Notes under the pieces: model-generated
Database searches by the model: none
What the model was told of the DNA's origin: nothing
Seen by the model: only the letters and a program-made list of their open reading frames with translations
Shown here: positions 1 to 64,000 of the stretch, in pieces
Position numbering within the stretch: the first letter of the stretch is position 1
Layout: every line of letters begins with the position of its first letter
Position numbers and translations under genes: made by a program
Source of the DNA: Gemmatimonas groenlandica
GTDB lineage: Bacteria > Gemmatimonadota > Gemmatimonadetes > Gemmatimonadales > Gemmatimonadaceae
Length of the DNA: 64,000 bases
Direction: 5' to 3'
Assembly (NCBI RefSeq): GCF_013004105.1
Contig: NZ_CP053085.1
Span: forward strand, 3,720,001 to 3,784,000

Positions 1-1
1 C

Positions 2-991
2 GAGCAGTACGCGCGCCCCGAGCTGAACGACGGCTTCGACATGGAGATCGTGGCCGGACGTCATCCAGTGGTCGAGCGCATGATGGCGCGGGAAAAGTTC
101 ATCCCGAACGACTTGGTGCTCAGCGAAGACGGCCAAATGATCGTGCTCACTGGTCCGAACATGGCGGGTAAGAGCACGATCCTACGGCAGGTCGGCCTGA
201 TTCAGCTCATGGCGCAAGTCGGCGCGTATGTGCCGGCCCGTCGCGCGAAGCTGCCGATCGTGGATCGCCTGTTCACGCGCGTCGGCGCGAGCGACAATCT
301 GGTCCGTGGTCAGTCGACGTTCATGGTGGAGATGAGCGAGACGAGCGCGATTCTCCACACCGCGACCAAGCGCTCCCTGGTGCTGCTCGATGAGATCGGC
401 CGTGGTACCAGCACGTACGACGGTGTCTCGATTGCGTGGAGCGTCAGTGAGCATTTGCACGATGCCATCGGGTGCAAGACGGTATTCGCCACGCACTACC
501 ACGAGCTGACGCAGCTGGCGAGCGAGCTCGGTGGCGTGCGCAACTTCACCGTGTCCGTGCGTGAAGTCGGTGATCAGGTGCTCTTTCTGCACCGGCTCAT
601 TCCCGGCGGGGCCGATCGGTCGTACGGTATCGAGGTGGGACGTCTGGCGGGATTGCCGGCGGCAGTGATCGCGCGCGCCAAGGAAGTGCTGGCCCTGCTC
701 GAGGGCGAAGGCGAACAGATGGCCGCGCGTCTGACGGCCGATGGATTGGCCGTGCCGAAGAGTGTGTCGCGGAAGGGTCCGCGGATGAAGCAGCCCGGCG
801 GGCCCACGCCGCAGCTGGGGTTCTTCGGCGACGCTGCGCCATCGGCAATGCCATCGGCAATGCCATCGGCGGTGCCCGATCCGGCATTGACCCGCCTGGC
901 CGATGCGGTGGGGGCACTCGAGCCCGATCAGATGACGCCGCTGCAGGCGCTCACCGCGTTGGCCTCGCTCAAGCAGTCGCTCAGTGACTGA
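2..991 (+). CDS. mutS: DNA mismatch repair protein MutS, C-terminal part (5' truncated by window edge)
   Basis: ATPase and dimerisation part of MutS, which recognises mispaired bases and recruits MutL. The frame is open from base 2, so the N-terminal mismatch-binding, connector and lever domains lie outside the window. Visible are the Walker A motif GPNMAGKST, the Walker B region [11 protein letters not shown] and the ATHYHEL signature, all in the order typical of MutS domain V. A poorly conserved tail follows with a [13 protein letters not shown] stretch encoded by a 12-base tandem repeat, then a C-terminal helical segment. The stop overlaps the GTG start of the next gene by 8 bases, which suggests a DNA-repair transcription unit. 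Identification is secure. Confidence 0.97.
838..873 (+). repeat. 12-base tandem repeat inside mutS
   Basis: Three tandem copies of a 12-base unit (gccatcggcaat, the last copy ending ggt) encode the PSAM/PSAV repeats in the linker before the MutS C-terminal helices. The unit is in frame, so copy-number changes would not disrupt the gene. Confidence 0.8.
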
Positions 992-1547
992 CGCGCGGCC
1001 ACCGAAGAAGCCGACCAAGGCGGAGCTGGCTGCCGCGGTCGACCTGATCGTGCCCGATTTGGTCGCGCCCGGGCTGCGTGTGCTGTTCTGCGGCATCAAC
1101 CCCGGACTGTATACGGCGGCGATCGGGCATCACTTCGGCCGTCCCGGTAATCGATTCTGGCCAGCGCTGCACGGAGCCGGTTTCACGCCGCGTCTGTTCG
1201 CGCCGTGGGAGGAGCGGGAACTGCTGCCGCTTGGCATCGGCATCACCAACATGGTGGAGCGCACCACCGCCACCGCGGCGGAGCTTAGTCCCGACGAGTA
1301 CGTAGCGGGCGGCCAGCGGCTGCGTAGGTTGGTGGAAGCACAGCCGCCGCGCGTGGTGGCGTTTCTCGGAATCGGTGCCTACCGGACGGCATTCGGACGT
1401 CCCAAAGCCACGCTGGGCTTGCAGGACGAACGGCTCGCCGGCTCGGCGTTGTGGGTCTTACCGAGTCCGAGCGGTTTGAACGCCAATCACCAGCTGGCGG
1501 ATCTTGTGTCGTTGCTGCGGGCGCTGCGCGAGTGGGTGGATGGATAG
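984..1547 (+). CDS. mug: G/U mismatch-specific uracil-DNA glycosylase (Mug/TDG family)
   Basis: Removes uracil or thymine from G:U and G:T mispairs, starting base excision repair. The 187-residue product has the Mug/TDG active-site motif GINPGL near residue 36 and a second conserved loop, [10 protein letters not shown], near residue 163, where E. coli Mug has NPSGLS. An N-terminal lysine-rich stretch of about 25 residues precedes the fold. The GTG start at 984 lies inside the end of mutS, giving an 8-base overlap that implies co-translation. The length matches the family (about 165-190). Family assignment is firm. Exact substrate preference within the TDG/Mug group is inferred. Confidence 0.9.
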
Positions 1548-1588
1548 CGCGTGCTGGTGGGTTTGGCGCTGGGGATCCTTACGGATTA

Positions 1589-1756
1589 CGCGATTCCTGC
1601 TTGAACGGATAGGAACCGATACCAACCGATACCAACGGATCTGCTCCGCGTGTTGGGCCGGCACCTCGGTGTGAGCAGGTCTGCAAGTTTTTCGAATGTG
1701 TTTGATCCGTTCCTACCCGTTGCTATCAGTTCGAATCCGTTCAAGCTGGAGTCGCG
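1589..1756. repeat. Long inverted-repeat element A (arms 1589-1641 and 1704-1756)
   Basis: The two 53-base arms are reverse complements at 43 of 53 positions with no gaps, around a 62-base spacer. Inside each arm a 10-base unit of the type AACCGATAnn recurs about four times. The same architecture and closely related sequence occur at 58385-58676, so this is a dispersed family and not a one-off hairpin. It fills most of the 255 bases between mug and the glutaminyl cyclase gene. No transposase or coding potential is seen in it. Confidence 0.85.
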
Positions 1757-1802
1757 TGTTTCCGTTGGTCTCCGTTTTTTTCACCCTGCTGCAATCCGAT
1801 CG

Positions 1803-2666
1803 ATGGCTATTCTCTCCAGCATGCGACGTTCGCGGACGGCGTCGGTCGTCATTCTGTTCGGCACGATCGCGTTCGTGTCCACGGCAGGCGCCTTCGGCGC
1901 GTGCGGCGGGGATCGCGGCGCGGCCAGTGCGGCCAATGGCGACACTACCGGCACCGTAGCGTCACGCACGCCGACCTACAGCTTCGAGGTGGTGCAGAGT
2001 TATCCGCACGATCCGAAGGCGTTCACGCAGGGGCTGGTGTGGCGCGACGACCGATTGTTCGAGAGCACTGGTCAGGTCGGCTCGTCGAACATCCGCGAGG
2101 TCGAACTCACGACGGGTCGTGTGATCCGTCAGCAGGATCTCGAAACACCCCACTTCGGTGAAGGCATCGTGCTGCTGGGGGAGAAGCTGTTCCAGATCAC
2201 GTGGACGACCGGCAAGGCGTTCGTGTACGACTGGAAGAGCTTCAAGCGCACCGGCGAGTTCACGTATGACGGCGAAGGGTGGGGACTCACCACCGACGGA
2301 TCAGCCATCATCATGAGCAACGGCACGTCAGCGATCGTATGGCGCGATCCGGCCACGTTCGCGGTGCAGAAGACGATCACCGTGACCGATCATGGCACAC
2401 CCGTGTCGCAGCTCAACGAGCTGGAATGGGTGAAGGGCGAGATCTGGGCGAACATCTGGCAGAGCGAGCAGATCGCCCGCATCGATCCCGCCACCGGCAA
2501 CGTGACGGGTTGGATTGATCTCAAAGGCATTCTGCCGTCGATCGATCGTACCGGCAACGAAGATGTCATGAACGGCATCGCCTATGATGCCGCGCGCGAT
2601 CGTCTGTTCGTCACCGGAAAGCTCTGGTCGAAGCTGTACGAGATCACACTCAAGCAGCGCTCGTAA
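1803..2666 (+). CDS. Glutaminyl-peptide cyclotransferase (glutamine cyclase), exported
   Basis: Predicted to convert N-terminal glutamine of peptides to pyroglutamate. The mature part (from about residue 50) reads as a five-bladed propeller of the plant/bacterial glutamine cyclase family, with characteristic segments such as YPHDPKAFTQGL, GLTTDG, LNELEWV, WANIWQ and GNEDVMNGIAYD. An N-terminal hydrophobic segment ends at GACGG, a possible lipobox, so the protein is probably periplasmic or lipid-anchored. ATG 1803 or the in-frame ATG 1821 are the best starts. The frame is open further upstream, but that would run through inverted-repeat element A. It stands alone, tail to tail with the next leftward gene. 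Confidence 0.88.
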   Translation: MAILSSMRRSRTASVVILFGTIAFVSTAGAFGACGGDRGAASAANGDTTGTVASRTPTYSFEVVQSYPHDPKAFTQGLVWRDDRLFESTGQVGSSNIREVELTTGRVIRQQDLETPHFGEGIVLLGEKLFQITWTTGKAFVYDWKSFKRTGEFTYDGEGWGLTTDGSAIIMSNGTSAIVWRDPATFAVQKTITVTDHGTPVSQLNELEWVKGEIWANIWQSEQIARIDPATGNVTGWIDLKGILPSIDRTGNEDVMNGIAYDAARDRLFVTGKLWSKLYEITLKQRS

Positions 2667-2675
2667 CGCGCCTCC

Positions 2676-5084
2676 TCAGCGCAGTCGCACCAGCGCGTAC
2701 CTGAGCGTGCTGGGCGGCAACGCGCCGTTCGACGACAGGGTGATGGCGGCGCTGCGACCGGCGGGAATACCGAAGCGCACGAAAGAGCTGGTGCCACCGG
2801 CCAGCAAGACACGCTGCGGAGAGCCGGAGAGCAGCGACCGCGTCGCGATGGGATACACCCCGAGCGCGCTGCCCCCGGAGAAGCGAAGCCCCGGGTAGAT
2901 GCTGCGGAAATTCCACGACGGCATGATGTAGCTCGCGGGCAGGGCCGCTGTCGTCGCCACCGAGAAATCATCGGCGATCAGCGACACCGACCAGTCGCGC
3001 AGATAGTCGGCGAACTGACTGCCCGACAGCACGTTCTGCAGATTGGCCACGCCGGTGGTGTTCGAGTTCACGAGCGACCGCAGGAACGACGCTTCTCCGC
3101 TCACGCCCTGACGGCCAGCCGCGTAGCGCAGAAAATTCCAGATGGCGCCGCGTGTGGCCAACGAGTCGTTGGGCGCGTACGGCGAGTTCACCTCGGGCGC
3201 GATCAAATAGCTGTAGAAGCGAGAGAAATTCTGCGAGGCGTAGTTACGGAACTGATCCGAACGCGTGGCGTTTCCGGCCACATCGGTCAGCGTGAGATTC
3301 TGCCGAGACGTGACGTTGGTGATGCGGAAGTACAGCAGTTCTTCCGCCACGTGCGATAGCCCCTCGTCGAGCCAGGTCTCCTCATTGGGCCGCGCACCCG
3401 TGTTCACGTACAGGCGGCGCGACGCATTGATCAGGTGCTGAAACTCGTGCGCGATGGTCGTGAGATTGAGCAGCGTGACTTCATCTTTGGTGCGCTTGTT
3501 CGCATTCACCACGCCGTTGGGATCGGGCGCCAGCAGGTAGAACATCTCGGCTTCATTCGACGAGGCGCAGGCGGCGAGGCCGTTCTTCGCCGTCTTGGGA
3601 TACAGGTCGCGCGCGAAGAAGAAGCCGCCGATCGTGTAGCCCGCGTTCGCGGGCGTGAGGGCATTCACGGCGCGGGTGTACAACAGGATGATCTTGCCGT
3701 AGCCGCTGATGTTCGTGGGCGCTCCGAACGCCGTGGTATCCATCGGAAACACCAGTGTATCGAACGTGGCGGCGATCGCCGCATACTCCGTGTCGGTATA
3801 GCCGCCGGTGGGATTCTCGGTGTCGCTCACGATGATCGACTTGGCGCCAACGGCGGCTACGCGTCCCGACTTCACGTCGGCGCTGGAGCAGGCCACGTTC
3901 GCATTCACGTTCAAGCGCAGCACGTCGCCCACCTTCGCATCGGCAGCGGTCACGGCGAAGGCCGTGCGCACCCCCGTCGTGCGTGACGCCATCCAGTCAC
4001 GCGCATCGTTCACCAGCGGCGTCAGTTCACGGCGTTCGGTCTCGCGTCGCGCCAGTTCAGCGGCACGAACAGGCGACAGCGCCGTGCTGGCCGCATCGAG
4101 TGCGTCGAGTGATGTCGACACGGAGGGTGCGAGCGCCGATGCCGGCGCGAACGGGTTCGCGTCCGCGGTGAGTGCGGCGATGGTGGGACCGGTGCTACCG
4201 ATCGCGATCAGATCCACCGGTGACGACGTGCCGAACGAGGTGGCCGTCGAGACCAGCGTGAGCGCGTACTCGCCGTTGATTGCCGCCGGTGATGTGAGGC
4301 ACGCCGCGACGCTCGAGGCGCCGGCGGGCGGGATATACACTTCGCCGAGTGCCAGCACGCGTGCCGTGACCGGTCCGCACACGCTGGCGCCTGACGCGGT
4401 GATGGTGACCGGTACGGTATCGGCTTTGCCCGAGGCCTCGGCCACGACTCGCGCGGTACCGACGGCCACCGCGGTGACGAGTCCCGTGGACGTCACCGAC
4501 GCCAGCGTGGGATCGAGTGTGCTGTAGTTGATCGACTGGCCGACGATGGTGTTGCCGTACTGGTCGCGCAGGGACCCGCGCACACGCACGGTGTCGCTGA
4601 TGTTGAGATACGCGACTTCCGGTGACGCCACGAGCAGCGCGGCCGGTCCGACGATGACCGTGGCCGTGAACACCACCGGCGTGACGCCGTTCACCTGCGC
4701 GGTGAGGCGCGCGGTGCCGGAGGTCGTACCAAGCGTCCAGACGGTGGTCGCGACGCCACGCGAGTCGGCAGTGGAGCGCGCGGGTGAGGCGGTGCCTGAT
4801 CCGGCCCCCACATCCCAGTCCACGCGTGCCCCCGAGATCGTCTTGCCGTCCTTGTCGGTCACGACGACGGCGAGCGGCACCGTCAGCGCGGCGCCAACCG
4901 CGCCGGTCTGCGCGTTGCCGGCCTGCGCCCTGATCGCGGCAGCGACCGGTCCGGGGCCCGTACTCTTGTCTCCCGAGCAGGCGCTCAACAGCAGCAGCGC
5001 GCTGCTGGTCAGCGTGAACAGCGAGCCGAGGCGCGTGGTGCGCGCGGAAGCTGGACGATCGGAGAGGGCGCGAAACGAGAGCAT
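2676..5084 (-). CDS. Ig-like domain lipoprotein metalloprotease (gluzincin, M30-like)
   Basis: A large exported protein of about 802 residues. From the ATG at 5084 it begins with a signal sequence ending in LLLSAC (lipobox) and a short SGDKSTGPG linker. Bacterial Ig-like (Big) domains follow over roughly residues 35-260. The C-terminal half is a zinc protease: HEFQH at about 546-550, with the downstream glutamate in WLDEG (about 574) as probable third ligand, the gluzincin spacing. This resembles hyicolysin/M30-type peptidases, but the exact family needs a profile search. It is convergent with the glutaminyl cyclase gene (10-base gap) and divergent from the TonB-C lipoprotein gene. An ATG at 5144 would add 20 residues ahead of the signal peptide and is unlikely. 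Confidence 0.8.
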   Translation of the reverse strand: MLSFRALSDRPASARTTRLGSLFTLTSSALLLLSACSGDKSTGPGPVAAAIRAQAGNAQTGAVGAALTVPLAVVVTDKDGKTISGARVDWDVGAGSGTASPARSTADSRGVATTVWTLGTTSGTARLTAQVNGVTPVVFTATVIVGPAALLVASPEVAYLNISDTVRVRGSLRDQYGNTIVGQSINYSTLDPTLASVTSTGLVTAVAVGTARVVAEASGKADTVPVTITASGASVCGPVTARVLALGEVYIPPAGASSVAACLTSPAAINGEYALTLVSTATSFGTSSPVDLIAIGSTGPTIAALTADANPFAPASALAPSVSTSLDALDAASTALSPVRAAELARRETERRELTPLVNDARDWMASRTTGVRTAFAVTAADAKVGDVLRLNVNANVACSSADVKSGRVAAVGAKSIIVSDTENPTGGYTDTEYAAIAATFDTLVFPMDTTAFGAPTNISGYGKIILLYTRAVNALTPANAGYTIGGFFFARDLYPKTAKNGLAACASSNEAEMFYLLAPDPNGVVNANKRTKDEVTLLNLTTIAHEFQHLINASRRLYVNTGARPNEETWLDEGLSHVAEELLYFRITNVTSRQNLTLTDVAGNATRSDQFRNYASQNFSRFYSYLIAPEVNSPYAPNDSLATRGAIWNFLRYAAGRQGVSGEASFLRSLVNSNTTGVANLQNVLSGSQFADYLRDWSVSLIADDFSVATTAALPASYIMPSWNFRSIYPGLRFSGGSALGVYPIATRSLLSGSPQRVLLAGGTSSFVRFGIPAGRSAAITLSSNGALPPSTLRYALVRLR

Positions 5085-5150
5085 GTCGACGACGGTTTGA
5101 TGGAGGACGGACAATGCGGCCGAGTGCGCGAAGCGGGTGTACATTCCAGC

Positions 5151-5582
5151 ATGAGATCGGGTGGTAATCGACCAGTGCTGCTCCCCGTCCTGTTCACCCT
5201 CGGCCTGCTCAGCTGTACCGAGCGAGGACGATCGGCACGACCGGGAAGTGTGGACTGGTTTCGCGCGATGCCGGACGAGCGTCCCCAGATGTTGAATGCC
5301 GACGTGCCATTCCGGTATCCGGTGTCACTGTATGAACGGAAAATACAGGGCAACGTGCTGCTTCGGCTGTTTGTAACGTCAGATGGTCTCGTCGTACCCG
5401 ATAGTACCCGGATCATCGAGCCGTCAGGTCACCCCGAGCTTGATCAGGCGGCGTTGGCCGGCGTGTCCCGACTGAGGTTCCGCGCCGCCCGCCTGCGTGG
5501 CACCCCGATTCCCGTGTCGTTGATTTTCCCCGTGCACTTCCGACATCCCGAGGGGCCAAAGCTCCCCGGGGACTCCCTGTGA
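5151..5582 (+). CDS. Lipoprotein with TonB C-terminal domain
   Basis: The 143-residue product begins with a short signal peptide ending LLSC (lipobox). Residues 50-143 match a TonB C-terminal fold: YPVSLYERKIQGNV, LRLFVTSDGLV and RLRFRAARLRG are the usual beta-strand/alpha signature. Unlike energy-transducing TonB it has neither an N-terminal transmembrane helix with the SHxxH motif nor a long proline-rich spacer, so it more likely has an envelope scaffold role. The stop overlaps the GTG start of the cystathionine beta-synthase gene (GTGA), so the two are translationally coupled, which is an odd pairing. An upstream in-frame ATG at 5097 would place 18 residues before the signal peptide. Confidence 0.78.
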   Translation: MRSGGNRPVLLPVLFTLGLLSCTERGRSARPGSVDWFRAMPDERPQMLNADVPFRYPVSLYERKIQGNVLLRLFVTSDGLVVPDSTRIIEPSGHPELDQAALAGVSRLRFRAARLRGTPIPVSLIFPVHFRHPEGPKLPGDSL

Positions 5583-7051
5583 CGACTCCTGCCATGTCCA
5601 CCACCCTGGCGACTCCCCACACGTCCGACGCGGCTCCGGCCGACGCGGCTGTGCAAGAAGAACACATCCGGCATCGCCGCCCCTACGGCAGCGTCCTGGA
5701 AACCATCGGCTGGACGCCGATGATCCGGCTGGCTCGCGTCGCGCGCGGCATCCGGACTCCCCTCTACGGTAAGGCCGACTTCTTCAATCCGGGCGGCAGC
5801 GTGAAGGACCGCGTCGGCATGCCGATGATCGAGTCGCATGAGCGCGCCGGCACCCTCAAGCCCGGCGGCACGATCGTCGAGGCGACGAGCGGCAATACCG
5901 GGGTCGGTCTGGCCATTGCCGCGGCGCTCAAGGGCTATCGCTGCATTTTCACGATGCCCGACAAGATGTCGCAGGAAAAAGTCCGACTGCTGAAAGCGTT
6001 CGGTGCCGAAGTGATCATCACCCCGACGGCGGTGCCGCACGATCATCCGCAGAACTATGTGATGATGGCCAAGCGCATCGTGAGTGAGACGCCGGGGGCG
6101 GTGCTGGCCGGTCAGTTCGAGAACCCGGCCAATCCGGCGGCGCACATGGCGACGACGGGCCCCGAAATCTGGGAGCAGACGGACGGTCGCATCACGCACT
6201 TCGTGGCCGGTGCCGGTACGGGTGGTACGATCACGGGCGTGGCGCGCTATCTCAAGAGCAAGAACCCGAACATCAAGATCATCGCCGCCGATCCCATGGG
6301 ATCCGTGCTGGCGGAGTTGTGGCGCAGCAAGGGCGAGGGACATCCCACGGGCGCGCCGTACAAGGTGGAAGGCGTGGGCCAGGACTGCATCCCACTCACG
6401 CTCGACATGAGTGTCATCGACGAGTTCATCTCGGTCAGCGACAAGGATGCCTTCGGCATGGCGCGACGTCTCACGCGCGAAGAAGGCATCTTCGTGGGTG
6501 GGTCCGCCGGTATGATCGCGCACGCTGCCATGAATGTGGCACGTCGTCTCGATGATCCCGACGCGTGCGTCGTCACGTTCCTCTGCGACACCGGCGAGCG
6601 CTATCTCAGCAAGGTGTTCAACGACGAATGGATGCGCGAGAATCAGATGCTCGACGTGTCACCCACGACCATCGCGGCGGTGCTCGGCAACAAGGACGCG
6701 AGCGCGCCGGCCATCGTGAGCGTGGCACCGGGGGCTTCGGTGCGTCAGGCCATTCGCCTGATGGCGCTGCACAACGTGTCGCAGGTGCCGGTGATGGATG
6801 GCGCCGTGTGTATCGGCAGCGTCGCGGAATCACAGCTCACGTCGAAGTCGCTGGCCGATCCGAAGGTGCTCGATCAGTCGGTGAGTGACGTGATGGATCA
6901 GCCGTTCCCCGTGGTCGAGAGCGACCAGCCGGTGGAGAGCGTGGCGAAGCTGTTGTCGAAGAGCAATCGCGCCGTGTTGATGAAGAAGGACGGCGTGGTG
7001 CAGGGCATCGTGACGCGCTTCGACGTGCTCGAACACCTGATGCACCGGTAG
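5579..7051 (+). CDS. cbs: Cystathionine beta-synthase with C-terminal CBS-domain pair
   Basis: PLP enzyme joining serine and homocysteine to cystathionine in reverse transsulfuration. The fold-type II core spans residues 35-355: NPGGSVKDR carries the Schiff-base lysine (K76), SGNTGVG is the asparagine/phosphate loop and GTGGTITG the PLP phosphate loop. Two CBS motifs follow (about 365-490), as in the animal-type and actinobacterial enzymes. An O-acetylserine sulfhydrylase with added CBS domains is the alternative. The first 30 residues are low-complexity and poorly conserved, so ATG 5594 could also be the start. The GTG at 5579 overlaps the previous stop. Confidence 0.9.
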   Translation: MTTPAMSTTLATPHTSDAAPADAAVQEEHIRHRRPYGSVLETIGWTPMIRLARVARGIRTPLYGKADFFNPGGSVKDRVGMPMIESHERAGTLKPGGTIVEATSGNTGVGLAIAAALKGYRCIFTMPDKMSQEKVRLLKAFGAEVIITPTAVPHDHPQNYVMMAKRIVSETPGAVLAGQFENPANPAAHMATTGPEIWEQTDGRITHFVAGAGTGGTITGVARYLKSKNPNIKIIAADPMGSVLAELWRSKGEGHPTGAPYKVEGVGQDCIPLTLDMSVIDEFISVSDKDAFGMARRLTREEGIFVGGSAGMIAHAAMNVARRLDDPDACVVTFLCDTGERYLSKVFNDEWMRENQMLDVSPTTIAAVLGNKDASAPAIVSVAPGASVRQAIRLMALHNVSQVPVMDGAVCIGSVAESQLTSKSLADPKVLDQSVSDVMDQPFPVVESDQPVESVAKLLSKSNRAVLMKKDGVVQGIVTRFDVLEHLMHR

Positions 7052-7188
7052 CCGATGCGTCTCGTGTGGGGAGCATGTCGTGACTGGTCCGTTACTTCGT
7101 CCCAGCTGCCACGTCTCCCCTACACGATGCGGAACGCGATGGCTCGCCGATGAGCTGCCCGGCCAGTGTCGGTCCTGTCATTCCCTCC

Positions 7189-7509
7189 ATGATCAACGTA
7201 CTCGACCGGTTTACGGACGCGCTCGGTGCCCCGCTACGTGACTTCAGTCGCGGCCGGCTCGCTGCCCTGTTTGCCGATCCGCGTCCCTCCACGTGGGAGG
7301 ATGCCCACGGGGTCGTCATCAACAAGCAGGGACTCACGCTGTGGCAGGCGTGGATTGCCGTGGACGTCATGGCACCGCAGAGCGGACGACACGTGACGCT
7401 CGATCCGTTCGACCACGTGATCGTGTTGCAGGAATGGGCCCGGATTCCCGATGAAGCGACGCTCAGCCGTGCGATCGAGTTCGCCCTGAGCACCGACGAC
7501 GCAGACTGA
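7189..7509 (+). CDS. Hypothetical protein, small soluble
   Basis: An open frame of 106 residues from ATG 7189 (119 from ATG 7150) between cbs and ddl, on the same strand with normal codon bias. There is no signal peptide or membrane segment. The sequence has an amphipathic N-terminal helix (INVLDRFTDAL) and an aromatic core segment (LTLWQAWIAVDVM). I do not recognise the family. It ends 32 bases before ddl, so co-transcription is plausible but says nothing about function. Confidence 0.65.
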   Translation: MINVLDRFTDALGAPLRDFSRGRLAALFADPRPSTWEDAHGVVINKQGLTLWQAWIAVDVMAPQSGRHVTLDPFDHVIVLQEWARIPDEATLSRAIEFALSTDDAD

Positions 7510-7541
7510 CGACGCGAGCCGATTCGGATGTAGCTTTGAGC

Positions 7542-8570
7542 ATGCGAATCACCGTGTTGCTGGGCGGCGTCTCTGCCGAACGTGAAGTGTCGTTGTCGTC
7601 GGGGCTGCGCATCGCGGTCGCGCTCCGTGCGAAGGGACATGACGTGATCTGTCTCGACCCCGCCGAAGGCGTGTTGACGCGGGAAACCGAGCGCGCGCTC
7701 CTGGCCGCTGGAGTGGGTAGCGCCCCGCCGTCGCTCGATGCGCTGGCCGGGCTGTCTTCGCAGTCCCTCTCGCCGGCACTCGGCACCATGCCCGAGATCA
7801 CCGATGCCGAGTGCGTGTTCCTGGCGCTGCACGGTGGTAAGGGCGAAGACGGCACGGTGCAGGCTCTCCTCGACCTCGTAGGCGTGCCGTATACCGGCAG
7901 CGGTCACCTGGCGAGCGCGCTGGCCATGGACAAGCACCTCACGAAGGTCGTACTGCGGGCGGCCGGTGTGGCCACCGCCAATTGGATGATGGCGCCGGCG
8001 GATGGCGTGATGGACGCCGAGGAAGTCGGACGTCATCTGGATTGGCCGGTGGTGGTGAAGCCATCCAAGCAGGGCAGTACGGTGGGCCTGTCGATCGTGC
8101 GCGAGCCGGGTGAGCTGGCAGCCGCCGTGACGGAGGCCTTCAAGTACGACGACGAGGTCATGGTCGAGCGGTTCGTACCGGGGCAGGAGCTCACCGTAGG
8201 CATTCTCGGCGACGTGGTGCTGCCGACGATCGAGATCGTGCCGGTGAAGGAGCTGTACGACTACGAGTGCAAATACACGCCGGGGATGGCCAAGGAGTTC
8301 GTGGCCGAACTGTCTCCGGAGATCGAGTCCAAGCTGGCGGATCAGTCGCGCCGTGCGTTCGCGGCGCTGAAACTGGGTGGATACGCCCGAATCGACTTCC
8401 GGTTGGATCCCCACGGGCAGCCGTGGTGTCTTGAGGCCAACACGTTGCCCGGGATGACGCCGACCAGTCTCATCCCACAGGCGGCGGCCGCCGCCGGTGT
8501 CTTGTTTCCCGATCTCTGTGAGCGCATCGTGCAACTGGCGCTCACGAACCGGGATCGGCTACGGCTCTGA
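7542..8570 (+). CDS. ddl: D-alanine--D-alanine ligase
   Basis: ATP-grasp enzyme making the D-Ala-D-Ala dipeptide for peptidoglycan precursors. The 342-residue length is normal. It begins RITVLLGGVSAEREVSL, the N-terminal Ddl signature, and has LHGGKGEDGTVQ (substrate loop), YTGSGHLASALAMDK, the ATP-binding segment VVKPSKQGSTVGL and the C-terminal metal/ATP motif EANTLPGMTPTSL with the conserved Glu and Asn. ATG 7542 fits this signature. A TTG two codons upstream is less likely. This is a single solitary copy, not within a mur cluster. Confidence 0.97.
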   Translation: MRITVLLGGVSAEREVSLSSGLRIAVALRAKGHDVICLDPAEGVLTRETERALLAAGVGSAPPSLDALAGLSSQSLSPALGTMPEITDAECVFLALHGGKGEDGTVQALLDLVGVPYTGSGHLASALAMDKHLTKVVLRAAGVATANWMMAPADGVMDAEEVGRHLDWPVVVKPSKQGSTVGLSIVREPGELAAAVTEAFKYDDEVMVERFVPGQELTVGILGDVVLPTIEIVPVKELYDYECKYTPGMAKEFVAELSPEIESKLADQSRRAFAALKLGGYARIDFRLDPHGQPWCLEANTLPGMTPTSLIPQAAAAAGVLFPDLCERIVQLALTNRDRLRL

Positions 8571-8615
8571 ACCCCTTGTTCCCGTAGCTCTTCCCGCGTC
8601 TTTTCGCGTCCTGTC

Positions 8616-9548
8616 ATGGCCTACGTCACGTACGATGATTTTGATCAACCCCGTAACCCGTCGGCCGTCTACTGGCTGATCGGGTTGTGCGTCGGCGTGT
8701 ATTTCGTGCAGGCCACGTTGGTCGGCGATGCGAACATGGCGAACTGGTTTGGGTATTCGGCCGGTGATCTCGCGTCGCGTTCGTTGTGGACGATCGGCAC
8801 GTACATGTTCGTGCACGGCGGCATCATGCATCTGCTGCTGAACATGTGGACGCTGTGGTTGTTCGGCCCGCGCGTGGAGCGCGCCTGGGGTAGCAGCACC
8901 TTCGTGTGGTACTACCTCTGGTGCGGCATCGGCGGCTGGGCTTTTCACTACATGTTCCAGCGCAACGGCGGCACGCTGGTGGGCGCGTCGGCGGCGATTC
9001 TTGGCATCGCGGTGGCGTATGCCTCGCGCTGGCCCGACGACGAAGTGCTCTTCTTCGGCGTGGTGCCGATGAAGGTGAAGTGGTTGGTGGTGTTCATGGC
9101 GCTGATCAACATCACGATGGCCGTGGTTGCTTCCGGCAGCATCGGCGGTACCGCGTACGCGGCGCACATCGGCGGCATGTTGGCGGGGTGGGTGTATCTC
9201 CGCGCGCCGGGCGCCGGCAGTCTGGGTCGTTTCCGCAATCGCATCGCGTCGGCGCCGGATTACGGCGATGACACGCCGCGCGCCGTTCCGAAGTCCTCGC
9301 GTCCGCGCGAGCGGGAAGTCGACGATATCGTGGCGCAAAGCAAGGCGGCCGTGTCGCGCGTACGTCCCGAACCGCGTCCGGAACCACGTCCGGCGCCGCG
9401 TCCCGGCCAGACGGCAGTGGCGCCGCAACCGAGCACCGCGCTGGATGCCGTGTTGGACAAGATTGCGGCCGAAGGAATGTCGAGTTTGACGCAGGCCGAG
9501 CGACTGCTGCTGGACGAATGGTCGAAACGTCTTCGCGACCTCACCTGA
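8616..9548 (+). CDS. Rhomboid-family intramembrane serine protease
   Basis: Cleaves transmembrane substrates within the inner membrane. The six-helix rhomboid core spans about residues 18-205, with the nucleophile in GASA (S125) and the partner histidine in AAHIGG (H184). The L1-loop WR-like region, HLLLNMWTLWLFGP and the GxxxG helix near the C-terminal helix (HIGGMLAGW) are in place, so it should be active. A cytosolic tail of about 100 residues is rich in Arg-Pro-Glu repeats (PEPRPEPRPAPRP) and ends in a short conserved helix, LTQAERLLLDEWSKR, as in other bacterial rhomboids. It lies between ddl and queF on the same strand, and no substrate is apparent. Confidence 0.93.
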   Translation: MAYVTYDDFDQPRNPSAVYWLIGLCVGVYFVQATLVGDANMANWFGYSAGDLASRSLWTIGTYMFVHGGIMHLLLNMWTLWLFGPRVERAWGSSTFVWYYLWCGIGGWAFHYMFQRNGGTLVGASAAILGIAVAYASRWPDDEVLFFGVVPMKVKWLVVFMALINITMAVVASGSIGGTAYAAHIGGMLAGWVYLRAPGAGSLGRFRNRIASAPDYGDDTPRAVPKSSRPREREVDDIVAQSKAAVSRVRPEPRPEPRPAPRPGQTAVAPQPSTALDAVLDKIAAEGMSSLTQAERLLLDEWSKRLRDLT

Positions 9549-9578
9549 CCGGTCGGAGTTCTCGCATTACATTCGGAC

Positions 9579-9974
9579 ATGCCCAAGCCTGAACTGCTGG
9601 AGACGTTTCCGAATCCCTACGGGGATCGCAAGTACGAAATTTTCATGGAGACGACGGAGTTCACGTCGCTCTGTCCCCTTGGCGGCATCGAGACGGATGC
9701 CGCCGAGTTGAAGTTACTCGAAGGCGGCGCTCCCGACTTCGCGACGATCCGCATCACGTACCAGCCGGCCGAGGTGTGTCTCGAGCTGAAGAGCCTGAAG
9801 CTGTACTTCTGGAGCTTCCGCAACGACGGCATCTTCTACGAGCGCGCGGTGAACCGCATCCTCGACGATCTGGTCGCGGCATGCAATCCGCACTCGATGA
9901 CGGTGGTGGGTGATTTCAACGTGCGTGGTGGTCTCAAGAGCATCATCACGGCGACGGCGACGAAAGCCGAGTAA
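9579..9974 (+). CDS. queF: NADPH-dependent preQ0 reductase (type I QueF)
   Basis: Reduces 7-cyano-7-deazaguanine to preQ1 in queuosine biosynthesis. The 131-residue unimodular form carries TSLCPLGG with the catalytic cysteine (C32), the PDF aspartate (D53) and the QueF motif ELKSLKLYFWSFRN with the substrate-binding glutamate. The Cys to Asp spacing is 21 residues, against 7 in the enzymes I remember, because about 14 residues (ETDAAELKLLEGG) are inserted between them. The catalytic set is still complete. Other queuosine genes are not in the window. Confidence 0.93.
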   Translation: MPKPELLETFPNPYGDRKYEIFMETTEFTSLCPLGGIETDAAELKLLEGGAPDFATIRITYQPAEVCLELKSLKLYFWSFRNDGIFYERAVNRILDDLVAACNPHSMTVVGDFNVRGGLKSIITATATKAE

Positions 9975-10025
9975 GGAGTAAGAGGTACGGAGTAGGGAGT
10001 ACTACCGTCCACACTGGAGTTTCAC

Positions 10026-10709
10026 ATGACGAGTCGCGCATCCCGGGTATCGGCACTTTCCATCGCGGTGGGCGTGGCGTTATGCGCGTCGATCGCGTTC
10101 CCGTTGACCGTCCTGGCGCAGGAACACAAGACCGGCGGCAACGAAGGGAAGCGACCGATCGGGTGGCAGGTGAGAAACGATGCGGGTGGCCACAAAATGG
10201 CGGGCGACGTCGACACGATCGCGTTCGCGCAGATGACGCCGGGTTTCCATCTCACGACGGGGCCGGCGGCGATTCTGTGGCATCCCGACAGTGCGGCGTC
10301 GGGAGCGTATACGGTGGAGAGCACGATCTTCCTGTTTCCCACGAACGGTCGGGACATGGAAGGCTATGGCGTCTTCGTGGGCGGTTCGGCGCTGGCCAAC
10401 GCGGCGCAGTCGTACACGTATTTCCTGCTGCGCAACGACGGCAAGTTCTTGGTGAAGCAGCGCCAGGGAGAGAAGACGGTCACGCTGTCCGACTGGACCC
10501 CCCTGGCGGCGATCGCGAAACAGTCGGGAAAGGACGCAGCGAAGAACGTGCTGCGGGTGGCGGTCTCGGCGAGCGACGTAGCGTTCTCGGTGAATGGGGC
10601 CGAGGCGGTGCGGCTGCCACGCGCGACGGTGCGTCCCGACGGGGTTTTCGGGGTGCGGGCAAACCACGCCGTGAACGCGCATGTGTCGAGTGTGGGCCGG
10701 GTGAAGTAG
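10026..10709 (+). CDS. Hypothetical secreted protein, possible concanavalin-like sandwich
   Basis: A 227-residue protein with a cleavable signal peptide (hydrophobic core about 10-28, likely cleavage after VLAQ). The rest is beta-rich with segments such as GAYTVESTIFLF, GYGVFVGG, YTYFLLRNDGKFLVKQR and VLRVAVSASDVAFSVNG, a pattern seen in laminin-G/concanavalin-like and DUF1080-type jelly-roll domains. No catalytic motif is recognisable. It probably acts in the periplasm or outside the cell. A perfect hairpin lies seven bases after the stop. Family assignment is tentative. Confidence 0.72.
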   Translation: MTSRASRVSALSIAVGVALCASIAFPLTVLAQEHKTGGNEGKRPIGWQVRNDAGGHKMAGDVDTIAFAQMTPGFHLTTGPAAILWHPDSAASGAYTVESTIFLFPTNGRDMEGYGVFVGGSALANAAQSYTYFLLRNDGKFLVKQRQGEKTVTLSDWTPLAAIAKQSGKDAAKNVLRVAVSASDVAFSVNGAEAVRLPRATVRPDGVFGVRANHAVNAHVSSVGRVK

Positions 10710-10715
10710 GAGTAC

Positions 10716-10738
10716 GGCGTACGCTTACAGCGTACGCC
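10716..10738 (+). terminator. Hairpin after the secreted protein gene
   Basis: A perfect 10-bp inverted repeat, ggcgtacgct / agcgtacgcc, with a 3-base loop, starting seven bases after the stop codon. There is no clear T-run, so it could be a weak terminator or an mRNA 3' protector. Confidence 0.5.
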
Positions 10739-10761
10739 TTGAAGTGACCGGCTAGGCGCGA

Positions 10762-10781
10762 CCGATGAAACGTTTCATCGG
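10762..10781. promoter_or_regulatory. 20-bp perfect palindrome, possible operator
   Basis: The sequence ccgatgaaac/gtttcatcgg is perfectly symmetric with no spacer, typical of a dimeric repressor site. It lies between two other hairpins and a rho-independent terminator, about 200 bases before the downstream lipoprotein gene. Its cognate regulator is unknown. Confidence 0.4.
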
Positions 10782-10848
10782 CGTGGTTCATGGGTCGTGA
10801 AACGCGTTCCATGAACGCGTGGCCGCACCGCTCGGGACAACAGACGAT

Positions 10849-10890
10849 GCTCCGTAAGTCGCTCATTCTGAGCCTCTTACGGAGCTTTTT
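10849..10890 (+). terminator. Rho-independent terminator in the leader of the propeller lipoprotein gene
   Basis: The stem gctccgtaag / cttacggagc (10 bp) is followed directly by five T residues. It lies 92 bases before the next start and over 140 bases after the previous stop. It may therefore end a short separate transcript, or act as an attenuator in the leader of the following gene. Confidence 0.65.
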
Positions 10891-10982
10891 CGTTGACCGG
10901 CCGCGAGCGGTCCCGGTTTGGCAAGCAGGGGAGGCGTCGGCCATACGGGCCGCGTTTCACGTCTGCTTCCGGAGACCTCGTC

Positions 10983-12164
10983 ATGCATCCTCTCGCCATC
11001 CGTCCCTTCCGCACGACCATTACCACCGTGCTCGTCGCGGCCGCCGCCGCGCTCGGTGCCTGTTCGTCGCCTGAGCAGAACGGGACGGCCGAACCGATCA
11101 ATCCGGCCTTCAACCGTAGCGGCACGCCGGCGAACGGCGCGGTGTTCACGTCCACCAATGCGGTGAGCGGCAATGCCATTCTGGCGTTCTCCCGCGCCAC
11201 CGACGGCACCCTGTCGGCGGCCGGCAGCTACGCGACCGGCGGCGAGGGCACCGGCGGTGGGCTGGGTTCGCAGGGGTCTGTGACGCTCTCGGCCGACGGT
11301 CAGCTGCTGCTGGCGGTGAACGCCGGATCGGGTGAGCTGTCGGCGTTCTCGGTAAACGGGACCAGTCTGACACTTCTCAACACGATCGCGTCGGGTGGCT
11401 CCACGCCGATCAGCGTGACGGCCGATCATGGACTCGTGTACGTGCTGAATGCGGGTGGGGCGGGCAACATCGCGGGCTTCCGCGTAGACCGGAACACGGG
11501 CCTGTCGCCGATCGCCGGCTCCACCCGCCCGCTCAGCAGCGACGCGCCGGCGCCGGCCCAAGTGAGCTTCTCGACCGACGGCAACACGCTGGTGGTCACC
11601 GAGAAGGGCACGAATCGCGTGGTGTCGTACGCGGTCGACCGCGATGGCCTGGCCAGTGAGCCGCACGTGATCGCGTCGTCCGGGCAGACGCCCTTCGGCT
11701 TCGCCTTCGGGCTTCGCAACATCCTGGTCGTTTCCGAGGCGTTCGGCGGTGCGGCCGGCGCCAGCGCCGCGTCATCGTATCGCGCGGATGGTCGCGGCAC
11801 GGCGGCGCTCGATCTGGTTAGTGGTACGGTGCTGAACAGCGAAAACGCGTCGTGCTGGACCGCGATCACGCCGGACGGCAAGTACGCCTACCTCGCCAAC
11901 ACCGGCAGCAGCACGGTGTCGGCCTATGCGGTGTCGGCGCAGGGCGCGCTGACGTTGCTCGATGCCGACGGCGTGTCGGCACAGACCGGTGCGGGCACCA
12001 GCCCGGCCGACGAAGCCATCAGCCAGAACGGACAGTTCCTGTACGTGCGCAACGGCGGCGCCAACACGGTGAGCGCGTTCCGCATCGCGTCGAACGGGTC
12101 GCTGACGCCGATCGCGACGGTGACGGGATTCCCGCAGGGCTATCAGGGATTGGCGGCGCGCTAA
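10983..12164 (+). CDS. Lactonase-type seven-bladed beta-propeller lipoprotein
   Basis: From ATG 10983 the product has 393 residues: a signal peptide with lipobox LGAC at about residue 24, then a beta-propeller with repeated blades of the type DGxxLLAVNAGSGELSAFSV and GKYAYLANTGSSTVSAYAV. This is the 6-phosphogluconolactonase-like/Lactonase Pfam fold. Being exported and lipid-anchored, it is unlikely to be a pentose-phosphate enzyme. Its substrate is unknown. The frame is open further upstream, but the earlier start would sit inside the leader terminator region and spoil the signal peptide. Confidence 0.82.
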   Translation: MHPLAIRPFRTTITTVLVAAAAALGACSSPEQNGTAEPINPAFNRSGTPANGAVFTSTNAVSGNAILAFSRATDGTLSAAGSYATGGEGTGGGLGSQGSVTLSADGQLLLAVNAGSGELSAFSVNGTSLTLLNTIASGGSTPISVTADHGLVYVLNAGGAGNIAGFRVDRNTGLSPIAGSTRPLSSDAPAPAQVSFSTDGNTLVVTEKGTNRVVSYAVDRDGLASEPHVIASSGQTPFGFAFGLRNILVVSEAFGGAAGASAASSYRADGRGTAALDLVSGTVLNSENASCWTAITPDGKYAYLANTGSSTVSAYAVSAQGALTLLDADGVSAQTGAGTSPADEAISQNGQFLYVRNGGANTVSAFRIASNGSLTPIATVTGFPQGYQGLAAR

Positions 12165-12223
12165 CGCCGATGATCGCGGATGAGCGCGCCGAGTGAACCA
12201 ACCGGCACGCTCATGGCTATGTG

Positions 12224-14173
12224 ATGGACCACCCCGCTTCTCTCATCTCGCGAGACGTGACCACTCCTGTACCTCGTGCCATCTCCCTGCATCGTGCGCT
12301 GCTCGGCACCATCGTGCTGGCGCTCGTCGGTGGAGTGGTCCCAGCCGCGCTCGTGCTCGATCGTCGTCTGGCGGGTGTGCTGGAGTCGCGTGCGCGGACC
12401 GATCTCGCCATGACGCCGCGCCTCGTGGCGGATCGCGCGGCGAGCAGCAGCGATGCGATGATGATGCACGCCAAGGATTTCGCGCACGTGAGCGCGCTGA
12501 GTGTGGCACTCGCTGCCGGCGATCGCGAGGCTGTGCAACGACTCACGGACGCCGCCCGATCGGCGCTCGGCGGTGATCCGGTCGTGATCGGTCCGAACGG
12601 CGGTGTCTGGATCGGTACGACATCGGCATCGTTGCTGGAACCGTTGGCGGCGCGCACACGCGCGGGCGAAATGCCGGTGGCCACCGTGCGCGAGGGCGTG
12701 CAGTTGCATGACGTGGCGCTAGCACCGGTGGAGTACGGCGGCCGATGGGTGGGTGCCGTTGGCGTCAGCTCCCCGCTGGACGACGAACACGCGGCGGCGC
12801 TCGCGGGACTGACGCGGACCGATGTGATTCTCGTGGATACGGCGCCGGTTGCCGGTGTTGGCATGACGTCGGCGGCGGGGTTGTCATCACCCAGCGCCAT
12901 GGTGTCGACGCTCGATCCGGTCGTCACGGCGGCGCTGGTGAAAGGTTGGCGTGCCGCGTCGGGCATTGTGTCTGCTGCCGATTCGGTGCGTGACGTGCGC
13001 GTGGGCGGTGCCCACCTGCTGGTCATCGCCGTCAGGCAGCGCGATGCCGGCGTCGTGCTCCTGGTGCGCAATCTCGACGAGGAATTGGCGGTTTTGCCCG
13101 AACTGCGGCGTATCGCGTTGGTGAGCGCACTCGCGGCGCTGCTAGCGGCGCTGGTGGTTGGTGTGTTGCTTGCCACCCGCATTGCCCGGCCGGTCACGGC
13201 GGTGGCGCGCGCGGCCGACGCCCTCGCGCGTGGTGACTTCGATGCGCCGCTCACGCTCGCCACGCGCTCCACGTTCATCGTGCGCGAAGTGGCGCGTGTG
13301 GAGACGGCCTTTTCCTCCATGCGTGACACGCTCGCCGATCGACTGCGGGCCCTCGCCGCCGCCAACGACGCCCTCGCCGATCGCAATGCGCGGCTCACGG
13401 CACTGCAGAGTGATCTCGTCCAGCGTGAGCGACTCGCGGCGACGGGTCGTCTGGTGGTGCAGCTGGCGCACGAGATTCGCAATCCCGTCGCCAGTCTGCG
13501 CAACTGTCTCGAGCTGATCCGCCGTCGGGTTGCTCACGATGAGGAAGCGCGGGAATTCGCGGATCTGGCCGTGGATGAACTGTTGCGCATGCACGAGTTG
13601 GCCGAGCAGATGCTCGATCTGAATCGTCCGCGCGCGAGTCGCGACACGGCTGGTGAGACCGCGAATGTCTGCGATGCCGCGCGTGTGATGCAGCAGATGG
13701 TGGCACTCCTCACGGCCGGTACCGCGGAGCACCCGCCCACGGTGCGCGGTGACTCGGGGGAATCATCGTGTGCGCACGCCGCGTCGACCACGGTCACGAT
13801 CGACGCCGATGTGCTGAAGCAGGTGCTGCACAATCTCGTGCAGAATGCGCGCGAGGCGATGGACGGTCAGCGCGACGGCGTCGTGCGACTCGACCTGGAG
13901 CGGGAGCACGAGCATCTGGTCATTGCGGTGCGCGACAACGGACCGGGCATCGCGGCGGACGTGTTGCCGCGCATCTTCGACCCGTTCTTCACGACGAAGC
14001 GCGAGATGCGCGGCGTCGGGCTGGGGCTGTTCATCGCGGAAGGACTGGTACGCGCGGCCGGCGGACAGCTGGAGGTGACGTCGCAGACGGAGGCGACGCG
14101 CTCCGCGCCACGCGGCACGACGTTTCGCGTGCGTCTCCCACTGCAAGCGGCGCCCGCGATGGCGACAGCATGA
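12224..14173 (+). CDS. Membrane sensor histidine kinase (HAMP-HisKA-HATPase)
   Basis: Sensor of a two-component system. TM1 lies at about residues 25-47, followed by a periplasmic sensing region of about 240 residues with no recognised fold, TM2 at about 292-315, then HAMP and a short coiled coil. The H-box AHEIRNPV carries the phospho-acceptor (about H416). The N-box LHNLVQNAREAM, G1 DNGPGIA and G2 GVGLGLF are intact. The sequence class resembles NtrB/AtoS kinases that pair with sigma-54 activators, which fits the next gene 10 bases downstream. The start is ATG 12224 or the GTG just before it. The signal sensed is unknown. Confidence 0.93.
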   Translation: MDHPASLISRDVTTPVPRAISLHRALLGTIVLALVGGVVPAALVLDRRLAGVLESRARTDLAMTPRLVADRAASSSDAMMMHAKDFAHVSALSVALAAGDREAVQRLTDAARSALGGDPVVIGPNGGVWIGTTSASLLEPLAARTRAGEMPVATVREGVQLHDVALAPVEYGGRWVGAVGVSSPLDDEHAAALAGLTRTDVILVDTAPVAGVGMTSAAGLSSPSAMVSTLDPVVTAALVKGWRAASGIVSAADSVRDVRVGGAHLLVIAVRQRDAGVVLLVRNLDEELAVLPELRRIALVSALAALLAALVVGVLLATRIARPVTAVARAADALARGDFDAPLTLATRSTFIVREVARVETAFSSMRDTLADRLRALAAANDALADRNARLTALQSDLVQRERLAATGRLVVQLAHEIRNPVASLRNCLELIRRRVAHDEEAREFADLAVDELLRMHELAEQMLDLNRPRASRDTAGETANVCDAARVMQQMVALLTAGTAEHPPTVRGDSGESSCAHAASTTVTIDADVLKQVLHNLVQNAREAMDGQRDGVVRLDLEREHEHLVIAVRDNGPGIAADVLPRIFDPFFTTKREMRGVGLGLFIAEGLVRAAGGQLEVTSQTEATRSAPRGTTFRVRLPLQAAPAMATA

Positions 14174-14183
14174 GGATACTCCG

Positions 14184-15593
14184 ATGAACACTGCCCGCAT
14201 TCTCGTGGTCGATGACGATCGCGCGTTTCGTTTGTCCACTGCGGCGCTGCTGCGTGCCGAGGGCCATGCCGTGCAAGTCGCCGAGGACGGCAGTGCGGCG
14301 GTGGCCGCCTTGCGCACGGCGCATGAGAGCGCCGCGCCGATGGATCTCGTGCTGCTCGACGTGCGTATGCCGGGCCTCGACGGACTGGGTGTGGTCGAGG
14401 CGCTGCGCGTGTGGGGAGAGCGGGTGCCGATCATGATGATCAGCGGTGTGGGCACCGTGGAGAGCGCGGTGCGCGCGCTGCATCTCGGCGCCGATGACTT
14501 TCTGACGAAGCCGGTGGAACCCGATGTGTTGGTGGCACGCGTGGCCGAGCTGCTGGAGCGGCGTCCGGAGTCGGCGTTGCACGGGACGGCGAATCCGGGC
14601 GGCATCGTGGGCCGCGCGCCGAGTATGGCGCCGTTCTTCGCCAGTTTGCGTCGCGTGGCCCCCACCGATACGACGGTGCTGATTCAGGGCGAGACCGGCA
14701 CCGGCAAGGAGCGCGCGGCGCGCGCCGTGCACGATCTGTCTACGCGCAACGGCGAGCCGTTTCTGGCGGTGAACTGCGCGGCGCTGAGCGAAGGGGTGCT
14801 GGAGAGCGAACTGTTCGGTCATGTGAAGGGGGCGTTCACCGGCGCGCTGCGTGATCGCGAAGGGCTGTTCGAGGCGGCGGGGCAGGGCACGTTGTTTCTC
14901 GACGAGATCGGCGAGATCAGCGCGGCGATGCAGCAGCGATTGCTGCGCGTGCTGCAGGAACGCGAAGTGACGCGGGTGGGCACGAGCAAACCGGTCAAAG
15001 TGCAGGCGCGGGTGGTGGCGGCCACGCATGCCGATTTGAAAACGCTGGTCGCACGCGGCCGTTTTCGCGAAGACCTGCTGTACCGGCTCGCGGTGTTTCC
15101 GCTCACGCTGCCGCCCCTCCGTGAACGGCGCGGCGACATTCCGCTGCTCACGTTGCATGCGCTGCGGGAGCTGCGTGCGCGCGGTGTGGCTCGTGATGGG
15201 CTGTCGTGCTCGCCGTTCGCCATGCGGTTACTGCGCCAGTTCGCGTGGCCGGGGAACGTGCGACAGCTGTTCGCCGTGATCGAGGCGGCGGCGATCCACG
15301 CCGACTTCGGCCGGATCGAGGCGCAGCATCTGCCGCCAGAGGTACGCGTCGGCGGCGGCGATGAGGCCGCGACGGGGGCGGGGTCGGCCCGATACCGTGG
15401 GCGCAGCGAGGGGGACGAGCGGACGGCGATCGTGGCGGCGCTGGCCGAGACGCACGGTGTGCTGGCGCGGGCTGCGGAGCTCTTGGGGATGGGGCGGACG
15501 ACGCTCTGGCGAAAGCTGCGGGCCTACGGATTGGAAGCGACAGTAGGCGAGGGCGGCGCGCAGCCCGAGGGGGCGACAGCGCTTGCGGAATGA
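14184..15593 (+). CDS. Sigma-54-dependent response regulator (NtrC/AtoC type)
   Basis: Partner of the preceding kinase. The 469-residue product has a receiver domain at 1-125 with the phospho-acceptor Asp in LLDVRMPG (about D59), and a central AAA+ domain at 145-375 with Walker A GETGTGKE, the sigma-54 contact loop GAFTGA (about 216-221) and Walker B TLFLDEIGEI. The C-terminal Fis-type helix-turn-helix includes ARAAELLGMGRTTLWRKL. It should activate sigma-54 promoters once phosphorylated. Its targets are not evident here. Domain order and lengths are standard. Confidence 0.95.
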   Translation: MNTARILVVDDDRAFRLSTAALLRAEGHAVQVAEDGSAAVAALRTAHESAAPMDLVLLDVRMPGLDGLGVVEALRVWGERVPIMMISGVGTVESAVRALHLGADDFLTKPVEPDVLVARVAELLERRPESALHGTANPGGIVGRAPSMAPFFASLRRVAPTDTTVLIQGETGTGKERAARAVHDLSTRNGEPFLAVNCAALSEGVLESELFGHVKGAFTGALRDREGLFEAAGQGTLFLDEIGEISAAMQQRLLRVLQEREVTRVGTSKPVKVQARVVAATHADLKTLVARGRFREDLLYRLAVFPLTLPPLRERRGDIPLLTLHALRELRARGVARDGLSCSPFAMRLLRQFAWPGNVRQLFAVIEAAAIHADFGRIEAQHLPPEVRVGGGDEAATGAGSARYRGRSEGDERTAIVAALAETHGVLARAAELLGMGRTTLWRKLRAYGLEATVGEGGAQPEGATALAE

Positions 15594-15631
15594 CCCCCGG
15601 GTCCGTTAGCCTGCAGGTCTGTTGGTGGTAC

Positions 15632-15704
<73 letters not shown>

Positions 15705-15726
15705 CTGGAAAACCGTACATGTGAAC

Positions 15727-15757
15727 ATCGGCGTCCGGGCTTAGCTCGGGCGCCGAT
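15727..15757 (+). terminator. Terminator hairpin after tRNA-Phe
   Basis: The seven outer bases atcggcg pair with cgccgat, extended by a G-U pair and further GC pairs, around a short loop. The stem is followed by a short T-rich stretch. It sits about 22 bases past the tRNA. Confidence 0.6.
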
Positions 15758-15888
15758 TTGCGTTATGTGCACGCCGCATCCGGGCGCCGAGCGGGCTGAG
15801 AGACGTCGCGCGGTCGGCCCAGTCGCCGTATGTTCGCCGCACCTCCCGATCTGAATTACCACGCGACACCCTGCAGGAGCGTAGCGAC

Positions 15889-16623
15889 ATGGGCCATTGG
15901 ATTCTCGAAAGCGCCACCCCGACGATCCGGGATGGCCCGGCCGAAAACTTCGGCAACAAGCTCGCCGTGGAATTCAAGCTGCACTACAAGCCGAGCACAT
16001 TCGGCTCGTTCGTGGAGATGCCGCGCCTCGAGTGGAAAGAGACGATCACCATGATCGAGAAGAATCTCGGCACCTGGTGGCGGTACGTGGGCGACCAGTA
16101 TCAGCGCAATCCGAACAGCGTCACGTTCGTCTCGTGGGTGATGCGCTACGCGTGGGCGTTCGACTGTGTCCGACAGCAGTTGTACAACGACGACGTGCCC
16201 TGCCGCCTGTACGACAGGCATGGCAACCGGATCCCGAAGGACACCTTCGAGCGTGAGAGCGAACCGAAGGACAAAGCCAACGTGGTGCGCGCCTATCTCA
16301 AGAAGAACGGCGGCATCATGTGTGTGACGGTTGAAGACAAGCCGGCGATTTTGCGCCCGAGCGCGCCGAAAGTCCCACCCGTGCACAAGAATCGCATTTT
16401 GACGTTCGACTGCGGCCTCAAGGGATCACCGATCCGCATCAAGGCCGTGCAACATCTCACCGTCGACGAGACGAAACCCCCGATGCAGTGGTTCCGTGAA
16501 TGCGTGCTCACCGATACCTCGCGCCCGTTTACCACCGTCGGACTACGGGAAGTGCAGCCGCCAGCTGATGTGGCCATGCCGAAGCCGTTCGACGGCACGG
16601 CGGCCAAGGGGCAATACGAGTAA
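15889..16623 (+). CDS. Hypothetical protein, orphan (unrecognised family)
   Basis: A 244-residue soluble protein with a plausible Shine-Dalgarno (aggag) 9 bases before ATG 15889. It lacks a signal peptide and membrane segments. The N-terminal 110 residues are rich in aromatic residues (KETITMIEKNLGTWWRYVGDQY, TFVSWVMRYAWAF), suggesting a compact globular domain. A lysine-rich middle part and a beta-rich C-terminus (RILTFDCGLKG) follow. I recognise no family. It sits directly after a tRNA gene, a common insertion context, and about 9 kb from a T6SS locus, so a secreted-effector or adaptor role is possible but unproven. It is convergent with the next gene, 2 bases apart. Confidence 0.7.
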   Translation: MGHWILESATPTIRDGPAENFGNKLAVEFKLHYKPSTFGSFVEMPRLEWKETITMIEKNLGTWWRYVGDQYQRNPNSVTFVSWVMRYAWAFDCVRQQLYNDDVPCRLYDRHGNRIPKDTFERESEPKDKANVVRAYLKKNGGIMCVTVEDKPAILRPSAPKVPPVHKNRILTFDCGLKGSPIRIKAVQHLTVDETKPPMQWFRECVLTDTSRPFTTVGLREVQPPADVAMPKPFDGTAAKGQYE

Positions 16624-16625
16624 CG

Positions 16626-17480
16626 CTACGGCGTGGCGGGCGCTGCCGGCGGCGGGGTCGCGCCATGCTCCGCCGCGCAGTCTTCACAAATCCCGTGCGT
16701 GACGTTCACGCGATGCGTGGTGAGATACGTCTCGATGCGCTGCCAGTAGCCGTCGTCGTTGCGGACGTTCTTACACCAGGCGCACAGCGGAAGCATGGAC
16801 GACAGTTGGACGACATCGTCCATCGCGGCGCGCAGCTCGCGATTGCTCTGCTCGAGAAAGGCGGCCAGTACGCTCACGAACAGCGCGACCATGAAGAGGC
16901 TGACTTCAAGGTCACCCATCAGCTGCACGAGTGGGCCAAGGCCTTCGCCCGGGCGTGCGGCTGATCGCGTGGCAAGCACGAGTCGCACCGCTTGAAACAC
17001 GCCGTGCGCTGCCAGGACCACCGCTGGGATCTGCATCACGGAACGATGCGCGCCGATTGGTCGTGACAGCACCCAGGCCGCCTGAAACGCGAGCGCTGCC
17101 CAGAGAATCGTGTTGCCGACCGATCGCCAATCTGAGAACTGCGGCGCGACCATGAAGCCAAACAAGAAGATCGTATGCAGCGCGAAGATGAGAACGGCGA
17201 TGCGCGTGGTAGTCGGGCGCTCCGCGGTGCGCTGCGCGGCGAAGATCAGCACCAGGTGACCGACGGTGACCATCAGCGTCGGCAGCATGCGGACGACGAC
17301 GTCGGGATACGCGGCGCGTAGCACGAAGAGCAGATCGGCGGCCGTGAGTGTCCAGGCCGCCACGATCCAATAACGCAACGCTCCAGCGCGCGCGCCGAGC
17401 CGCCAATATCGTCCCATCACACCGGCCAGAATGGCGCCAATGATCAGGTTGATGCTATAGACAATCATCGCGTCGTTCAT
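16626..17480 (-). CDS. Multi-pass membrane protein with C-terminal Cys4 (CxxC...CxxC) domain
   Basis: From ATG 17480 (MNDAMIVYS) the 284-residue product has about seven hydrophobic helices over residues 3-215, then a predicted coiled-coil helix (SNRELRAAMDDVVQLSSM) and the tail LCAWCKNVRNDDGYWQRIE...HGICEDC. This CxxC-KxxRDDxGYW-HGxCxDC tail is a motif I associate with the ends of PAS/GGDEF/receiver signalling proteins. Its role is unknown, possibly metal binding. The protein therefore looks like a membrane sensor input joined to that output module, without a kinase or cyclase domain. The in-frame ATG at 17522 adds 14 poorly conserved residues. Confidence 0.75.
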   Translation of the reverse strand: MNDAMIVYSINLIIGAILAGVMGRYWRLGARAGALRYWIVAAWTLTAADLLFVLRAAYPDVVVRMLPTLMVTVGHLVLIFAAQRTAERPTTTRIAVLIFALHTIFLFGFMVAPQFSDWRSVGNTILWAALAFQAAWVLSRPIGAHRSVMQIPAVVLAAHGVFQAVRLVLATRSAARPGEGLGPLVQLMGDLEVSLFMVALFVSVLAAFLEQSNRELRAAMDDVVQLSSMLPLCAWCKNVRNDDGYWQRIETYLTTHRVNVTHGICEDCAAEHGATPPPAAPATP

Positions 17481-17621
17481 ACGGCAGGCTCGGGACGGCG
17501 TCGCGCACGGCTGCCGACGCAACCGGTACTAGAGAGTATAGCACCCGGATGTCACGGGAGACCCACCGGCCGGCGTCGCTCAATCAGTCTGCGAATCGCA
17601 CCACGCGCCCCGTCATGTGCG

Positions 17622-19364
17622 TCAGCGTGCCGCTGCTTTCACGGCATGTTGCCACACGGCCCGGGCGCCGGTAGCGGGATCGACACCCGAGAGCAGCCGG
17701 CTCACCATGGTCGCGGTGTGCACGGTGACGTCACGACCGAGTGCGCCATGATAGTGCGCGGTGAACAGATCCGCGACGGCAGGCACGTCGAGCGCGGCGC
17801 TCGGGATTTCGAGTTCGCCGTCGATGGGTAACGGTAGCTGTGTCCAGGTGGCGGTGTGATCCACTGTGCGACGTATTGTGCCGTCGGTGAGGCGCGCGAA
17901 GGCCAGCTCACCCCCGGTCACGAACATGCGAGCCTTCGTGGCGCGAGGAATCGCCCATGCTTCGAGCGTACCATCGCTCCGCGGCACCGGTACGACCGAG
18001 AACGGCCGCTGGAGTTTCGCGAATGCCGGCGTGATCTCGCGTGTGACGTCGTTGACCAGCTTGGCTTCGAGTGCAACACGAGCGGTGTCGATCGTGCCGG
18101 TGTATCGCTCGCGCGCGCCGTCGAGTCGCACGGCGCTGAATCGCTGCACGGTGCGGAAGGCGGGGTCGATGTCGTACACGCCACCGACCGGAAGGCCGTC
18201 GCGTGTGCGCTCGCAGTAAATAAGGCGTGGCGCGGTCGCTGACGGTCCGAACCCACCCTCAGCGCGCAGGCGCGCGATGGCGCCCACGCACTGATACCAA
18301 AACACGATGGTGCGCGCACGACCGTCGGCGTCGGCGAAGGCGCCGCGAAATCCGGCCGGCAACGCATCGACCACGCGGGTTGTATACGCGACACCGTCGG
18401 GCGTGTCACCGGCGGCAATTTCACTTTCGACACGACGGGCCGCCACGTCGATGACGGCGATCTTTGCACCAGTACTCAACGACAGGAACGCGTGCGTACC
18501 ATCGGGCGTGAAGATGATGCCCTGCGGTCCCATGCCGGGAAGGGCGAGGCGCCCGAGTTCCCGGCGCGTGCGGCGATCCACGAAGCGTAGCTCTTCCTTC
18601 TTGAGATCGGGCACCAGGACCAGCGCATTGTCCGGCGAGAAGAGCACGCGATAAGGCCAGCCAAAGCCCTCGGCTGCGGTTGATACCTTCCCGCTGGCGG
18701 CATCGACCACGCTGAGCACCCCGGTCGCGTTGCTGCCCACCCAGACCTCGCGTCCATCGGGCGTCACGTTGATCGCCTCGGGCTGCGCAGGCACCATGAT
18801 GTTGCGCAGCGCGATGCCCTTCACGAGATCGAGTTCGGAGATCGAATTGCTGCCGATGTTTCCGGTCCACGCACGGGTGCCGCTCGCGGTGACGCCAACC
18901 ATGTGCGACCCGTTCTGCTGCGTGGCGATCGCCTGCACGATGTCACCAGTCGCGATGCGTACGATGAGGAGCTGCTTGTTGGTCTCCGACGTGACGGCCA
19001 CTAGCGAGTCGCCGGGGAGCAGCACGAGCCCGTGTGGTCGACGGTACTCGCCGAGGGTGATGGTGCGCGCCACGCGCAGCGCTGGCACGTCGATGACCGT
19101 GAGCGTGTTGCCGCCGGTTTGCGCGCCATAGTCGGACACCACGGCAACGCGCCCGTCGCGCGACATTACGACTTCGTGCGGGCCCGGCTGCGTGGGCAAG
19201 GTGGCAAGTACGCGGGCGCTCGCCACATCGATAATGGTCGCGGTGGCGGGTGTCTTGTTGGTGATGACCAACGTGCCGCTGGACGGAACGCCGCGTTCAC
19301 CCTGCGCATGCAGCGGAGCGGTAACGAGTGCCAACGCGGACAACAAATGCAATGCACGACGCAT
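17622..19364 (-). CDS. Secreted YVTN-type beta-propeller protein with C-terminal unknown domain
   Basis: From ATG 19364 the 580-residue protein has a signal peptide (RRALHLLSALALVTAPLHAQ), then blades of the YVTN/40-residue type over residues 30-340 (TLTVIDVPALRVARTITLG, SNSISELDLVKG, TGVLSVVDAASGKV, AKIAVIDVAARRV). The last 230 residues form a separate, beta-rich region that I do not recognise. Such proteins bind ligands at the periplasm or cell surface, and no enzyme signature is visible. An in-frame ATG at 19418 would add 18 residues. The frame is open further upstream, but the signal peptide argues against a longer form. Confidence 0.8.
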   Translation of the reverse strand: MRRALHLLSALALVTAPLHAQGERGVPSSGTLVITNKTPATATIIDVASARVLATLPTQPGPHEVVMSRDGRVAVVSDYGAQTGGNTLTVIDVPALRVARTITLGEYRRPHGLVLLPGDSLVAVTSETNKQLLIVRIATGDIVQAIATQQNGSHMVGVTASGTRAWTGNIGSNSISELDLVKGIALRNIMVPAQPEAINVTPDGREVWVGSNATGVLSVVDAASGKVSTAAEGFGWPYRVLFSPDNALVLVPDLKKEELRFVDRRTRRELGRLALPGMGPQGIIFTPDGTHAFLSLSTGAKIAVIDVAARRVESEIAAGDTPDGVAYTTRVVDALPAGFRGAFADADGRARTIVFWYQCVGAIARLRAEGGFGPSATAPRLIYCERTRDGLPVGGVYDIDPAFRTVQRFSAVRLDGARERYTGTIDTARVALEAKLVNDVTREITPAFAKLQRPFSVVPVPRSDGTLEAWAIPRATKARMFVTGGELAFARLTDGTIRRTVDHTATWTQLPLPIDGELEIPSAALDVPAVADLFTAHYHGALGRDVTVHTATMVSRLLSGVDPATGARAVWQHAVKAAAR

Positions 19365-19518
19365 GGGTCGGGAGCGGGAGGCAGGAGCAGGGAAGACGTG
19401 CGAACGCGTGTTAAACATCACCGACGACTCTGGCGGGATGTCACGGGGCCTCCGACAATAGAACGCGCCGATTGTCGGCGCGCTGTCCTGCCAAGAATTC
19501 CCCTCTTTGCCCAATCGA

Positions 19519-19659
19519 ATGACCGCCTGGATCGTTGCCGCGCTGTGCGGCGTCGTGTGCGTGTTGCTGACCGTTCGGCTGCATGCCGACCGGGCGCGCC
19601 GGAAGCAGCAAGGGCTGCTTGGTCCCTTCGGCCCGACGAGCGCCATCACAGCAAATTGA
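19519..19659 (+). CDS. Possible small membrane peptide (46 residues)
   Basis: A short frame encoding one hydrophobic helix (TAWIVAALCGVVCVLLTV) followed by an Arg/Lys-rich segment, ending in TGA. No convincing ribosome-binding site is visible. It may be the displaced 5' end of the decayed gene that follows, or chance. Low confidence. Confidence 0.25.
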   Translation: MTAWIVAALCGVVCVLLTVRLHADRARRKQQGLLGPFGPTSAITAN

Positions 19660-19885
19660 ATACGTCAAAGGGCCAAATGACACTGCTGAGGACACCAAAT
19701 TCTCGCTGAGTGAATCGGCGTTCGAGGAGTTCCTGTACTCCGGGACGCCCCACGCCGACCGCGTGCAGCAGCTGTACGGCGACAGCAAACAGTTCGACGA
19801 AGCACCCTTTCTGAGCTGCGCCGATCTGGTGTTTGTCGACGGATTCAACGCGCAGTCGTACGTGGAAAGCGACCCGGCCATGACG
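19650..19885 (+). pseudogene. Fragment of a class I SAM-dependent methyltransferase-like gene
   Basis: The translated stretch from about 19650 contains FLYSGTPHADRVQQLYGDSK and DLVFVDGFNAQSYVESD, which match the strand-4/strand-5 region of Methyltransf_24-type enzymes (RVxQLxGDS...DLVFIDGxHxYxYVxSD). There is no SAM-binding GxGxG motif before it and homology ends abruptly at a strong terminator hairpin. The segment is less GC-rich than its neighbours. The most likely reading is a truncated remnant, perhaps of transferred origin. A short, genuinely expressed protein cannot be excluded. Confidence 0.5.
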
Positions 19886-19921
19886 AAGGCGGGGGAGCGG
19901 CATCGGCCGCTCCCCCGCCTT
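19886..19921. terminator. Strong bidirectional hairpin terminator downstream of susD
   Basis: A perfect 15-bp inverted repeat (aaggcgggggagcgg / ccgctcccccgcctt) with a 6-base loop. It lies 28 bases past the end of the leftward susCD operon and probably ends that transcript. It also marks the abrupt end of the methyltransferase remnant on the other strand. Confidence 0.75.
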
Positions 19922-19948
19922 CCTAAGGTTGGTGCGATGTTCGGTGCC

Positions 19949-21175
19949 TTACTGCGCGCCGCTGACGTTCGGATTCGCGCCACGCTCTTCGAGGCTGATC
20001 GGGATGCAGGTGCTGCGTCCCTGCAGCGACGTATTCCGACCCTCGGCCAGCCAACGACGCAGGTCGAACAGACGACGACCTTCAAGCCAGAGCACGGCAC
20101 CGCGCTCACGCATCAGATGCGTGTACGCTTCGGTGACCGTGGTGGCGGCGAGCGGTGTGAGTGATGCCGCGGCGCGACCCTGATTGATGAACAGCATCGC
20201 ATTCGTGAGGTCGTTGGCCCGGAGTGCCGCCTCGGCACGAATGAGCAACATCTCGGTGCCCTTGGCCAGCGCCACCGGATCGCCAAGCGTGATGTACTTC
20301 CGCTGGCGGAAGAAGTTGGTGGTGCCGTCCTGACCTTTCGTGATCGTCGTGCCCGTCTTCACGGTGTCGTACAGCACGCGCGGATCGCGATCGGCAACCC
20401 AGACGGTATTCCACACCGTGACTTCACGGCGTGAGATGGTCTGCGTGGCGAGGTCCATGTTCTCGCGCGTGGTGTTCACGGAGAACACCGCGTTGTGGCG
20501 GAACGACACCGGAACCAGCGCCGCGTCGGCTGCCGCTTCCGTCCACTTGCCCTGATTCGCATAGACCTGCGCGCGACCGGCGAGCGCCGCGTTGGTGAGC
20601 GCCGTGTTGTTCAACGCACGGGCGATCGTGAGCGCACGCGTGAAGAGACTTTCGGCGCGCACGAAGTGCGTGCTGCTGGGCAGCGCGGGTCCGCCATCGA
20701 ACACGGCGTTGCACACGTTCTCGCCAAGGAACCGATTGGCGAAGCCGGCATACAGGTACGCGCGCGGCGTGTTGGCGTTCGTTTCGAAGGCGGTGCCGAG
20801 CACGGTCTTCATGCGCTCGAGTCCCACTTCCGCGACGTAGCGAGCGGTGTGCATACGCGCCCAATCGCCGTTCACGTCTTCCGGCGCAATGTCGCCAGCG
20901 GCGAACTTCCGCTCGGCGGCAAAGTTGCCGGAGTGGCGCAACTCGAGGCCCGCGAGTGAGCCGCGAGTGAGATAGTTACCGATGGCGTTCGAGAGATCGC
21001 CACCCATGCCGTTCACGAGTGCCGGGACGGCGCTGGCGTTGTTGAGATCGGAGTCGAGGAGCGGACCGGGGTTGGTGACCTTCAGGTCGCAACCACCGAG
21101 CAGCGCGGCGAGCGCGATTGACACGGCCGGTACGGCACGGCGGGCCATCGGAGAGAGTGCAGTCATAGTGGGCAT
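19949..21175 (-). CDS. SusD/RagB-family outer-membrane lipoprotein
   Basis: Surface lipoprotein that caps its TonB-dependent partner and captures substrate. The 408-residue product begins with a signal peptide and lipobox (LLGGC), followed by the SusD start DLKVTNPGPLLDSDLNN. TPR-like helices follow (YLYAGFANRFLGENVC, NTALTNAALAGRAQVYANQGKWTEAAADA), then the C-terminal RagB motif region (RGAVLWLEGRRLFDLRRW). ATG 21175 overlaps the stop of the upstream susC (TGATG), so translation is coupled. At about 400 residues it is shorter than typical Bacteroidota SusD (500-600). The substrate is unknown. Confidence 0.9.
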   Translation of the reverse strand: MPTMTALSPMARRAVPAVSIALAALLGGCDLKVTNPGPLLDSDLNNASAVPALVNGMGGDLSNAIGNYLTRGSLAGLELRHSGNFAAERKFAAGDIAPEDVNGDWARMHTARYVAEVGLERMKTVLGTAFETNANTPRAYLYAGFANRFLGENVCNAVFDGGPALPSSTHFVRAESLFTRALTIARALNNTALTNAALAGRAQVYANQGKWTEAAADAALVPVSFRHNAVFSVNTTRENMDLATQTISRREVTVWNTVWVADRDPRVLYDTVKTGTTITKGQDGTTNFFRQRKYITLGDPVALAKGTEMLLIRAEAALRANDLTNAMLFINQGRAAASLTPLAATTVTEAYTHLMRERGAVLWLEGRRLFDLRRWLAEGRNTSLQGRSTCIPISLEERGANPNVSGAQ

Positions 21176-24147
21176 CAGAAGCTCGTCCTCACGCTGAACA
21201 AGAACGTGCGATACGTCGAGAAGTTGTAGTAGTCGCGGCGCGAGAAGGTGCTGGTGCGCTGGTCGGCCGTTTCGGGGTCGGAGCCGGTGTACTTGGTGTT
21301 CACGAACAGATTCCGTCCGGCGAGCGACACCGTCATGTTGCGCGCACCGGGCGTGAAGCGCTTCGGCACGTCGTACGAAGCGGACACGCTGCGCAGCTTG
21401 AAGAAGTCGGCGCTCTCCACCCAGTAGCTGTAGTCGCGCTGCGCGGCCACGATTGAGCAGCGCATGCGATCCTTCGCGTTCACGCCGGCCAAGGCCGACG
21501 CATCGCCGGCGGCCGCGGCGCGGAGCGCCTTCTGGGCGGCGAAGCACGGCTGCCAGATGCCAAGGCCGGAGTTCTGGAATCCGGTGCCGTTGAGCAGGTG
21601 ACCACCCTTCTGGAACTCACCGACCGCATCGATGGTGAGATTCTTGAACAGCGTGAGCGTGATCGACGGGTTGATGATCTGATCGGGGAACGTCTGTCCG
21701 AGGAACTGATTGGTGTCGACGATCGCGGCACCGAACTCGTTCGGATTGCGGACCTTGAGGCCCACGTACGACGGCAGCGGCAGACCTTCCTGCACGTAGC
21801 TGCGCGACAGCGCGTCGATCGTGATGACGCGGCCGCCGAGGTCGACGGCTTCACCCTTCACGCGCGTGTACTGCAGGCGCGTCTCCAGGCGGGACCAGCT
21901 CGTGGGCTCGAACGACGCGGTGAGCTGCGCTTCGATACCGTTGTTCTTGATCGTTCCGACGTTCTCGGGCTGGTTTGTCGAAAAGCCCTGCGACGGCGGA
22001 TACGCGACGTTGATGATGGCGTCGGAGGTCTTCGCGTTGAAGTAGGTGAACACCGCACCGAGTCGACCGCCCCAGAAGCCCGCGTCGAAGCCCACTTCGC
22101 TTTCGCGCGTGCGCTCGGGGCCCAAGTTTGGATTGCCGAGCTGACCCGGTGTGAAGCCGGAGAGACCGCCTTCGGCGGCGATCGGGTTCCAGGTCCGCGA
22201 GGCATCGAACGCACCGGGCGCCTTGCCGGCTTCGCCGACGGCGGCGCGGAACTTGAACGTTTCGATGAGGTTCGACGGCCAGAACGATTCGTCCGACAGC
22301 ACGTACGACATGCTGAGCTTCGGGTACGTCTGGAGTCCGAAGCCCGTACCGAACGCCGAGTTGCCGTCGACGCGAGCGCCCGCCGTGACGAACAGGCGAT
22401 CGCGCCAGCCAATCATCTGCTGCGCGAAGAAGCCGGCATTGATGACGCGCTGCTGGTTCACATCAGTAATCTGACGGAGCGACGCCGAGATCAGCGTCGG
22501 GAGGCCCGGACCAGCGAAGTTGTCGCCCTGCAGATCCGTCGAATTGATGCGGCTGTCGAACAGCTGACCGCCCACCGATGACGTGCCCGAGAAGTTCTTG
22601 CTGTAGGTCTGCTTCCACGTGCTCGCGAGGTCGACCGTCATGAGCTGACGGTTCCAGAGCGTCTGGAAATACTGACCGGTCGGCGTGCGCGGATATCCGA
22701 ACGGATTGATCGTACGAAGATCGTTGTTGTTGTAGTCGATGCCGATCGACAGGCGGTTGGTGACGTTCGCCGTCGGCGTCCATGTGGCGGTGCCGCCAGT
22801 GATGAAGTGATCGCCGCCGATCGTGTTGGCCTTCGAAAAGATCGTGTCGTTGATGACGCACGTAATCGTCGTCGTGCTGCAGCCGGTACCCTTGAAGTTC
22901 GAGCCGGGACCACGCGACACGTTCAGCAGGAAGGCATCAGCGCTATTGCCTTCCGAGAGCATCGCGGTATTGCGGCGCTGCCAGGAGGTGTTGAGCGCCA
23001 GCGTGACGGTCTTCGACGGTGCGAAGCCGAGGTTTGCGCGCAGACCACCCGTCTTGTTGCTGCCGACGCGGAACACACCCGACTCGTTCTCCAGATTGCC
23101 GGAGATCGCGTAGTTGATGCCACTGCCCGAGCCACGCACACCGAGCGAGTAGCGACCCAGGTAGCCGTTCTGCAGCCACGAACCGCTTTCGGGGCAGGTG
23201 GCGTCTTCGAAGGCGACACCGAGTCCGTCGACCACGTTGGCGCCGCGGCACTCACGGAGGAACATGCGCGTCGGGTCGGAGCGCGGTCCGAAATCGCCCA
23301 TGCTGTTGATGCCGGCGCTGGCCTCGAGCGTCCACACGGCGGGGCCTTCACGACCGCGCTTGGTGAAAATCTGAATGACGCCACCCGATGCTTCAGTGCC
23401 GTAGAGCGTGGTCGCGGCAGGACCCTTCACGACTTCGATGCGCTCGATGTCGGCAGCGGCGATGTCGTTGAGCGGTGACACGGACTGGCGCGACGACACG
23501 CCGGTCGGCGAGTTGCCGTTGAAGATGCGGATACCGTCGACGTAGATCAGCGGACGGTTTCCCTGCGTCACCGAGTTCACGCCGCGCAAACGGATGTTGC
23601 CGCCAGCGCCCGGACCGCCGCCATTCGCCTGAATGGTGACGCCAGTGGTACGACCCTGCAGGATCTGCTGCGTGTTCGCCACGGCGCCGCGCTCGAAGTC
23701 GGCGCTGCTCACGGTGGTGATCGCGTTGCCGACTTCCTTCTTGCGCTCTTCACCAGTCGCGGTGACGACGACGCCGGCAAGGGAGACACTGCTCTTCACC
23801 AGCGTGAAGTCGATGGTGACGGTCGCACCCGCAGCAAGCGTGATCGGGCGCGACTGCAACTGATAGCCGATGCGACGCACCGTGATGGTGGCAGCACCCG
23901 ACGGGATGTTGGCGAGTGTGAAACGGCCGTCGTCGCCGGTGGAGCGTCCGAACTGCGTACCGGCGACAGTGACCTGCGCCGCGGCAACGGGCTGGCCGTT
24001 GTCGCCGTCGACTACGCGACCGACGATGGTACCAGTAGCTTGGGCAGCGAGCGGAGAGGCAGTAGCAATCGACAGCGCGAGCCCGAACATGGCTGCGGTG
24101 CCGCGCCGTCCTGCCAGCGCAGCGCGCCGAAGGATGGGAAGGAACAC
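21175..24147 (-). CDS. SusC/RagA-family TonB-dependent outer-membrane transporter
   Basis: TonB-powered importer of large nutrients. From GTG 24147, preceded by a GAGGA site 7 bases upstream, the product has 990 residues: a signal peptide ending PLAAQ, a carboxypeptidase-regulatory-like domain (GTIVGRVVDGDNGQPVAAA...), a plug domain with the RagA signature (LRGVNSVTQGNRPLIYVDG) and the family hallmark stretch QILQGRTTGV, then a 22-strand barrel ending in F. It forms an operon with susD. No glycoside hydrolases are nearby. The only adjacent enzyme is a divergent exported M24 peptidase, so peptides are a guess at the substrate. Confidence 0.92.
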   Translation of the reverse strand: MFLPILRRAALAGRRGTAAMFGLALSIATASPLAAQATGTIVGRVVDGDNGQPVAAAQVTVAGTQFGRSTGDDGRFTLANIPSGAATITVRRIGYQLQSRPITLAAGATVTIDFTLVKSSVSLAGVVVTATGEERKKEVGNAITTVSSADFERGAVANTQQILQGRTTGVTIQANGGGPGAGGNIRLRGVNSVTQGNRPLIYVDGIRIFNGNSPTGVSSRQSVSPLNDIAAADIERIEVVKGPAATTLYGTEASGGVIQIFTKRGREGPAVWTLEASAGINSMGDFGPRSDPTRMFLRECRGANVVDGLGVAFEDATCPESGSWLQNGYLGRYSLGVRGSGSGINYAISGNLENESGVFRVGSNKTGGLRANLGFAPSKTVTLALNTSWQRRNTAMLSEGNSADAFLLNVSRGPGSNFKGTGCSTTTITCVINDTIFSKANTIGGDHFITGGTATWTPTANVTNRLSIGIDYNNNDLRTINPFGYPRTPTGQYFQTLWNRQLMTVDLASTWKQTYSKNFSGTSSVGGQLFDSRINSTDLQGDNFAGPGLPTLISASLRQITDVNQQRVINAGFFAQQMIGWRDRLFVTAGARVDGNSAFGTGFGLQTYPKLSMSYVLSDESFWPSNLIETFKFRAAVGEAGKAPGAFDASRTWNPIAAEGGLSGFTPGQLGNPNLGPERTRESEVGFDAGFWGGRLGAVFTYFNAKTSDAIINVAYPPSQGFSTNQPENVGTIKNNGIEAQLTASFEPTSWSRLETRLQYTRVKGEAVDLGGRVITIDALSRSYVQEGLPLPSYVGLKVRNPNEFGAAIVDTNQFLGQTFPDQIINPSITLTLFKNLTIDAVGEFQKGGHLLNGTGFQNSGLGIWQPCFAAQKALRAAAAGDASALAGVNAKDRMRCSIVAAQRDYSYWVESADFFKLRSVSASYDVPKRFTPGARNMTVSLAGRNLFVNTKYTGSDPETADQRTSTFSRRDYYNFSTYRTFLFSVRTSF

Positions 24148-24292
24148 GGAATCCTCACGAGATGAAAAGCGGTGCGGACACGGGTGGAGGTGTCCGCCTT
24201 GAAAGGCGGTGGGGCTGCTGGACTCGACGTTGCATCGCACCAGCGGTATAAAGATAAGTGGACTTCACACCATCTCTACATCGAGGTACGGC

Positions 24293-25594
24293 ATGTCGAC
24301 GCGTCGTGGTTTTCTCGGTTCCACAGCGGCCATCATGGCCGGCGCTCTCGTGTCGGGGCCGGCCGCGGTCGAGGCACTCGAGTCGCCCGTCGTGACACAG
24401 CCGCCGACGGCGCTGCCGCCCGCCATACGCGCGTTGCGTCCGATGCGTGACGGCGTAGTGCCGATCTCGGTGTCGGAACGTCAGGGACGGCTCGAGAAGG
24501 CGCGGCAGCTCATGCGCGACCAAGGAGTCGCCGCGCTTATGCTGACCGGCGGTACGAGCATGGAGTACTTCACCGGTATCCGCTGGGGACTCAGTGAGCG
24601 ACTCCTGGCCGCCGTGATTCCCGTGCGCGGCGCGGCCTTCCTGATCACGCCCAAGTTCGAAGAAGAGCGGGCGATGGAGCAGGCGCATCTGGGGCCGCTC
24701 GGGCGCGACGCCGAGGTGATGGCTTGGGAGGAGCACGAGAATCCGTACGAGCTGCTGCGAAAAGGGCTCGCGTCCCGCGGCCTCTCGACGGCGACGATTG
24801 CCGCCGAGGAAACGGTGCGTTTCGTATTTGCCGATGGGGCCGCGCATGTGCCCGGCGTAACGGTGGTGAGTGGAACCCCGATCACCGCCGGCTGTCGCAT
24901 CGTCAAGGATGCGCATGAACTCGCGCTCATGCGTCACGCCAGTGCCGTGACGCTGGCCGCGTATGAAGCGGCGTACAAGTCGCTGAAAGAAGGCATGACC
25001 CAGGACGACTTCGCGCAGCTGGTCCAGCTCGCCCACCAACAGTTGGGCTACTCGGGGTCAGCGGGCGTGCAGGTCGGCAAATACTCGGCGCTACCGCACG
25101 GCAGTGCCACGCCGCAGGTGGTGCGTGAGGGGAGCATTCTGCTCATCGACGGCGGCTGCAAGGTGGAAGGCTACTCGTCTGACATTTCACGCACGTTCGT
25201 GCTCGGCAAGGCAACGCAGCGCATGAAAGACGTGTTCGAGATCGAGCATCGCGCGCAGAGTGCGGCGCTGGCGGCGGCGAAGCCGGGGGTGCCCTGCGAA
25301 GCGGTGGATGCGGCGGCGCGCAAGGTGATCGTCGATGCCGGCTTCGGCCCGGACTACACGTACTTCAGCCACCGTGTGGGTCACGGCATGGGCATGGACG
25401 GGCACGAGTGGCCGTATCTCGTGCGTGGCAATACGCTGCCACTGCGCCCCGGCATGGTGTTCTCGGACGAACCAGGCATCTACATCCCGGGCGAGTTCGG
25501 CATCCGGCTGGAAGACGACATGGTGATCACGGAGAACGGCGCCGAGCTGTTTACGCCGCAGTCGCCGAGCCTGGAGCAGCCGTTCGGGCGGTGA
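24293..25594 (+). CDS. Tat-exported M24-family aminopeptidase (Xaa-Pro peptidase-like)
   Basis: Predicted periplasmic metalloaminopeptidase or prolidase. From ATG 24293 it starts with a twin-arginine signal (STRRGFLGSTAAIMAGAL), so it is exported folded. A creatinase N-terminal domain covers about 60-190. The pita-bread catalytic domain has the metal ligands in order: LIDGGCKVEGYSSDISRTF (two Asp), HRVGHGMGMDGHE (His), SDEPGIYIPGEFGIRLEDD (two Glu). All five ligands are present. It is divergent from susC across a 145-base intergenic region and may process imported peptides. The genuine substrate class is unproven. Confidence 0.9.
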   Translation: MSTRRGFLGSTAAIMAGALVSGPAAVEALESPVVTQPPTALPPAIRALRPMRDGVVPISVSERQGRLEKARQLMRDQGVAALMLTGGTSMEYFTGIRWGLSERLLAAVIPVRGAAFLITPKFEEERAMEQAHLGPLGRDAEVMAWEEHENPYELLRKGLASRGLSTATIAAEETVRFVFADGAAHVPGVTVVSGTPITAGCRIVKDAHELALMRHASAVTLAAYEAAYKSLKEGMTQDDFAQLVQLAHQQLGYSGSAGVQVGKYSALPHGSATPQVVREGSILLIDGGCKVEGYSSDISRTFVLGKATQRMKDVFEIEHRAQSAALAAAKPGVPCEAVDAAARKVIVDAGFGPDYTYFSHRVGHGMGMDGHEWPYLVRGNTLPLRPGMVFSDEPGIYIPGEFGIRLEDDMVITENGAELFTPQSPSLEQPFGR

Positions 25595-25609
25595 TCCGCC
25601 CAGGGCTCG

Positions 25610-25912
25610 TCAGCCGCCGATCAGTACCGTCGGCGCGCCAAGAATGATTGCACCGCCGTGTGCGGTGTTATCGCCCAAGCGCGCGGCGGGAAGCTTGCCG
25701 AGCAACACCGTGGCTGAGCCCTTGGCGACCATGTCCGGTGGGCCCACGCATACACACATGCTGGTGGCGGTGGCGCTCGGCAACATGGCGATCAGCACGG
25801 TGGGACATCCCGGCTTCACGATGGGGCCTCCCACGTGCGGAATGGGCGGGACACCCGGCGTCACCATCGGGCAGAGATGCATATCGGTAATGCGAGCCGC
25901 TGGCATTCCCAT
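25610..25912 (-). CDS. PAAR-domain T6SS spike-tip protein
   Basis: Sharpens the VgrG trimer and can carry effectors. The 100-residue protein has the Pro-Ala-Ala-Arg start (GMPAARITD) and three repeats of the PAAR beta-helix, ending in a glycine-rich stretch (GAIILGAPTVLIGG). The conserved H and C residues in HLCPM and SMCVCVG could bind the tip metal ion. There is no C-terminal toxin extension, so this is a bare tip. It is the last gene of the leftward T6SS operon, 6 bases after the unknown gene upstream. Confidence 0.93.
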   Translation of the reverse strand: MGMPAARITDMHLCPMVTPGVPPIPHVGGPIVKPGCPTVLIAMLPSATATSMCVCVGPPDMVAKGSATVLLGKLPAARLGDNTAHGGAIILGAPTVLIGG

Positions 25913-25918
25913 GGTCGA

Positions 25919-26608
25919 TTACCTCGGTGCCGGTGCGTTGATGGCCTGTTCGTATTCGGCCTGCTGCCGACGATGCGTATCGTGCGCAAGCTGGAGGGCG
26001 GTATCCCACCCGCCGAGTCGCTTCACGATCTCAAGCCCCTGCGCGGCGAACGATACGAACGTGGGTGGGATCAGGTCGGACTTGCTGTTCGACACCGCAG
26101 CCAGCAGGATCGCTCCGGCCACGAGCGGCATGGCAACACCGGGCGGCGGCGGCACCGCCGGTACCGACGGCGGGGCAATCGTGGTGCCGCTCAGGAACAC
26201 CGCGGTGGCGACCAGTCCGATGGGTGAATCGAGCCCGGATTTTTCACCGGCTTCGAACGCGGCGCGACGTGCCGCGTCGTCGGGGCGTACAATCCACTGT
26301 TCGACCGCGGCCAGAGTGGCGTGCGCATTGGCCGACGGTGCCGTACCCCCTTCCATCTGCGTCGCGTAGCGGGCCGAAACCCAGGCCCACCAGATACTCT
26401 CGCGATTGGGGAGGATGGCCGCGATCAGCCGGATTGCAGAGACGACTTGGTCGGCGCCCACCCAGGTGGCGTAGAGCTGCTCGAGCGTGTGCTGCGGATT
26501 GAGCATCGCGAGGGCGGGCTCGTCGGGCGCAGCGCGCTCGATGAGCCATCGCATGGGCGGCGTCAGCGACGCCAGCGGGTCGGGGGCGATTGAAGCGGGC
26601 ATGTTCAC
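25919..26608 (-). CDS. T6SS-linked protein of unknown function (DUF6931-like)
   Basis: A 229-residue protein between vgrG (11-base gap) and the PAAR gene (6-base gap). The N-terminal half is helical, with ILPNRESIWWAWVSARYATQ and ARRAAFEAGEKSG segments. From memory these resemble the DUF6931 family linked to T6SS loci, not verified here. A hydrophobic stretch (GVAMPLVAGAILLAAVS) near residue 160 could be buried or membrane-associated. Position suggests an adaptor or chaperone that loads the spike or an effector. No catalytic motif is visible. Confidence 0.75.
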   Translation of the reverse strand: MNMPASIAPDPLASLTPPMRWLIERAAPDEPALAMLNPQHTLEQLYATWVGADQVVSAIRLIAAILPNRESIWWAWVSARYATQMEGGTAPSANAHATLAAVEQWIVRPDDAARRAAFEAGEKSGLDSPIGLVATAVFLSGTTIAPPSVPAVPPPPGVAMPLVAGAILLAAVSNSKSDLIPPTFVSFAAQGLEIVKRLGGWDTALQLAHDTHRRQQAEYEQAINAPAPR

Positions 26609-26619
26609 ATGGACTCCGA

Positions 26620-28782
26620 TCAGTTGATCATGGTGACGGCGCCCTTGATCATCGCCACGCCTTTTGCGTCAACCTGCACGATGGCCGCCTCGACCTTCGC
26701 CATGGCGTTGCCCTTGAGGGTGACCATGGGTCCCGTGATAGTCACGCCCTTCATATCAATCACGATCGAGCTGCCGCCGACCTTCAGCTCGATCTTCTTC
26801 ATCGCTTCCAGCGTGATCGCACCGAGACTCGCTTTGATGGTGATGTCACCCATTTGCGCGGCAGCGGAGATGTCACCCATGCTGACCTTGAGTACGGAAT
26901 TGCCATCGGTAACGGTCGTGGTATCGTCTTGCTTGATCGTGGTATCCTGCTTGCCGTCGACCTTGACGTTGTTGTCTTCCGTGATCTCGTGGATCTGATT
27001 CTGCTTCACCGTGATTTTGCGATCTTTGATCACGGTGATCGTTTCGCCGCCATTCACCGTGACGGTGTGCTCCTTCTCGACGTGCAGCGTCCGGTTGTTG
27101 TCGGCCACCGTGATGAACTGCTCACCCTTCTCGATCGTGGTTCTCTCCCAGCCTTCCTTGACCGTCTTCTCCTCGTTGTTCTTGATCTCCGTCGTTCGGT
27201 CGTGCTCGACCTTCCGGCGCTCGTCATTCTTCACGAGCGTTTCGAGATCCATCTGCGCCTGCTTGTAGATCAGCTCCGCACCCTTCGAGTCGTCGAAGCG
27301 CAGTTCGTTGTAATCGTCGGCTCCGCCTTTGAGGGTGGACTTGGTACGGATGCCGCTCGAGTTCTTCTCGCCGGGCAGCGACCATGGATGCTTGTTGGCG
27401 CTGTTGTACAGGCTTCCGGTGATGATCGGATTGTCGGGATTGCCGTCGAGGAACTCGACGATCACTTCATGCCCGATGCGCGGCAGAAACACCGTACCGA
27501 ATTGCTGGCCCGCCGACGACGTGGCCACGCGCACCCAGCAGGAGTGTTTGAGGTCGAGTTTGTGGTCTTCATCCCACTTGAAGACCACCTGCACGCGGCC
27601 CCACTCGTCGGTATAGATCTCATCGCCATCGGGACCCACGACGACCGCGGTGTGCGACCCGCCGATGTGCGGCCACGGCGTGGTGCGCGCCGGGCGATAC
27701 GGCGTGGCCGCCGGAATGGCTTCGAACTCGTTGTCGTACTCGAACTTGGCGGACTCGTTGGCGAAATAATCGCCGTTGCTGCCGCGGTGCACGACCTTTG
27801 TGATGAAGAGCGACGCATTCAAACTGGCGTTCGACAGGTTCACCACGTCCGACTTGGCACCGGGTTCGAGACCGACGTAGGTGCTGGTGCCGTGATATAC
27901 CTCGGCGGTGACCTCGGCGAGCTCCTGACGGAGCTTCGAGTACACCTTCGCGTCGTACGGCACCTTGTTCGGCGCCGCCGCCGGTGCGTGATGCGCCGCG
28001 ATCTGCTGGTCGAACAGATAGGCTGACATCGAGCTAGGCGGCGTGAAGTCGCCATTCGACGCGGTGGTGTCGTGCACGCTCTTCATGGCCAGAAACTCAC
28101 TGGCCGTGCGCAGGTGCGTCTTGGAGACGAACGGCGTGGCGTCGACCCCCAGGCCGGTCAGGCGCGACGTATCATCCGCCGCCTCGATGAACGCCAGCTT
28201 GGTGACGCCCCATGCTGGCTTGGCCGACGCGACGCTGTCGCTCCAGACCAGCTGCGCGTCGCCCCCCGTATGATCGAAGCGGAACCACACGCCTTCCTGC
28301 TCCATGAGGCGCGCGGCACAGTTCCACCGGCTCTCCCGATAGCGGAAGGTGGCCGGACGTTCGTCGACCGTGCGCGTCAGCTTCCACGCCGTGCTCACCC
28401 CCGTCATGAGGGCATTCACGATGTCACGCGCCGACTTGTTCTGAAAAATCTCGAAGCCTTCGTCGAGATCGAGCACCCATTGGGGCGGACGGATCTCGAG
28501 TTCGTACGCGACCAGGCCAACGGGTGCCTTGCCGCCGCGACGAAGGCGGCTGACCACACCGTGCACGGTGCGATCGGTGCCGTCGGGCAAACGCAACAAC
28601 AACGAGACCTTCTTGAGCAACAGCTCCTTGGCCGAGATGTCGCTGCGCGTGCTCATCGCCGTGACGGTGTAGCGGAACAGCGTGGAGAGGGACTCCTCTC
28701 CACGCCACTCGCGCAGCAACAGCACGTCCTTACCCAACGGCGTGTTCAATCGGTACGGTCGATCGGCTTGTGACCAGGCCAT
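26620..28782 (-). CDS. vgrG: T6SS spike protein VgrG (TssI)
   Basis: Trimeric puncturing spike of the T6SS tail. The 720-residue protein has the gp27-like base (about 1-370), the gp5 OB-fold (EWGRVQVVFKWD; GTVFLPRIGHEVIVEFLDGNPDNP) around 400-480, and a long triple beta-helix rich in alternating Val/Thr/Ile with charged residues (TVTVNGGETITVIKDRKITVKQNQ). It ends without an added effector domain. The downstream unknown gene and PAAR gene complete the spike module. Identification is secure. Confidence 0.97.
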   Translation of the reverse strand: MAWSQADRPYRLNTPLGKDVLLLREWRGEESLSTLFRYTVTAMSTRSDISAKELLLKKVSLLLRLPDGTDRTVHGVVSRLRRGGKAPVGLVAYELEIRPPQWVLDLDEGFEIFQNKSARDIVNALMTGVSTAWKLTRTVDERPATFRYRESRWNCAARLMEQEGVWFRFDHTGGDAQLVWSDSVASAKPAWGVTKLAFIEAADDTSRLTGLGVDATPFVSKTHLRTASEFLAMKSVHDTTASNGDFTPPSSMSAYLFDQQIAAHHAPAAAPNKVPYDAKVYSKLRQELAEVTAEVYHGTSTYVGLEPGAKSDVVNLSNASLNASLFITKVVHRGSNGDYFANESAKFEYDNEFEAIPAATPYRPARTTPWPHIGGSHTAVVVGPDGDEIYTDEWGRVQVVFKWDEDHKLDLKHSCWVRVATSSAGQQFGTVFLPRIGHEVIVEFLDGNPDNPIITGSLYNSANKHPWSLPGEKNSSGIRTKSTLKGGADDYNELRFDDSKGAELIYKQAQMDLETLVKNDERRKVEHDRTTEIKNNEEKTVKEGWERTTIEKGEQFITVADNNRTLHVEKEHTVTVNGGETITVIKDRKITVKQNQIHEITEDNNVKVDGKQDTTIKQDDTTTVTDGNSVLKVSMGDISAAAQMGDITIKASLGAITLEAMKKIELKVGGSSIVIDMKGVTITGPMVTLKGNAMAKVEAAIVQVDAKGVAMIKGAVTMIN

Positions 28783-28818
28783 CAGTACGTCCTCGGGTAT
28801 CCTCGATGAGCCGCTACG

Positions 28819-31494
28819 TCAAACCGCAGCAGCGTCGACCACGTTCTCGTACGTAAAGTCTCCGTCCTCGGCCACGCCCACGCGCAGTGCGGTCGGACGG
28901 ATGCCTTCCGCCATCGCCGCCAGCAGCATGCGCGAGATCTCGGGCAGCAGCGTGTTGCTCAGAATGTTGTCGACGTTGCGGGCGCCGCTTTCCACTTCGG
29001 TGCACCGAGCAGCCACCTGCGCGATGAGCGTTTCGTCGTGGCGCAGCTCGAGACGGTGCGTCTCGCGCAGACGACGGCCGATCTTGCCCACCTTGAGACG
29101 AACGATCTGCTTGAGGTTCTCGTCACGCACGGGATAGAACGGCACGATCACCATGCGGCCGAGGAAGGCCGGCTTGAAGACTGCGTCGAGCTCCGGCTTG
29201 AGCGCCTTCGCCATGGCATCCGGGAACGGCATCGTTTCCGGATCGGCGGTGAGCTTCATGATCGTCTCGGTGCCGGCGTTCGTGGTGAGGATGATGATCG
29301 TGTTCTTGAAGTTGATCTCACGACCTTCACCGTCATCCATCACGCCCTTGTCGAACACTTGGAAGAAGAGCTCGAGCACGTCGGGGTGCGCCTTCTCGAC
29401 TTCGTCGAGCAGCACGACGCTGTACGGACGACGACGCACGGCTTCGGTGAGCACGCCGCCTTCGCCGTAGCCCACGTATCCCGGGGGCGAGCCCTTGAGC
29501 GTCGAGACCGTGTGCGCTTCCTGGAACTCCGACATGTTGATGGTGATGATGTTGCGTTCGCCACCATACAGCAGATCGGAGAGCGCCAGCGCCGTTTCCG
29601 TCTTGCCGACGCCGCTGGGCCCGACCAGCATGAACACGCCCTTCGGCTTGTTCGGATCTTCGATGCCGGCCTTCGACGTACGCACGCGACGCGAGATGTC
29701 GAGGAGTGCATGGTCCTGGCCGATTACGCGGGCGCCGAGATGCTTCTCGAGCTCGAGCATCGTGCCGAGTTCATCGCTCATCATCTTGCCCACGGGAATA
29801 CCGGTCCAGCCGGAGATCACTTCGCCGACGATCGAGGCATCCACGAACACGCGCATGAGCGGTGTCTCGCCCTGCAGCGTCTCGAGTTCGGCGGTGAGAC
29901 CGTTCAACTCGGTGCGTAGCGTGTTGGCGGTGGACTGATCGGCATTCTCGGCCTCGGCGATGAGCGCATCGCGCACGCCAAGAATCTTCTCCACGAGCGC
30001 CTTCTCAGTGGTCCAGCGCGCTTCGAGCGCGGCGAGCGATTCCTGCACCTGCCCGCGACGCGTGGCGAGTTCCCCCAGCCGCTCCTTGTGGTCCGCACCG
30101 GCCACCTGCTCGCGATTGAGGACGCGTTCCTGCAGCGCGATGTCATCGAGCGTACGACGGGCGTCTTCGATCGGGCCCGGCGTCGCGGTCTGTCCGAGGT
30201 TGAGGCGGGCGCACGCCGTATCCAGCACGCTCACGGCCTTGTCGGGCAGCTGACGATCCGGCAGGTACCGATGCGAGAGGCGTACGGCCGCTTCCATACC
30301 GCTGTCGAGAATGCGCACCGTATGGTGCTTCTCGAGTGCAGGCACGACGGCGCGCATCATGATGCAGCACACGTCTTCGGTGGGCTCATCGACCTTCACG
30401 AGCTGGAAGCGACGCGAGAGCGCCGGATCCTTCTCGAAGAACTTCTTGTACTCGCTCCACGTGGTGGCGGCGATGGTGCGCAGCTCGCCGCGCGCGAGCG
30501 CCGGCTTGAGCAGGTTGGCCGCATCGTTCTGACCGGCCGCACCACCGGCACCGATCATGGTATGTGCTTCGTCGATGAACAGGATGATCGGCGTCGGTGA
30601 GTTCTTCACCTCTTCGATCAGCCCCTTCAGACGATTCTCGAACTCGCCCTTCACACCGGCGCCGGCCTGCAGCATGGCCAGGTCGAGCGAGCGCAGCGAC
30701 ACGTTGCGAAGCGGCGGAGGCACGTCGCCCTCGGCGATACGGCGCGCGAAACCCTCGACCACGGCGGTCTTACCGACGCCGGCTTCACCGACGAGGATCG
30801 GGTTGTTCTGCCGGCGGCGCGTGAGGATGTCGACGACCTGACGCACTTCGAAATCACGACCGAGCACGGCGTCGATCTTGCCGGCCTTCGCGTTGGCCGT
30901 GAGGTCGACGGTGTACTGGTCGAGGTTCGGTGTCCGGCCACCGGCCTTGGGCGCGCCGCTGCCGCTCGACGCGCTGGCACTCGACGCCGCGCTGTCGATC
31001 GCGCCCAGCTCGGCCGACGCTTCAGCGGACGGAGCGGTGATCGTCGCAAAATCCTTCTTGAGCACATCGGCCGGGATCTTCTCGAACTCCTTGCTGATGT
31101 CCTGCGCCATGCGAGCGAGCTCGCCGACACTGAGCAGGGCGAGCAGCGCGTGGCCCGTGCGCACGCGCGGTGCGCCGAACTCCACGGAGCCGAGCAGCCA
31201 GCCTTCGCTGAGCATGTTGACGAGGGACGGGCTCAGCGTGGGCGTCCGGGCGTTGCCGGTCTTGATGCGATCGAGTGCGCGCGCGAGGTCGTCGGCGAGG
31301 CGCGAGCGATTGATACCGAAGTGCTTCAGAATGGCGGCCAGGTCGCCGTCGTTGGCATCGAGCACTTTCACGAGGAAGTGTTCGATCTCCACGTCATAGT
31401 TCGTGCGCGACAGGCAGAGCCCCGCGGCCGCCTCGACGGCGCTACGGGTTGGAGCATTCAGCTTGGCGATCAGGCCACGCAGGTTTACGGCCAT
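28819..31494 (-). CDS. clpV: T6SS AAA+ sheath-recycling ATPase ClpV (TssH)
   Basis: Disassembles the contracted TssB/TssC sheath. It has 891 residues: a Clp N-domain at 1-150 that would bind the TssC helix, AAA1 with Walker A GEAGVGKT (about 240), a ClpB-like middle coiled coil (about 420-530), AAA2 with Walker A GPSGVGKT and sensor/arginine-finger segments, and a C-terminal D2-small domain. The segment DASIVGEVISGWTGIPVGKM is typical of ClpB/ClpV. It is assigned to ClpV and not ClpB because it sits inside the T6SS operon and has the ClpV-type N-domain start (MAVNLRGLIAKLN). Confidence 0.96.
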   Translation of the reverse strand: MAVNLRGLIAKLNAPTRSAVEAAAGLCLSRTNYDVEIEHFLVKVLDANDGDLAAILKHFGINRSRLADDLARALDRIKTGNARTPTLSPSLVNMLSEGWLLGSVEFGAPRVRTGHALLALLSVGELARMAQDISKEFEKIPADVLKKDFATITAPSAEASAELGAIDSAASSASASSGSGAPKAGGRTPNLDQYTVDLTANAKAGKIDAVLGRDFEVRQVVDILTRRRQNNPILVGEAGVGKTAVVEGFARRIAEGDVPPPLRNVSLRSLDLAMLQAGAGVKGEFENRLKGLIEEVKNSPTPIILFIDEAHTMIGAGGAAGQNDAANLLKPALARGELRTIAATTWSEYKKFFEKDPALSRRFQLVKVDEPTEDVCCIMMRAVVPALEKHHTVRILDSGMEAAVRLSHRYLPDRQLPDKAVSVLDTACARLNLGQTATPGPIEDARRTLDDIALQERVLNREQVAGADHKERLGELATRRGQVQESLAALEARWTTEKALVEKILGVRDALIAEAENADQSTANTLRTELNGLTAELETLQGETPLMRVFVDASIVGEVISGWTGIPVGKMMSDELGTMLELEKHLGARVIGQDHALLDISRRVRTSKAGIEDPNKPKGVFMLVGPSGVGKTETALALSDLLYGGERNIITINMSEFQEAHTVSTLKGSPPGYVGYGEGGVLTEAVRRRPYSVVLLDEVEKAHPDVLELFFQVFDKGVMDDGEGREINFKNTIIILTTNAGTETIMKLTADPETMPFPDAMAKALKPELDAVFKPAFLGRMVIVPFYPVRDENLKQIVRLKVGKIGRRLRETHRLELRHDETLIAQVAARCTEVESGARNVDNILSNTLLPEISRMLLAAMAEGIRPTALRVGVAEDGDFTYENVVDAAAV

Positions 31495-31561
31495 GACGAC
31501 TCCGTCAGCGAGAAAGCGGGAAGGGAAAACGGCGGCAACAGCGGCAACGGCAGCAACACAG

Positions 31562-32623
31562 TCAACACAGGATCAAGCGAACGTCGTCGGCATCCTGCAC
31601 CGGGGGCTTCGCGCGAAGCCAGGTCCCGAATCCGAGCGTTGGTGCGCCGGCCGCACCCAGCGACGACGGCGGGATTTCATCGCGCGCCAGCACGAGCTGC
31701 ACCTCGACGCCCACCTGATCGTCGGCATACAGTCGCGCGAGCTCGCGCAGGCGGTCGTGCGCGCCACCGCCGGGAAGAAACGTCTGGAATTGGGCGTACG
31801 AGAGCGGTCCGAGGCGAAGACGCACGCGGGCGAGCGGATCATAGACGGCATCACCGAGCACCGCCGACCCGAGCCGGCCATCGAGGTCGTCATCACCGAG
31901 CTCGAGCTGTCCACCATGACGCAGCGTCTGCCATTCGCCGACGAACTGTTCGACCGTGGCCGCGACCTGAAAGTGATCGCCGATCATCTGCGCGAGCCCG
32001 ACCGCGGGACGTGTGCGCAGCGCTAGCAGTCCCGCGTAATACGCCAGCGTGTCGACCGGCACCCGACTGTTCTGCTGCACACCGTGCGTGCCGATGCCAG
32101 CCAGGTCGAGCAGGTGCGAGCGTAGCCGGTCTTCGGCGCCATGCTCGGCGGCCGCGTACGGCCGATACCGTTCCCAGGCGCGATGAAACAGCGACAGCGC
32201 CCGATGGTTGAACAGGTCGAGGAAGTCGCGGAATGCGGTGTCGCGCGCGCGTGCGCGCGTGGCCGCATGCTCGGTGTACATGTGCGGCAGTACGCCCTGC
32301 GGACCGGTCAGTCCCATGAAGCGCACGGCCATCCGGGCCTGCGTGCGATTCGTGAACTCGCCGGTCATCCCCGTCATCTCATGCTCGTCGGACGCACTGG
32401 GGAGCTCGAGCTTGGCGATCTCCGACGGCGGAAAGGCGAAGGACGGCGGCACGGAGAGCCGTACGACTTCGCGTGCGGGGTCGTCCCAGCCACCGATCGC
32501 CGCGCGGTCGGGGTAGAGGCGCATGAGCAAACGCATGGCCTGCACGAAATCGTATCCGCTTCCGGACTCCTCGAGGCTGCGGGCCAGCCGACGCCGATTC
32601 CTCGCGTCCCGGGCCGTACTCAT
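31562..32623 (-). CDS. tssG: T6SS baseplate protein TssG
   Basis: Baseplate wedge subunit that joins TssF, TssK and TssE. ATG 32623 overlaps the tssF stop (ATGA) and yields 353 residues. Family signatures are the N-terminal FVQAMRLLMRLYP, RLSVPPSFAFPPSEIAKLE, the LTGPQGVLPHMYTE segment, FLDLFNHRALSLFHRAWERY, and the central QMIGDHFQVAATVEQFVGEW. A start at 32656 is open but would overlap tssF further. The order tssE-tssF-tssG matches other T6SS operons. Confidence 0.95.
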   Translation of the reverse strand: MSTARDARNRRRLARSLEESGSGYDFVQAMRLLMRLYPDRAAIGGWDDPAREVVRLSVPPSFAFPPSEIAKLELPSASDEHEMTGMTGEFTNRTQARMAVRFMGLTGPQGVLPHMYTEHAATRARARDTAFRDFLDLFNHRALSLFHRAWERYRPYAAAEHGAEDRLRSHLLDLAGIGTHGVQQNSRVPVDTLAYYAGLLALRTRPAVGLAQMIGDHFQVAATVEQFVGEWQTLRHGGQLELGDDDLDGRLGSAVLGDAVYDPLARVRLRLGPLSYAQFQTFLPGGGAHDRLRELARLYADDQVGVEVQLVLARDEIPPSSLGAAGAPTLGFGTWLRAKPPVQDADDVRLILC

Positions 32624-34482
32624 ATCAGCGTCCGTCCACCGGCGCGGGCTGGCCACTCCGTGACCGGCCGCCGGCGTTGCCGCGAACGCACCGCGACCTG
32701 CGTGAAGCTGTTCATCGACGCATACAACGCGAAGAACCGTTCCAGCACGGTGGCCATGAGGAACATGCCGCCGCCCGGGAACTGCTGTTCGTCGAATTCG
32801 AGTTCGATGCGACGACCGCGCGCGAAGGCGATCCCGTGCGGGGAATCGACGCGCGCAAACGACGGCTCACTACTGACCTTGACCAGTCCATCGATCTGTC
32901 GTTCGGCGCCGAGGTCATCGCTCATGTTGTGCAGCCGCAGCAATTCCTGCAGCGCATCGGGCGTACCGTCGACGATCGAGAGATGGTTGAGCGACAGCGA
33001 CGAGATCATGCGCCAGAGCATGGAGCTGCCGAGCGCCGGTTGCACCGACTTGGTGGGATTGACCACGCAGTTGATGCGCTGAATCGGACCAGCACCGATC
33101 AGTTCAAAATCGCCGCGGTTGTCGGCGCCGAACGGCAAGAGGCTCGGCATGTCGCCGTTGAAGCAGCTCACGCGCAGTGATGCCACATCGACGTCGGGCG
33201 CGCGCACGGTGCCACTCATGTCGCTGAACGCCAGATGGAGCTCCGTGCCACCATCGGTGCGCCACGGTGCCGGACGACGGCTCACGTGCCAGAAGACATC
33301 GTCACCAGCCCCACTGATGTTGTGCCGATGCGAGTACAGCGGCGAGATCTCGCGCGCTTCAGTGCCCTCGTGTTCCACCAGTTTCACTTCGTCGACCGAC
33401 CACACTTCGACTTCCAGTCGCTGCCGCACTTCGGCCACGACCAGATGCTCGAAGCGACGCTCCGACAGCAGAATCGGTTCGGCCGACTGCTCGAAGAGAT
33501 TTACCGCTGGCGTGGCATTGGTCCGGAACGATTTCGCCGACAGTTCGAGCTCGAGCTGCTGTCGACGATCGGCACGCTCGAATGAACTGACGAGAAAGCT
33601 CACGTCGACGCGATCGGTGGCACCGAGCGCGCGCACGGCGTCGCCGAATCCTTCGAGGTCGACAAAGTGAAATTTCTGCGGAAACGCGAACAGCTCCAGC
33701 AGCAGATTGTGTCCGCCGAAGGTGCGGTTCGGATACGGCAGCATGTTCTCGTTCTCACCGAAGCCGACCGCCTTCACCGCACTGGACTTGATCACGATGG
33801 GCGGCTGGTGCGGCCGGTCGGGATTGCGCACGACGACCTGCATCGTGTTGTTCAGCAGTAGCTCGTAGAGCGTGTCGACGACGCCGGTACCGCCGGCGAG
33901 ATGCAACCGGAGCGCCTCGATGGCGAGATCGGCCAGCTTGACGCCTTCGAACGCCCGGATTTCGAGACGAATCGCGCCGACCGCGTCGCGCGCGCTGGTG
34001 CCCGCACCGGCGCGATCGGGTGTGGTCCACTCCGCGTTCGTAATCGTGAGCGGCCAGAGCGTGGTGTCGTACACCGTGCGGAAGTTGCAGCGCACGCGAT
34101 TGACCGGCTGCGTCTGCAGCACGCTGCCGCGGGGCACGTGGTGCCCATCGGGCAGCCGACCCTGCGCCGGATCGAGCGGCATGTCGACGATGCACATGGA
34201 GGGCACCGGCCGCACGAACTGCGGGTGAAGCATCTCCAGCAGCGCCTCGGAGATCTCCGGAAAATCGTCATCGAGACGCCGGTGCACGCGGGCGGCCAGA
34301 AAAGCGAAGCCCTCGAGCAGGCGCTCAACGTGCGGATCCTCAGTCTTGCTCGTTTCGAGCTGGAGGCGGGAGGCAATCTTGGGATACCGCTTTGCGAACT
34401 CGGCTCCGAGCTTGCGGAGATAGGTGAGTTCGAACTCGTAGTAGTCCTTGAGTTCCCGCTGCTCGCGCGCGTCCTTGGCCAT
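32620..34482 (-). CDS. tssF: T6SS baseplate protein TssF
   Basis: Largest wedge component of the T6SS baseplate. The 620-residue protein carries the N-terminal signature YYEFELTYLRKLGAEFAKRYP, the following HVERLLEGFAFLAARVHRRLDDDFPE, and FVRPVPSMCIVDM, all typical of TssF. Overlaps with tssE (1 base) and tssG (4 bases) show tight translational coupling, as expected for subunits of one complex. The length matches the family (580-630). Confidence 0.96.
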   Translation of the reverse strand: MAKDAREQRELKDYYEFELTYLRKLGAEFAKRYPKIASRLQLETSKTEDPHVERLLEGFAFLAARVHRRLDDDFPEISEALLEMLHPQFVRPVPSMCIVDMPLDPAQGRLPDGHHVPRGSVLQTQPVNRVRCNFRTVYDTTLWPLTITNAEWTTPDRAGAGTSARDAVGAIRLEIRAFEGVKLADLAIEALRLHLAGGTGVVDTLYELLLNNTMQVVVRNPDRPHQPPIVIKSSAVKAVGFGENENMLPYPNRTFGGHNLLLELFAFPQKFHFVDLEGFGDAVRALGATDRVDVSFLVSSFERADRRQQLELELSAKSFRTNATPAVNLFEQSAEPILLSERRFEHLVVAEVRQRLEVEVWSVDEVKLVEHEGTEAREISPLYSHRHNISGAGDDVFWHVSRRPAPWRTDGGTELHLAFSDMSGTVRAPDVDVASLRVSCFNGDMPSLLPFGADNRGDFELIGAGPIQRINCVVNPTKSVQPALGSSMLWRMISSLSLNHLSIVDGTPDALQELLRLHNMSDDLGAERQIDGLVKVSSEPSFARVDSPHGIAFARGRRIELEFDEQQFPGGGMFLMATVLERFFALYASMNSFTQVAVRSRQRRRPVTEWPARAGGRTLI

Positions 34483-34973
34483 CAGCCGTTCTCGTCCACG
34501 GCGTACGAGCCGCTGGCAATCTCCAGCACGGTATCGAACACGATCTGTTCAGGACTCGGATCCATACGCAGCGTGGCTTCGATGGCGAAGCGCACCTGCG
34601 GGGTCCGAATCTGGTCGCTGTCGGTGAGGCGCACGGTGACGTTCATGAGACGCGGCTCGAAACGCTGCAGCGCATCCTTGATGTCATCCGTGAGCAACTT
34701 ACGCCCGGCGTTGGTGCCGACCGCCAATCCCGTCGTATCGGGAATGCCGAACTCGTGCACCGACCGACGGAGCTCCACATCGCCGGGGCCGATCTCGACG
34801 ATGCAGCGTCGCGTGTTCAACAACGCTTCCACGTCACGCTGCACGGCCTGCCGGAACCGCCGCACGGACTCCTCGCGGGACACGGCCGCGTCCCCGCTCG
34901 CCCGAGGATCCTCGTCGGTGAGACGGTCGAGCAACGAGGGTTGAACGGCGCGATCGAGTTCGGTGCGTGCCAT
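34482..34973 (-). CDS. tssE: T6SS baseplate gp25-like protein TssE
   Basis: Phage T4 gp25 homologue that starts sheath assembly. From ATG 34973 it has 163 residues. Recognisable parts are SLLDRLTDEDP at the N-terminus, VEALLNTRR, and EFGIPDTTGL followed by the beta-strand core ending in LEIASGSYAV. The glutamate of the gp25 EPR motif appears as RFEPRLMNVTV. The frame is open further upstream into tssA sequence but ATG 34973 gives the family's usual length. It overlaps tssF by one base. Confidence 0.93.
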   Translation of the reverse strand: MARTELDRAVQPSLLDRLTDEDPRASGDAAVSREESVRRFRQAVQRDVEALLNTRRCIVEIGPGDVELRRSVHEFGIPDTTGLAVGTNAGRKLLTDDIKDALQRFEPRLMNVTVRLTDSDQIRTPQVRFAIEATLRMDPSPEQIVFDTVLEIASGSYAVDENG

Positions 34974-34987
34974 GCCGGGTGCGGTCC

Positions 34988-36883
34988 TCAGCTCTGCTGC
35001 AAGGCCAACGCCTGCAGCGGATCGAGACGACAAATGCGCAGATACAACTTGTAACGCCGCGCCGCATCCTCGTCGGTGCGCGTGAGCACCGTGTGCATCA
35101 GCGCGAGCGGCTGCGCGACGAGCGCCCCCGCTTCCCAATCTTCGAGCTTCCGATCGTCGATGATTTCCAGCAAGCGCTCGAGGATGGGCTCGGCCACCTG
35201 ATTGAGTCCAGCTTCGACCATGATGTACGCGATCTGCGTCTGGCGCACAAAGCGTCCGCGCTCGGACTGATCGCGCACCAGTTCCGCCATGAGCCGCTCG
35301 ATGGCCTTGTTGGGGCGACCGGCGCTCAATTCGGCGCGGGCGATGTCGAACGGATCACGACCGGTCGCGACGGGCGCGCGGCGCTGACGCGTGGCGCGCA
35401 GGCCGCCTTGCTGCGCGGTGGCCTCGTCGTCCGCGAGGGCTTCGCCCAGCAACTCCGCCCCATCGCCGATCGCGCTGTCGGGGGCAGACTCGTCCGCACT
35501 CGCGACCTCGGCTTCCGCCGCCTCTGGAGGAGCCTCGAGACCTTCGGCGGACAGCCAGGCCTTCGTTTCGTCGTTGGCAGAGGGCGTGTCATCCATAAGC
35601 GTCATTCCGGGGAGCTGTGGCAGGGCGCGCAGCAGCGCTTGAAGTTCGCTGCGAATGATGGCCGCCACGGGATCGAAACCGCTGCCCAGATTGGCGCACG
35701 CGGTCAGCGCGTAGCGCTGGAGGTCGAGCCAGCCGCGACCCTGCGCAGTGCCCATGAGCACTTCGCACTGTTCGAGCAGATCGGACCACCGATTGTCGAG
35801 CAGCAACGACTTGAGCCGCGCGCGAATCGGAGTGGGCGGCGCTTCGAGCAGGCGAGGATCGAGTTCCGGCGCGCGGACGCGCAACTCGCCCCAGCGGAAC
35901 GCCCGTAACATCGCGTACGGCGCCGGGCTGGTGGCGTCCTGCTGACGCAACCACTTGGCGACGACGATCACGCGCTGCGCGGCATCCTGTTTGTTGACGG
36001 GCTCCGGCGTTTGCGGTCCATCGGCGGGGGCATCGCCTGCGCCACCTGTTTCGGTTTCCACGATGTCTTCGATCGGATCCGGGTCGAGCTCGAGCTTGCG
36101 GGCGAGCGTGCTCCCAGCGAAGCGTCGCAGTTCATCCAACCCGTTGCGAAGCCCGGTGTACGCGGGGGCCTCGCGGCCGAAGCGATCGTCGGACACGGCT
36201 TCGAGCGCGGCGAGACCGGCCGTGGCGGCATCGATATCGGACACGAGCGCTTTGTAAAACACCTTCCCCGTGTTCTCGATCGCGGCGTCGGCGGCTTCGG
36301 GCATGATCTTGCCCATGGCTTCCGCTTCGCTCCGCGCCGCGTTGAGGCTCTTCTGTGCGTCGTACGCGGCCGCACCGATGGCGATTTCGGTCGGTACACT
36401 GCGCGACGCGTTGTAATCGAGCAGCGACAATGCGCCCGACGCGATGGTGAGCTGTTGCAGCGGCAGCGTGAGCTTGTTGCCGATCCACTCCAGCGGGCCG
36501 CTGCGCAGTTCGTAGTCGCCGTCTTCGCCTTCGGGATAGCAGGAATCCCAGTACTGCTCCAGAATGCCCCGCAGCAGTTCGATGCCGGTGTGCAATCCGG
36601 ACACGCCCTGACGCTGCAGCAGCGCCTCCGTCATCCAGGCAGCGAGCTGCAGGTCCTTGGTGGACTTGCTGAGCAGTTCGGTGCCGATGGTGGTCGCGCG
36701 CTGCCAGTCGGCGACTTTCCGGTCGGCCGACAGGTTGCCGTCTTTGTCGGGGACCGCGAGCTCTTCCCGCCGCGCTTCCTTGAAGGCGTCGTACTGCGGA
36801 TCGTAGCGCATGTCGCTGCCGGCGGGGTTCTCACCCGGAATCGGCGCGAGCAGCGTCGTGAGGAGCTCGGAGTTTACTGGCAT
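34988..36883 (-). CDS. tssA: T6SS cap/coordination protein TssA (ImpA type)
   Basis: Coordinates priming and polymerisation of the sheath and tube. The 631-residue protein starts with the ImpA N-terminal domain (LLAPIPGENPAGSDMRYDPQYDAF; WMTEALLQRQGVSGLHTGIELL), then a helical middle with an acidic linker (about 265-300) and a C-terminal region containing FDIARAELSAGRPNKAIERLMAEL and the closing TPR-like helices. An Ala/Glu-rich stretch near residues 430-500 is probably disordered. It follows tagJ by 76 bases in the operon. Confidence 0.92.
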   Translation of the reverse strand: MPVNSELLTTLLAPIPGENPAGSDMRYDPQYDAFKEARREELAVPDKDGNLSADRKVADWQRATTIGTELLSKSTKDLQLAAWMTEALLQRQGVSGLHTGIELLRGILEQYWDSCYPEGEDGDYELRSGPLEWIGNKLTLPLQQLTIASGALSLLDYNASRSVPTEIAIGAAAYDAQKSLNAARSEAEAMGKIMPEAADAAIENTGKVFYKALVSDIDAATAGLAALEAVSDDRFGREAPAYTGLRNGLDELRRFAGSTLARKLELDPDPIEDIVETETGGAGDAPADGPQTPEPVNKQDAAQRVIVVAKWLRQQDATSPAPYAMLRAFRWGELRVRAPELDPRLLEAPPTPIRARLKSLLLDNRWSDLLEQCEVLMGTAQGRGWLDLQRYALTACANLGSGFDPVAAIIRSELQALLRALPQLPGMTLMDDTPSANDETKAWLSAEGLEAPPEAAEAEVASADESAPDSAIGDGAELLGEALADDEATAQQGGLRATRQRRAPVATGRDPFDIARAELSAGRPNKAIERLMAELVRDQSERGRFVRQTQIAYIMVEAGLNQVAEPILERLLEIIDDRKLEDWEAGALVAQPLALMHTVLTRTDEDAARRYKLYLRICRLDPLQALALQQS

Positions 36884-36959
36884 GTCGAGAAGGAGAAACG
36901 GAAACGTCGACCGCCGTCACCGCACGACGCGGTGACGGCCCGGTACCGACGGGCGTCGG

Positions 36960-37661
36960 TCAGGACGCGATGACGAGTTCCCGCACATCCACGAGCGGCA
37001 CGAGCCGATCGTCGACGCGCAGCAACTTCTGCCCAACCGGAGCAAAATCACCGGAGGGGAGATCCTCCCAGTCGGTGGCGCGTCCGAGCCGGATTTCGTC
37101 TTCGGCGTGTCGCCACGCGCCGACCGAGAGGGCGGGCAGCAGAATTTCGCCGAGTTCCTTGTCGGCCACGGAGGGGCCGGTGCGCAGCTGAGCCGGTGCC
37201 CAATGCAGATCGCGCAGGCGCGCTGGCGCGGGCATGGACAGCGACGCGAGATGCGCGAAGGGGATCCAGAGATAGCGTCCGCCGGCGATCACTTCGAGGC
37301 GGGCGCCGAGTCGGGGGTCAGCGTCTTCGATCGAGGCGAACGGTTCGCCGTTGAGCGTGCCGCTGACCGGCGACGGGGCGACGGTGATCGGAAAATCGCC
37401 CGTGTCGAACATGTGTTCGCGCACGCGCTCCGCCTCGATGGCGGAGCGGTAGAGCATCGTGCCGGCTTCGGCCATGTGGCCGTTCTTGGCGAGCACGTCG
37501 AGCTGCTTCTGCGCCCGCGACCAATCGCCGGCGAAGGTGAGCAGCTCGAACAGAAACGTGCGCCGTTGGGCGTCGGCCGGAAAATTCCGGAGCTCGACGC
37601 CCAACGTTTCGATTGCCGCGCCAAGTTGGCCGGCCGCGTAGAGAGCTTGCGAGGAGGCCAT
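36960..37661 (-). CDS. tagJ: T6SS accessory protein TagJ (ImpE family)
   Basis: Sheath-associated accessory protein. In systems studied elsewhere TagJ binds TssB and the TPR-type TssA partner. The 233-residue protein has TPR-like helices at the N-terminus (ALYAAGQLGAAIETLGVELRNFPADAQRR) and the ImpE fold (RLEVIAGGRYLWIPFAHLASL, LLPALSVGAW, DWEDLPSGDFAPVGQKLL). It starts 15 bases after hcp. Not all T6SS have TagJ, so it helps place the cluster among TagJ-bearing subtypes. Confidence 0.9.
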   Translation of the reverse strand: MASSQALYAAGQLGAAIETLGVELRNFPADAQRRTFLFELLTFAGDWSRAQKQLDVLAKNGHMAEAGTMLYRSAIEAERVREHMFDTGDFPITVAPSPVSGTLNGEPFASIEDADPRLGARLEVIAGGRYLWIPFAHLASLSMPAPARLRDLHWAPAQLRTGPSVADKELGEILLPALSVGAWRHAEDEIRLGRATDWEDLPSGDFAPVGQKLLRVDDRLVPLVDVRELVIAS

Positions 37662-37676
37662 GGCGCGGGCCTCGCT

Positions 37677-38168
37677 TTACGCCGAGACCTTGGTGAGATC
37701 CCACGAGGCCTGACCGGCCACCGCGAGCTTGCCCTTGTCGTCCTGCGTCTTGTATTCGATCTCGACCTTGGCGAACGCGAGCGAGAGGGACTCGGTCGGC
37801 GTGTCATCACCACCGCTCGAACCCGACCACTGCACGGACTCCACCATCACGTCGGTGAACGTGTAGGTGAGGAAGATGTCCTGGCCGCCGGTGCCGGTGG
37901 CCTTGCGCATCGAGACCGTCGCCTTGTCATAGTGCTGACCCGTGCAGCAGGCGGCGAAGAGCGCGGCCGACGACTTCTCGGTCTTCTTCATGACGTTGAA
38001 GCTGGACACGGACACGCGACCGGCGGAGAGGCCGTCACGGCCCGGTCCGACCGACGTCGGGTTGGAGGCGCCCCAGCTGAACGAATAGATCTCGATTTTC
38101 TTCTCGAAGCCCTTCGCGGTGCACTCACCTTCAACGCCGGTGATATCGAGATACGTATCGAATGCCAT
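37677..38168 (-). CDS. hcp: T6SS inner-tube protein Hcp (TssD)
   Basis: Forms hexameric rings that stack as the expelled tube. The 163-residue product begins AFDTYLDITGVEGE, then YSFSWGASNPTS, VSSFNVMKKTEKSSAAL and the C-terminal beta-strand region QDIFLTYTFTDVMVESVQWSG, all family hallmarks. Lengths of 160-170 are usual. Lying between tssC and tagJ it is probably the most abundant product of the operon. Confidence 0.96.
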   Translation of the reverse strand: MAFDTYLDITGVEGECTAKGFEKKIEIYSFSWGASNPTSVGPGRDGLSAGRVSVSSFNVMKKTEKSSAALFAACCTGQHYDKATVSMRKATGTGGQDIFLTYTFTDVMVESVQWSGSSGGDDTPTESLSLAFAKVEIEYKTQDDKGKLAVAGQASWDLTKVSA

Positions 38169-38221
38169 GTGCGTGATACTCCAGGGTTAATGAATGAAAG
38201 AACGTTCAGAGACGGGCGGGA

Positions 38222-39700
38222 CTACTTCGCGGCGGCGGGGAGCTCGGCCACCAGACGCATCGACACGGCCAGCTCGTCGAGCTGATAGTGCGGACGCAGG
38301 AACGCGACGGCGCGATAGGCGCCCGGCTTACCCGGGATTTCTACCACATCGACGCGCGCTTCCGACAACGGCTTCTTCGCCTTGATCGAGGCGGTGGCCC
38401 CTTCGACGGCGACGTAGTTCTGGATCCAGCGGTTCAGGAACGAATCCACTTCGGCACGCGACGTGTAGCCGCCGATCTTGTCGCGCATCATCACCTTGAG
38501 GTAATGGGCGAAGCGAGACGTAGCGAAGATGTACGGCAGCTGCGCCGACAACCGCGCGGCCGCGGTGGCACCCGGCGAGTCGTAGGCCTTGGGCTTCTGG
38601 GCCGACTGCACCGAGAAGAAGGCGGCGTTGGCGGTGCCCTTCTGGTGCACGAGCGGCGCGAAGCCGAGGTCGGCGAGTTCCTTCTCGCGACGATCGGTGA
38701 TCTGCACTTCGGTCGGGCACTTCATGGCGAGTTCGCCGGACTCGGTGCGGAAGTTGTGGATGGGGAGGCCTTCGACCAATCCACCGCTCTCGACACCGCG
38801 GATCTGCGCACACCATCCGTACATCGCGAACGCCTTGTTGACGTTCGCGGCCATGGCGTAGGCGGCGTTGCCCCAGCAGTAATGCTCGTGGTTCGAACCA
38901 TCGACGCGCTCTTCGTAGTTGAACGCTTCGACCGGCACGGTGGCCGCGCCGTAGGGCTCGCGCATGAGCACGCGCGGCGCGGCGAGCGCGACGTAGCGGG
39001 CATCTTCGCTCGAGCGGAACGTCTTCCAGCGGGCGTACTCGGTGCTGTCGAAGATCTTGGCGAGATCGCGCGGCGTGTCGAGGTCCGTCCAGCTCTGCAG
39101 GTTGAGCATGTCGTGCGACGCGGCCGTCATGAACGGTGCGTGCGCGGCCGCCGCCACGTTGGAGATCTTCTCGAGCAGTTCGATGTCCTGACCGCTCTTG
39201 TCGAACTGATAGTCGCCGACAAGCGCGCCGAACGGCGTACCACCGAACACGCCGTACTCTTCTTCGTACGCCTTTTTGAACAGCGCACTCTGATCGAACT
39301 CGGGCGCGCGCTGCAGATCGCGCAGCAGGTCCTTCTTGGAGACGTTGAGCACCTTGATCTTGAGCATGGCGCTCGTCTCGCTCTGCTTCATCAAGAACTG
39401 CAGGCCACGCCACGACCCCTCGAGCTTCTGGAAGTCGGGGTGGTGCATGATCTCGTTGACCTGCAGCGACAGCAGATGATCGATCTGCGCGATACGCGCA
39501 TTGATCATCGTCTCGGTGTCGCGATTGATCGTGATCGCGCCTTCGAGCACTTCGCTGACGAACCGCTTCACCAGATCCTTGCCGCGACCCTTGGTCTCGG
39601 CATCCTTGCCCATCTTGCCTTGCTCGACGATCTGGTCGAGCAGCGAGAGTTCGGCATCGGTCGTGACGGCTTGTGCGCCCGCCTTTTGTGCTTCGGCCAT
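38222..39700 (-). CDS. tssC: T6SS contractile sheath large subunit TssC (VipB)
   Basis: Forms the sheath with TssB. The 492-residue protein has the N-terminal TssB-interaction helix and signatures such as LEGSWRGLQFLMKQSET, GALVGDYQFD, DTPRDLAKIFDSTEYARWKTFR, YCWGNAAYAMAANVNKAF and the C-terminal RFAHYLKVMMRDKIGGY. The length and conserved order are standard. It starts one base after the tssB stop, so expression is coupled. Confidence 0.97.
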   Translation of the reverse strand: MAEAQKAGAQAVTTDAELSLLDQIVEQGKMGKDAETKGRGKDLVKRFVSEVLEGAITINRDTETMINARIAQIDHLLSLQVNEIMHHPDFQKLEGSWRGLQFLMKQSETSAMLKIKVLNVSKKDLLRDLQRAPEFDQSALFKKAYEEEYGVFGGTPFGALVGDYQFDKSGQDIELLEKISNVAAAAHAPFMTAASHDMLNLQSWTDLDTPRDLAKIFDSTEYARWKTFRSSEDARYVALAAPRVLMREPYGAATVPVEAFNYEERVDGSNHEHYCWGNAAYAMAANVNKAFAMYGWCAQIRGVESGGLVEGLPIHNFRTESGELAMKCPTEVQITDRREKELADLGFAPLVHQKGTANAAFFSVQSAQKPKAYDSPGATAAARLSAQLPYIFATSRFAHYLKVMMRDKIGGYTSRAEVDSFLNRWIQNYVAVEGATASIKAKKPLSEARVDVVEIPGKPGAYRAVAFLRPHYQLDELAVSMRLVAELPAAAK

Positions 39701-39701
39701 G

Positions 39702-40208
39702 TTAGCTCTCCAGCCCGAGTTCGGCCTTCAGCTTGGCCATCTTGTCGGCGTCGCCCAGCGTGTCCTGCAGCACTTCGTCGAGCTTCTCGTTGGTCTGCAG
39801 GTTGGCGCGCAGGTTGGCGAGTTCGGTGCGCAGCTCGAGCAGCTCGCGGAGTGGCTTGACCTGCTTGGCCACGGCGTCGGGGGAGAAGTCGTCCATGCTG
39901 CGGAAATTCAGTTCGACGCCAAGCTTGGGCGCGTCGGCATCTTCGCTGAGCTTGTTCTCGACAGAGAACTGCAGGCGCGGCTTCATGCTGGCGAGCGTGT
40001 CGTCGAAGTTGTCGGGCGTGATCTCGACGAACTTGCGATCCTTCAAGCGCGGGAGCGGCTCCGCGGGGTTCCCGCTGAAGTCACCGAGCACGCCCATGAG
40101 GAAGGGAAGTTCCTTCATCTCGATGGCGCCGCCGGTTTCGACCTCGTAGGAGATCTGAATGCGAGGCGGGCGGACTCGTTCGAGTTTTTTCTGCGTACTT
40201 TCGGCCAT
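39702..40208 (-). CDS. tssB: T6SS contractile sheath small subunit TssB (VipA)
   Basis: Pairs with TssC to make the sheath protomer. The 168-residue product has VRPPRIQISYEVETGGA, ELPFLMGVLGDFSG (the conserved FxxGVLxDxSG), RKFVEITPDNFDDTLASMKPRL and the C-terminal helix that is exposed on the sheath and recognised by ClpV. It is the first gene of the leftward T6SS operon, with a 210-base divergent region to tssK1 upstream. Confidence 0.96.
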   Translation of the reverse strand: MAESTQKKLERVRPPRIQISYEVETGGAIEMKELPFLMGVLGDFSGNPAEPLPRLKDRKFVEITPDNFDDTLASMKPRLQFSVENKLSEDADAPKLGVELNFRSMDDFSPDAVAKQVKPLRELLELRTELANLRANLQTNEKLDEVLQDTLGDADKMAKLKAELGLES

Positions 40209-40273
40209 GCAACACTCCGGCGCGATTGAAACTGAAGGGAGGGGGAGGGTTCTGCTCGTCGAGCAAGGACCCT

Positions 40274-40302
40274 AGTGTCCCATGCAATCCCGTCGTTGTC
40301 AA
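40274..40302 (-). promoter_or_regulatory. Candidate sigma-70-like promoter for the tssB operon
   Basis: Reading leftwards, a perfect TTGACA (40302-40297) is followed 17 bases later by GACACT (40279-40274), which matches the TATAAT consensus at three of six positions. It sits about 65 bases before the tssB start. I see no convincing sigma-54 site. Prediction from sequence only. Confidence 0.35.
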
Positions 40303-40312
40303 GCAAGTGCCA

Positions 40313-40330
40313 CGTTGCAGTGATGCAACG
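40313..40330. promoter_or_regulatory. Inverted repeat in the divergent tssB/tssK1 region
   Basis: The half-sites cgttgca and tgcaacg are perfectly symmetric around gtga. A second, outer pair gccac/gtggc flanks it. It lies just upstream of the candidate leftward promoter and about 90 bases before tssK1, so it is well placed as an operator controlling both T6SS arms. Confidence 0.4.
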
Positions 40331-40418
40331 GTCTGGTGGCATTACGGTCGGGTCATTTCACGCGTGCTGAGTTCGGGGGGCCTCTGACGAGGCGCGGGAA
40401 GTCAGGATACGTTGGGGG

Positions 40419-41765
40419 ATGCGCCACTCCCCGCCAGTACTTTGGACCAAGGGCGTCCTCCTCACGCCGCAGCATCTGCAGGCGCAGGATCGACATCACG
40501 AAGAGACGCTCGCCTTTCAGGTCGGTGCGCTCGCCTTCAGCCCGTGGGGGCTGTCGCAGCTCTCACTCGACTTGGACGCGCTCGCGGGTGGCACACTCGT
40601 CACCACCACGATCGCCGGTCGCTTCGCCGATGGCTTGCTGTTCGACGCACCGTTGGCCGGCGCGACGCCACCGCCCAAGTCGCTGGCGGGTGCCTTCGGC
40701 CCCGATCAGGAGACAGCGCTCGCGTACGTCGCCGTCCCGGAGTACCGTCCGGGTGCGCGCAATGTGGCCCGGCGGGGCGAGTACGCCTCGGCCCGATGGC
40801 TCGCCGATGAGCAGTTGCTGCGCGATGAAACGACCGGCCTGACCGAGCGACCGATCCAGGTGTCGCCGCCGTCGTTGCGCCTGCTGCTGGAGGGTGAGAG
40901 TCTCGAAGGGTACACGGCGATGCCGATTGCCCGGTTGCGCCGTGCGCCCTCGGGCGATCTCACGCTCGATCCGCAGTTCGTCCCGCCGTTGCTCGACCTG
41001 TCGGCGAGCGATGTCATGATGGGCATGATGCGGCGCCTCACCGAACGGTTGTCGGCGCGCAGCGCCGCCCTGTCGGGAAGCCGCCGTCAGCGCAATCAGG
41101 GCTTGGCCGATTTCACCGTCGCCGACGTCGGCAGTTTCTGGCTGCTGTATACCGTGAATACGCACCTGCCGGCGATCCGCCATCTCCATGAGGTGCGACG
41201 CGGTCACCCCGCCGCGCTTTGGGAGGCGATGCTGGCGCTGGTCGGCTCGCTGTCGGCGTTCTCGACGAGTGGCGATGCGCGTTCATTGCCAACCTACGAT
41301 CATCTGCGTCTCGGCGAGGGGTTCTTCGAGCTCGAACGTCGGCTCTATGAACTGCTCGACGGCGCGGTGGTCGATGCGGCGATTGCCTTGCCGCTCAAGC
41401 CGGTGCGCGCGACGCTGCACGCGGTCGCCATCGAACAGGTGAAGTGGCTGGAGGCCCCGCAGTGGTTCCTCGCCGTAAGCGCCCCGCTGCGCCAGCAGGA
41501 GTTGATCCCGAAAGTGTTGCAGGGGTGCAAGGTCGGTGCAGCCGACGTGGTCGACACGCTGATCCGTCAGGCGCTGCCCGGTATCGAGCTCGCGCACATC
41601 TCGTCGCCACCCTCGGCCGTTCCGGTGAAGCTGGACTTTCAATACTTCGCGATCCGAAAGGCGGGGAGCGCGTGGGATGCGATCGAGCGTGCGCGCAACC
41701 TGGCCGTGTACGTCCCGGCCGAACTGGTCGACGCGCGGTTCGAACTGGTGATCGTCCTCCGCTAG
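40419..41765 (+). CDS. tssK: T6SS baseplate protein TssK, copy 1
   Basis: Trimeric adaptor that docks the baseplate wedges to the TssJLM membrane complex. The 448-residue protein begins with the shell-domain signature VLWTKGVLLTPQHLQAQDRHHEETL, followed by MPIARLRRAPSGDLTLDPQFVPPLLDL and the C-terminal head-domain segments WFLAVSAPLRQQELI and LKPVRATLHAVAIEQ. It heads the rightward arm. A second, divergent TssK lies at 43672, so the two may form mixed or specialised baseplates. ATG 40419 fits the family start. Confidence 0.93.
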   Translation: MRHSPPVLWTKGVLLTPQHLQAQDRHHEETLAFQVGALAFSPWGLSQLSLDLDALAGGTLVTTTIAGRFADGLLFDAPLAGATPPPKSLAGAFGPDQETALAYVAVPEYRPGARNVARRGEYASARWLADEQLLRDETTGLTERPIQVSPPSLRLLLEGESLEGYTAMPIARLRRAPSGDLTLDPQFVPPLLDLSASDVMMGMMRRLTERLSARSAALSGSRRQRNQGLADFTVADVGSFWLLYTVNTHLPAIRHLHEVRRGHPAALWEAMLALVGSLSAFSTSGDARSLPTYDHLRLGEGFFELERRLYELLDGAVVDAAIALPLKPVRATLHAVAIEQVKWLEAPQWFLAVSAPLRQQELIPKVLQGCKVGAADVVDTLIRQALPGIELAHISSPPSAVPVKLDFQYFAIRKAGSAWDAIERARNLAVYVPAELVDARFELVIVLR

Positions 41766-41773
41766 CGCGGACG

Positions 41774-41815
41774 CCGCTCACGCGGCTGCCGCTCACGCGG
41801 CTGCCGCGTGAGCGG
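41774..41815. terminator. Terminator-like hairpin between convergent tssK1 and the proline-rich gene
   Basis: A 13-base sequence, ccgctcacgcggc, occurs twice in tandem and is followed by its perfect complement gccgcgtgagcgg (41803-41815). The first copy forms a 13-bp stem with a 16-base loop. No T-run is present. It lies in the 58 bases between two convergent genes and may serve both. Confidence 0.55.
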
Positions 41816-41823
41816 AGGACGGG

Positions 41824-42660
41824 TCACTTCAGCTTGGGTGCGCTGACCGACGGCGCCTTGGGGACGGCCGGCTGCGTTGGCACCTTGGGCTGCGGCTTCC
41901 GCAGCACAAAGACAACGACGATGACGGCGAGCAGGATCACGACGTTGATGACGACGATCAGCCCCATCGGGATGGATCGTTTGGCCGGCGCGGCAGCGGT
42001 CGGCTTGGGGGCGGCCGGCGTCGGAGCCGGCGGTACGACCGGTGCGGCCGCCTGACTGATCAGCCGGGTGAAATCACTCGGTCCCGACGTGGCCTTGGGC
42101 GCGGCGCCGCCCATGGGTGAGAGCGGCGTGGCGCCGCCCTGACCGAACATCGGCGGCGGCAGCACGCCGGGCGGTAACCCGGGTGCTGCGCCCATCGGCG
42201 AGGCCGCCAGCGGTGAGGCTGCCATGGGCGAGGCGCCCATCGGCGAGGCGCCCAGACCCGAGCCGGCGGGCGTGACCGACGGCGTAATCGGGAGCGGCGC
42301 GACGGGCGCGCTGGAGGCCGGTGCCGGCGAACCGAAGAGCGGCGAGTTGCCAAAGACGGGCGACACGTTGCCCGGCGACGGTGGCGTCGGCGCAAACGGC
42401 GCCGGCGCGGAGGGGGCGGGCGACGACGGACTGGGGGCCGCCATGAAGCTTGGCGGCGTCACGATGCCGGGCATCGAGGACGCCGGCGGCACGTTCGGTG
42501 TCGGTACGCTGCCGAGGGGAGACCAGGCGGCGGGTGCGACGGGCGACGGCGGTAGCGCGCTCGGGAGCGGCGCCGCGGTGGACGGGGCGGAGAACATCTG
42601 CGTGAACTCGCCAGGTCCGCTCTTGGGCGGCGGCGGGGCCGGCGCGGGTGGCAGAGTTGA
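41824..42660 (-). CDS. C-terminal part of a proline-rich, membrane-anchored T6SS-locus protein (split by an embedded adapter)
   Basis: This frame continues the gene that starts at 43513 but is shifted relative to it because of the adapter at 42661-42693. The first internal ATG is at 42597, yet the frame is already coding upstream of it (STLPPAPAPPPPKSGPGEFTQMF). It is a long Pro/Ala/Ser-rich disordered region with two more copies of the FTxMF-type motif (GEFTQMFSAP; SDFTRLISQ), GASPM/AASPM repeats and one transmembrane helix near the end (MGLIVVINVVILLAVIVVVFVL), then a short tail. It is therefore probably a tail-proximal membrane anchor. Function unknown. Confidence 0.7.
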   Translation of the reverse strand, partial: STLPPAPAPPPPKSGPGEFTQMFSAPSTAAPLPSALPPSPVAPAAWSPLGSVPTPNVPPASSMPGIVTPPSFMAAPSPSSPAPSAPAPFAPTPPSPGNVSPVFGNSPLFGSPAPASSAPVAPLPITPSVTPAGSGLGASPMGASPMAASPLAASPMGAAPGLPPGVLPPPMFGQGGATPLSPMGGAAPKATSGPSDFTRLISQAAAPVVPPAPTPAAPKPTAAAPAKRSIPMGLIVVINVVILLAVIVVVFVLRKPQPKVPTQPAVPKAPSVSAPKLK

Positions 42661-42693
42661 TCGTCGGCAGCGTCAGATGTGTATAAGAGACAG
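42661..42693 (+). other. Illumina Nextera read-1 adapter embedded in the assembly
   Basis: These 33 bases are identical to the Nextera transposase adapter (tcgtcggcagcgtc followed by the 19-base mosaic end agatgtgtataagagacag). On the opposite strand it translates to the well-known contaminant peptide SYTHLTLPT. It interrupts a coding sequence and shifts its frame, so this is an assembly error, not a natural insertion. An unknown amount of true sequence may be missing here. Confidence 0.98.
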
Positions 42694-43513
42694 GTTCCGT
42701 TGGAGGCCGATACGCCGGCATTCCGCCTTGTGTCGTGTTGAGCGACGGATACTGATCTAATGATGGCGTCTCTTGTGCCAACATTGGTGGGATTTCGCGA
42801 ACGGGGACAGGCGCGGGAACCGGCGCCGCCGGGATACTGGGTGCCCCGAACATCTGCGTAAACGCCCCCGGCGCGGCCGGAGCGGGAGCCGGAGCAGGGA
42901 TGGGAGCAGGCGCAGGCGCAGGCGTCGGCGCGGCGGCCGCTGCCGGTGCTGCCGGTGCTGCCGGTGCTGCCGGTGCTGCGGGAATGCTGGGCGCGCCGAA
43001 CATCTGTGTAAACGCCCCCGGCGCGTTTGCGGCTCCGGGTGCAACGATGACCGGCGGGGCTATCGGCGGGGCTATCGGCGGGGCCACGGGCGGCTCAACC
43101 GGTGCGGCGACAACAGGTGGCAACTCGACCGGTGCCACCTCGATCGGTTGCGCCGCGTCCGGCGCGGCGATCACCGGCGCCGGCACCATCGGTTCCACCA
43201 GCGGCGCCACGTCGCCGGGCGGCACACGAGCGGCCAGCCAGCCGGGAAACGAGGTCAGTCCCGCCAAGAACTCGGTCACGATCGCAAAGCCCGACGGCAG
43301 CGTCGCGGTTTCGAGCACGCGGTTCTTGTCGGCACCCGGAAGGCGCGTGAGCATCGTGCGCAGCCGGTCCACATCCTCCGGGCCAGCGGCATCGGCGAGG
43401 TGCACCATCACGACACGACCGGTCGCCAGCTCCTGCGCGTTGTGGCTGCGAATGCCGTCGTCTACCGCCACGCACTTCAGGAGGCGGTAGCGGGCATTGA
43501 AATCTTCGCTCAT
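42694..43513 (-). CDS. N-terminal part of the proline-rich T6SS-locus protein, kinase-N-lobe-like domain
   Basis: From ATG 43513 the first 100 residues (RYRLLKCVAVDDG...ELATGRVVMVHLADA...LETATLPSGFAIVTEFLAG) read like a degenerate protein-kinase N-lobe without a catalytic loop, so a pseudokinase-type fragment is my best guess. After it comes Pro/Ala-rich linker with two copies of the motif APGAFTQMFGAPSIPAAP. Native coding ends at the adapter (42693). The open frame that continues to 42074 is out of register with the true gene. Its place between two tssK genes suggests a T6SS regulatory or baseplate-tethering role, unproven. Confidence 0.7.
42939..42974 (+). repeat. 9-base tandem repeat in the proline-rich gene
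   Basis: Four tandem copies of gctgccggt encode AAP-type repeats on the leftward strand, in the linker between the two FTQMFGAP motifs. Confidence 0.8.
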
Positions 43514-43671
43514 GGTCGGGAAGTGCCGGAAGAGTGCACGGTGGCGCCGGAACGACGCGACAACCGCACCGCTGATGTATTCTTCAATTGTTCACGCGCC
43601 CTCGGCCGCGCGCAATGCACAACGCGTAATGCGCGTTCGCCCACCCGGCCTGACACGATGCACCTGATGCC

Positions 43672-45087
43672 ATGCGACTGACCTCACCGCCGTCCCGTCG
43701 TGTCGTCTGGGAAGACGGCATGCACATCGCGCCGCAGCACTTCCAGGCGCAGCGTCGCTATCAGGAAGATCAATCGAGCCGGACGCTCGACCTGCTCTTC
43801 CCCTTCGCCTATGGATTGTCGGCCGTGGCCCTCGATGCCGACGCCCTCCAGAATGGCACCCTCGCGCTGGTGCATGCCCGCGGGGTCCTTCCGGATGGTA
43901 CGGTCTTCCATACACCCGACGCGGATCCGTCGCCGCCCCCGAGTGCGCTGGCCGAACGGTTCTCGCCAACGCGCGACGCGCACGTGGTCTATCTCGCGTT
44001 GCCGCGCTGGCGTACCGATGCGGCTAATGTGGATCACCTCGACGAGGAGGCGGGCGCGCGTCAGCCGTTCGACGCGAACGCCACACCGCTGCGCTTTCAG
44101 GCCGTCGAGGAGATGGTGATCGACGAGTCGACGGGAGCCGATCCGTTGCGGGTGCGCTTCGCCGCGCGCAATCTGCGCCTCCTGCTCGACGACGAGCGCA
44201 CTGACGAATTCGTTTCGATGCCGATCGGGCGCGTCCGGCGTGATGGACGCGGACAGTTTCAGGTGGACGGCGATTTCATTCCGCCGGTGCTCCAGTTGGC
44301 CGCCTGCGATGCGCTGCTCGAACTCACGCGACGAACGGTGAGCTTGCTCGAGGCCAAGGGCAGTGCCTTATCGGCCACGATGTCGAGCGCGCCGTCGGGC
44401 GCGTCGGGTGGTGCGGCGGCGTACGTGGGCAACGAGCTCGCCACGCGGTGGTTGTTGCATGCCGTGCGCTCGGCCGATGCGCCGCTGCGGCATTTGCTGC
44501 TCACGCGACGCGCGCATCCGGAACGGTTGTTTCTCGAGTTGTCGCGTCTGGCTGGCGCGCTGTCGACGTTCGCCATGGGCGGACAGTTCCGCGACCTGCC
44601 GATCTACGATCACGATCATCTGACGGACGTCTTCGCGGCGCTCGAGCTGCAGCTGCGGGCGCACCTCGACGTGGTGATCTCCGCCCGCGCCATCGTGGTG
44701 CCGTTGGCCGCGTCGACCGACGTGCTGCATGTGGCCACGCTGTCCGACGCACGCTGCTTCGAGCCCGGCACCCGTTGGTTTCTCGGCGTGCGCGCTGACG
44801 TGGGGCGAGCCGAGCTCGTGGATCGCGTGCAGCGGCTGACCAAGACCTGCGCCAGCAAGTTCGTCCTCGAACTGGTGCGTCGCGCGTTCAACGGTCTCAC
44901 CACCGAGCATATCCCGACTCCGCCCGCAGGACTCGCGCCGAAGCCCGATCTGACGTATTTCGAGCTCACGCTGGCCGGTCCCTGTGCGTTGTCGATCACG
45001 GAGAGCCGAGAGATCGGCGTGTACGTGCCCGATGCATTGCCGGGTGCCTATCTGGAAGTCGCCATCCTGTTGCCGTCGTCGTCGTAA
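43672..45087 (+). CDS. tssK: T6SS baseplate protein TssK, copy 2
   Basis: A second TssK of 471 residues. It shares the family start (VVWEDGMHIAPQHFQAQRRYQEDQ), FVSMPIGRVRRDGRGQFQVDGDFIPPVLQL and the C-terminal WFLGVRADVGRAELV and YFELTLAGPCA segments with copy 1. Overall the two are clearly diverged rather than recent duplicates. It is followed 24 bases later by tssL and then tssM, so this copy is in the membrane-complex operon, while copy 1 stands upstream alone. An insertion of small residues (SSAPSGASGGAA) near residue 240 is specific to this copy. Confidence 0.93.
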   Translation: MRLTSPPSRRVVWEDGMHIAPQHFQAQRRYQEDQSSRTLDLLFPFAYGLSAVALDADALQNGTLALVHARGVLPDGTVFHTPDADPSPPPSALAERFSPTRDAHVVYLALPRWRTDAANVDHLDEEAGARQPFDANATPLRFQAVEEMVIDESTGADPLRVRFAARNLRLLLDDERTDEFVSMPIGRVRRDGRGQFQVDGDFIPPVLQLAACDALLELTRRTVSLLEAKGSALSATMSSAPSGASGGAAAYVGNELATRWLLHAVRSADAPLRHLLLTRRAHPERLFLELSRLAGALSTFAMGGQFRDLPIYDHDHLTDVFAALELQLRAHLDVVISARAIVVPLAASTDVLHVATLSDARCFEPGTRWFLGVRADVGRAELVDRVQRLTKTCASKFVLELVRRAFNGLTTEHIPTPPAGLAPKPDLTYFELTLAGPCALSITESREIGVYVPDALPGAYLEVAILLPSSS

Positions 45088-45111
45088 CCCAATCGTTCTC
45101 GAGGAACATCC

Positions 45112-45828
45112 GTGTCTGCTCCGACCATGGTGGCGCCGGGTCGTCTGGCGAGTGTGCTGCAGGAATCGATCACCGCCGTGGTTCGCCTGCGGGCGGATCG
45201 ACAGCCGGTGACCGATGCGGCGGCATTTCGTGCCCAAATCATTCAGTTACTCACGCGCGCCGAGCAGGAGTCGCTGCAAGCGGGCTTCACGGCGGCCGAC
45301 GCGCGTCTGGCGATCTTCGCCGTCGTAGCGTTCCTCGATGAGTCGGTGCTGAACACGCGCACCGCGGCGCTGGCCGATTGGGCCCGTCGTCCCCTGCAGG
45401 ACGAACTGTTTGGCGGCCACATGGGCGGCGAATGGTTCTTTCAGCATCTCGATCAGCTGCTGGCGCGACCGGATTCGCCGGAACTCGGCGATCTGCTGGA
45501 AGTGCATCAGCTCTGTCTGCTGCTCGGCTTCCGCGGCAAGTACGGCGCCGGCGACAACGGACAATTGCACGCCACGACCTCACGCGTGGCCGAGCGTCTG
45601 GGCCGGCTGCGGGGCGTTCCCGGTGAACTGGCGCCGCACTGGCACCCGCCCGCTGATCGCGTCGACACGAAGGATCCCTGGCTCCGCCGACTCACGATCG
45701 CGGCGATCGCGAGCGCGGTGCTGCTCGTGGTGTTGTGGGGCACGTATGCGCTGACGCTGCGCAGTGCGGCGAGTGAGCTTCGCGCACTCGCGCCGGTGGC
45801 ATCGGCCGCCGCGACCACCACTCGATAA
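45112..45828 (+). CDS. tssL: T6SS membrane-complex protein TssL (DotU/IcmH family)
   Basis: Inner-membrane partner of TssM. From GTG 45112 the 238-residue protein has the cytoplasmic DotU domain with FAVVAFLDESVL, GGEWFFQHLDQLL and CLLLGFRGKYG, followed by one C-terminal transmembrane helix (about 194-216: TIAAIASAVLLVVLWGTYAL) and a short periplasmic tail. There is no C-terminal OmpA-like peptidoglycan-binding domain, so anchoring to the wall must come from elsewhere. It lies 14 bases before tssM. Confidence 0.94.
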   Translation: MSAPTMVAPGRLASVLQESITAVVRLRADRQPVTDAAAFRAQIIQLLTRAEQESLQAGFTAADARLAIFAVVAFLDESVLNTRTAALADWARRPLQDELFGGHMGGEWFFQHLDQLLARPDSPELGDLLEVHQLCLLLGFRGKYGAGDNGQLHATTSRVAERLGRLRGVPGELAPHWHPPADRVDTKDPWLRRLTIAAIASAVLLVVLWGTYALTLRSAASELRALAPVASAAATTTR

Positions 45829-45842
45829 CCCCGGAACCTCTC

Positions 45843-48800
45843 ATGGCGTCTCGCAAGCCGTTCGTCCGGTGGGTCATCGCCGCCGCAGTGCTGTTGGTGT
45901 TCATTCTCGCGATCGTCCTGATCGAGCGCTCCGTCACGCTCGACGAGTTGACCACGTGGGGGCTGCGCGTCGGCCTGCTGCTGCTGGGGCTCATTCTGGC
46001 CGGTGCGATCCTGTGGTATCTGCGTCCGCAGGACGCCGAGCCGGTGCTCGACACGGGTGACGATGTGTTGCTCGCGATCGGTGCGGCGCGGGCGCGGTTG
46101 CCGCGCGGTGCGTTCTTCAATCGCGCGATGGTGCTCGTGCTCGGCCCGGAGGGTGGCGCCAAGACCACGATGATCGCGCGTTCCGGCGGCGATCCGGAAT
46201 TATTGGCGGGTGATGCCCCCGCCGCGTCGACCGATGCGCCGACATCGACGAAGACGGCCAATGTGTGGGCGCTCAGTCAGGCCGTCATCACCGAACTCGG
46301 TGGAACGCTCCTCACCGATGCGCCGCGCTGGGCCAAAGTGGTGCGCGCGCTGCGGGCGCCCCGTGTGGCGGCGGCCGTGGGCCAAGGCGAAGCGGCGGCG
46401 CGCGCGATCGTGTTGTGCGTGCCGTGTGATCTGTTCTATACCGGCGGAAACGGGCAGCAACTCGAACAGCTCGCGCAGTCCTTGCGGCAGCGGTTGGCCG
46501 AAGCGTCGCGAGAACTCGGTCTCGCGGTGCCGGTGTATGTGATGTTCACGAAGATGGATCGCGTGCCGCACTTCGAACCGTGGATCAGCGTGTTCACGAA
46601 GGACGAACTGCGCGCGCCGCTCGGCGCCACGCTGCCGTTCGATCCGGCGTCGAACAGCGGCAGTTATGCCGAGCGACTCACGCCGCGCCTCGATGTGGCG
46701 TTCCGCGAGATCATCGATGTGATCGCGTCGCGTCGTCCGGAGTTACTCGGTCGTGAAGGCGCCATCGAGCGACGCTATGCGTCGTATGAATTGCCGCGGG
46801 AGCTGCGCAAGCTGCAGCCGTCGGTCACGTCGTTCCTGCTCGAAGTGTGTCGCCCCACGCAGATCGGTTCGAGTCCACAGTTGCGCGGCTTCTACTTCAC
46901 CGGCGCGCGTCCGGTAGTGGTGACCGACGTGGCACAGGCCGCGCCGCGTGCGGCGGCTGCTGCCGTGCCACTGGCCACCGATGCCACCGGCATCTTCCGT
47001 CAGCCGGCCGTGGCTGCTGCGTCGCCGTTGGCGACGGGCACACCGACCACGCGAAAAGTGCCCGAGTGGGTGTTCCTCGATCGATTCCTGCGCGACGTGG
47101 TGCTGGCCGACACGAGTGCGGCGTCGGTGGCCCGTGGCGGTGTCGGCGTGCAGCGCACGCGTCGTGTGATGCTGGGCGCCGCGACGGCCGCCACGCTCTT
47201 GCTGCTGACCGGCGTCACCGCGTCGTGGCTCGGCAATCGGGCGATCGGCAATCGCGTGGCTGATGCGGCGCGTGCGGTGTCGGCGCTCCCTGTGGTACAG
47301 TCGGCGCCGGGCACGGTCACGTTGCCATCGCCGGAGGCGCTACGCCGACTGGATGCGTTGCGCGCGCAGCTCGATACGCTGCGCGGACACATTCAGGATG
47401 GTCCGCCACTGCGCCTGCGTTTCGGTTTGTGGAGTGGACCGACGGTGTACGAAGCGGCGCGACCGGTGTGGTACGACGGATTCCGCAAGCAGCTGTTCGC
47501 CGACGGGCAGGGTGCGCTGATCGATTCACTGAAGGCGCTGCCGGATGCACCGTCGCCGTCGGACGACTACGGTACGACCTACGCGCGACTGAAGGGCTAT
47601 CTCATTACCACGTCGTCGCCGGACAAGAGCACGTCCGCCTTCCTCGCGCCGGTGCTGCTCACGAGCTGGCAGCGTGGTGTCACGACCGATGCCGATGTCA
47701 CCGGGCTCGCGCGTCGTCAGTTCGAGTTCTACGCGAGCGAACTGCCCACGTACAATCCGTTCCCGAAAGCCGCTGACGCTGGCCTCGTCACGCAGGCACG
47801 CGAGTTCCTCTCGCGCTTCACCGGCGGCGAGCAGATCTACGCGAACATGTTGTCGGAAGCGAACAAAGCGGTGCCGCCGGTGAAGGTGCCGCAGTCGCCG
47901 GGCAACGTCACGGCACCGCCGGAGGTGGCCGGCGCGTTCAGTGCGAAGGGCGCCAAGTTCATGGTGGATGCGTTCCGTAATTCCGACCGCTATTTCCAGG
48001 GAGAGACGTGGGTGGTCGGTGATGCAACAGCGGCCAAGTCGGTCGATCGCGAGGCGATCATCGGCGCGATCCGCACGCGCTATCACGACGATTATGTGCG
48101 CTCGTGGCGTGGCGTCGTGCAGGGCACGAACGTGGCGCGCGCGGGAAGCGTGAAGGAGGCCGCGGCGAAGCTCGATGTGATCGCCGGTATGCAGTCGCCG
48201 TTGTTGCAGGTGCTGCGTACGGTGGCCGTGAACACCGATACTGATTCCAGCACGCGCGCGGCCTTTCAGCCTGTACATGCCGTGACGCCACCGGCGATCG
48301 TCGATAAGTACGTGTCCGAGAAGAACCAGCCGTACATGGATGGTCTGCTGGGATTGCAGGGCACGCTCACACAGATCGGCAACTTGCCGCCCGCCACCGA
48401 CACGGCGTCGACACAGGTGCTGGTGCAGGCCGCGCAGTTGGCCGGCGGTGATGTGACGAAGGCGCGTGTCGCGGCCAAGCGCGTGTCGCAGGGCTTCGAT
48501 GTGAACGCGGATGCCGGGCCGATGGCGAGTGCGGTGGAGCAGTTGTTGTTGGCACCGATCGTTGGTGCCGAAGCGGTGTTGAAGACGGTCGCGTCGGCGC
48601 GCCCGCCAGCGAAGCGCGTGGTCGCGGCGGCGCCCGCGCCGGCCGCACCGCCGGCTGGTGGTGGAGGCGGCGGAGGCGGCGGAGGCGGTGGTGCCGCCGC
48701 GGCCGAAATCGCGGCGCTGAACGAACGCGGCGTGGCGTTGTGCTCGAAGGTCGATGCCTCGCTGACCTCGAAGTTCCCGTTCAACGCCGACGCGACGGCC

Positions 48801-49409
48801 GATGCCACGATCGCTGATGTGAAAGCGATTCTGACGCCCGACACCGGCGAGTTGTGGACGTTCTATGCCGACCGCCTCGCCAAGTATCTCACGAAGTCGG
48901 GCAATAAGTACGTGGCCAAGCCGGCCGGTGGCGTGGAGTTGTCGGAGAGCTTCGTCGGCTTCTTCAACAAGGCGGCGGAAGTGTCCGACGCGCTGTTCGC
49001 CGAGGACGCGGCGAATCCGCATGTCACCTGGAACGTGAGCGGTGTGATCACGGAGACCACGCCGCTGGTGATCCTTAAGAACAACGGCCTCGAGGCGCGT
49101 CTCGACAAGCAGTCGTTCAAGAACGTGGTGGAGTGGCCGGCCACGTCGGGACGTCAGGCCGAATTGTTGGCGCGCTTCAAGAAGAACAAAGAGCTTCGCG
49201 TGAAGCTCACCGCCGGCGAGTGGGCGATCTTCCGGTTGGTGGCCAGCGGCGACGCGTTCCAGGGCTCGCTGGTGACGTGGAATGCGGCCGGTCTCAAGGA
49301 CGCGGAGCCGGTGCGCCTGCGCTTCGATGCGCAGCAGCGCGAAGCCGCCTCGGTGCTGACGCGCGGCTGGATGGGACGCATGAGCTGCGTGGCCCGGGTG
49401 ACGAAGTAA
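45843..49409 (+). CDS. tssM: T6SS membrane-complex protein TssM (IcmF family)
   Basis: Core scaffold spanning the inner membrane. The 1188-residue protein has two N-terminal TM helices (about 10-28 and 38-58), a cytoplasmic NTPase-like domain with the Walker A-like GPEGGAKTT (K107), and a third TM near 441-462. The large periplasmic part has the ImcF-related signature AFLAPVLLTSWQRGV and the C-terminal TssM domain ending in GRMSCV. The P-loop has Ala where the last Gly of GxxxxGKT is usual. An unusual poly-glycine run (about 938-950) splits the periplasmic region. The partner lipoprotein TssJ is not found in this window. Confidence 0.95.
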   Translation: MASRKPFVRWVIAAAVLLVFILAIVLIERSVTLDELTTWGLRVGLLLLGLILAGAILWYLRPQDAEPVLDTGDDVLLAIGAARARLPRGAFFNRAMVLVLGPEGGAKTTMIARSGGDPELLAGDAPAASTDAPTSTKTANVWALSQAVITELGGTLLTDAPRWAKVVRALRAPRVAAAVGQGEAAARAIVLCVPCDLFYTGGNGQQLEQLAQSLRQRLAEASRELGLAVPVYVMFTKMDRVPHFEPWISVFTKDELRAPLGATLPFDPASNSGSYAERLTPRLDVAFREIIDVIASRRPELLGREGAIERRYASYELPRELRKLQPSVTSFLLEVCRPTQIGSSPQLRGFYFTGARPVVVTDVAQAAPRAAAAAVPLATDATGIFRQPAVAAASPLATGTPTTRKVPEWVFLDRFLRDVVLADTSAASVARGGVGVQRTRRVMLGAATAATLLLLTGVTASWLGNRAIGNRVADAARAVSALPVVQSAPGTVTLPSPEALRRLDALRAQLDTLRGHIQDGPPLRLRFGLWSGPTVYEAARPVWYDGFRKQLFADGQGALIDSLKALPDAPSPSDDYGTTYARLKGYLITTSSPDKSTSAFLAPVLLTSWQRGVTTDADVTGLARRQFEFYASELPTYNPFPKAADAGLVTQAREFLSRFTGGEQIYANMLSEANKAVPPVKVPQSPGNVTAPPEVAGAFSAKGAKFMVDAFRNSDRYFQGETWVVGDATAAKSVDREAIIGAIRTRYHDDYVRSWRGVVQGTNVARAGSVKEAAAKLDVIAGMQSPLLQVLRTVAVNTDTDSSTRAAFQPVHAVTPPAIVDKYVSEKNQPYMDGLLGLQGTLTQIGNLPPATDTASTQVLVQAAQLAGGDVTKARVAAKRVSQGFDVNADAGPMASAVEQLLLAPIVGAEAVLKTVASARPPAKRVVAAAPAPAAPPAGGGGGGGGGGGGAAAAEIAALNERGVALCSKVDASLTSKFPFNADATADATIADVKAILTPDTGELWTFYADRLAKYLTKSGNKYVAKPAGGVELSESFVGFFNKAAEVSDALFAEDAANPHVTWNVSGVITETTPLVILKNNGLEARLDKQSFKNVVEWPATSGRQAELLARFKKNKELRVKLTAGEWAIFRLVASGDAFQGSLVTWNAAGLKDAEPVRLRFDAQQREAASVLTRGWMGRMSCVARVTK
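48657..48694 (+). repeat. GGN simple repeat in tssM
   Basis: A run of ggc/gga/ggt codons encodes about 12 consecutive glycines between two periplasmic segments of TssM. It is in frame and prone to slippage. Confidence 0.75.
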
Positions 49410-49418
49410 TCGTCACCC
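49396..49418. terminator. Hairpin straddling the tssM stop codon
   Basis: gggtgacg and cgtcaccc form a perfect 8-bp stem with loop aagtaat, which contains the tssM stop. It sits in the junction between tssM and the convergent kinase gene. With no T-run, terminator function is only likely. Confidence 0.45.
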
Positions 49419-49431
49419 GAAGCGTCAGCGA

Positions 49432-51264
<1,833 letters not shown>

Positions 51265-51331
51265 ACGGACCTGAACGAAATGGACGTCCGACGGTATGTT
51301 CTGGGAATCTCACCCATCGGAGAATACCCGC

Positions 51332-52069
51332 ATGATCGCTGCCTCGCTCGTTCGCCGCACTCGCAGGGCTCTGGCCGTCACTGCACTGACCGTGCCCCTG
51401 GCGATCGCCACGGCTGGTGCACAGGGCACCCCGTCGACCCGTCCGACCGTTGCCGTCATGTACTTCACCAACGGCGCCATCAGCAACAATGCGGAATATG
51501 CGCCCCTCAGCAAGGGGCTCGCGGAGATGATGATTACGGAGCTGTCGGCCAACACGAACATCCGCGTCGTTGAGCGCGATCGACTGCAAGCGCTGCTGGC
51601 CGAGCAGGATCTTGGCGCGACTGGCCGTGTGGAGAAGGAAACGGCGGCCAAGATCGGCAAGACGCTCGGCGCGCTGCACATGCTGATGGGCAGCTTCGTG
51701 ATCGACACGAAGCAACGGATCCGCATGGACGTCCGCGCGATCAATACGGAGACGTCGGAGCTCGAATACGCCACCTCCGTCACGGGCAAGGCGGACAACA
51801 TGCTCGAGCTATTGGGCGCGCTGGGCACGAAGTTGAACGCCGGGCTCAAGCTTCCCGCGGTGCCGTCGGGCTTTCAGGAAGGGGCGGCGGTGGGCGCCAA
51901 GGGCCCGAACCAGCTGCGTTCGATGATGCTGATCAGCCGCGCGCTCGAGGCGCAGGACAAGAAGAATTCCACGCAAGCGGTCGCGCTGTACAAGGAAGCG
52001 GTGCAGGCGAATCCGAACAACGCTCGGGCGAAGACCTTGTTGGCCTCCGCCGAGCGTAGTGCGAAGTAG
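51332..52069 (+). CDS. CsgG/FlgO-like exported protein with C-terminal TPR
   Basis: From ATG 51332 the 245-residue protein has a signal peptide without lipobox (cleavage near TAGAQG). The core resembles the CsgG/HfaB-type nucleotide-binding-like fold: TVAVMYFTN, LAEMMITELSANTNIRVVERDRLQALLAEQDLG, LGALHMLMGSF. A short TPR (AVALYKEAVQANPNNARAKTLL) ends it. It shares the VVERxRLxxxLxExDLxAxGRV signature with the leftward gene at 55738, so two related proteins flank a barrel and a repeat lipoprotein. Its role in export or envelope assembly is inferred from family resemblance only. Confidence 0.78.
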   Translation: MIAASLVRRTRRALAVTALTVPLAIATAGAQGTPSTRPTVAVMYFTNGAISNNAEYAPLSKGLAEMMITELSANTNIRVVERDRLQALLAEQDLGATGRVEKETAAKIGKTLGALHMLMGSFVIDTKQRIRMDVRAINTETSELEYATSVTGKADNMLELLGALGTKLNAGLKLPAVPSGFQEGAAVGAKGPNQLRSMMLISRALEAQDKKNSTQAVALYKEAVQANPNNARAKTLLASAERSAK

Positions 52070-52074
52070 ATGCG

Positions 52075-54504
52075 TTACTGCGGTACGCCGCCCTGCTTTT
52101 TGATGAGGGGCGGCGGTGCGATGCCGCTGCCGGAGTAGAAGTACGACTGACCGGAGGTCGTGTTGACAGTGGCCACGATGGTGCAGATCGGGCCGCTCAT
52201 CTCCTGACACGGCGCACTCCAACCCGAGAAGAAGTCGTCGGCCCCCGGCGCGGCTTCCAGGCGAACCGTTTCGCCGATCACCAGCTTGTACGCGCAGTTC
52301 CCGATCGAGGCGAGACAGCTGGAGTTCTGTGTCGGCGACGTGATGTTGACGCGCGAACCCGCGCCGCCGTACACCGACAGATTGAAGGTGACCGCCGGAA
52401 CGAAGCGCGCGGTGACGCTCACGTTGCTGGATGGTGTGAAGGTGCAGACGGGGTCAAAGCGGAATGCCGAGCAGGCGCCGCCCCACGCTGACAGCGTTGA
52501 ATTGGCATTCCCCGTCGCGGTGAGCGTGATCGATCCGCCGCCGCTGACGGTCTTGCCGCACACGCCGGTCGTGGACTGTCCGGCGAACGCGCAGTTCAGC
52601 GACACATCCGAGGTGGACACCGTGCCTCCGCCCGTGGAGTTCGCGCCGGCACTCACCGTGACGATACTGGCCAGCGGACCGAAGGCGAGCCCCACACCGG
52701 CGTTCCCGGTGAGCGTGAACGCGCAGGGCAGCGACGAGCCGGAGCAGAGCGACCCGGAGTAGCCCACGAAGCCGGTGTTCGCCCCCGGCTGCGCGAGGAG
52801 CGAGACCACCGATCCGAGATCGAGGATAATACTGCATCCGATCGACGTAAAAGCCGGCGTCTTGGTGCAGAGCGTCGTGCCGTTCACCGAGACACCGCCG
52901 GTGCCTGAACCGGTCAGCGAGAAGGTCACGGTGCCCGTGAGCCGCGTGAACGTGGCGCCGACGGCGCGGGCCTGGTCCATCGTGACCTGACACGTGGTTG
53001 CACTACCGGTGCAGGCGCCTGTCCAGCCGATGAACGTCGAGAACGATCCGGCGCTGGCCGTCAGCGTGACGAGGTTTCCGAACGTCACGCTGCTGCTGCA
53101 CGTGCCCGTGTTCACGTTGCTGCTGCGTGTGCACGAGATCACGCCCGACGCGAGGATCGATCCATTGCCCGTGCCGCTCGGCGTTGCGGTGAGCAGCACC
53201 GGTGCGTCGAAGCGCGCACCCGGCGCGCGGTTCGTGTTCATCGTGAGTGTACACGTATTGCCGGTGCTGCTCGCGCAGTCGCCGCTCCACGCGCGGAAGC
53301 TGTTGGGCGACGTGGCGCTCGCGGTAAGCGTGACCGATGAACCGTCGGTGACGTTGATCGAGCAATTGCCACTCGTGATGCCGGCCGTGATCACGCAGTT
53401 CAATCCGGCCGGACTCGTGATCGAACCGGTGCCATTGCCGGTGCCGGTGATGGTGAGCGTGCGGAAGGCGCGCAGGGACACGCCGACGGTACGGGCCTGC
53501 GACGTGGCAATGGTGCAGGTGGTGCCGATGGCGGCGCTACAGTCGTTGGTCCACGACAGCAGTTCGGAGAGTGCGGCGGGGGTGGTCGTGAGCACGACCG
53601 ACGCGTCACCGGGGAAGGTGAAGGCGCAGGTGCCGGTGAGCACCGAGCCGTTCACGGTGCAGTCGATGCCGGCGGGCGCCGAGCGAACGGTGGCTTGTCC
53701 GGAGGTGCTGGTGGAAACAATGGTGAGCGCGGCGGGAAGCGGCACCGAGCGAACGACCACGGTGGTCACGCGACCGGCGGTTTGAGCGGTGATCGTCGCG
53801 GTGCCGGTGGTCACGGCGGTGACCAATCCATTGGCGTTCACCGTCATCACGCCCGGCGCGCTGCTGCTCCAGTTCACCGTACGTCCCGTGATTACGCGCG
53901 CGGCACCATCGAGGACAACGCCCGCGAGCTGCATCGTGCGCGTGATCTCCATGCGCAACGGCTGTCCGGCGGCGACGACATTGGCACTGGGGGCGTCGAT
54001 GCGAACCGTGCCGACTTCGTTCAAAGCGATCGGCGCCGTCACCGTTTTCTGCACGCCGGGACTGAGCGAGATGGGTCCTACGGTCTGGCGATCCACGGCG
54101 GCCCCGTCGAGTACGAGATCGACGAGGAGACGGACGACGCATTCGTCGTCCGCCGGCGGCAAGGCGGCACCGGTGGAGCCCGTGCCGGCGGTCAAGCCGG
54201 CGCGCGAGTCGTCCGCGAGACACGCCGCGAGATCAATGCTGATCGGGACCTGCTGGGTGGGCACGTCGGACAGCGTGATCGTCTGCGTGCCGATGTCGAC
54301 GGTCGTTCCACCCTGCCGCAGGTAGGCCGACTGCACTTTGAGCTGGACGACCGACGCCTGGGAGGCCATGACCGAAGTCGTGAGGGCGATGCTGGCCGGC
54401 GCGTTACGATCGGGGCTGGTGACATCGGCGGGATCGCTGCAGGCGGCGAGCAACGCGGCGACTGCGGTCAGGCCGATGCGGATGGGCTGCTTCATGGAAG
54501 TCAT
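52075..54504 (-). CDS. Surface-type lipoprotein with Ig-like domain and six four-cysteine repeats
   Basis: The 809-residue protein has a signal peptide and lipobox (AALLAAC at about residue 22). After an N-terminal domain (about 35-170) comes one Big_2-like Ig domain (about 185-265), then six beta-repeats of 80-95 residues each with four cysteines in the order LxC...GxC...W/YxxxC...C (for example GDC followed by TCTLTMN). Such repeats resemble divergent InlB B-repeats, which use disulfides for stability outside the cytoplasm. It is the last gene of the leftward operon with the barrel and CsgG-like genes and probably the exposed component. Confidence 0.8.
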   Translation of the reverse strand: MTSMKQPIRIGLTAVAALLAACSDPADVTSPDRNAPASIALTTSVMASQASVVQLKVQSAYLRQGGTTVDIGTQTITLSDVPTQQVPISIDLAACLADDSRAGLTAGTGSTGAALPPADDECVVRLLVDLVLDGAAVDRQTVGPISLSPGVQKTVTAPIALNEVGTVRIDAPSANVVAAGQPLRMEITRTMQLAGVVLDGAARVITGRTVNWSSSAPGVMTVNANGLVTAVTTGTATITAQTAGRVTTVVVRSVPLPAALTIVSTSTSGQATVRSAPAGIDCTVNGSVLTGTCAFTFPGDASVVLTTTPAALSELLSWTNDCSAAIGTTCTIATSQARTVGVSLRAFRTLTITGTGNGTGSITSPAGLNCVITAGITSGNCSINVTDGSSVTLTASATSPNSFRAWSGDCASSTGNTCTLTMNTNRAPGARFDAPVLLTATPSGTGNGSILASGVISCTRSSNVNTGTCSSSVTFGNLVTLTASAGSFSTFIGWTGACTGSATTCQVTMDQARAVGATFTRLTGTVTFSLTGSGTGGVSVNGTTLCTKTPAFTSIGCSIILDLGSVVSLLAQPGANTGFVGYSGSLCSGSSLPCAFTLTGNAGVGLAFGPLASIVTVSAGANSTGGGTVSTSDVSLNCAFAGQSTTGVCGKTVSGGGSITLTATGNANSTLSAWGGACSAFRFDPVCTFTPSSNVSVTARFVPAVTFNLSVYGGAGSRVNITSPTQNSSCLASIGNCAYKLVIGETVRLEAAPGADDFFSGWSAPCQEMSGPICTIVATVNTTSGQSYFYSGSGIAPPPLIKKQGGVPQ

Positions 54505-54511
54505 CGGCGGC

Positions 54512-55741
54512 TCAGAAGCGGGTTACAACGAGGAAACCCACCGAACCACCAACGAACGATGTGGAGGGGGCGGCGGAGTCGCGCACGGACAGGCTTCCGG
54601 CCTGGGCCCGGACATACGGCTGCAGCGAGAGGTTGCCGGAGCGGGCGATCAGACCGAGCGTGCCGCCTCCGCTGATCACGCCGGACGTGGCGAGCCCCTG
54701 ATTGATCGCGAGACCGCTGTGGTACCGACCGTCGGCGGTGACCAACAGGTCGAGTGACCGGCGCAGCGGAATGCTGGTGCGCAGACCGCCGTCGATGTAG
54801 TTCGCCGACGAACCATTCACCTTGACGCCATCGCGTTCGAACTGGGAGCGGAAGCGGTGCGCGGTCCAGAGCACCAGTTCATTCACGCGCGGGGCGGCGA
54901 GCTGCAGCTGGATATCGGTCGTGACGATCGGTCCGAGACGGACGGTGGCCAGCGGCCGGGCGCTGCTCGAGGAGGGATCGCGCAGTTCGTCGGTGTCGTA
55001 GAGGTCGGCGGCGCTGCTGATGCTGAGTCGATGTTTGCCGACCAGGCGATCCAGACCGATCGAACCCCGGATTACGTTGCCCGGCTGGTAGTCGCCCGAA
55101 GGCGCGCCGGCGGTGAGGGCGGCCACCGGCTGATAGGTGCCGCGCATTTCGTACGAGCCGCCGACCGCCACGGCCCAGGCGCCGATCTTCCGGGCGACGA
55201 CCAGCCCGACGGTACCAGCGGGTCCGCCGCCGACCGGCGGTGCGCTGAGTCCGAGCGCGGGCGCGGCGCTGGCCCGGAGTACGGTGAGATTGTCGACGCT
55301 GAGTTCGGTCTGTCCCGTTGGCGCGTTGACGCCGGCGGTGAACACCAGGCCATCGTTGAACAGGCGACCGGTGGCGCGCACGCGCACGTCGCTGACACCG
55401 GACAGCGTGAGGTTCTGGCGCGCGCCGGTGCGCGGGTCGAAGCCCAGCCGCACCGTCGAGTAAACCGATTGCAGGTCGACGGTCCACTGGCTGCCAAGCG
55501 GCACGGCCAGTGAGATCGGGACCGAGAACTGCGAGATGCTGCGGAGGCGGATGGAATCGCGTCCTGCTCCACCGGGCTGCGTGTAGCCGTTGCCGCCGAA
55601 CTGGATCATATCGGCCGTGACGCCGGCCCCAAGCGCGCTGGTCCCGATGAGGCGATCCTGTGCGTGCGCGACGGTCGGCAGCAGGGCGGCGGCAGCGGCA
55701 AGTGCGATCCGGCGCCGGACGTTGGAGAAGGCGGCGCTCAT
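54512..55741 (-). CDS. Outer-membrane beta-barrel protein (unknown)
   Basis: The 409-residue protein has a signal peptide (LAAAAALLPTVAHAQ) and then alternating amphipathic strands with tight turns throughout, ending in the aromatic C-terminal signature LVVTRF expected for BAM-inserted barrels. It has an estimated 14-16 strands. I do not recognise the family. Its ATG overlaps the stop of the CsgG-like gene upstream (ATGA), and it precedes the repeat lipoprotein by 7 bases, so the three proteins are made together. Confidence 0.78.
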   Translation of the reverse strand: MSAAFSNVRRRIALAAAAALLPTVAHAQDRLIGTSALGAGVTADMIQFGGNGYTQPGGAGRDSIRLRSISQFSVPISLAVPLGSQWTVDLQSVYSTVRLGFDPRTGARQNLTLSGVSDVRVRATGRLFNDGLVFTAGVNAPTGQTELSVDNLTVLRASAAPALGLSAPPVGGGPAGTVGLVVARKIGAWAVAVGGSYEMRGTYQPVAALTAGAPSGDYQPGNVIRGSIGLDRLVGKHRLSISSAADLYDTDELRDPSSSSARPLATVRLGPIVTTDIQLQLAAPRVNELVLWTAHRFRSQFERDGVKVNGSSANYIDGGLRTSIPLRRSLDLLVTADGRYHSGLAINQGLATSGVISGGGTLGLIARSGNLSLQPYVRAQAGSLSVRDSAAPSTSFVGGSVGFLVVTRF

Positions 55742-56757
55742 GGACGCACCACCGTGATCACGATGATCCCCTTGGCGTTCGGAAAGGACGGATCGGTCGC
55801 GGTGGACACGGCACGCGAGACGTTGGTGACGAGATCGAGCGGCCGATTGAGGCGATCGACGGCCGTGGAGATGGCGCGATCGAGCGGTCGCACGCCGGGA
55901 ATGGCGACGGGGTTGCTGGTGCCGATGGCGCCGATCACGCGCGCTTCGATCTCACGATCGCGGGCGCCCTGAAAACTCTTGTCGATGCGGTGGGCTTGGC
56001 GGAACGCGTTGGCGGCGCCCTTCGAATCCCCCTGATAGGTGCGCTGTACGCCGCGTCCGTACGCCAGCAGGGCGGCCACACTCTTGGTGGGCTGCTGCTC
56101 GATCTCGGCGCGTTCGGCTGGCGAGAGCACGATGCCGAGCGACTGGAAGAGTCGGAACACCAGCTCCTTCTCGGCCGCGAAGATCTCGGCCAGTGGGGCA
56201 CGGGCATCGACGGCCGTCGTCACGGTGGACTTCTCGACATCGCCGATCCGGGCGCCGAGTCGAATGGTGCGACCGTCGGGCAGCGGCTCGACGGAGCCGA
56301 AGATGAGCCGTTCGGCGCTCACGAGTCGACCGACGCGCGGCGCGGTGGCAGAGTCGACACGCCCCGAGGCCGCGAGATCGAGTTCACGCAGCACTTCGCC
56401 CAGTCGGGCCCGCTCGACGACGGTGAGGCCTTTGCTGAGCGATAGATCGGTCGAGACGAGGTCAGCCAGCGCGAAGGCCAGCGGCACCAGCGTAGTGTCG
56501 CGCCCCAGGGACGCAAACGGCGGCACGCCGATGACGCCTCGTCGCGTGCCGTTACCGGCCTGTTCAGCGGCAAGCGCGCGGACCCGGGCACTGTCGGCCG
56601 CGGTCACGGGGCGCGCCGCGGTAGCCGGCACAGGTCGCGAACCGGCACAACCGGCGGCGAGCAGCAGAGACAGCGCCGGCGTCACGATCGACAACCACGG
56701 GCGCCCGCCCGCGGAAGGATGTGACGGCGGCAACGGACGCAGATGCGTGGAAAGCAT
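55738..56757 (-). CDS. CsgG/FlgO-like lipoprotein with TPR
   Basis: From ATG 56757 (56778 also possible) the 339-residue protein has a signal sequence ending in the lipobox LLAAGC. The fold resembles CsgG/FlgO: RRGVIGVPPFAS, LADLVSTDLSLSKGLTVVERARLGEVLRELDLA, AERLIFGSVEPL. A TPR-like stretch (LAYGRGVQRTYQGDSKGAANAFRQAHRID) follows, as in its relative at 51332. The first gene of a three-gene operon with the barrel and the repeat lipoprotein. I infer an outer-membrane assembly or gating role. No direct curli genes are present. Confidence 0.8.
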   Translation of the reverse strand: MLSTHLRPLPPSHPSAGGRPWLSIVTPALSLLLAAGCAGSRPVPATAARPVTAADSARVRALAAEQAGNGTRRGVIGVPPFASLGRDTTLVPLAFALADLVSTDLSLSKGLTVVERARLGEVLRELDLAASGRVDSATAPRVGRLVSAERLIFGSVEPLPDGRTIRLGARIGDVEKSTVTTAVDARAPLAEIFAAEKELVFRLFQSLGIVLSPAERAEIEQQPTKSVAALLAYGRGVQRTYQGDSKGAANAFRQAHRIDKSFQGARDREIEARVIGAIGTSNPVAIPGVRPLDRAISTAVDRLNRPLDLVTNVSRAVSTATDPSFPNAKGIIVITVVRP

Positions 56758-56927
56758 GACGGGGGGCAGAAGAAACACGACGCACAGATTGCGGAGTACT
56801 CAGGGTGCGAATGTGCCGTCGGCATTCCTGAGGGTCAAGCGAAATGCCGGATGAGGCACGTAGCTTGCCCAGTGTGTATGTGATGTGTGACGATGTACGT
56901 GTGACCAAACGAATACGGAGGAATACC

Positions 56928-58364
56928 ATGGGGACAGGACTGCGCCGTGCTGCAGCTTGCGGGCTGCTGCTTTCGACAGGCGCCTGCGCGACGAATCCCG
57001 TGACGGGACGGCGCGAGCTGTCGCTCATCTCGGAATCGCAGGAAATCCAGATGGGCAAACAGGCCTCGGCCGGTGATCTGCAGCGGGTCGGTGAATACCC
57101 CAGCTCAGAAGCGCAGGCCTTGGTGAAGCGCATCGGTACGCAGATCGCGGCCAAGTCGGAGCGTCCGAATCTGCCGTGGGAGTTCCATCTGCTCGACGAT
57201 GCGGCGGTGAATGCGTTCGCCTATCCCGGCGGCTTCATCTTCGTGACGCGCGGCTTGATGACGCACCTGAACAGCGAAGCGGAGCTCGCCGAGGTCATCG
57301 GGCACGAGATCGGTCACGTGACCGCAAAGCACACGGTCGCTGCGATGAGCAAGCAACAAGTCGCCCAGATCGGACTGGTGGGCGCGAGCATTCTCTCGCC
57401 GACGGTCGCCAAGTACGGCGATGTGCTGGGCTCCGGTGCCGGACTGCTTTTCCTCAAGTTCGGTCGTGATGACGAACTGCAGGCCGACGCGCTCGGCTTC
57501 CAGTATTCGCTCGCGCAAGGCTTCGATGTGCGTGAAGCGGCGAATGTGTTCACGACACTCGGTCGTTTGGGCGACGGTGGTGGTCGCGTGCCGGAGTGGC
57601 AGAGCACGCACCCGGATCCGGGCAATCGCGTGCAGCGTGCCGAGCAACGTGTGGCGGAACTGCCTGCCGGCGCGTTGTCGAACACGAAGGTCAATCGTGA
57701 TACGTACATGCGACTGCTGAACGGCATGGTCTTCGGCGAGAATCCGCGTCAGGGCTATTTCCGCGGCACGCGCTTCCTCCATCCGGATCTCCGCTTCGAA
57801 ATCACGTTCCCGACAGGCTGGAAGACGGCGAACATGCCGGATGCGGTCGTCGCGGGAAGCCCCGACAACGGTGCGCAGATCCAGCTCGTCCCGGGCCAGG
57901 GCACGCCGACACAGGCGCTGCAGGGCTTTCTCGGTCAGCAGGGCATCGTGGTCGGTCAGAGCGGCCAGACGACGATCAACGGTCTTCCGGCAGTGATCGC
58001 ATCGTTTACGGCGCAGACGGAGCAGGGCGGCCTCGCCGGCCTCGCGATGTCCGTGTCGCATCAGAACACGACGTACCTGATCTACGGCATCATGGCGCAG
58101 CAAGTCGCGTCGCAGCGTGGTGCCGAAGTGGAGGCGTCGATCCGCTCGTTCAAGCCACTGAACGATCCGGCGCTGATCAACGTGCAACCGGGACGCGTGG
58201 AGATCGTGACACTGCCGTCAGCGATGAACGGTACCCAGTTCCTGCAGCGATATCCGAGTACGATTCCTGAAGCCCAAGTGCTGATCATCAACGGCATCCA
58301 AGCCGCATCGACGCTGCCGCGTGGTGCGCTCATGAAACGTGTGGTGGGCGGGATTGGTTCGTGA
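56928..58364 (+). CDS. M48-family metalloprotease lipoprotein (BepA/LoiP-like)
   Basis: Periplasmic, outer-membrane-anchored zinc protease probably involved in quality control. ATG 56928 has a strong Shine-Dalgarno (GGAGG) 8 bases upstream. The lipobox is LSTGAC, followed by the family start NPVTGRRELSLISESQEIQMG. The zinc site is HEIGH (H126, E127, H130) with the third ligand in DDELQAD (E183). A C-terminal domain of about 220 residues, seen in longer M48 proteins of this type, follows. An open frame reaches to 56844 but lacks a good site. The gene ends just before inverted-repeat element B. Confidence 0.92.
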   Translation: MGTGLRRAAACGLLLSTGACATNPVTGRRELSLISESQEIQMGKQASAGDLQRVGEYPSSEAQALVKRIGTQIAAKSERPNLPWEFHLLDDAAVNAFAYPGGFIFVTRGLMTHLNSEAELAEVIGHEIGHVTAKHTVAAMSKQQVAQIGLVGASILSPTVAKYGDVLGSGAGLLFLKFGRDDELQADALGFQYSLAQGFDVREAANVFTTLGRLGDGGGRVPEWQSTHPDPGNRVQRAEQRVAELPAGALSNTKVNRDTYMRLLNGMVFGENPRQGYFRGTRFLHPDLRFEITFPTGWKTANMPDAVVAGSPDNGAQIQLVPGQGTPTQALQGFLGQQGIVVGQSGQTTINGLPAVIASFTAQTEQGGLAGLAMSVSHQNTTYLIYGIMAQQVASQRGAEVEASIRSFKPLNDPALINVQPGRVEIVTLPSAMNGTQFLQRYPSTIPEAQVLIINGIQAASTLPRGALMKRVVGGIGS

Positions 58365-58384
58365 TGGCCGTGGGGAACTCTGGG

Positions 58385-58676
58385 GATACGAACGGAAACG
58401 GCGGTTCCTGACTGACACGGATACGAACCGATAGGAACTGATAGGAACGGATCTGCTCCGTGGGATACGACGGGCGTTGGCTTGTCAACAATTGGTGATT
58501 TTTCTGGTAATAAGCAAAAGGGCAACGGCGCGATTGGCCGTTGCCTTCTTTGTTCGCAAGAAAAAACTTATGTGCACCGGCGATCATGGTGACATCACAC
58601 GGAGCCGATCCGTTGCTATCGGTTGCTATCGGTTCGTATCCGCGTCAGTCAGGAACCGTTCGTTTCCGTTTCTATC
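58385..58676. repeat. Long inverted-repeat element B (arms 58385-58462 and 58598-58676)
   Basis: Arms of 78 and 79 bases are reverse complements at about 70 positions, around a 135-base spacer that itself carries a bidirectional terminator. Inside the arms the unit GATAGGAACN/GATAGCAACC recurs with a 10-base period. Arm 1 shares over 40 of 57 positions with arm 1 of element A, including an identical aacggatctgctccg. The right arm runs into the 3' end of the MFS gene, supplying its last codons. Confidence 0.88.
58518..58549. terminator. Bidirectional terminator within element B
   Basis: The stem ggcaacggc / gccgttgcc (9 bp) with loop gcgattg is flanked by A-rich sequence on the left and ttctt on the right. 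It lies midway between the convergent M48 and MFS genes and can end both transcripts. Confidence 0.7.
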
Positions 58677-59842
58677 AGATCAGTCGGAGGCTTCGGTTTA
58701 GGGCGCGTGTGGATCAACAGCGCGCCCGCCAATGAAACAACGGCGCCGACGAGGAAGGGGATCGACAGTGAACTCGCGCTCGCCACACCGCTGGCGGCGA
58801 ACGGACCGATAACCCGGCCCATCGACGCGGCGCCCTGGTAGGCGCCCAGCACGCTGCCGCGTTCGTGTGGTTCGGCGGCGTTCGCGACGAGGCCGCTCAT
58901 GCTGGGATTGAAGAGGGCCGAGCCCACGCCGAAGATGCCGAGCGCGAAGAGCAGCCACGCCATCGAGTGCGAGAAGGGAATGCAGCCCATGCCGACGCCG
59001 ACGAGAATGGCGCCGATGCGCGTGAGTGATTGTGCGCCGAAACGCTTCGTGAGCGGGCCGATCACGCCGCCCTGCACCACCACAGACACGACGCCGACGA
59101 AGCCGTAGATCCAGCCCAGCGCGCGCGGACCCACGCCGAGGCGGTCGGCGGTAAACAGCGCCAGCGTGCTCTGAAAGAGCGCGACGGCGGCCACCACGAT
59201 AACCGTCGAGAGCAACAGATCGCGCAGCACCGGGCGCGCGAAGTAGGTGCGCATGCCCGTACGCTTCGTGGTCGACGACCGGCGCTTTTCCGGCGGCAGC
59301 GATTCGGGGAGTCGGAACAGCGTCAGCACAAATGCGACGAGCGACAGCACGGCGGCGCCGTACGCCACGCGGGCGAACGCCGAGCCGTCGTCGGGATTCG
59401 CACCGGCCAGCATTCCGCCCAACGCCGGGCCGAGAACGAAGCCCATGCCAAAGGCGGAGCCGAGCAGGCCGAGCGCCTTGGGCCGAGTGTCGTCGGTAGT
59501 GATATCCGTGGTGTAGGCGTAGGCCGCCGAGATGTTGCCGGCGGCGAGTCCGGCCACGATGCGTGAAATCGCCAGCATGGTGCCCGTCGTGCTGAAGGCC
59601 AGCATCGCCGAGGCACCGGCGTTGGCGAGCAGCGTGATCAGCAGCACGGGGCGTCGGCCGATGCGATCCGAGAGACTACCCCAGATCGGCGCGCCCACCA
59701 GCTGCCCGAGCGAGTACAGCCCCAGGAAGAAGATGACCGATGCCGGTGCGACACCGACATGCTCGGCGTAGAACGGAAAGACCGGGATGATCATCCCGAA
59801 CCCGATCAGGTCGAGAAAGACAACGAGAAAAAGTGTGAACAC
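58649..59842 (-). CDS. Major facilitator superfamily drug/metabolite exporter (TetA/MdtG-like)
   Basis: Inner-membrane proton-driven transporter. From GTG 59842 the product has about 397 residues and 12 TM helices. It has the DHA1-type helix-1 sequence FLDLIGFGMIIPVFPFY, motif A in loop 2-3 (GSLSDRIGRRPVLL), and the antiporter motif C in helix 5 (GFVLGPALGGML). This GTG matches the family start. No ATG is suitably placed, and much longer upstream reading would overlap the divergent gene at 59891. The last residues (IETETNGS) come from inverted-repeat element B. Substrate unknown. Confidence 0.85.
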   Translation of the reverse strand: MFTLFLVVFLDLIGFGMIIPVFPFYAEHVGVAPASVIFFLGLYSLGQLVGAPIWGSLSDRIGRRPVLLITLLANAGASAMLAFSTTGTMLAISRIVAGLAAGNISAAYAYTTDITTDDTRPKALGLLGSAFGMGFVLGPALGGMLAGANPDDGSAFARVAYGAAVLSLVAFVLTLFRLPESLPPEKRRSSTTKRTGMRTYFARPVLRDLLLSTVIVVAAVALFQSTLALFTADRLGVGPRALGWIYGFVGVVSVVVQGGVIGPLTKRFGAQSLTRIGAILVGVGMGCIPFSHSMAWLLFALGIFGVGSALFNPSMSGLVANAAEPHERGSVLGAYQGAASMGRVIGPFAASGVASASSLSIPFLVGAVVSLAGALLIHTRPKPKPPTDLIETETNGS

Positions 59843-59890
59843 TGGGTGAATTGGGGTGGCTGCGCCGCGGGCGGGAGAGAAGATTGGGGG

Positions 59891-60361
59891 ATGGCCGATG
59901 ATTCTGGCAATTCTCCCTCCGAAATGGCGCCCGATCGTGAAGCGCGCATTCTCGATGATCTGCAGGATGCTGTCCAACGCATGCACGTGCTCGCGCGTTC
60001 GCCGCGGATCGTGCTGGCCTCTGGCACACGTGCCCAGGGCGCCCGTCCGATGGCTTGGCAGGCGCTGTTCGAGCGGAGCTTCGGCGGCGAACTGCCCCCG
60101 GTGAGCTATCGCGGTGCCCCGGCGTCGGCGTTGACGACCGTGCTCGCCAAGGGCTTCGACAGCGAGCCGACGCTCGGCAGCGGATGGTCGCACCCCCGAT
60201 TGCGCGATGCGATGACCATGGGGCCGGTCATTCAGGTGTTCCGGTCTGATCGACTCCCCGACGATGTCGGGCGGGCACTGCTGGGGGTCATCGTGTTTGA
60301 AGAGGACGGCCTGCAATTGGCGGGTGTGCGCGCGATCGTCCGTGAGTTTGGCCTGCAGTAA
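59891..60361 (+). CDS. Hypothetical protein coupled to acyl-CoA synthetase
   Basis: A 156-residue soluble protein from ATG 59891, preceded by a G-rich ribosome site. There is no signal peptide or TM. It contains a helical start (REARILDDLQDAVQRMHVLAR) and a conserved-looking central segment (PVSYRGAPASALTTVLAKGFD; GSGWSHPRLRDAM). I do not recognise a family. Its stop overlaps the next start (TAATG), so it is translated with the MatB-like gene, and a role linked to that enzyme is plausible. It starts 48 bases from the divergent MFS gene. Confidence 0.65.
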   Translation: MADDSGNSPSEMAPDREARILDDLQDAVQRMHVLARSPRIVLASGTRAQGARPMAWQALFERSFGGELPPVSYRGAPASALTTVLAKGFDSEPTLGSGWSHPRLRDAMTMGPVIQVFRSDRLPDDVGRALLGVIVFEEDGLQLAGVRAIVREFGLQ

Positions 60362-61839
60362 TGTCACTCCTCGGATTGTACGATCGCTCGCTGCTGGGAC
60401 GGGCGGCGACTCCCGCGCTCGACTACCTCGGCACGTCCGGAGAGGCACTCGGACTGACATTCGGCGCGCTCGAGGCGCGGAGTAATCGGATGGCGCACGC
60501 GCTGCGCGCGCGCGGCGTGCAGGCCGGTGATCGGCTCGCGTTTTATCTCACCAACCGGATCGAGGTCATCGACCTCTGGTTGGCGTGCATCAAGACCGGC
60601 ATCATCGTGGTGCCCGTGAACGTGCTCTATCGTGAACGCGAGATCACGCACATCGTGAGCGATGCCGCGCCGGTCGCGGTGATCACGACGTCGGCGCAGC
60701 TGGGTGACCTGCCGCAAGGTGTGATCTCCTGGAGCCTCGAAGCCTTGGTGGCCGAGGCGGCGTCGCAGGCAGTCACGCGCAGCACCGTGTTGTGTTCGGC
60801 CAATACGCCGGCCGCGCTGGTCTATACGTCGGGCACCACTGGCGCGTCGAAGGGGGCCGTGCTCACGCATGGCAACTTCGCCGCGAATGCGCTGGCGCTC
60901 ACCAGTGCCTGGGAGTTCACCAGCGACGATCGCTACCTCGCGGTGCTGCCGCTCTTTCACGTACATGGACTCGGTAACGGGCTGCATGTGTGGCTGCTCA
61001 GCGGCTGCCACATGCGGCTCGCCGAGCGGTTTGAGCATGAGCGCGCGGCCGACTGGTTCGAGACCTACCAGCCCACTGTGTTCTTCGGTGTGCCAACGAT
61101 GTTAGTGCGGTTGCTCGACGTGGCGCCGGAGCGCGCGGCCGCGATCGGCACGCGCACGCGGTTGTTCGTGTCGGGCTCGGCGCCACTGCCGGCACCCGTG
61201 ATGGACGCCTTCCGTGAGCGGTTCGGCCACGTCATTCTCGAGCGCTACGGCATGACCGAGACGCTCATGAACGTCAGCAACCCGTACTACGGTGAGCGGC
61301 GCGCTGGAACCGTGGGTTTTCCAATGCCGCTGACGGCGGTGCGTATCGTCGACGAAAACGGTCAGGACGTGCCCGACGGCACGAGCGGAGAGTTGTGGGT
61401 GCGCGGGCCGAATGTGTGCGACGGCTACTGGCGTCGACCGGAGGCAACGGCGGCGGCGTTCACGGACGGCTGGTTTCGCACCGGGGACGTGGGTGTGCGC
61501 GCGACCGATGGCTACATCACGCTGGAAGGTCGGCGCAGTGATCTGATCATCTCGGGAGGCTTCAACATTTATCCACGCGAGATCGAAGAGTTGCTGGCCG
61601 AGCAGGAGGGCGTGCGCGAAGCAGCCGTGGTGGGTGTGAAGGACGCGGTGCGTGGTGAAGTGCCGGTGGCCTATGTGGTGTGTGACGCGGCCGTCGACCT
61701 GGACGCGCTCGCGCAGCAGGTCCGCACCCAGTTGGCGTCGTTCAAGGTGCCGCGCGGTTTCGTGCGGGTGGATGCACTGCCGCGCACGGCGCTGGGCAAA
61801 GTGCAGCGGCATCTGCTGCCGCCGTGGACGATCTCGTGA
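60361..61839 (+). CDS. Acyl-CoA synthetase, malonyl-CoA synthetase (MatB)-like
   Basis: Activates a carboxylic acid with ATP and CoA. The 492-residue protein has the ANL-superfamily motifs: P-loop YTSGTTGASKGAVLTH, the A4 region LPLFHVHGLGNGLHVWLL, A5 ERYGMTE, A7 FRTGDVGVRATDGYITLEGR and A10 PRTALGKVQRHLL with the catalytic lysine. The AWEFTSDD...FHVHGLGNGLH segment and the 490-residue length are close to malonyl-CoA synthetases. The next gene is a MatC-like carrier. Other short or medium dicarboxylic substrates remain possible, since a generic fatty-acyl-CoA ligase would look similar. Confidence 0.82.
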   Translation: MSLLGLYDRSLLGRAATPALDYLGTSGEALGLTFGALEARSNRMAHALRARGVQAGDRLAFYLTNRIEVIDLWLACIKTGIIVVPVNVLYREREITHIVSDAAPVAVITTSAQLGDLPQGVISWSLEALVAEAASQAVTRSTVLCSANTPAALVYTSGTTGASKGAVLTHGNFAANALALTSAWEFTSDDRYLAVLPLFHVHGLGNGLHVWLLSGCHMRLAERFEHERAADWFETYQPTVFFGVPTMLVRLLDVAPERAAAIGTRTRLFVSGSAPLPAPVMDAFRERFGHVILERYGMTETLMNVSNPYYGERRAGTVGFPMPLTAVRIVDENGQDVPDGTSGELWVRGPNVCDGYWRRPEATAAAFTDGWFRTGDVGVRATDGYITLEGRRSDLIISGGFNIYPREIEELLAEQEGVREAAVVGVKDAVRGEVPVAYVVCDAAVDLDALAQQVRTQLASFKVPRGFVRVDALPRTALGKVQRHLLPPWTIS

Positions 61840-61863
61840 GCCGGACGGCATGAGCGAGCCCGC

Positions 61864-63108
61864 ATGAGTCCCGCGCTGCTGTCACTGCTGGCCCTGCTGC
61901 TGGTGGTGGCGGCCAGTCTCACCTCACGCGTGAATGTCGGCGTGCTGGCGGTGGCGCTGGCCTGGGGCATCGCGACGTTCGCGGCCGACTGGAAAGTCGA
62001 ACAGTTGATGGCGGTGTTTCCCTCGTCGCTGTTTCTCACGCTGTTGGGGGTGACCCTGCTGTTCGGCGTGGCGCAGGCCAATGGCACGATGCAGGCCGTC
62101 TCGCAGCACGGCGTACGGCTCCTCGGCGGGCGGTCCGCCCTGTTGCCCCCGTTCTTCTTCGTGCTGGCCTGCCTGATCTCCACCAGCGGACCGGGCGCCA
62201 TCGCGACCACGGCACTCCTGGCCCCCTTGGCGATGGGCATCGCGCATCGGGCGAAGGCGCCGATGTTGCTGATGGCCCTGATGGTGGGGAACGGGGCGAA
62301 CGCCGGCAACCTGTCGCCGATCAGCGCTATCGGTGCGCTGGTGCAGACCCTGATGGCGAAGGCCGGGCTGGGCGGCCATGCGACCGAGGTCCTGGTCATG
62401 AACTTCGCGGCGCACGCGATCGTGGCGATCGCGGCGTGGGCGATGTTCGGCGGACCGGCGATGCTGAGCCACGGTCGCGTGGTGGTCGACGAGGAGCGCA
62501 CCCCCTTCACGCGCGCTCACTGGACGACACTGGCCGTCGGCGTCCTCTGGGTGAGCAGCGTGCTGCTGTTCAAGTTCAACCCCGGGCTCACCGCCTTCGC
62601 CGCGGCGGCGGTGCTGGTATTGATTGGTATCGGCGACGACAGCGCAATGCTGAAGCAAGTGCCTTGGCCGGTGATCGTGATGGTGTGCGGGGTGAGCGTG
62701 CTGATCGGCGTGCTGGAGAAGACCGGGGGCATGGATCTCTTCACGACGCTCCTGTCGAAGCTGGCCACGCCCGGCTCGGTGAACGGGGTGATCGCCGGCG
62801 TGACGGGCCTGATCTCGACCTATAGCTCCACCTCGGGCGTCGTGTATCCGGCGTTTCTCCCGGCGGTGCCGGGGCTGGTCGCCAAGCTCGGTGGCGGCCA
62901 CCCGCTGCAGATCGCGATCAGCATCAACGTGGGTGCGGCGTTGGTCGACGTCTCACCGCTCTCGACGATCGGCGCCCTGTGCATCGCGGCTGTTCCGGCC
63001 GGTCACGACACGAAGCAGCTGTTCCGTCAGCTCCTGATGTGGGGCTTTGCCATGACGATCGTGGGTGCGCTCTTCTGTCAGTTCCTGGTGCCAGTATTCA
63101 TTCGCTGA
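61864..63108 (+). CDS. Dicarboxylate carrier, MatC-like (SLC13/ArsB superfamily)
   Basis: Multi-pass permease of 414 residues with about 12 hydrophobic segments. The N-terminal 150 residues carry the MatC_N pattern (FPSSLFLTLLGVTLLFGVAQANGTM, FVLACLISTSGPGAIATTALLAPLAMG). Two SGP/STSGV re-entrant-type loops (about 100 and 322) resemble the SNT-type substrate loops of this superfamily. It lies 24 bases after the MatB-like gene on the same strand, which suggests uptake then CoA activation of malonate or a related diacid. The decarboxylase MatA is not in the window. Confidence 0.84.
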   Translation: MSPALLSLLALLLVVAASLTSRVNVGVLAVALAWGIATFAADWKVEQLMAVFPSSLFLTLLGVTLLFGVAQANGTMQAVSQHGVRLLGGRSALLPPFFFVLACLISTSGPGAIATTALLAPLAMGIAHRAKAPMLLMALMVGNGANAGNLSPISAIGALVQTLMAKAGLGGHATEVLVMNFAAHAIVAIAAWAMFGGPAMLSHGRVVVDEERTPFTRAHWTTLAVGVLWVSSVLLFKFNPGLTAFAAAAVLVLIGIGDDSAMLKQVPWPVIVMVCGVSVLIGVLEKTGGMDLFTTLLSKLATPGSVNGVIAGVTGLISTYSSTSGVVYPAFLPAVPGLVAKLGGGHPLQIAISINVGAALVDVSPLSTIGALCIAAVPAGHDTKQLFRQLLMWGFAMTIVGALFCQFLVPVFIR

Positions 63109-63148
63109 CGATGTCCTGCTGTTCAACTGACCACTCGGAATTCATGGT

Positions 63149-64000
63149 ATGGCTGCTGCGGACAAGCTGACCCGCTGGTTCGATCTGATCGCGGCGCTCC
63201 TGCGGCGCCGGAACGGTGGGACGTTCGAGGAGTTTCGTTACGATGTGCCGGCCTACATCACCGCCGCGGTGAACGAGGCGAGCATCATGCGCACCTTCGA
63301 GCGTGACAAGGACGAACTCCGCGCCTTTGGTGTCGCGATCGAGACACTGCCCGACGGCGACGGCGGCGAGTCGCGCTACCGGCTCCGGCCCGATGAGTTC
63401 TATCTACCGTTGCTCGCGCTGTGTGAATCGCGCATCGTTTCCGCGCTCGAAGTGCGAACCATAGCGCGCCCGAAAGGCATCGGCTTCCAGACATTGCCGG
63501 TGCTCGCGATCACACCCGATGAATGTCTCACGCTGCGCCGCGCGGCTGGGCGTGTGCGCGCACTCGGCAATCCGACACTCGATGCCGATGCCGCCGGCGC
63601 GATCCGCAAGCTCGAACAGGACGTTGGACTGCTGCCGATCGGCGAGCCGATCGTCGCTGCGGTAAAGGTGCACGCGAGCACCTTCGAAGTGCTTGGCGCT
63701 GCCCTCTCGGCGCGACAGCGGGTGACGTTCAGCTACGCCAGCATGGGTCGCAATCAGCAGAGCATGCGCACGGTGGAACCGTACGGTCTCGTGTTCCTCA
63801 CGGGGCACTGGTATCTCGTCGCGCACGATCCGACACAGCAGGCGCTACGACAGTTCCGGGTGAGCCGCATCTCCAAGCCGAAGTACAACGCGCAGAAGAA
63901 GCAGCCGGATTACGTCATCCCCGCCACTTTCGATCTTGAGGCGCATGCGGCCTCGCGTCAGTCGTGGGAGCTCGGTGACGAGGAGGCGGTGTCGGTCGTG
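63149..64000 (+). CDS. WYL-domain transcriptional regulator (3' truncated by window edge)
   Basis: The frame from ATG 63149 is open to the window end (284 codons). The N-terminal 70 residues (KLTRWFDLIAALLRRRNGGTFEEF...FERDKDELRAFGV) are a winged-helix of the DeoR/PafB type. The WYL domain begins near residue 190 (FSYASMGRNQ...VEPYGLVFLTGHWYLVAHDPTQQALRQFRVSRI) and is intact as far as seen. It is likely a PafC-like sensor of nucleic acid or a ligand. A start five bases earlier (63144) is in another frame. Its targets are unknown. Confidence 0.85.
   Translation, partial: MAAADKLTRWFDLIAALLRRRNGGTFEEFRYDVPAYITAAVNEASIMRTFERDKDELRAFGVAIETLPDGDGGESRYRLRPDEFYLPLLALCESRIVSALEVRTIARPKGIGFQTLPVLAITPDECLTLRRAAGRVRALGNPTLDADAAGAIRKLEQDVGLLPIGEPIVAAVKVHASTFEVLGAALSARQRVTFSYASMGRNQQSMRTVEPYGLVFLTGHWYLVAHDPTQQALRQFRVSRISKPKYNAQKKQPDYVIPATFDLEAHAASRQSWELGDEEAVSVV

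Follow-up and report, generated by a model that had tools for sequence, protein, structure and literature searches.

The closest described counterparts of the sequence reported here are the read-through remnants of Nextera (Tn5 tagmentation) libraries found in public genomes. From a scan of public genome contigs, at least 126 copies of the 33-base read-1 adapter on at least 120 stretches were compared. Among the matches listed, 120 of the 126 copies lie at most 60 bases from the outer contig end, an 8-base index and the P5 end CTACAC stand ahead of most of them, and the mosaic end faces the insert in all 126. The 33-mer is also present in 26 phage and eight plasmid records, and a search of 5,426 complete Escherichia coli genomes gave no match. 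Internal copies occur in finished sequences as well: in Escherichia phage vB_EcoM_WFK (MK373775.1, 149749-149781) the same 33 bases lie inside a split gene, and a hypothetical protein (QBQ77264.1) has been annotated across them. The worry that such a remnant may give rise to false proteins is therefore realistic. The adapter is also internal in the finished Klebsiella plasmids NZ_CP073907, NZ_MH643786, CP058799, NZ_CP040712, and NZ_CP040714. A literature search for surveys of Nextera contamination found no directly usable paper.

The copy described here lies in a 64,000-nucleotide stretch (hereafter the window) of the chromosome of the Greenland bacterium Gemmatimonas groenlandica TET16, whose type-strain deposit is DSM 110279. 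It has the identical 33 bases and the same insert-facing orientation as the public copies, but it sits within a closed chromosome, unlike the 120 of 126 listed copies that are near a contig end; it differs from the vB_EcoM_WFK case in that the latter concerns a phage tail-fibre gene and another laboratory. The plus-strand 33-mer TCGTCGGCAGCGTCAGATGTGTATAAGAGACAG (Table 1) matches at 33 of 33 positions, with no mismatches, the sequence that we take, in name and role, to be the Nextera read-1 adapter, just as the initial annotation had proposed; the number of matches expected in shuffles is zero. It is present as a single copy in the 5,179,092-bp one-contig genome. Its 19-bp mosaic end occurs once genome-wide, even with two mismatches allowed, and the 12-mer CTGTCTCTTATA is found only at this site. 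Genome-wide searches for other library sequences returned one chance-like, three-mismatch match to the Nextera read-2 adapter and no match to the PacBio SMRTbell stem. A P5-plus-index pattern, too loose to discriminate, gave 77 matches at one to two mismatches in ordinary coding-like sequence. None of these is a convincing further library remnant.

The adapter is confirmed as a library artefact and an assembly error, not biology. A real insertion of Tn5 type in the living cell, whether natural or from a mutant library, might be read into the mosaic end, which belongs to the engineered Tn5 end. Against this, the 14-nt tail is synthetic, one end alone is present with no transposon body, and the flanks (left CAGAGTTGA, right GTTCCGTTG) contain no 9-bp target duplication; we regard such an event as vanishingly improbable.

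Table 1. Features at and around the adapter, in window coordinates
Feature	Position	Strand	Remarks
Flanking TssK (type VI secretion baseplate)	40419..41765	+	PF05936 3.7e-126, TIGR03353 1.6e-107
True C-terminal half of interrupted gene	41824..42652	-	GEFTQMFSAP, GPSDFTRLISQAAAPVV, C-terminal membrane segment; tblastn to the same seven relatives as the N-terminal half, order and strand kept
False-start ORF, 257 aa	41824..42597	-	Starts within the C-terminal half, at an internal ATG (42597)
False ORF, 479 aa	42074..43513	-	True N-terminal half followed by the adapter peptide VSYTHLTLPT and an out-of-frame tail
AGAGTTGA, probable i5 index remnant, at least partly not genomic	42653..42660	+	One mismatch from AGAGTAGA; suggestive only
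Nextera read-1 adapter, not genomic	42661..42693	+	14-nt tail TCGTCGGCAGCGTC and 19-bp Tn5 mosaic end AGATGTGTATAAGAGACAG; exact match, single in genome
True N-terminal half of interrupted gene	42695..43513	-	Conserved domain MSEDFNARYRLLK... followed by a proline-rich part with GAFTQMFGAP repeats; 60-73% identical to the intact copies of seven Gemmatimonas genomes
Second flanking TssK	43672..45087	+	PF05936 8.7e-119, TIGR03353 4.7e-101

The eight bases flanking the adapter on its outer (left) side read AGAGTTGA, which differs at one position from the common Nextera index AGAGTAGA; that index precedes 16 of the at least 126 public copies. Only 0.2% of the 8-mers in the window come as near to any of the 14 indices seen. 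The P5 end CTACAC was looked for ahead of these eight bases and not found, the preceding bases being GGTGGC. Judged by its letters, with one mismatch and no P5 beyond, AGAGTTGA is suggestive of an index stub. Because the index match is one mismatch off and GGTGGC stands in place of CTACAC, the left border of the foreign sequence is approximate. Homology to the nearest relative starts about seven bases beyond the adapter, in a stretch that is variable and proline-rich.

On the minus strand, the adapter is read as ...PTEPVSYTHLTLPTINS... within the 479-aa ORF, so that the contaminant peptide SYTHLTLPT predicted by the initial annotation does appear, as VSYTHLTLPT; a search of the literature for SYTHLTLPT found none. 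That annotation had also held that the adapter splits one gene into two frames. The split and the two frames are real (43513 = 1 mod 3; 42660 = 0 mod 3), and the frame of the C-terminal half is closed by a TGA within the adapter (42673-42675). The adapter is not what causes the shift: its 33 bases are 11 codons and hence cannot by themselves change the frame. The two halves of the gene are additionally out of register, by a net excess of bases equal to 1 mod 3 or, equivalently, by two missing bases: either the foreign sequence extends past the adapter or a small number of genomic bases have been lost. GC content beside the junction is 0.75-0.76, compared with 0.657 for the window. Users of the ORFs as they stand would meet one protein of 479 aa whose tail is nonsense and another that is truncated.

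Comparison with the genus addresses what lies on either side of the join. In seven relatives, both halves of the gene are found in one open frame of 539-655 aa, with neither break nor adapter at the corresponding point, and in all seven the gene is flanked on each side by a TssK gene of the other strand. Adapters are often found at contig ends, so any join across one is suspect, and it had been cautioned that the two sides here might be chimeric, that is, drawn from different places in the genome. That concern is mostly removed: both sides match one gene, with order, strand, and TssK neighbors kept in the seven relatives, and the two TssK genes are ~1.9 kb apart in the window, within the ~1.8-2.3 kb seen in the relatives. 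We consider a chimera very improbable. Since the gene is intact and syntenic between two TssK genes in seven relatives, the join is collinear, with neither a large chimera nor a large deletion. A small loss within the variable proline-rich stretch at the join is possible. In one relative (G029), the homologous gene shifts frame just before the C-terminal membrane segment (...PEAAPPGSRHTGQGNRCPNK...), which reflects either a sequencing error or a real mutation.

The published methods offer a route by which the adapter could have entered. The TET16 assembly is a PacBio-Illumina hybrid produced with Unicycler 0.4.8 in hybrid mode, from Illumina reads of 150 bases that were cut by ten bases on the left and 30 on the right "to remove adaptors" (PMC7844134). 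No adapter-matching step is described there, the library kit is not named, and "Nextera" is not in the text (PMC7844134). By arithmetic from the stated lengths, a read from an insert shorter than ~85 bases would still contain all 33 adapter bases once cut in this way; fixed-length trimming gives read-through adapter a direct way to persist. In Unicycler, the bases of a contig are those of the short-read graph, and long-read consensus serves only for bridging dead ends (PMC5481147). The use of PacBio reads in the published assembly is thus no refutation of an artefact, because where contigs are bridged their sequence still derives from that graph.

Taken in order, a read of a short Nextera fragment lying in the gene's N-terminal half would have run past the end of the insert into the adapter and then the index, and the fixed 30-base right trim would have left the adapter in short-insert reads. 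The adapter would then have formed the terminus of a short-read contig within this gene, which is of very high GC content and low complexity (a stretch of 75% GC). As the mosaic end faces right, the cap would be on the right-hand contig, which carries the N-terminal half. Hybrid bridging by long reads would have linked this end with the neighboring contig, so that the adapter and the probable index stub stayed in the chromosome. That the 33 bases are library adapter and not chromosome is nearly certain; that a contig ended exactly at the adapter site, and the order of the assembler events, we infer.

The chief rival in detail is that the adapter entered during polishing, in a contig (long-read or short-read) that had been correct until then. 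Unicycler's last step is indeed to polish with the same short reads, using Bowtie2 and Pilon (PMC5481147), and incompletely trimmed reads at this step would account for a single internal copy. Yet contig-end capping is the dominant public pattern, and a joined contig end accounts better for the frame imbalance and the index-like stub, so that insertion by Pilon seems rather unlikely. The verdict of an artefact would be unchanged by it.

Whichever step was responsible, the reference genome of a type strain needs correction, as a conserved gene in a type VI secretion cluster is broken in it, and the error is worth reporting to the owners of the record. It also provides a clean, documented case in which fixed-length trimming before hybrid assembly led to an adapter inside a "complete" chromosome. 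There is nothing novel in the adapter, the gene is otherwise ordinary, and the biological interest is low. The interrupted gene has no match in Pfam or NCBIfam. In eight of eight Gemmatimonas genomes, the gene sits between two TssK paralogues that lie on the other strand; its conserved product is proline-rich and has a membrane segment at the C terminus. It may be a putative, undescribed accessory part of the Gemmatimonas type VI secretion system, a reading that we hold tentatively and with somewhat less than even confidence. The two flanking TssK paralogues are 33-36% identical across the copies in relatives.
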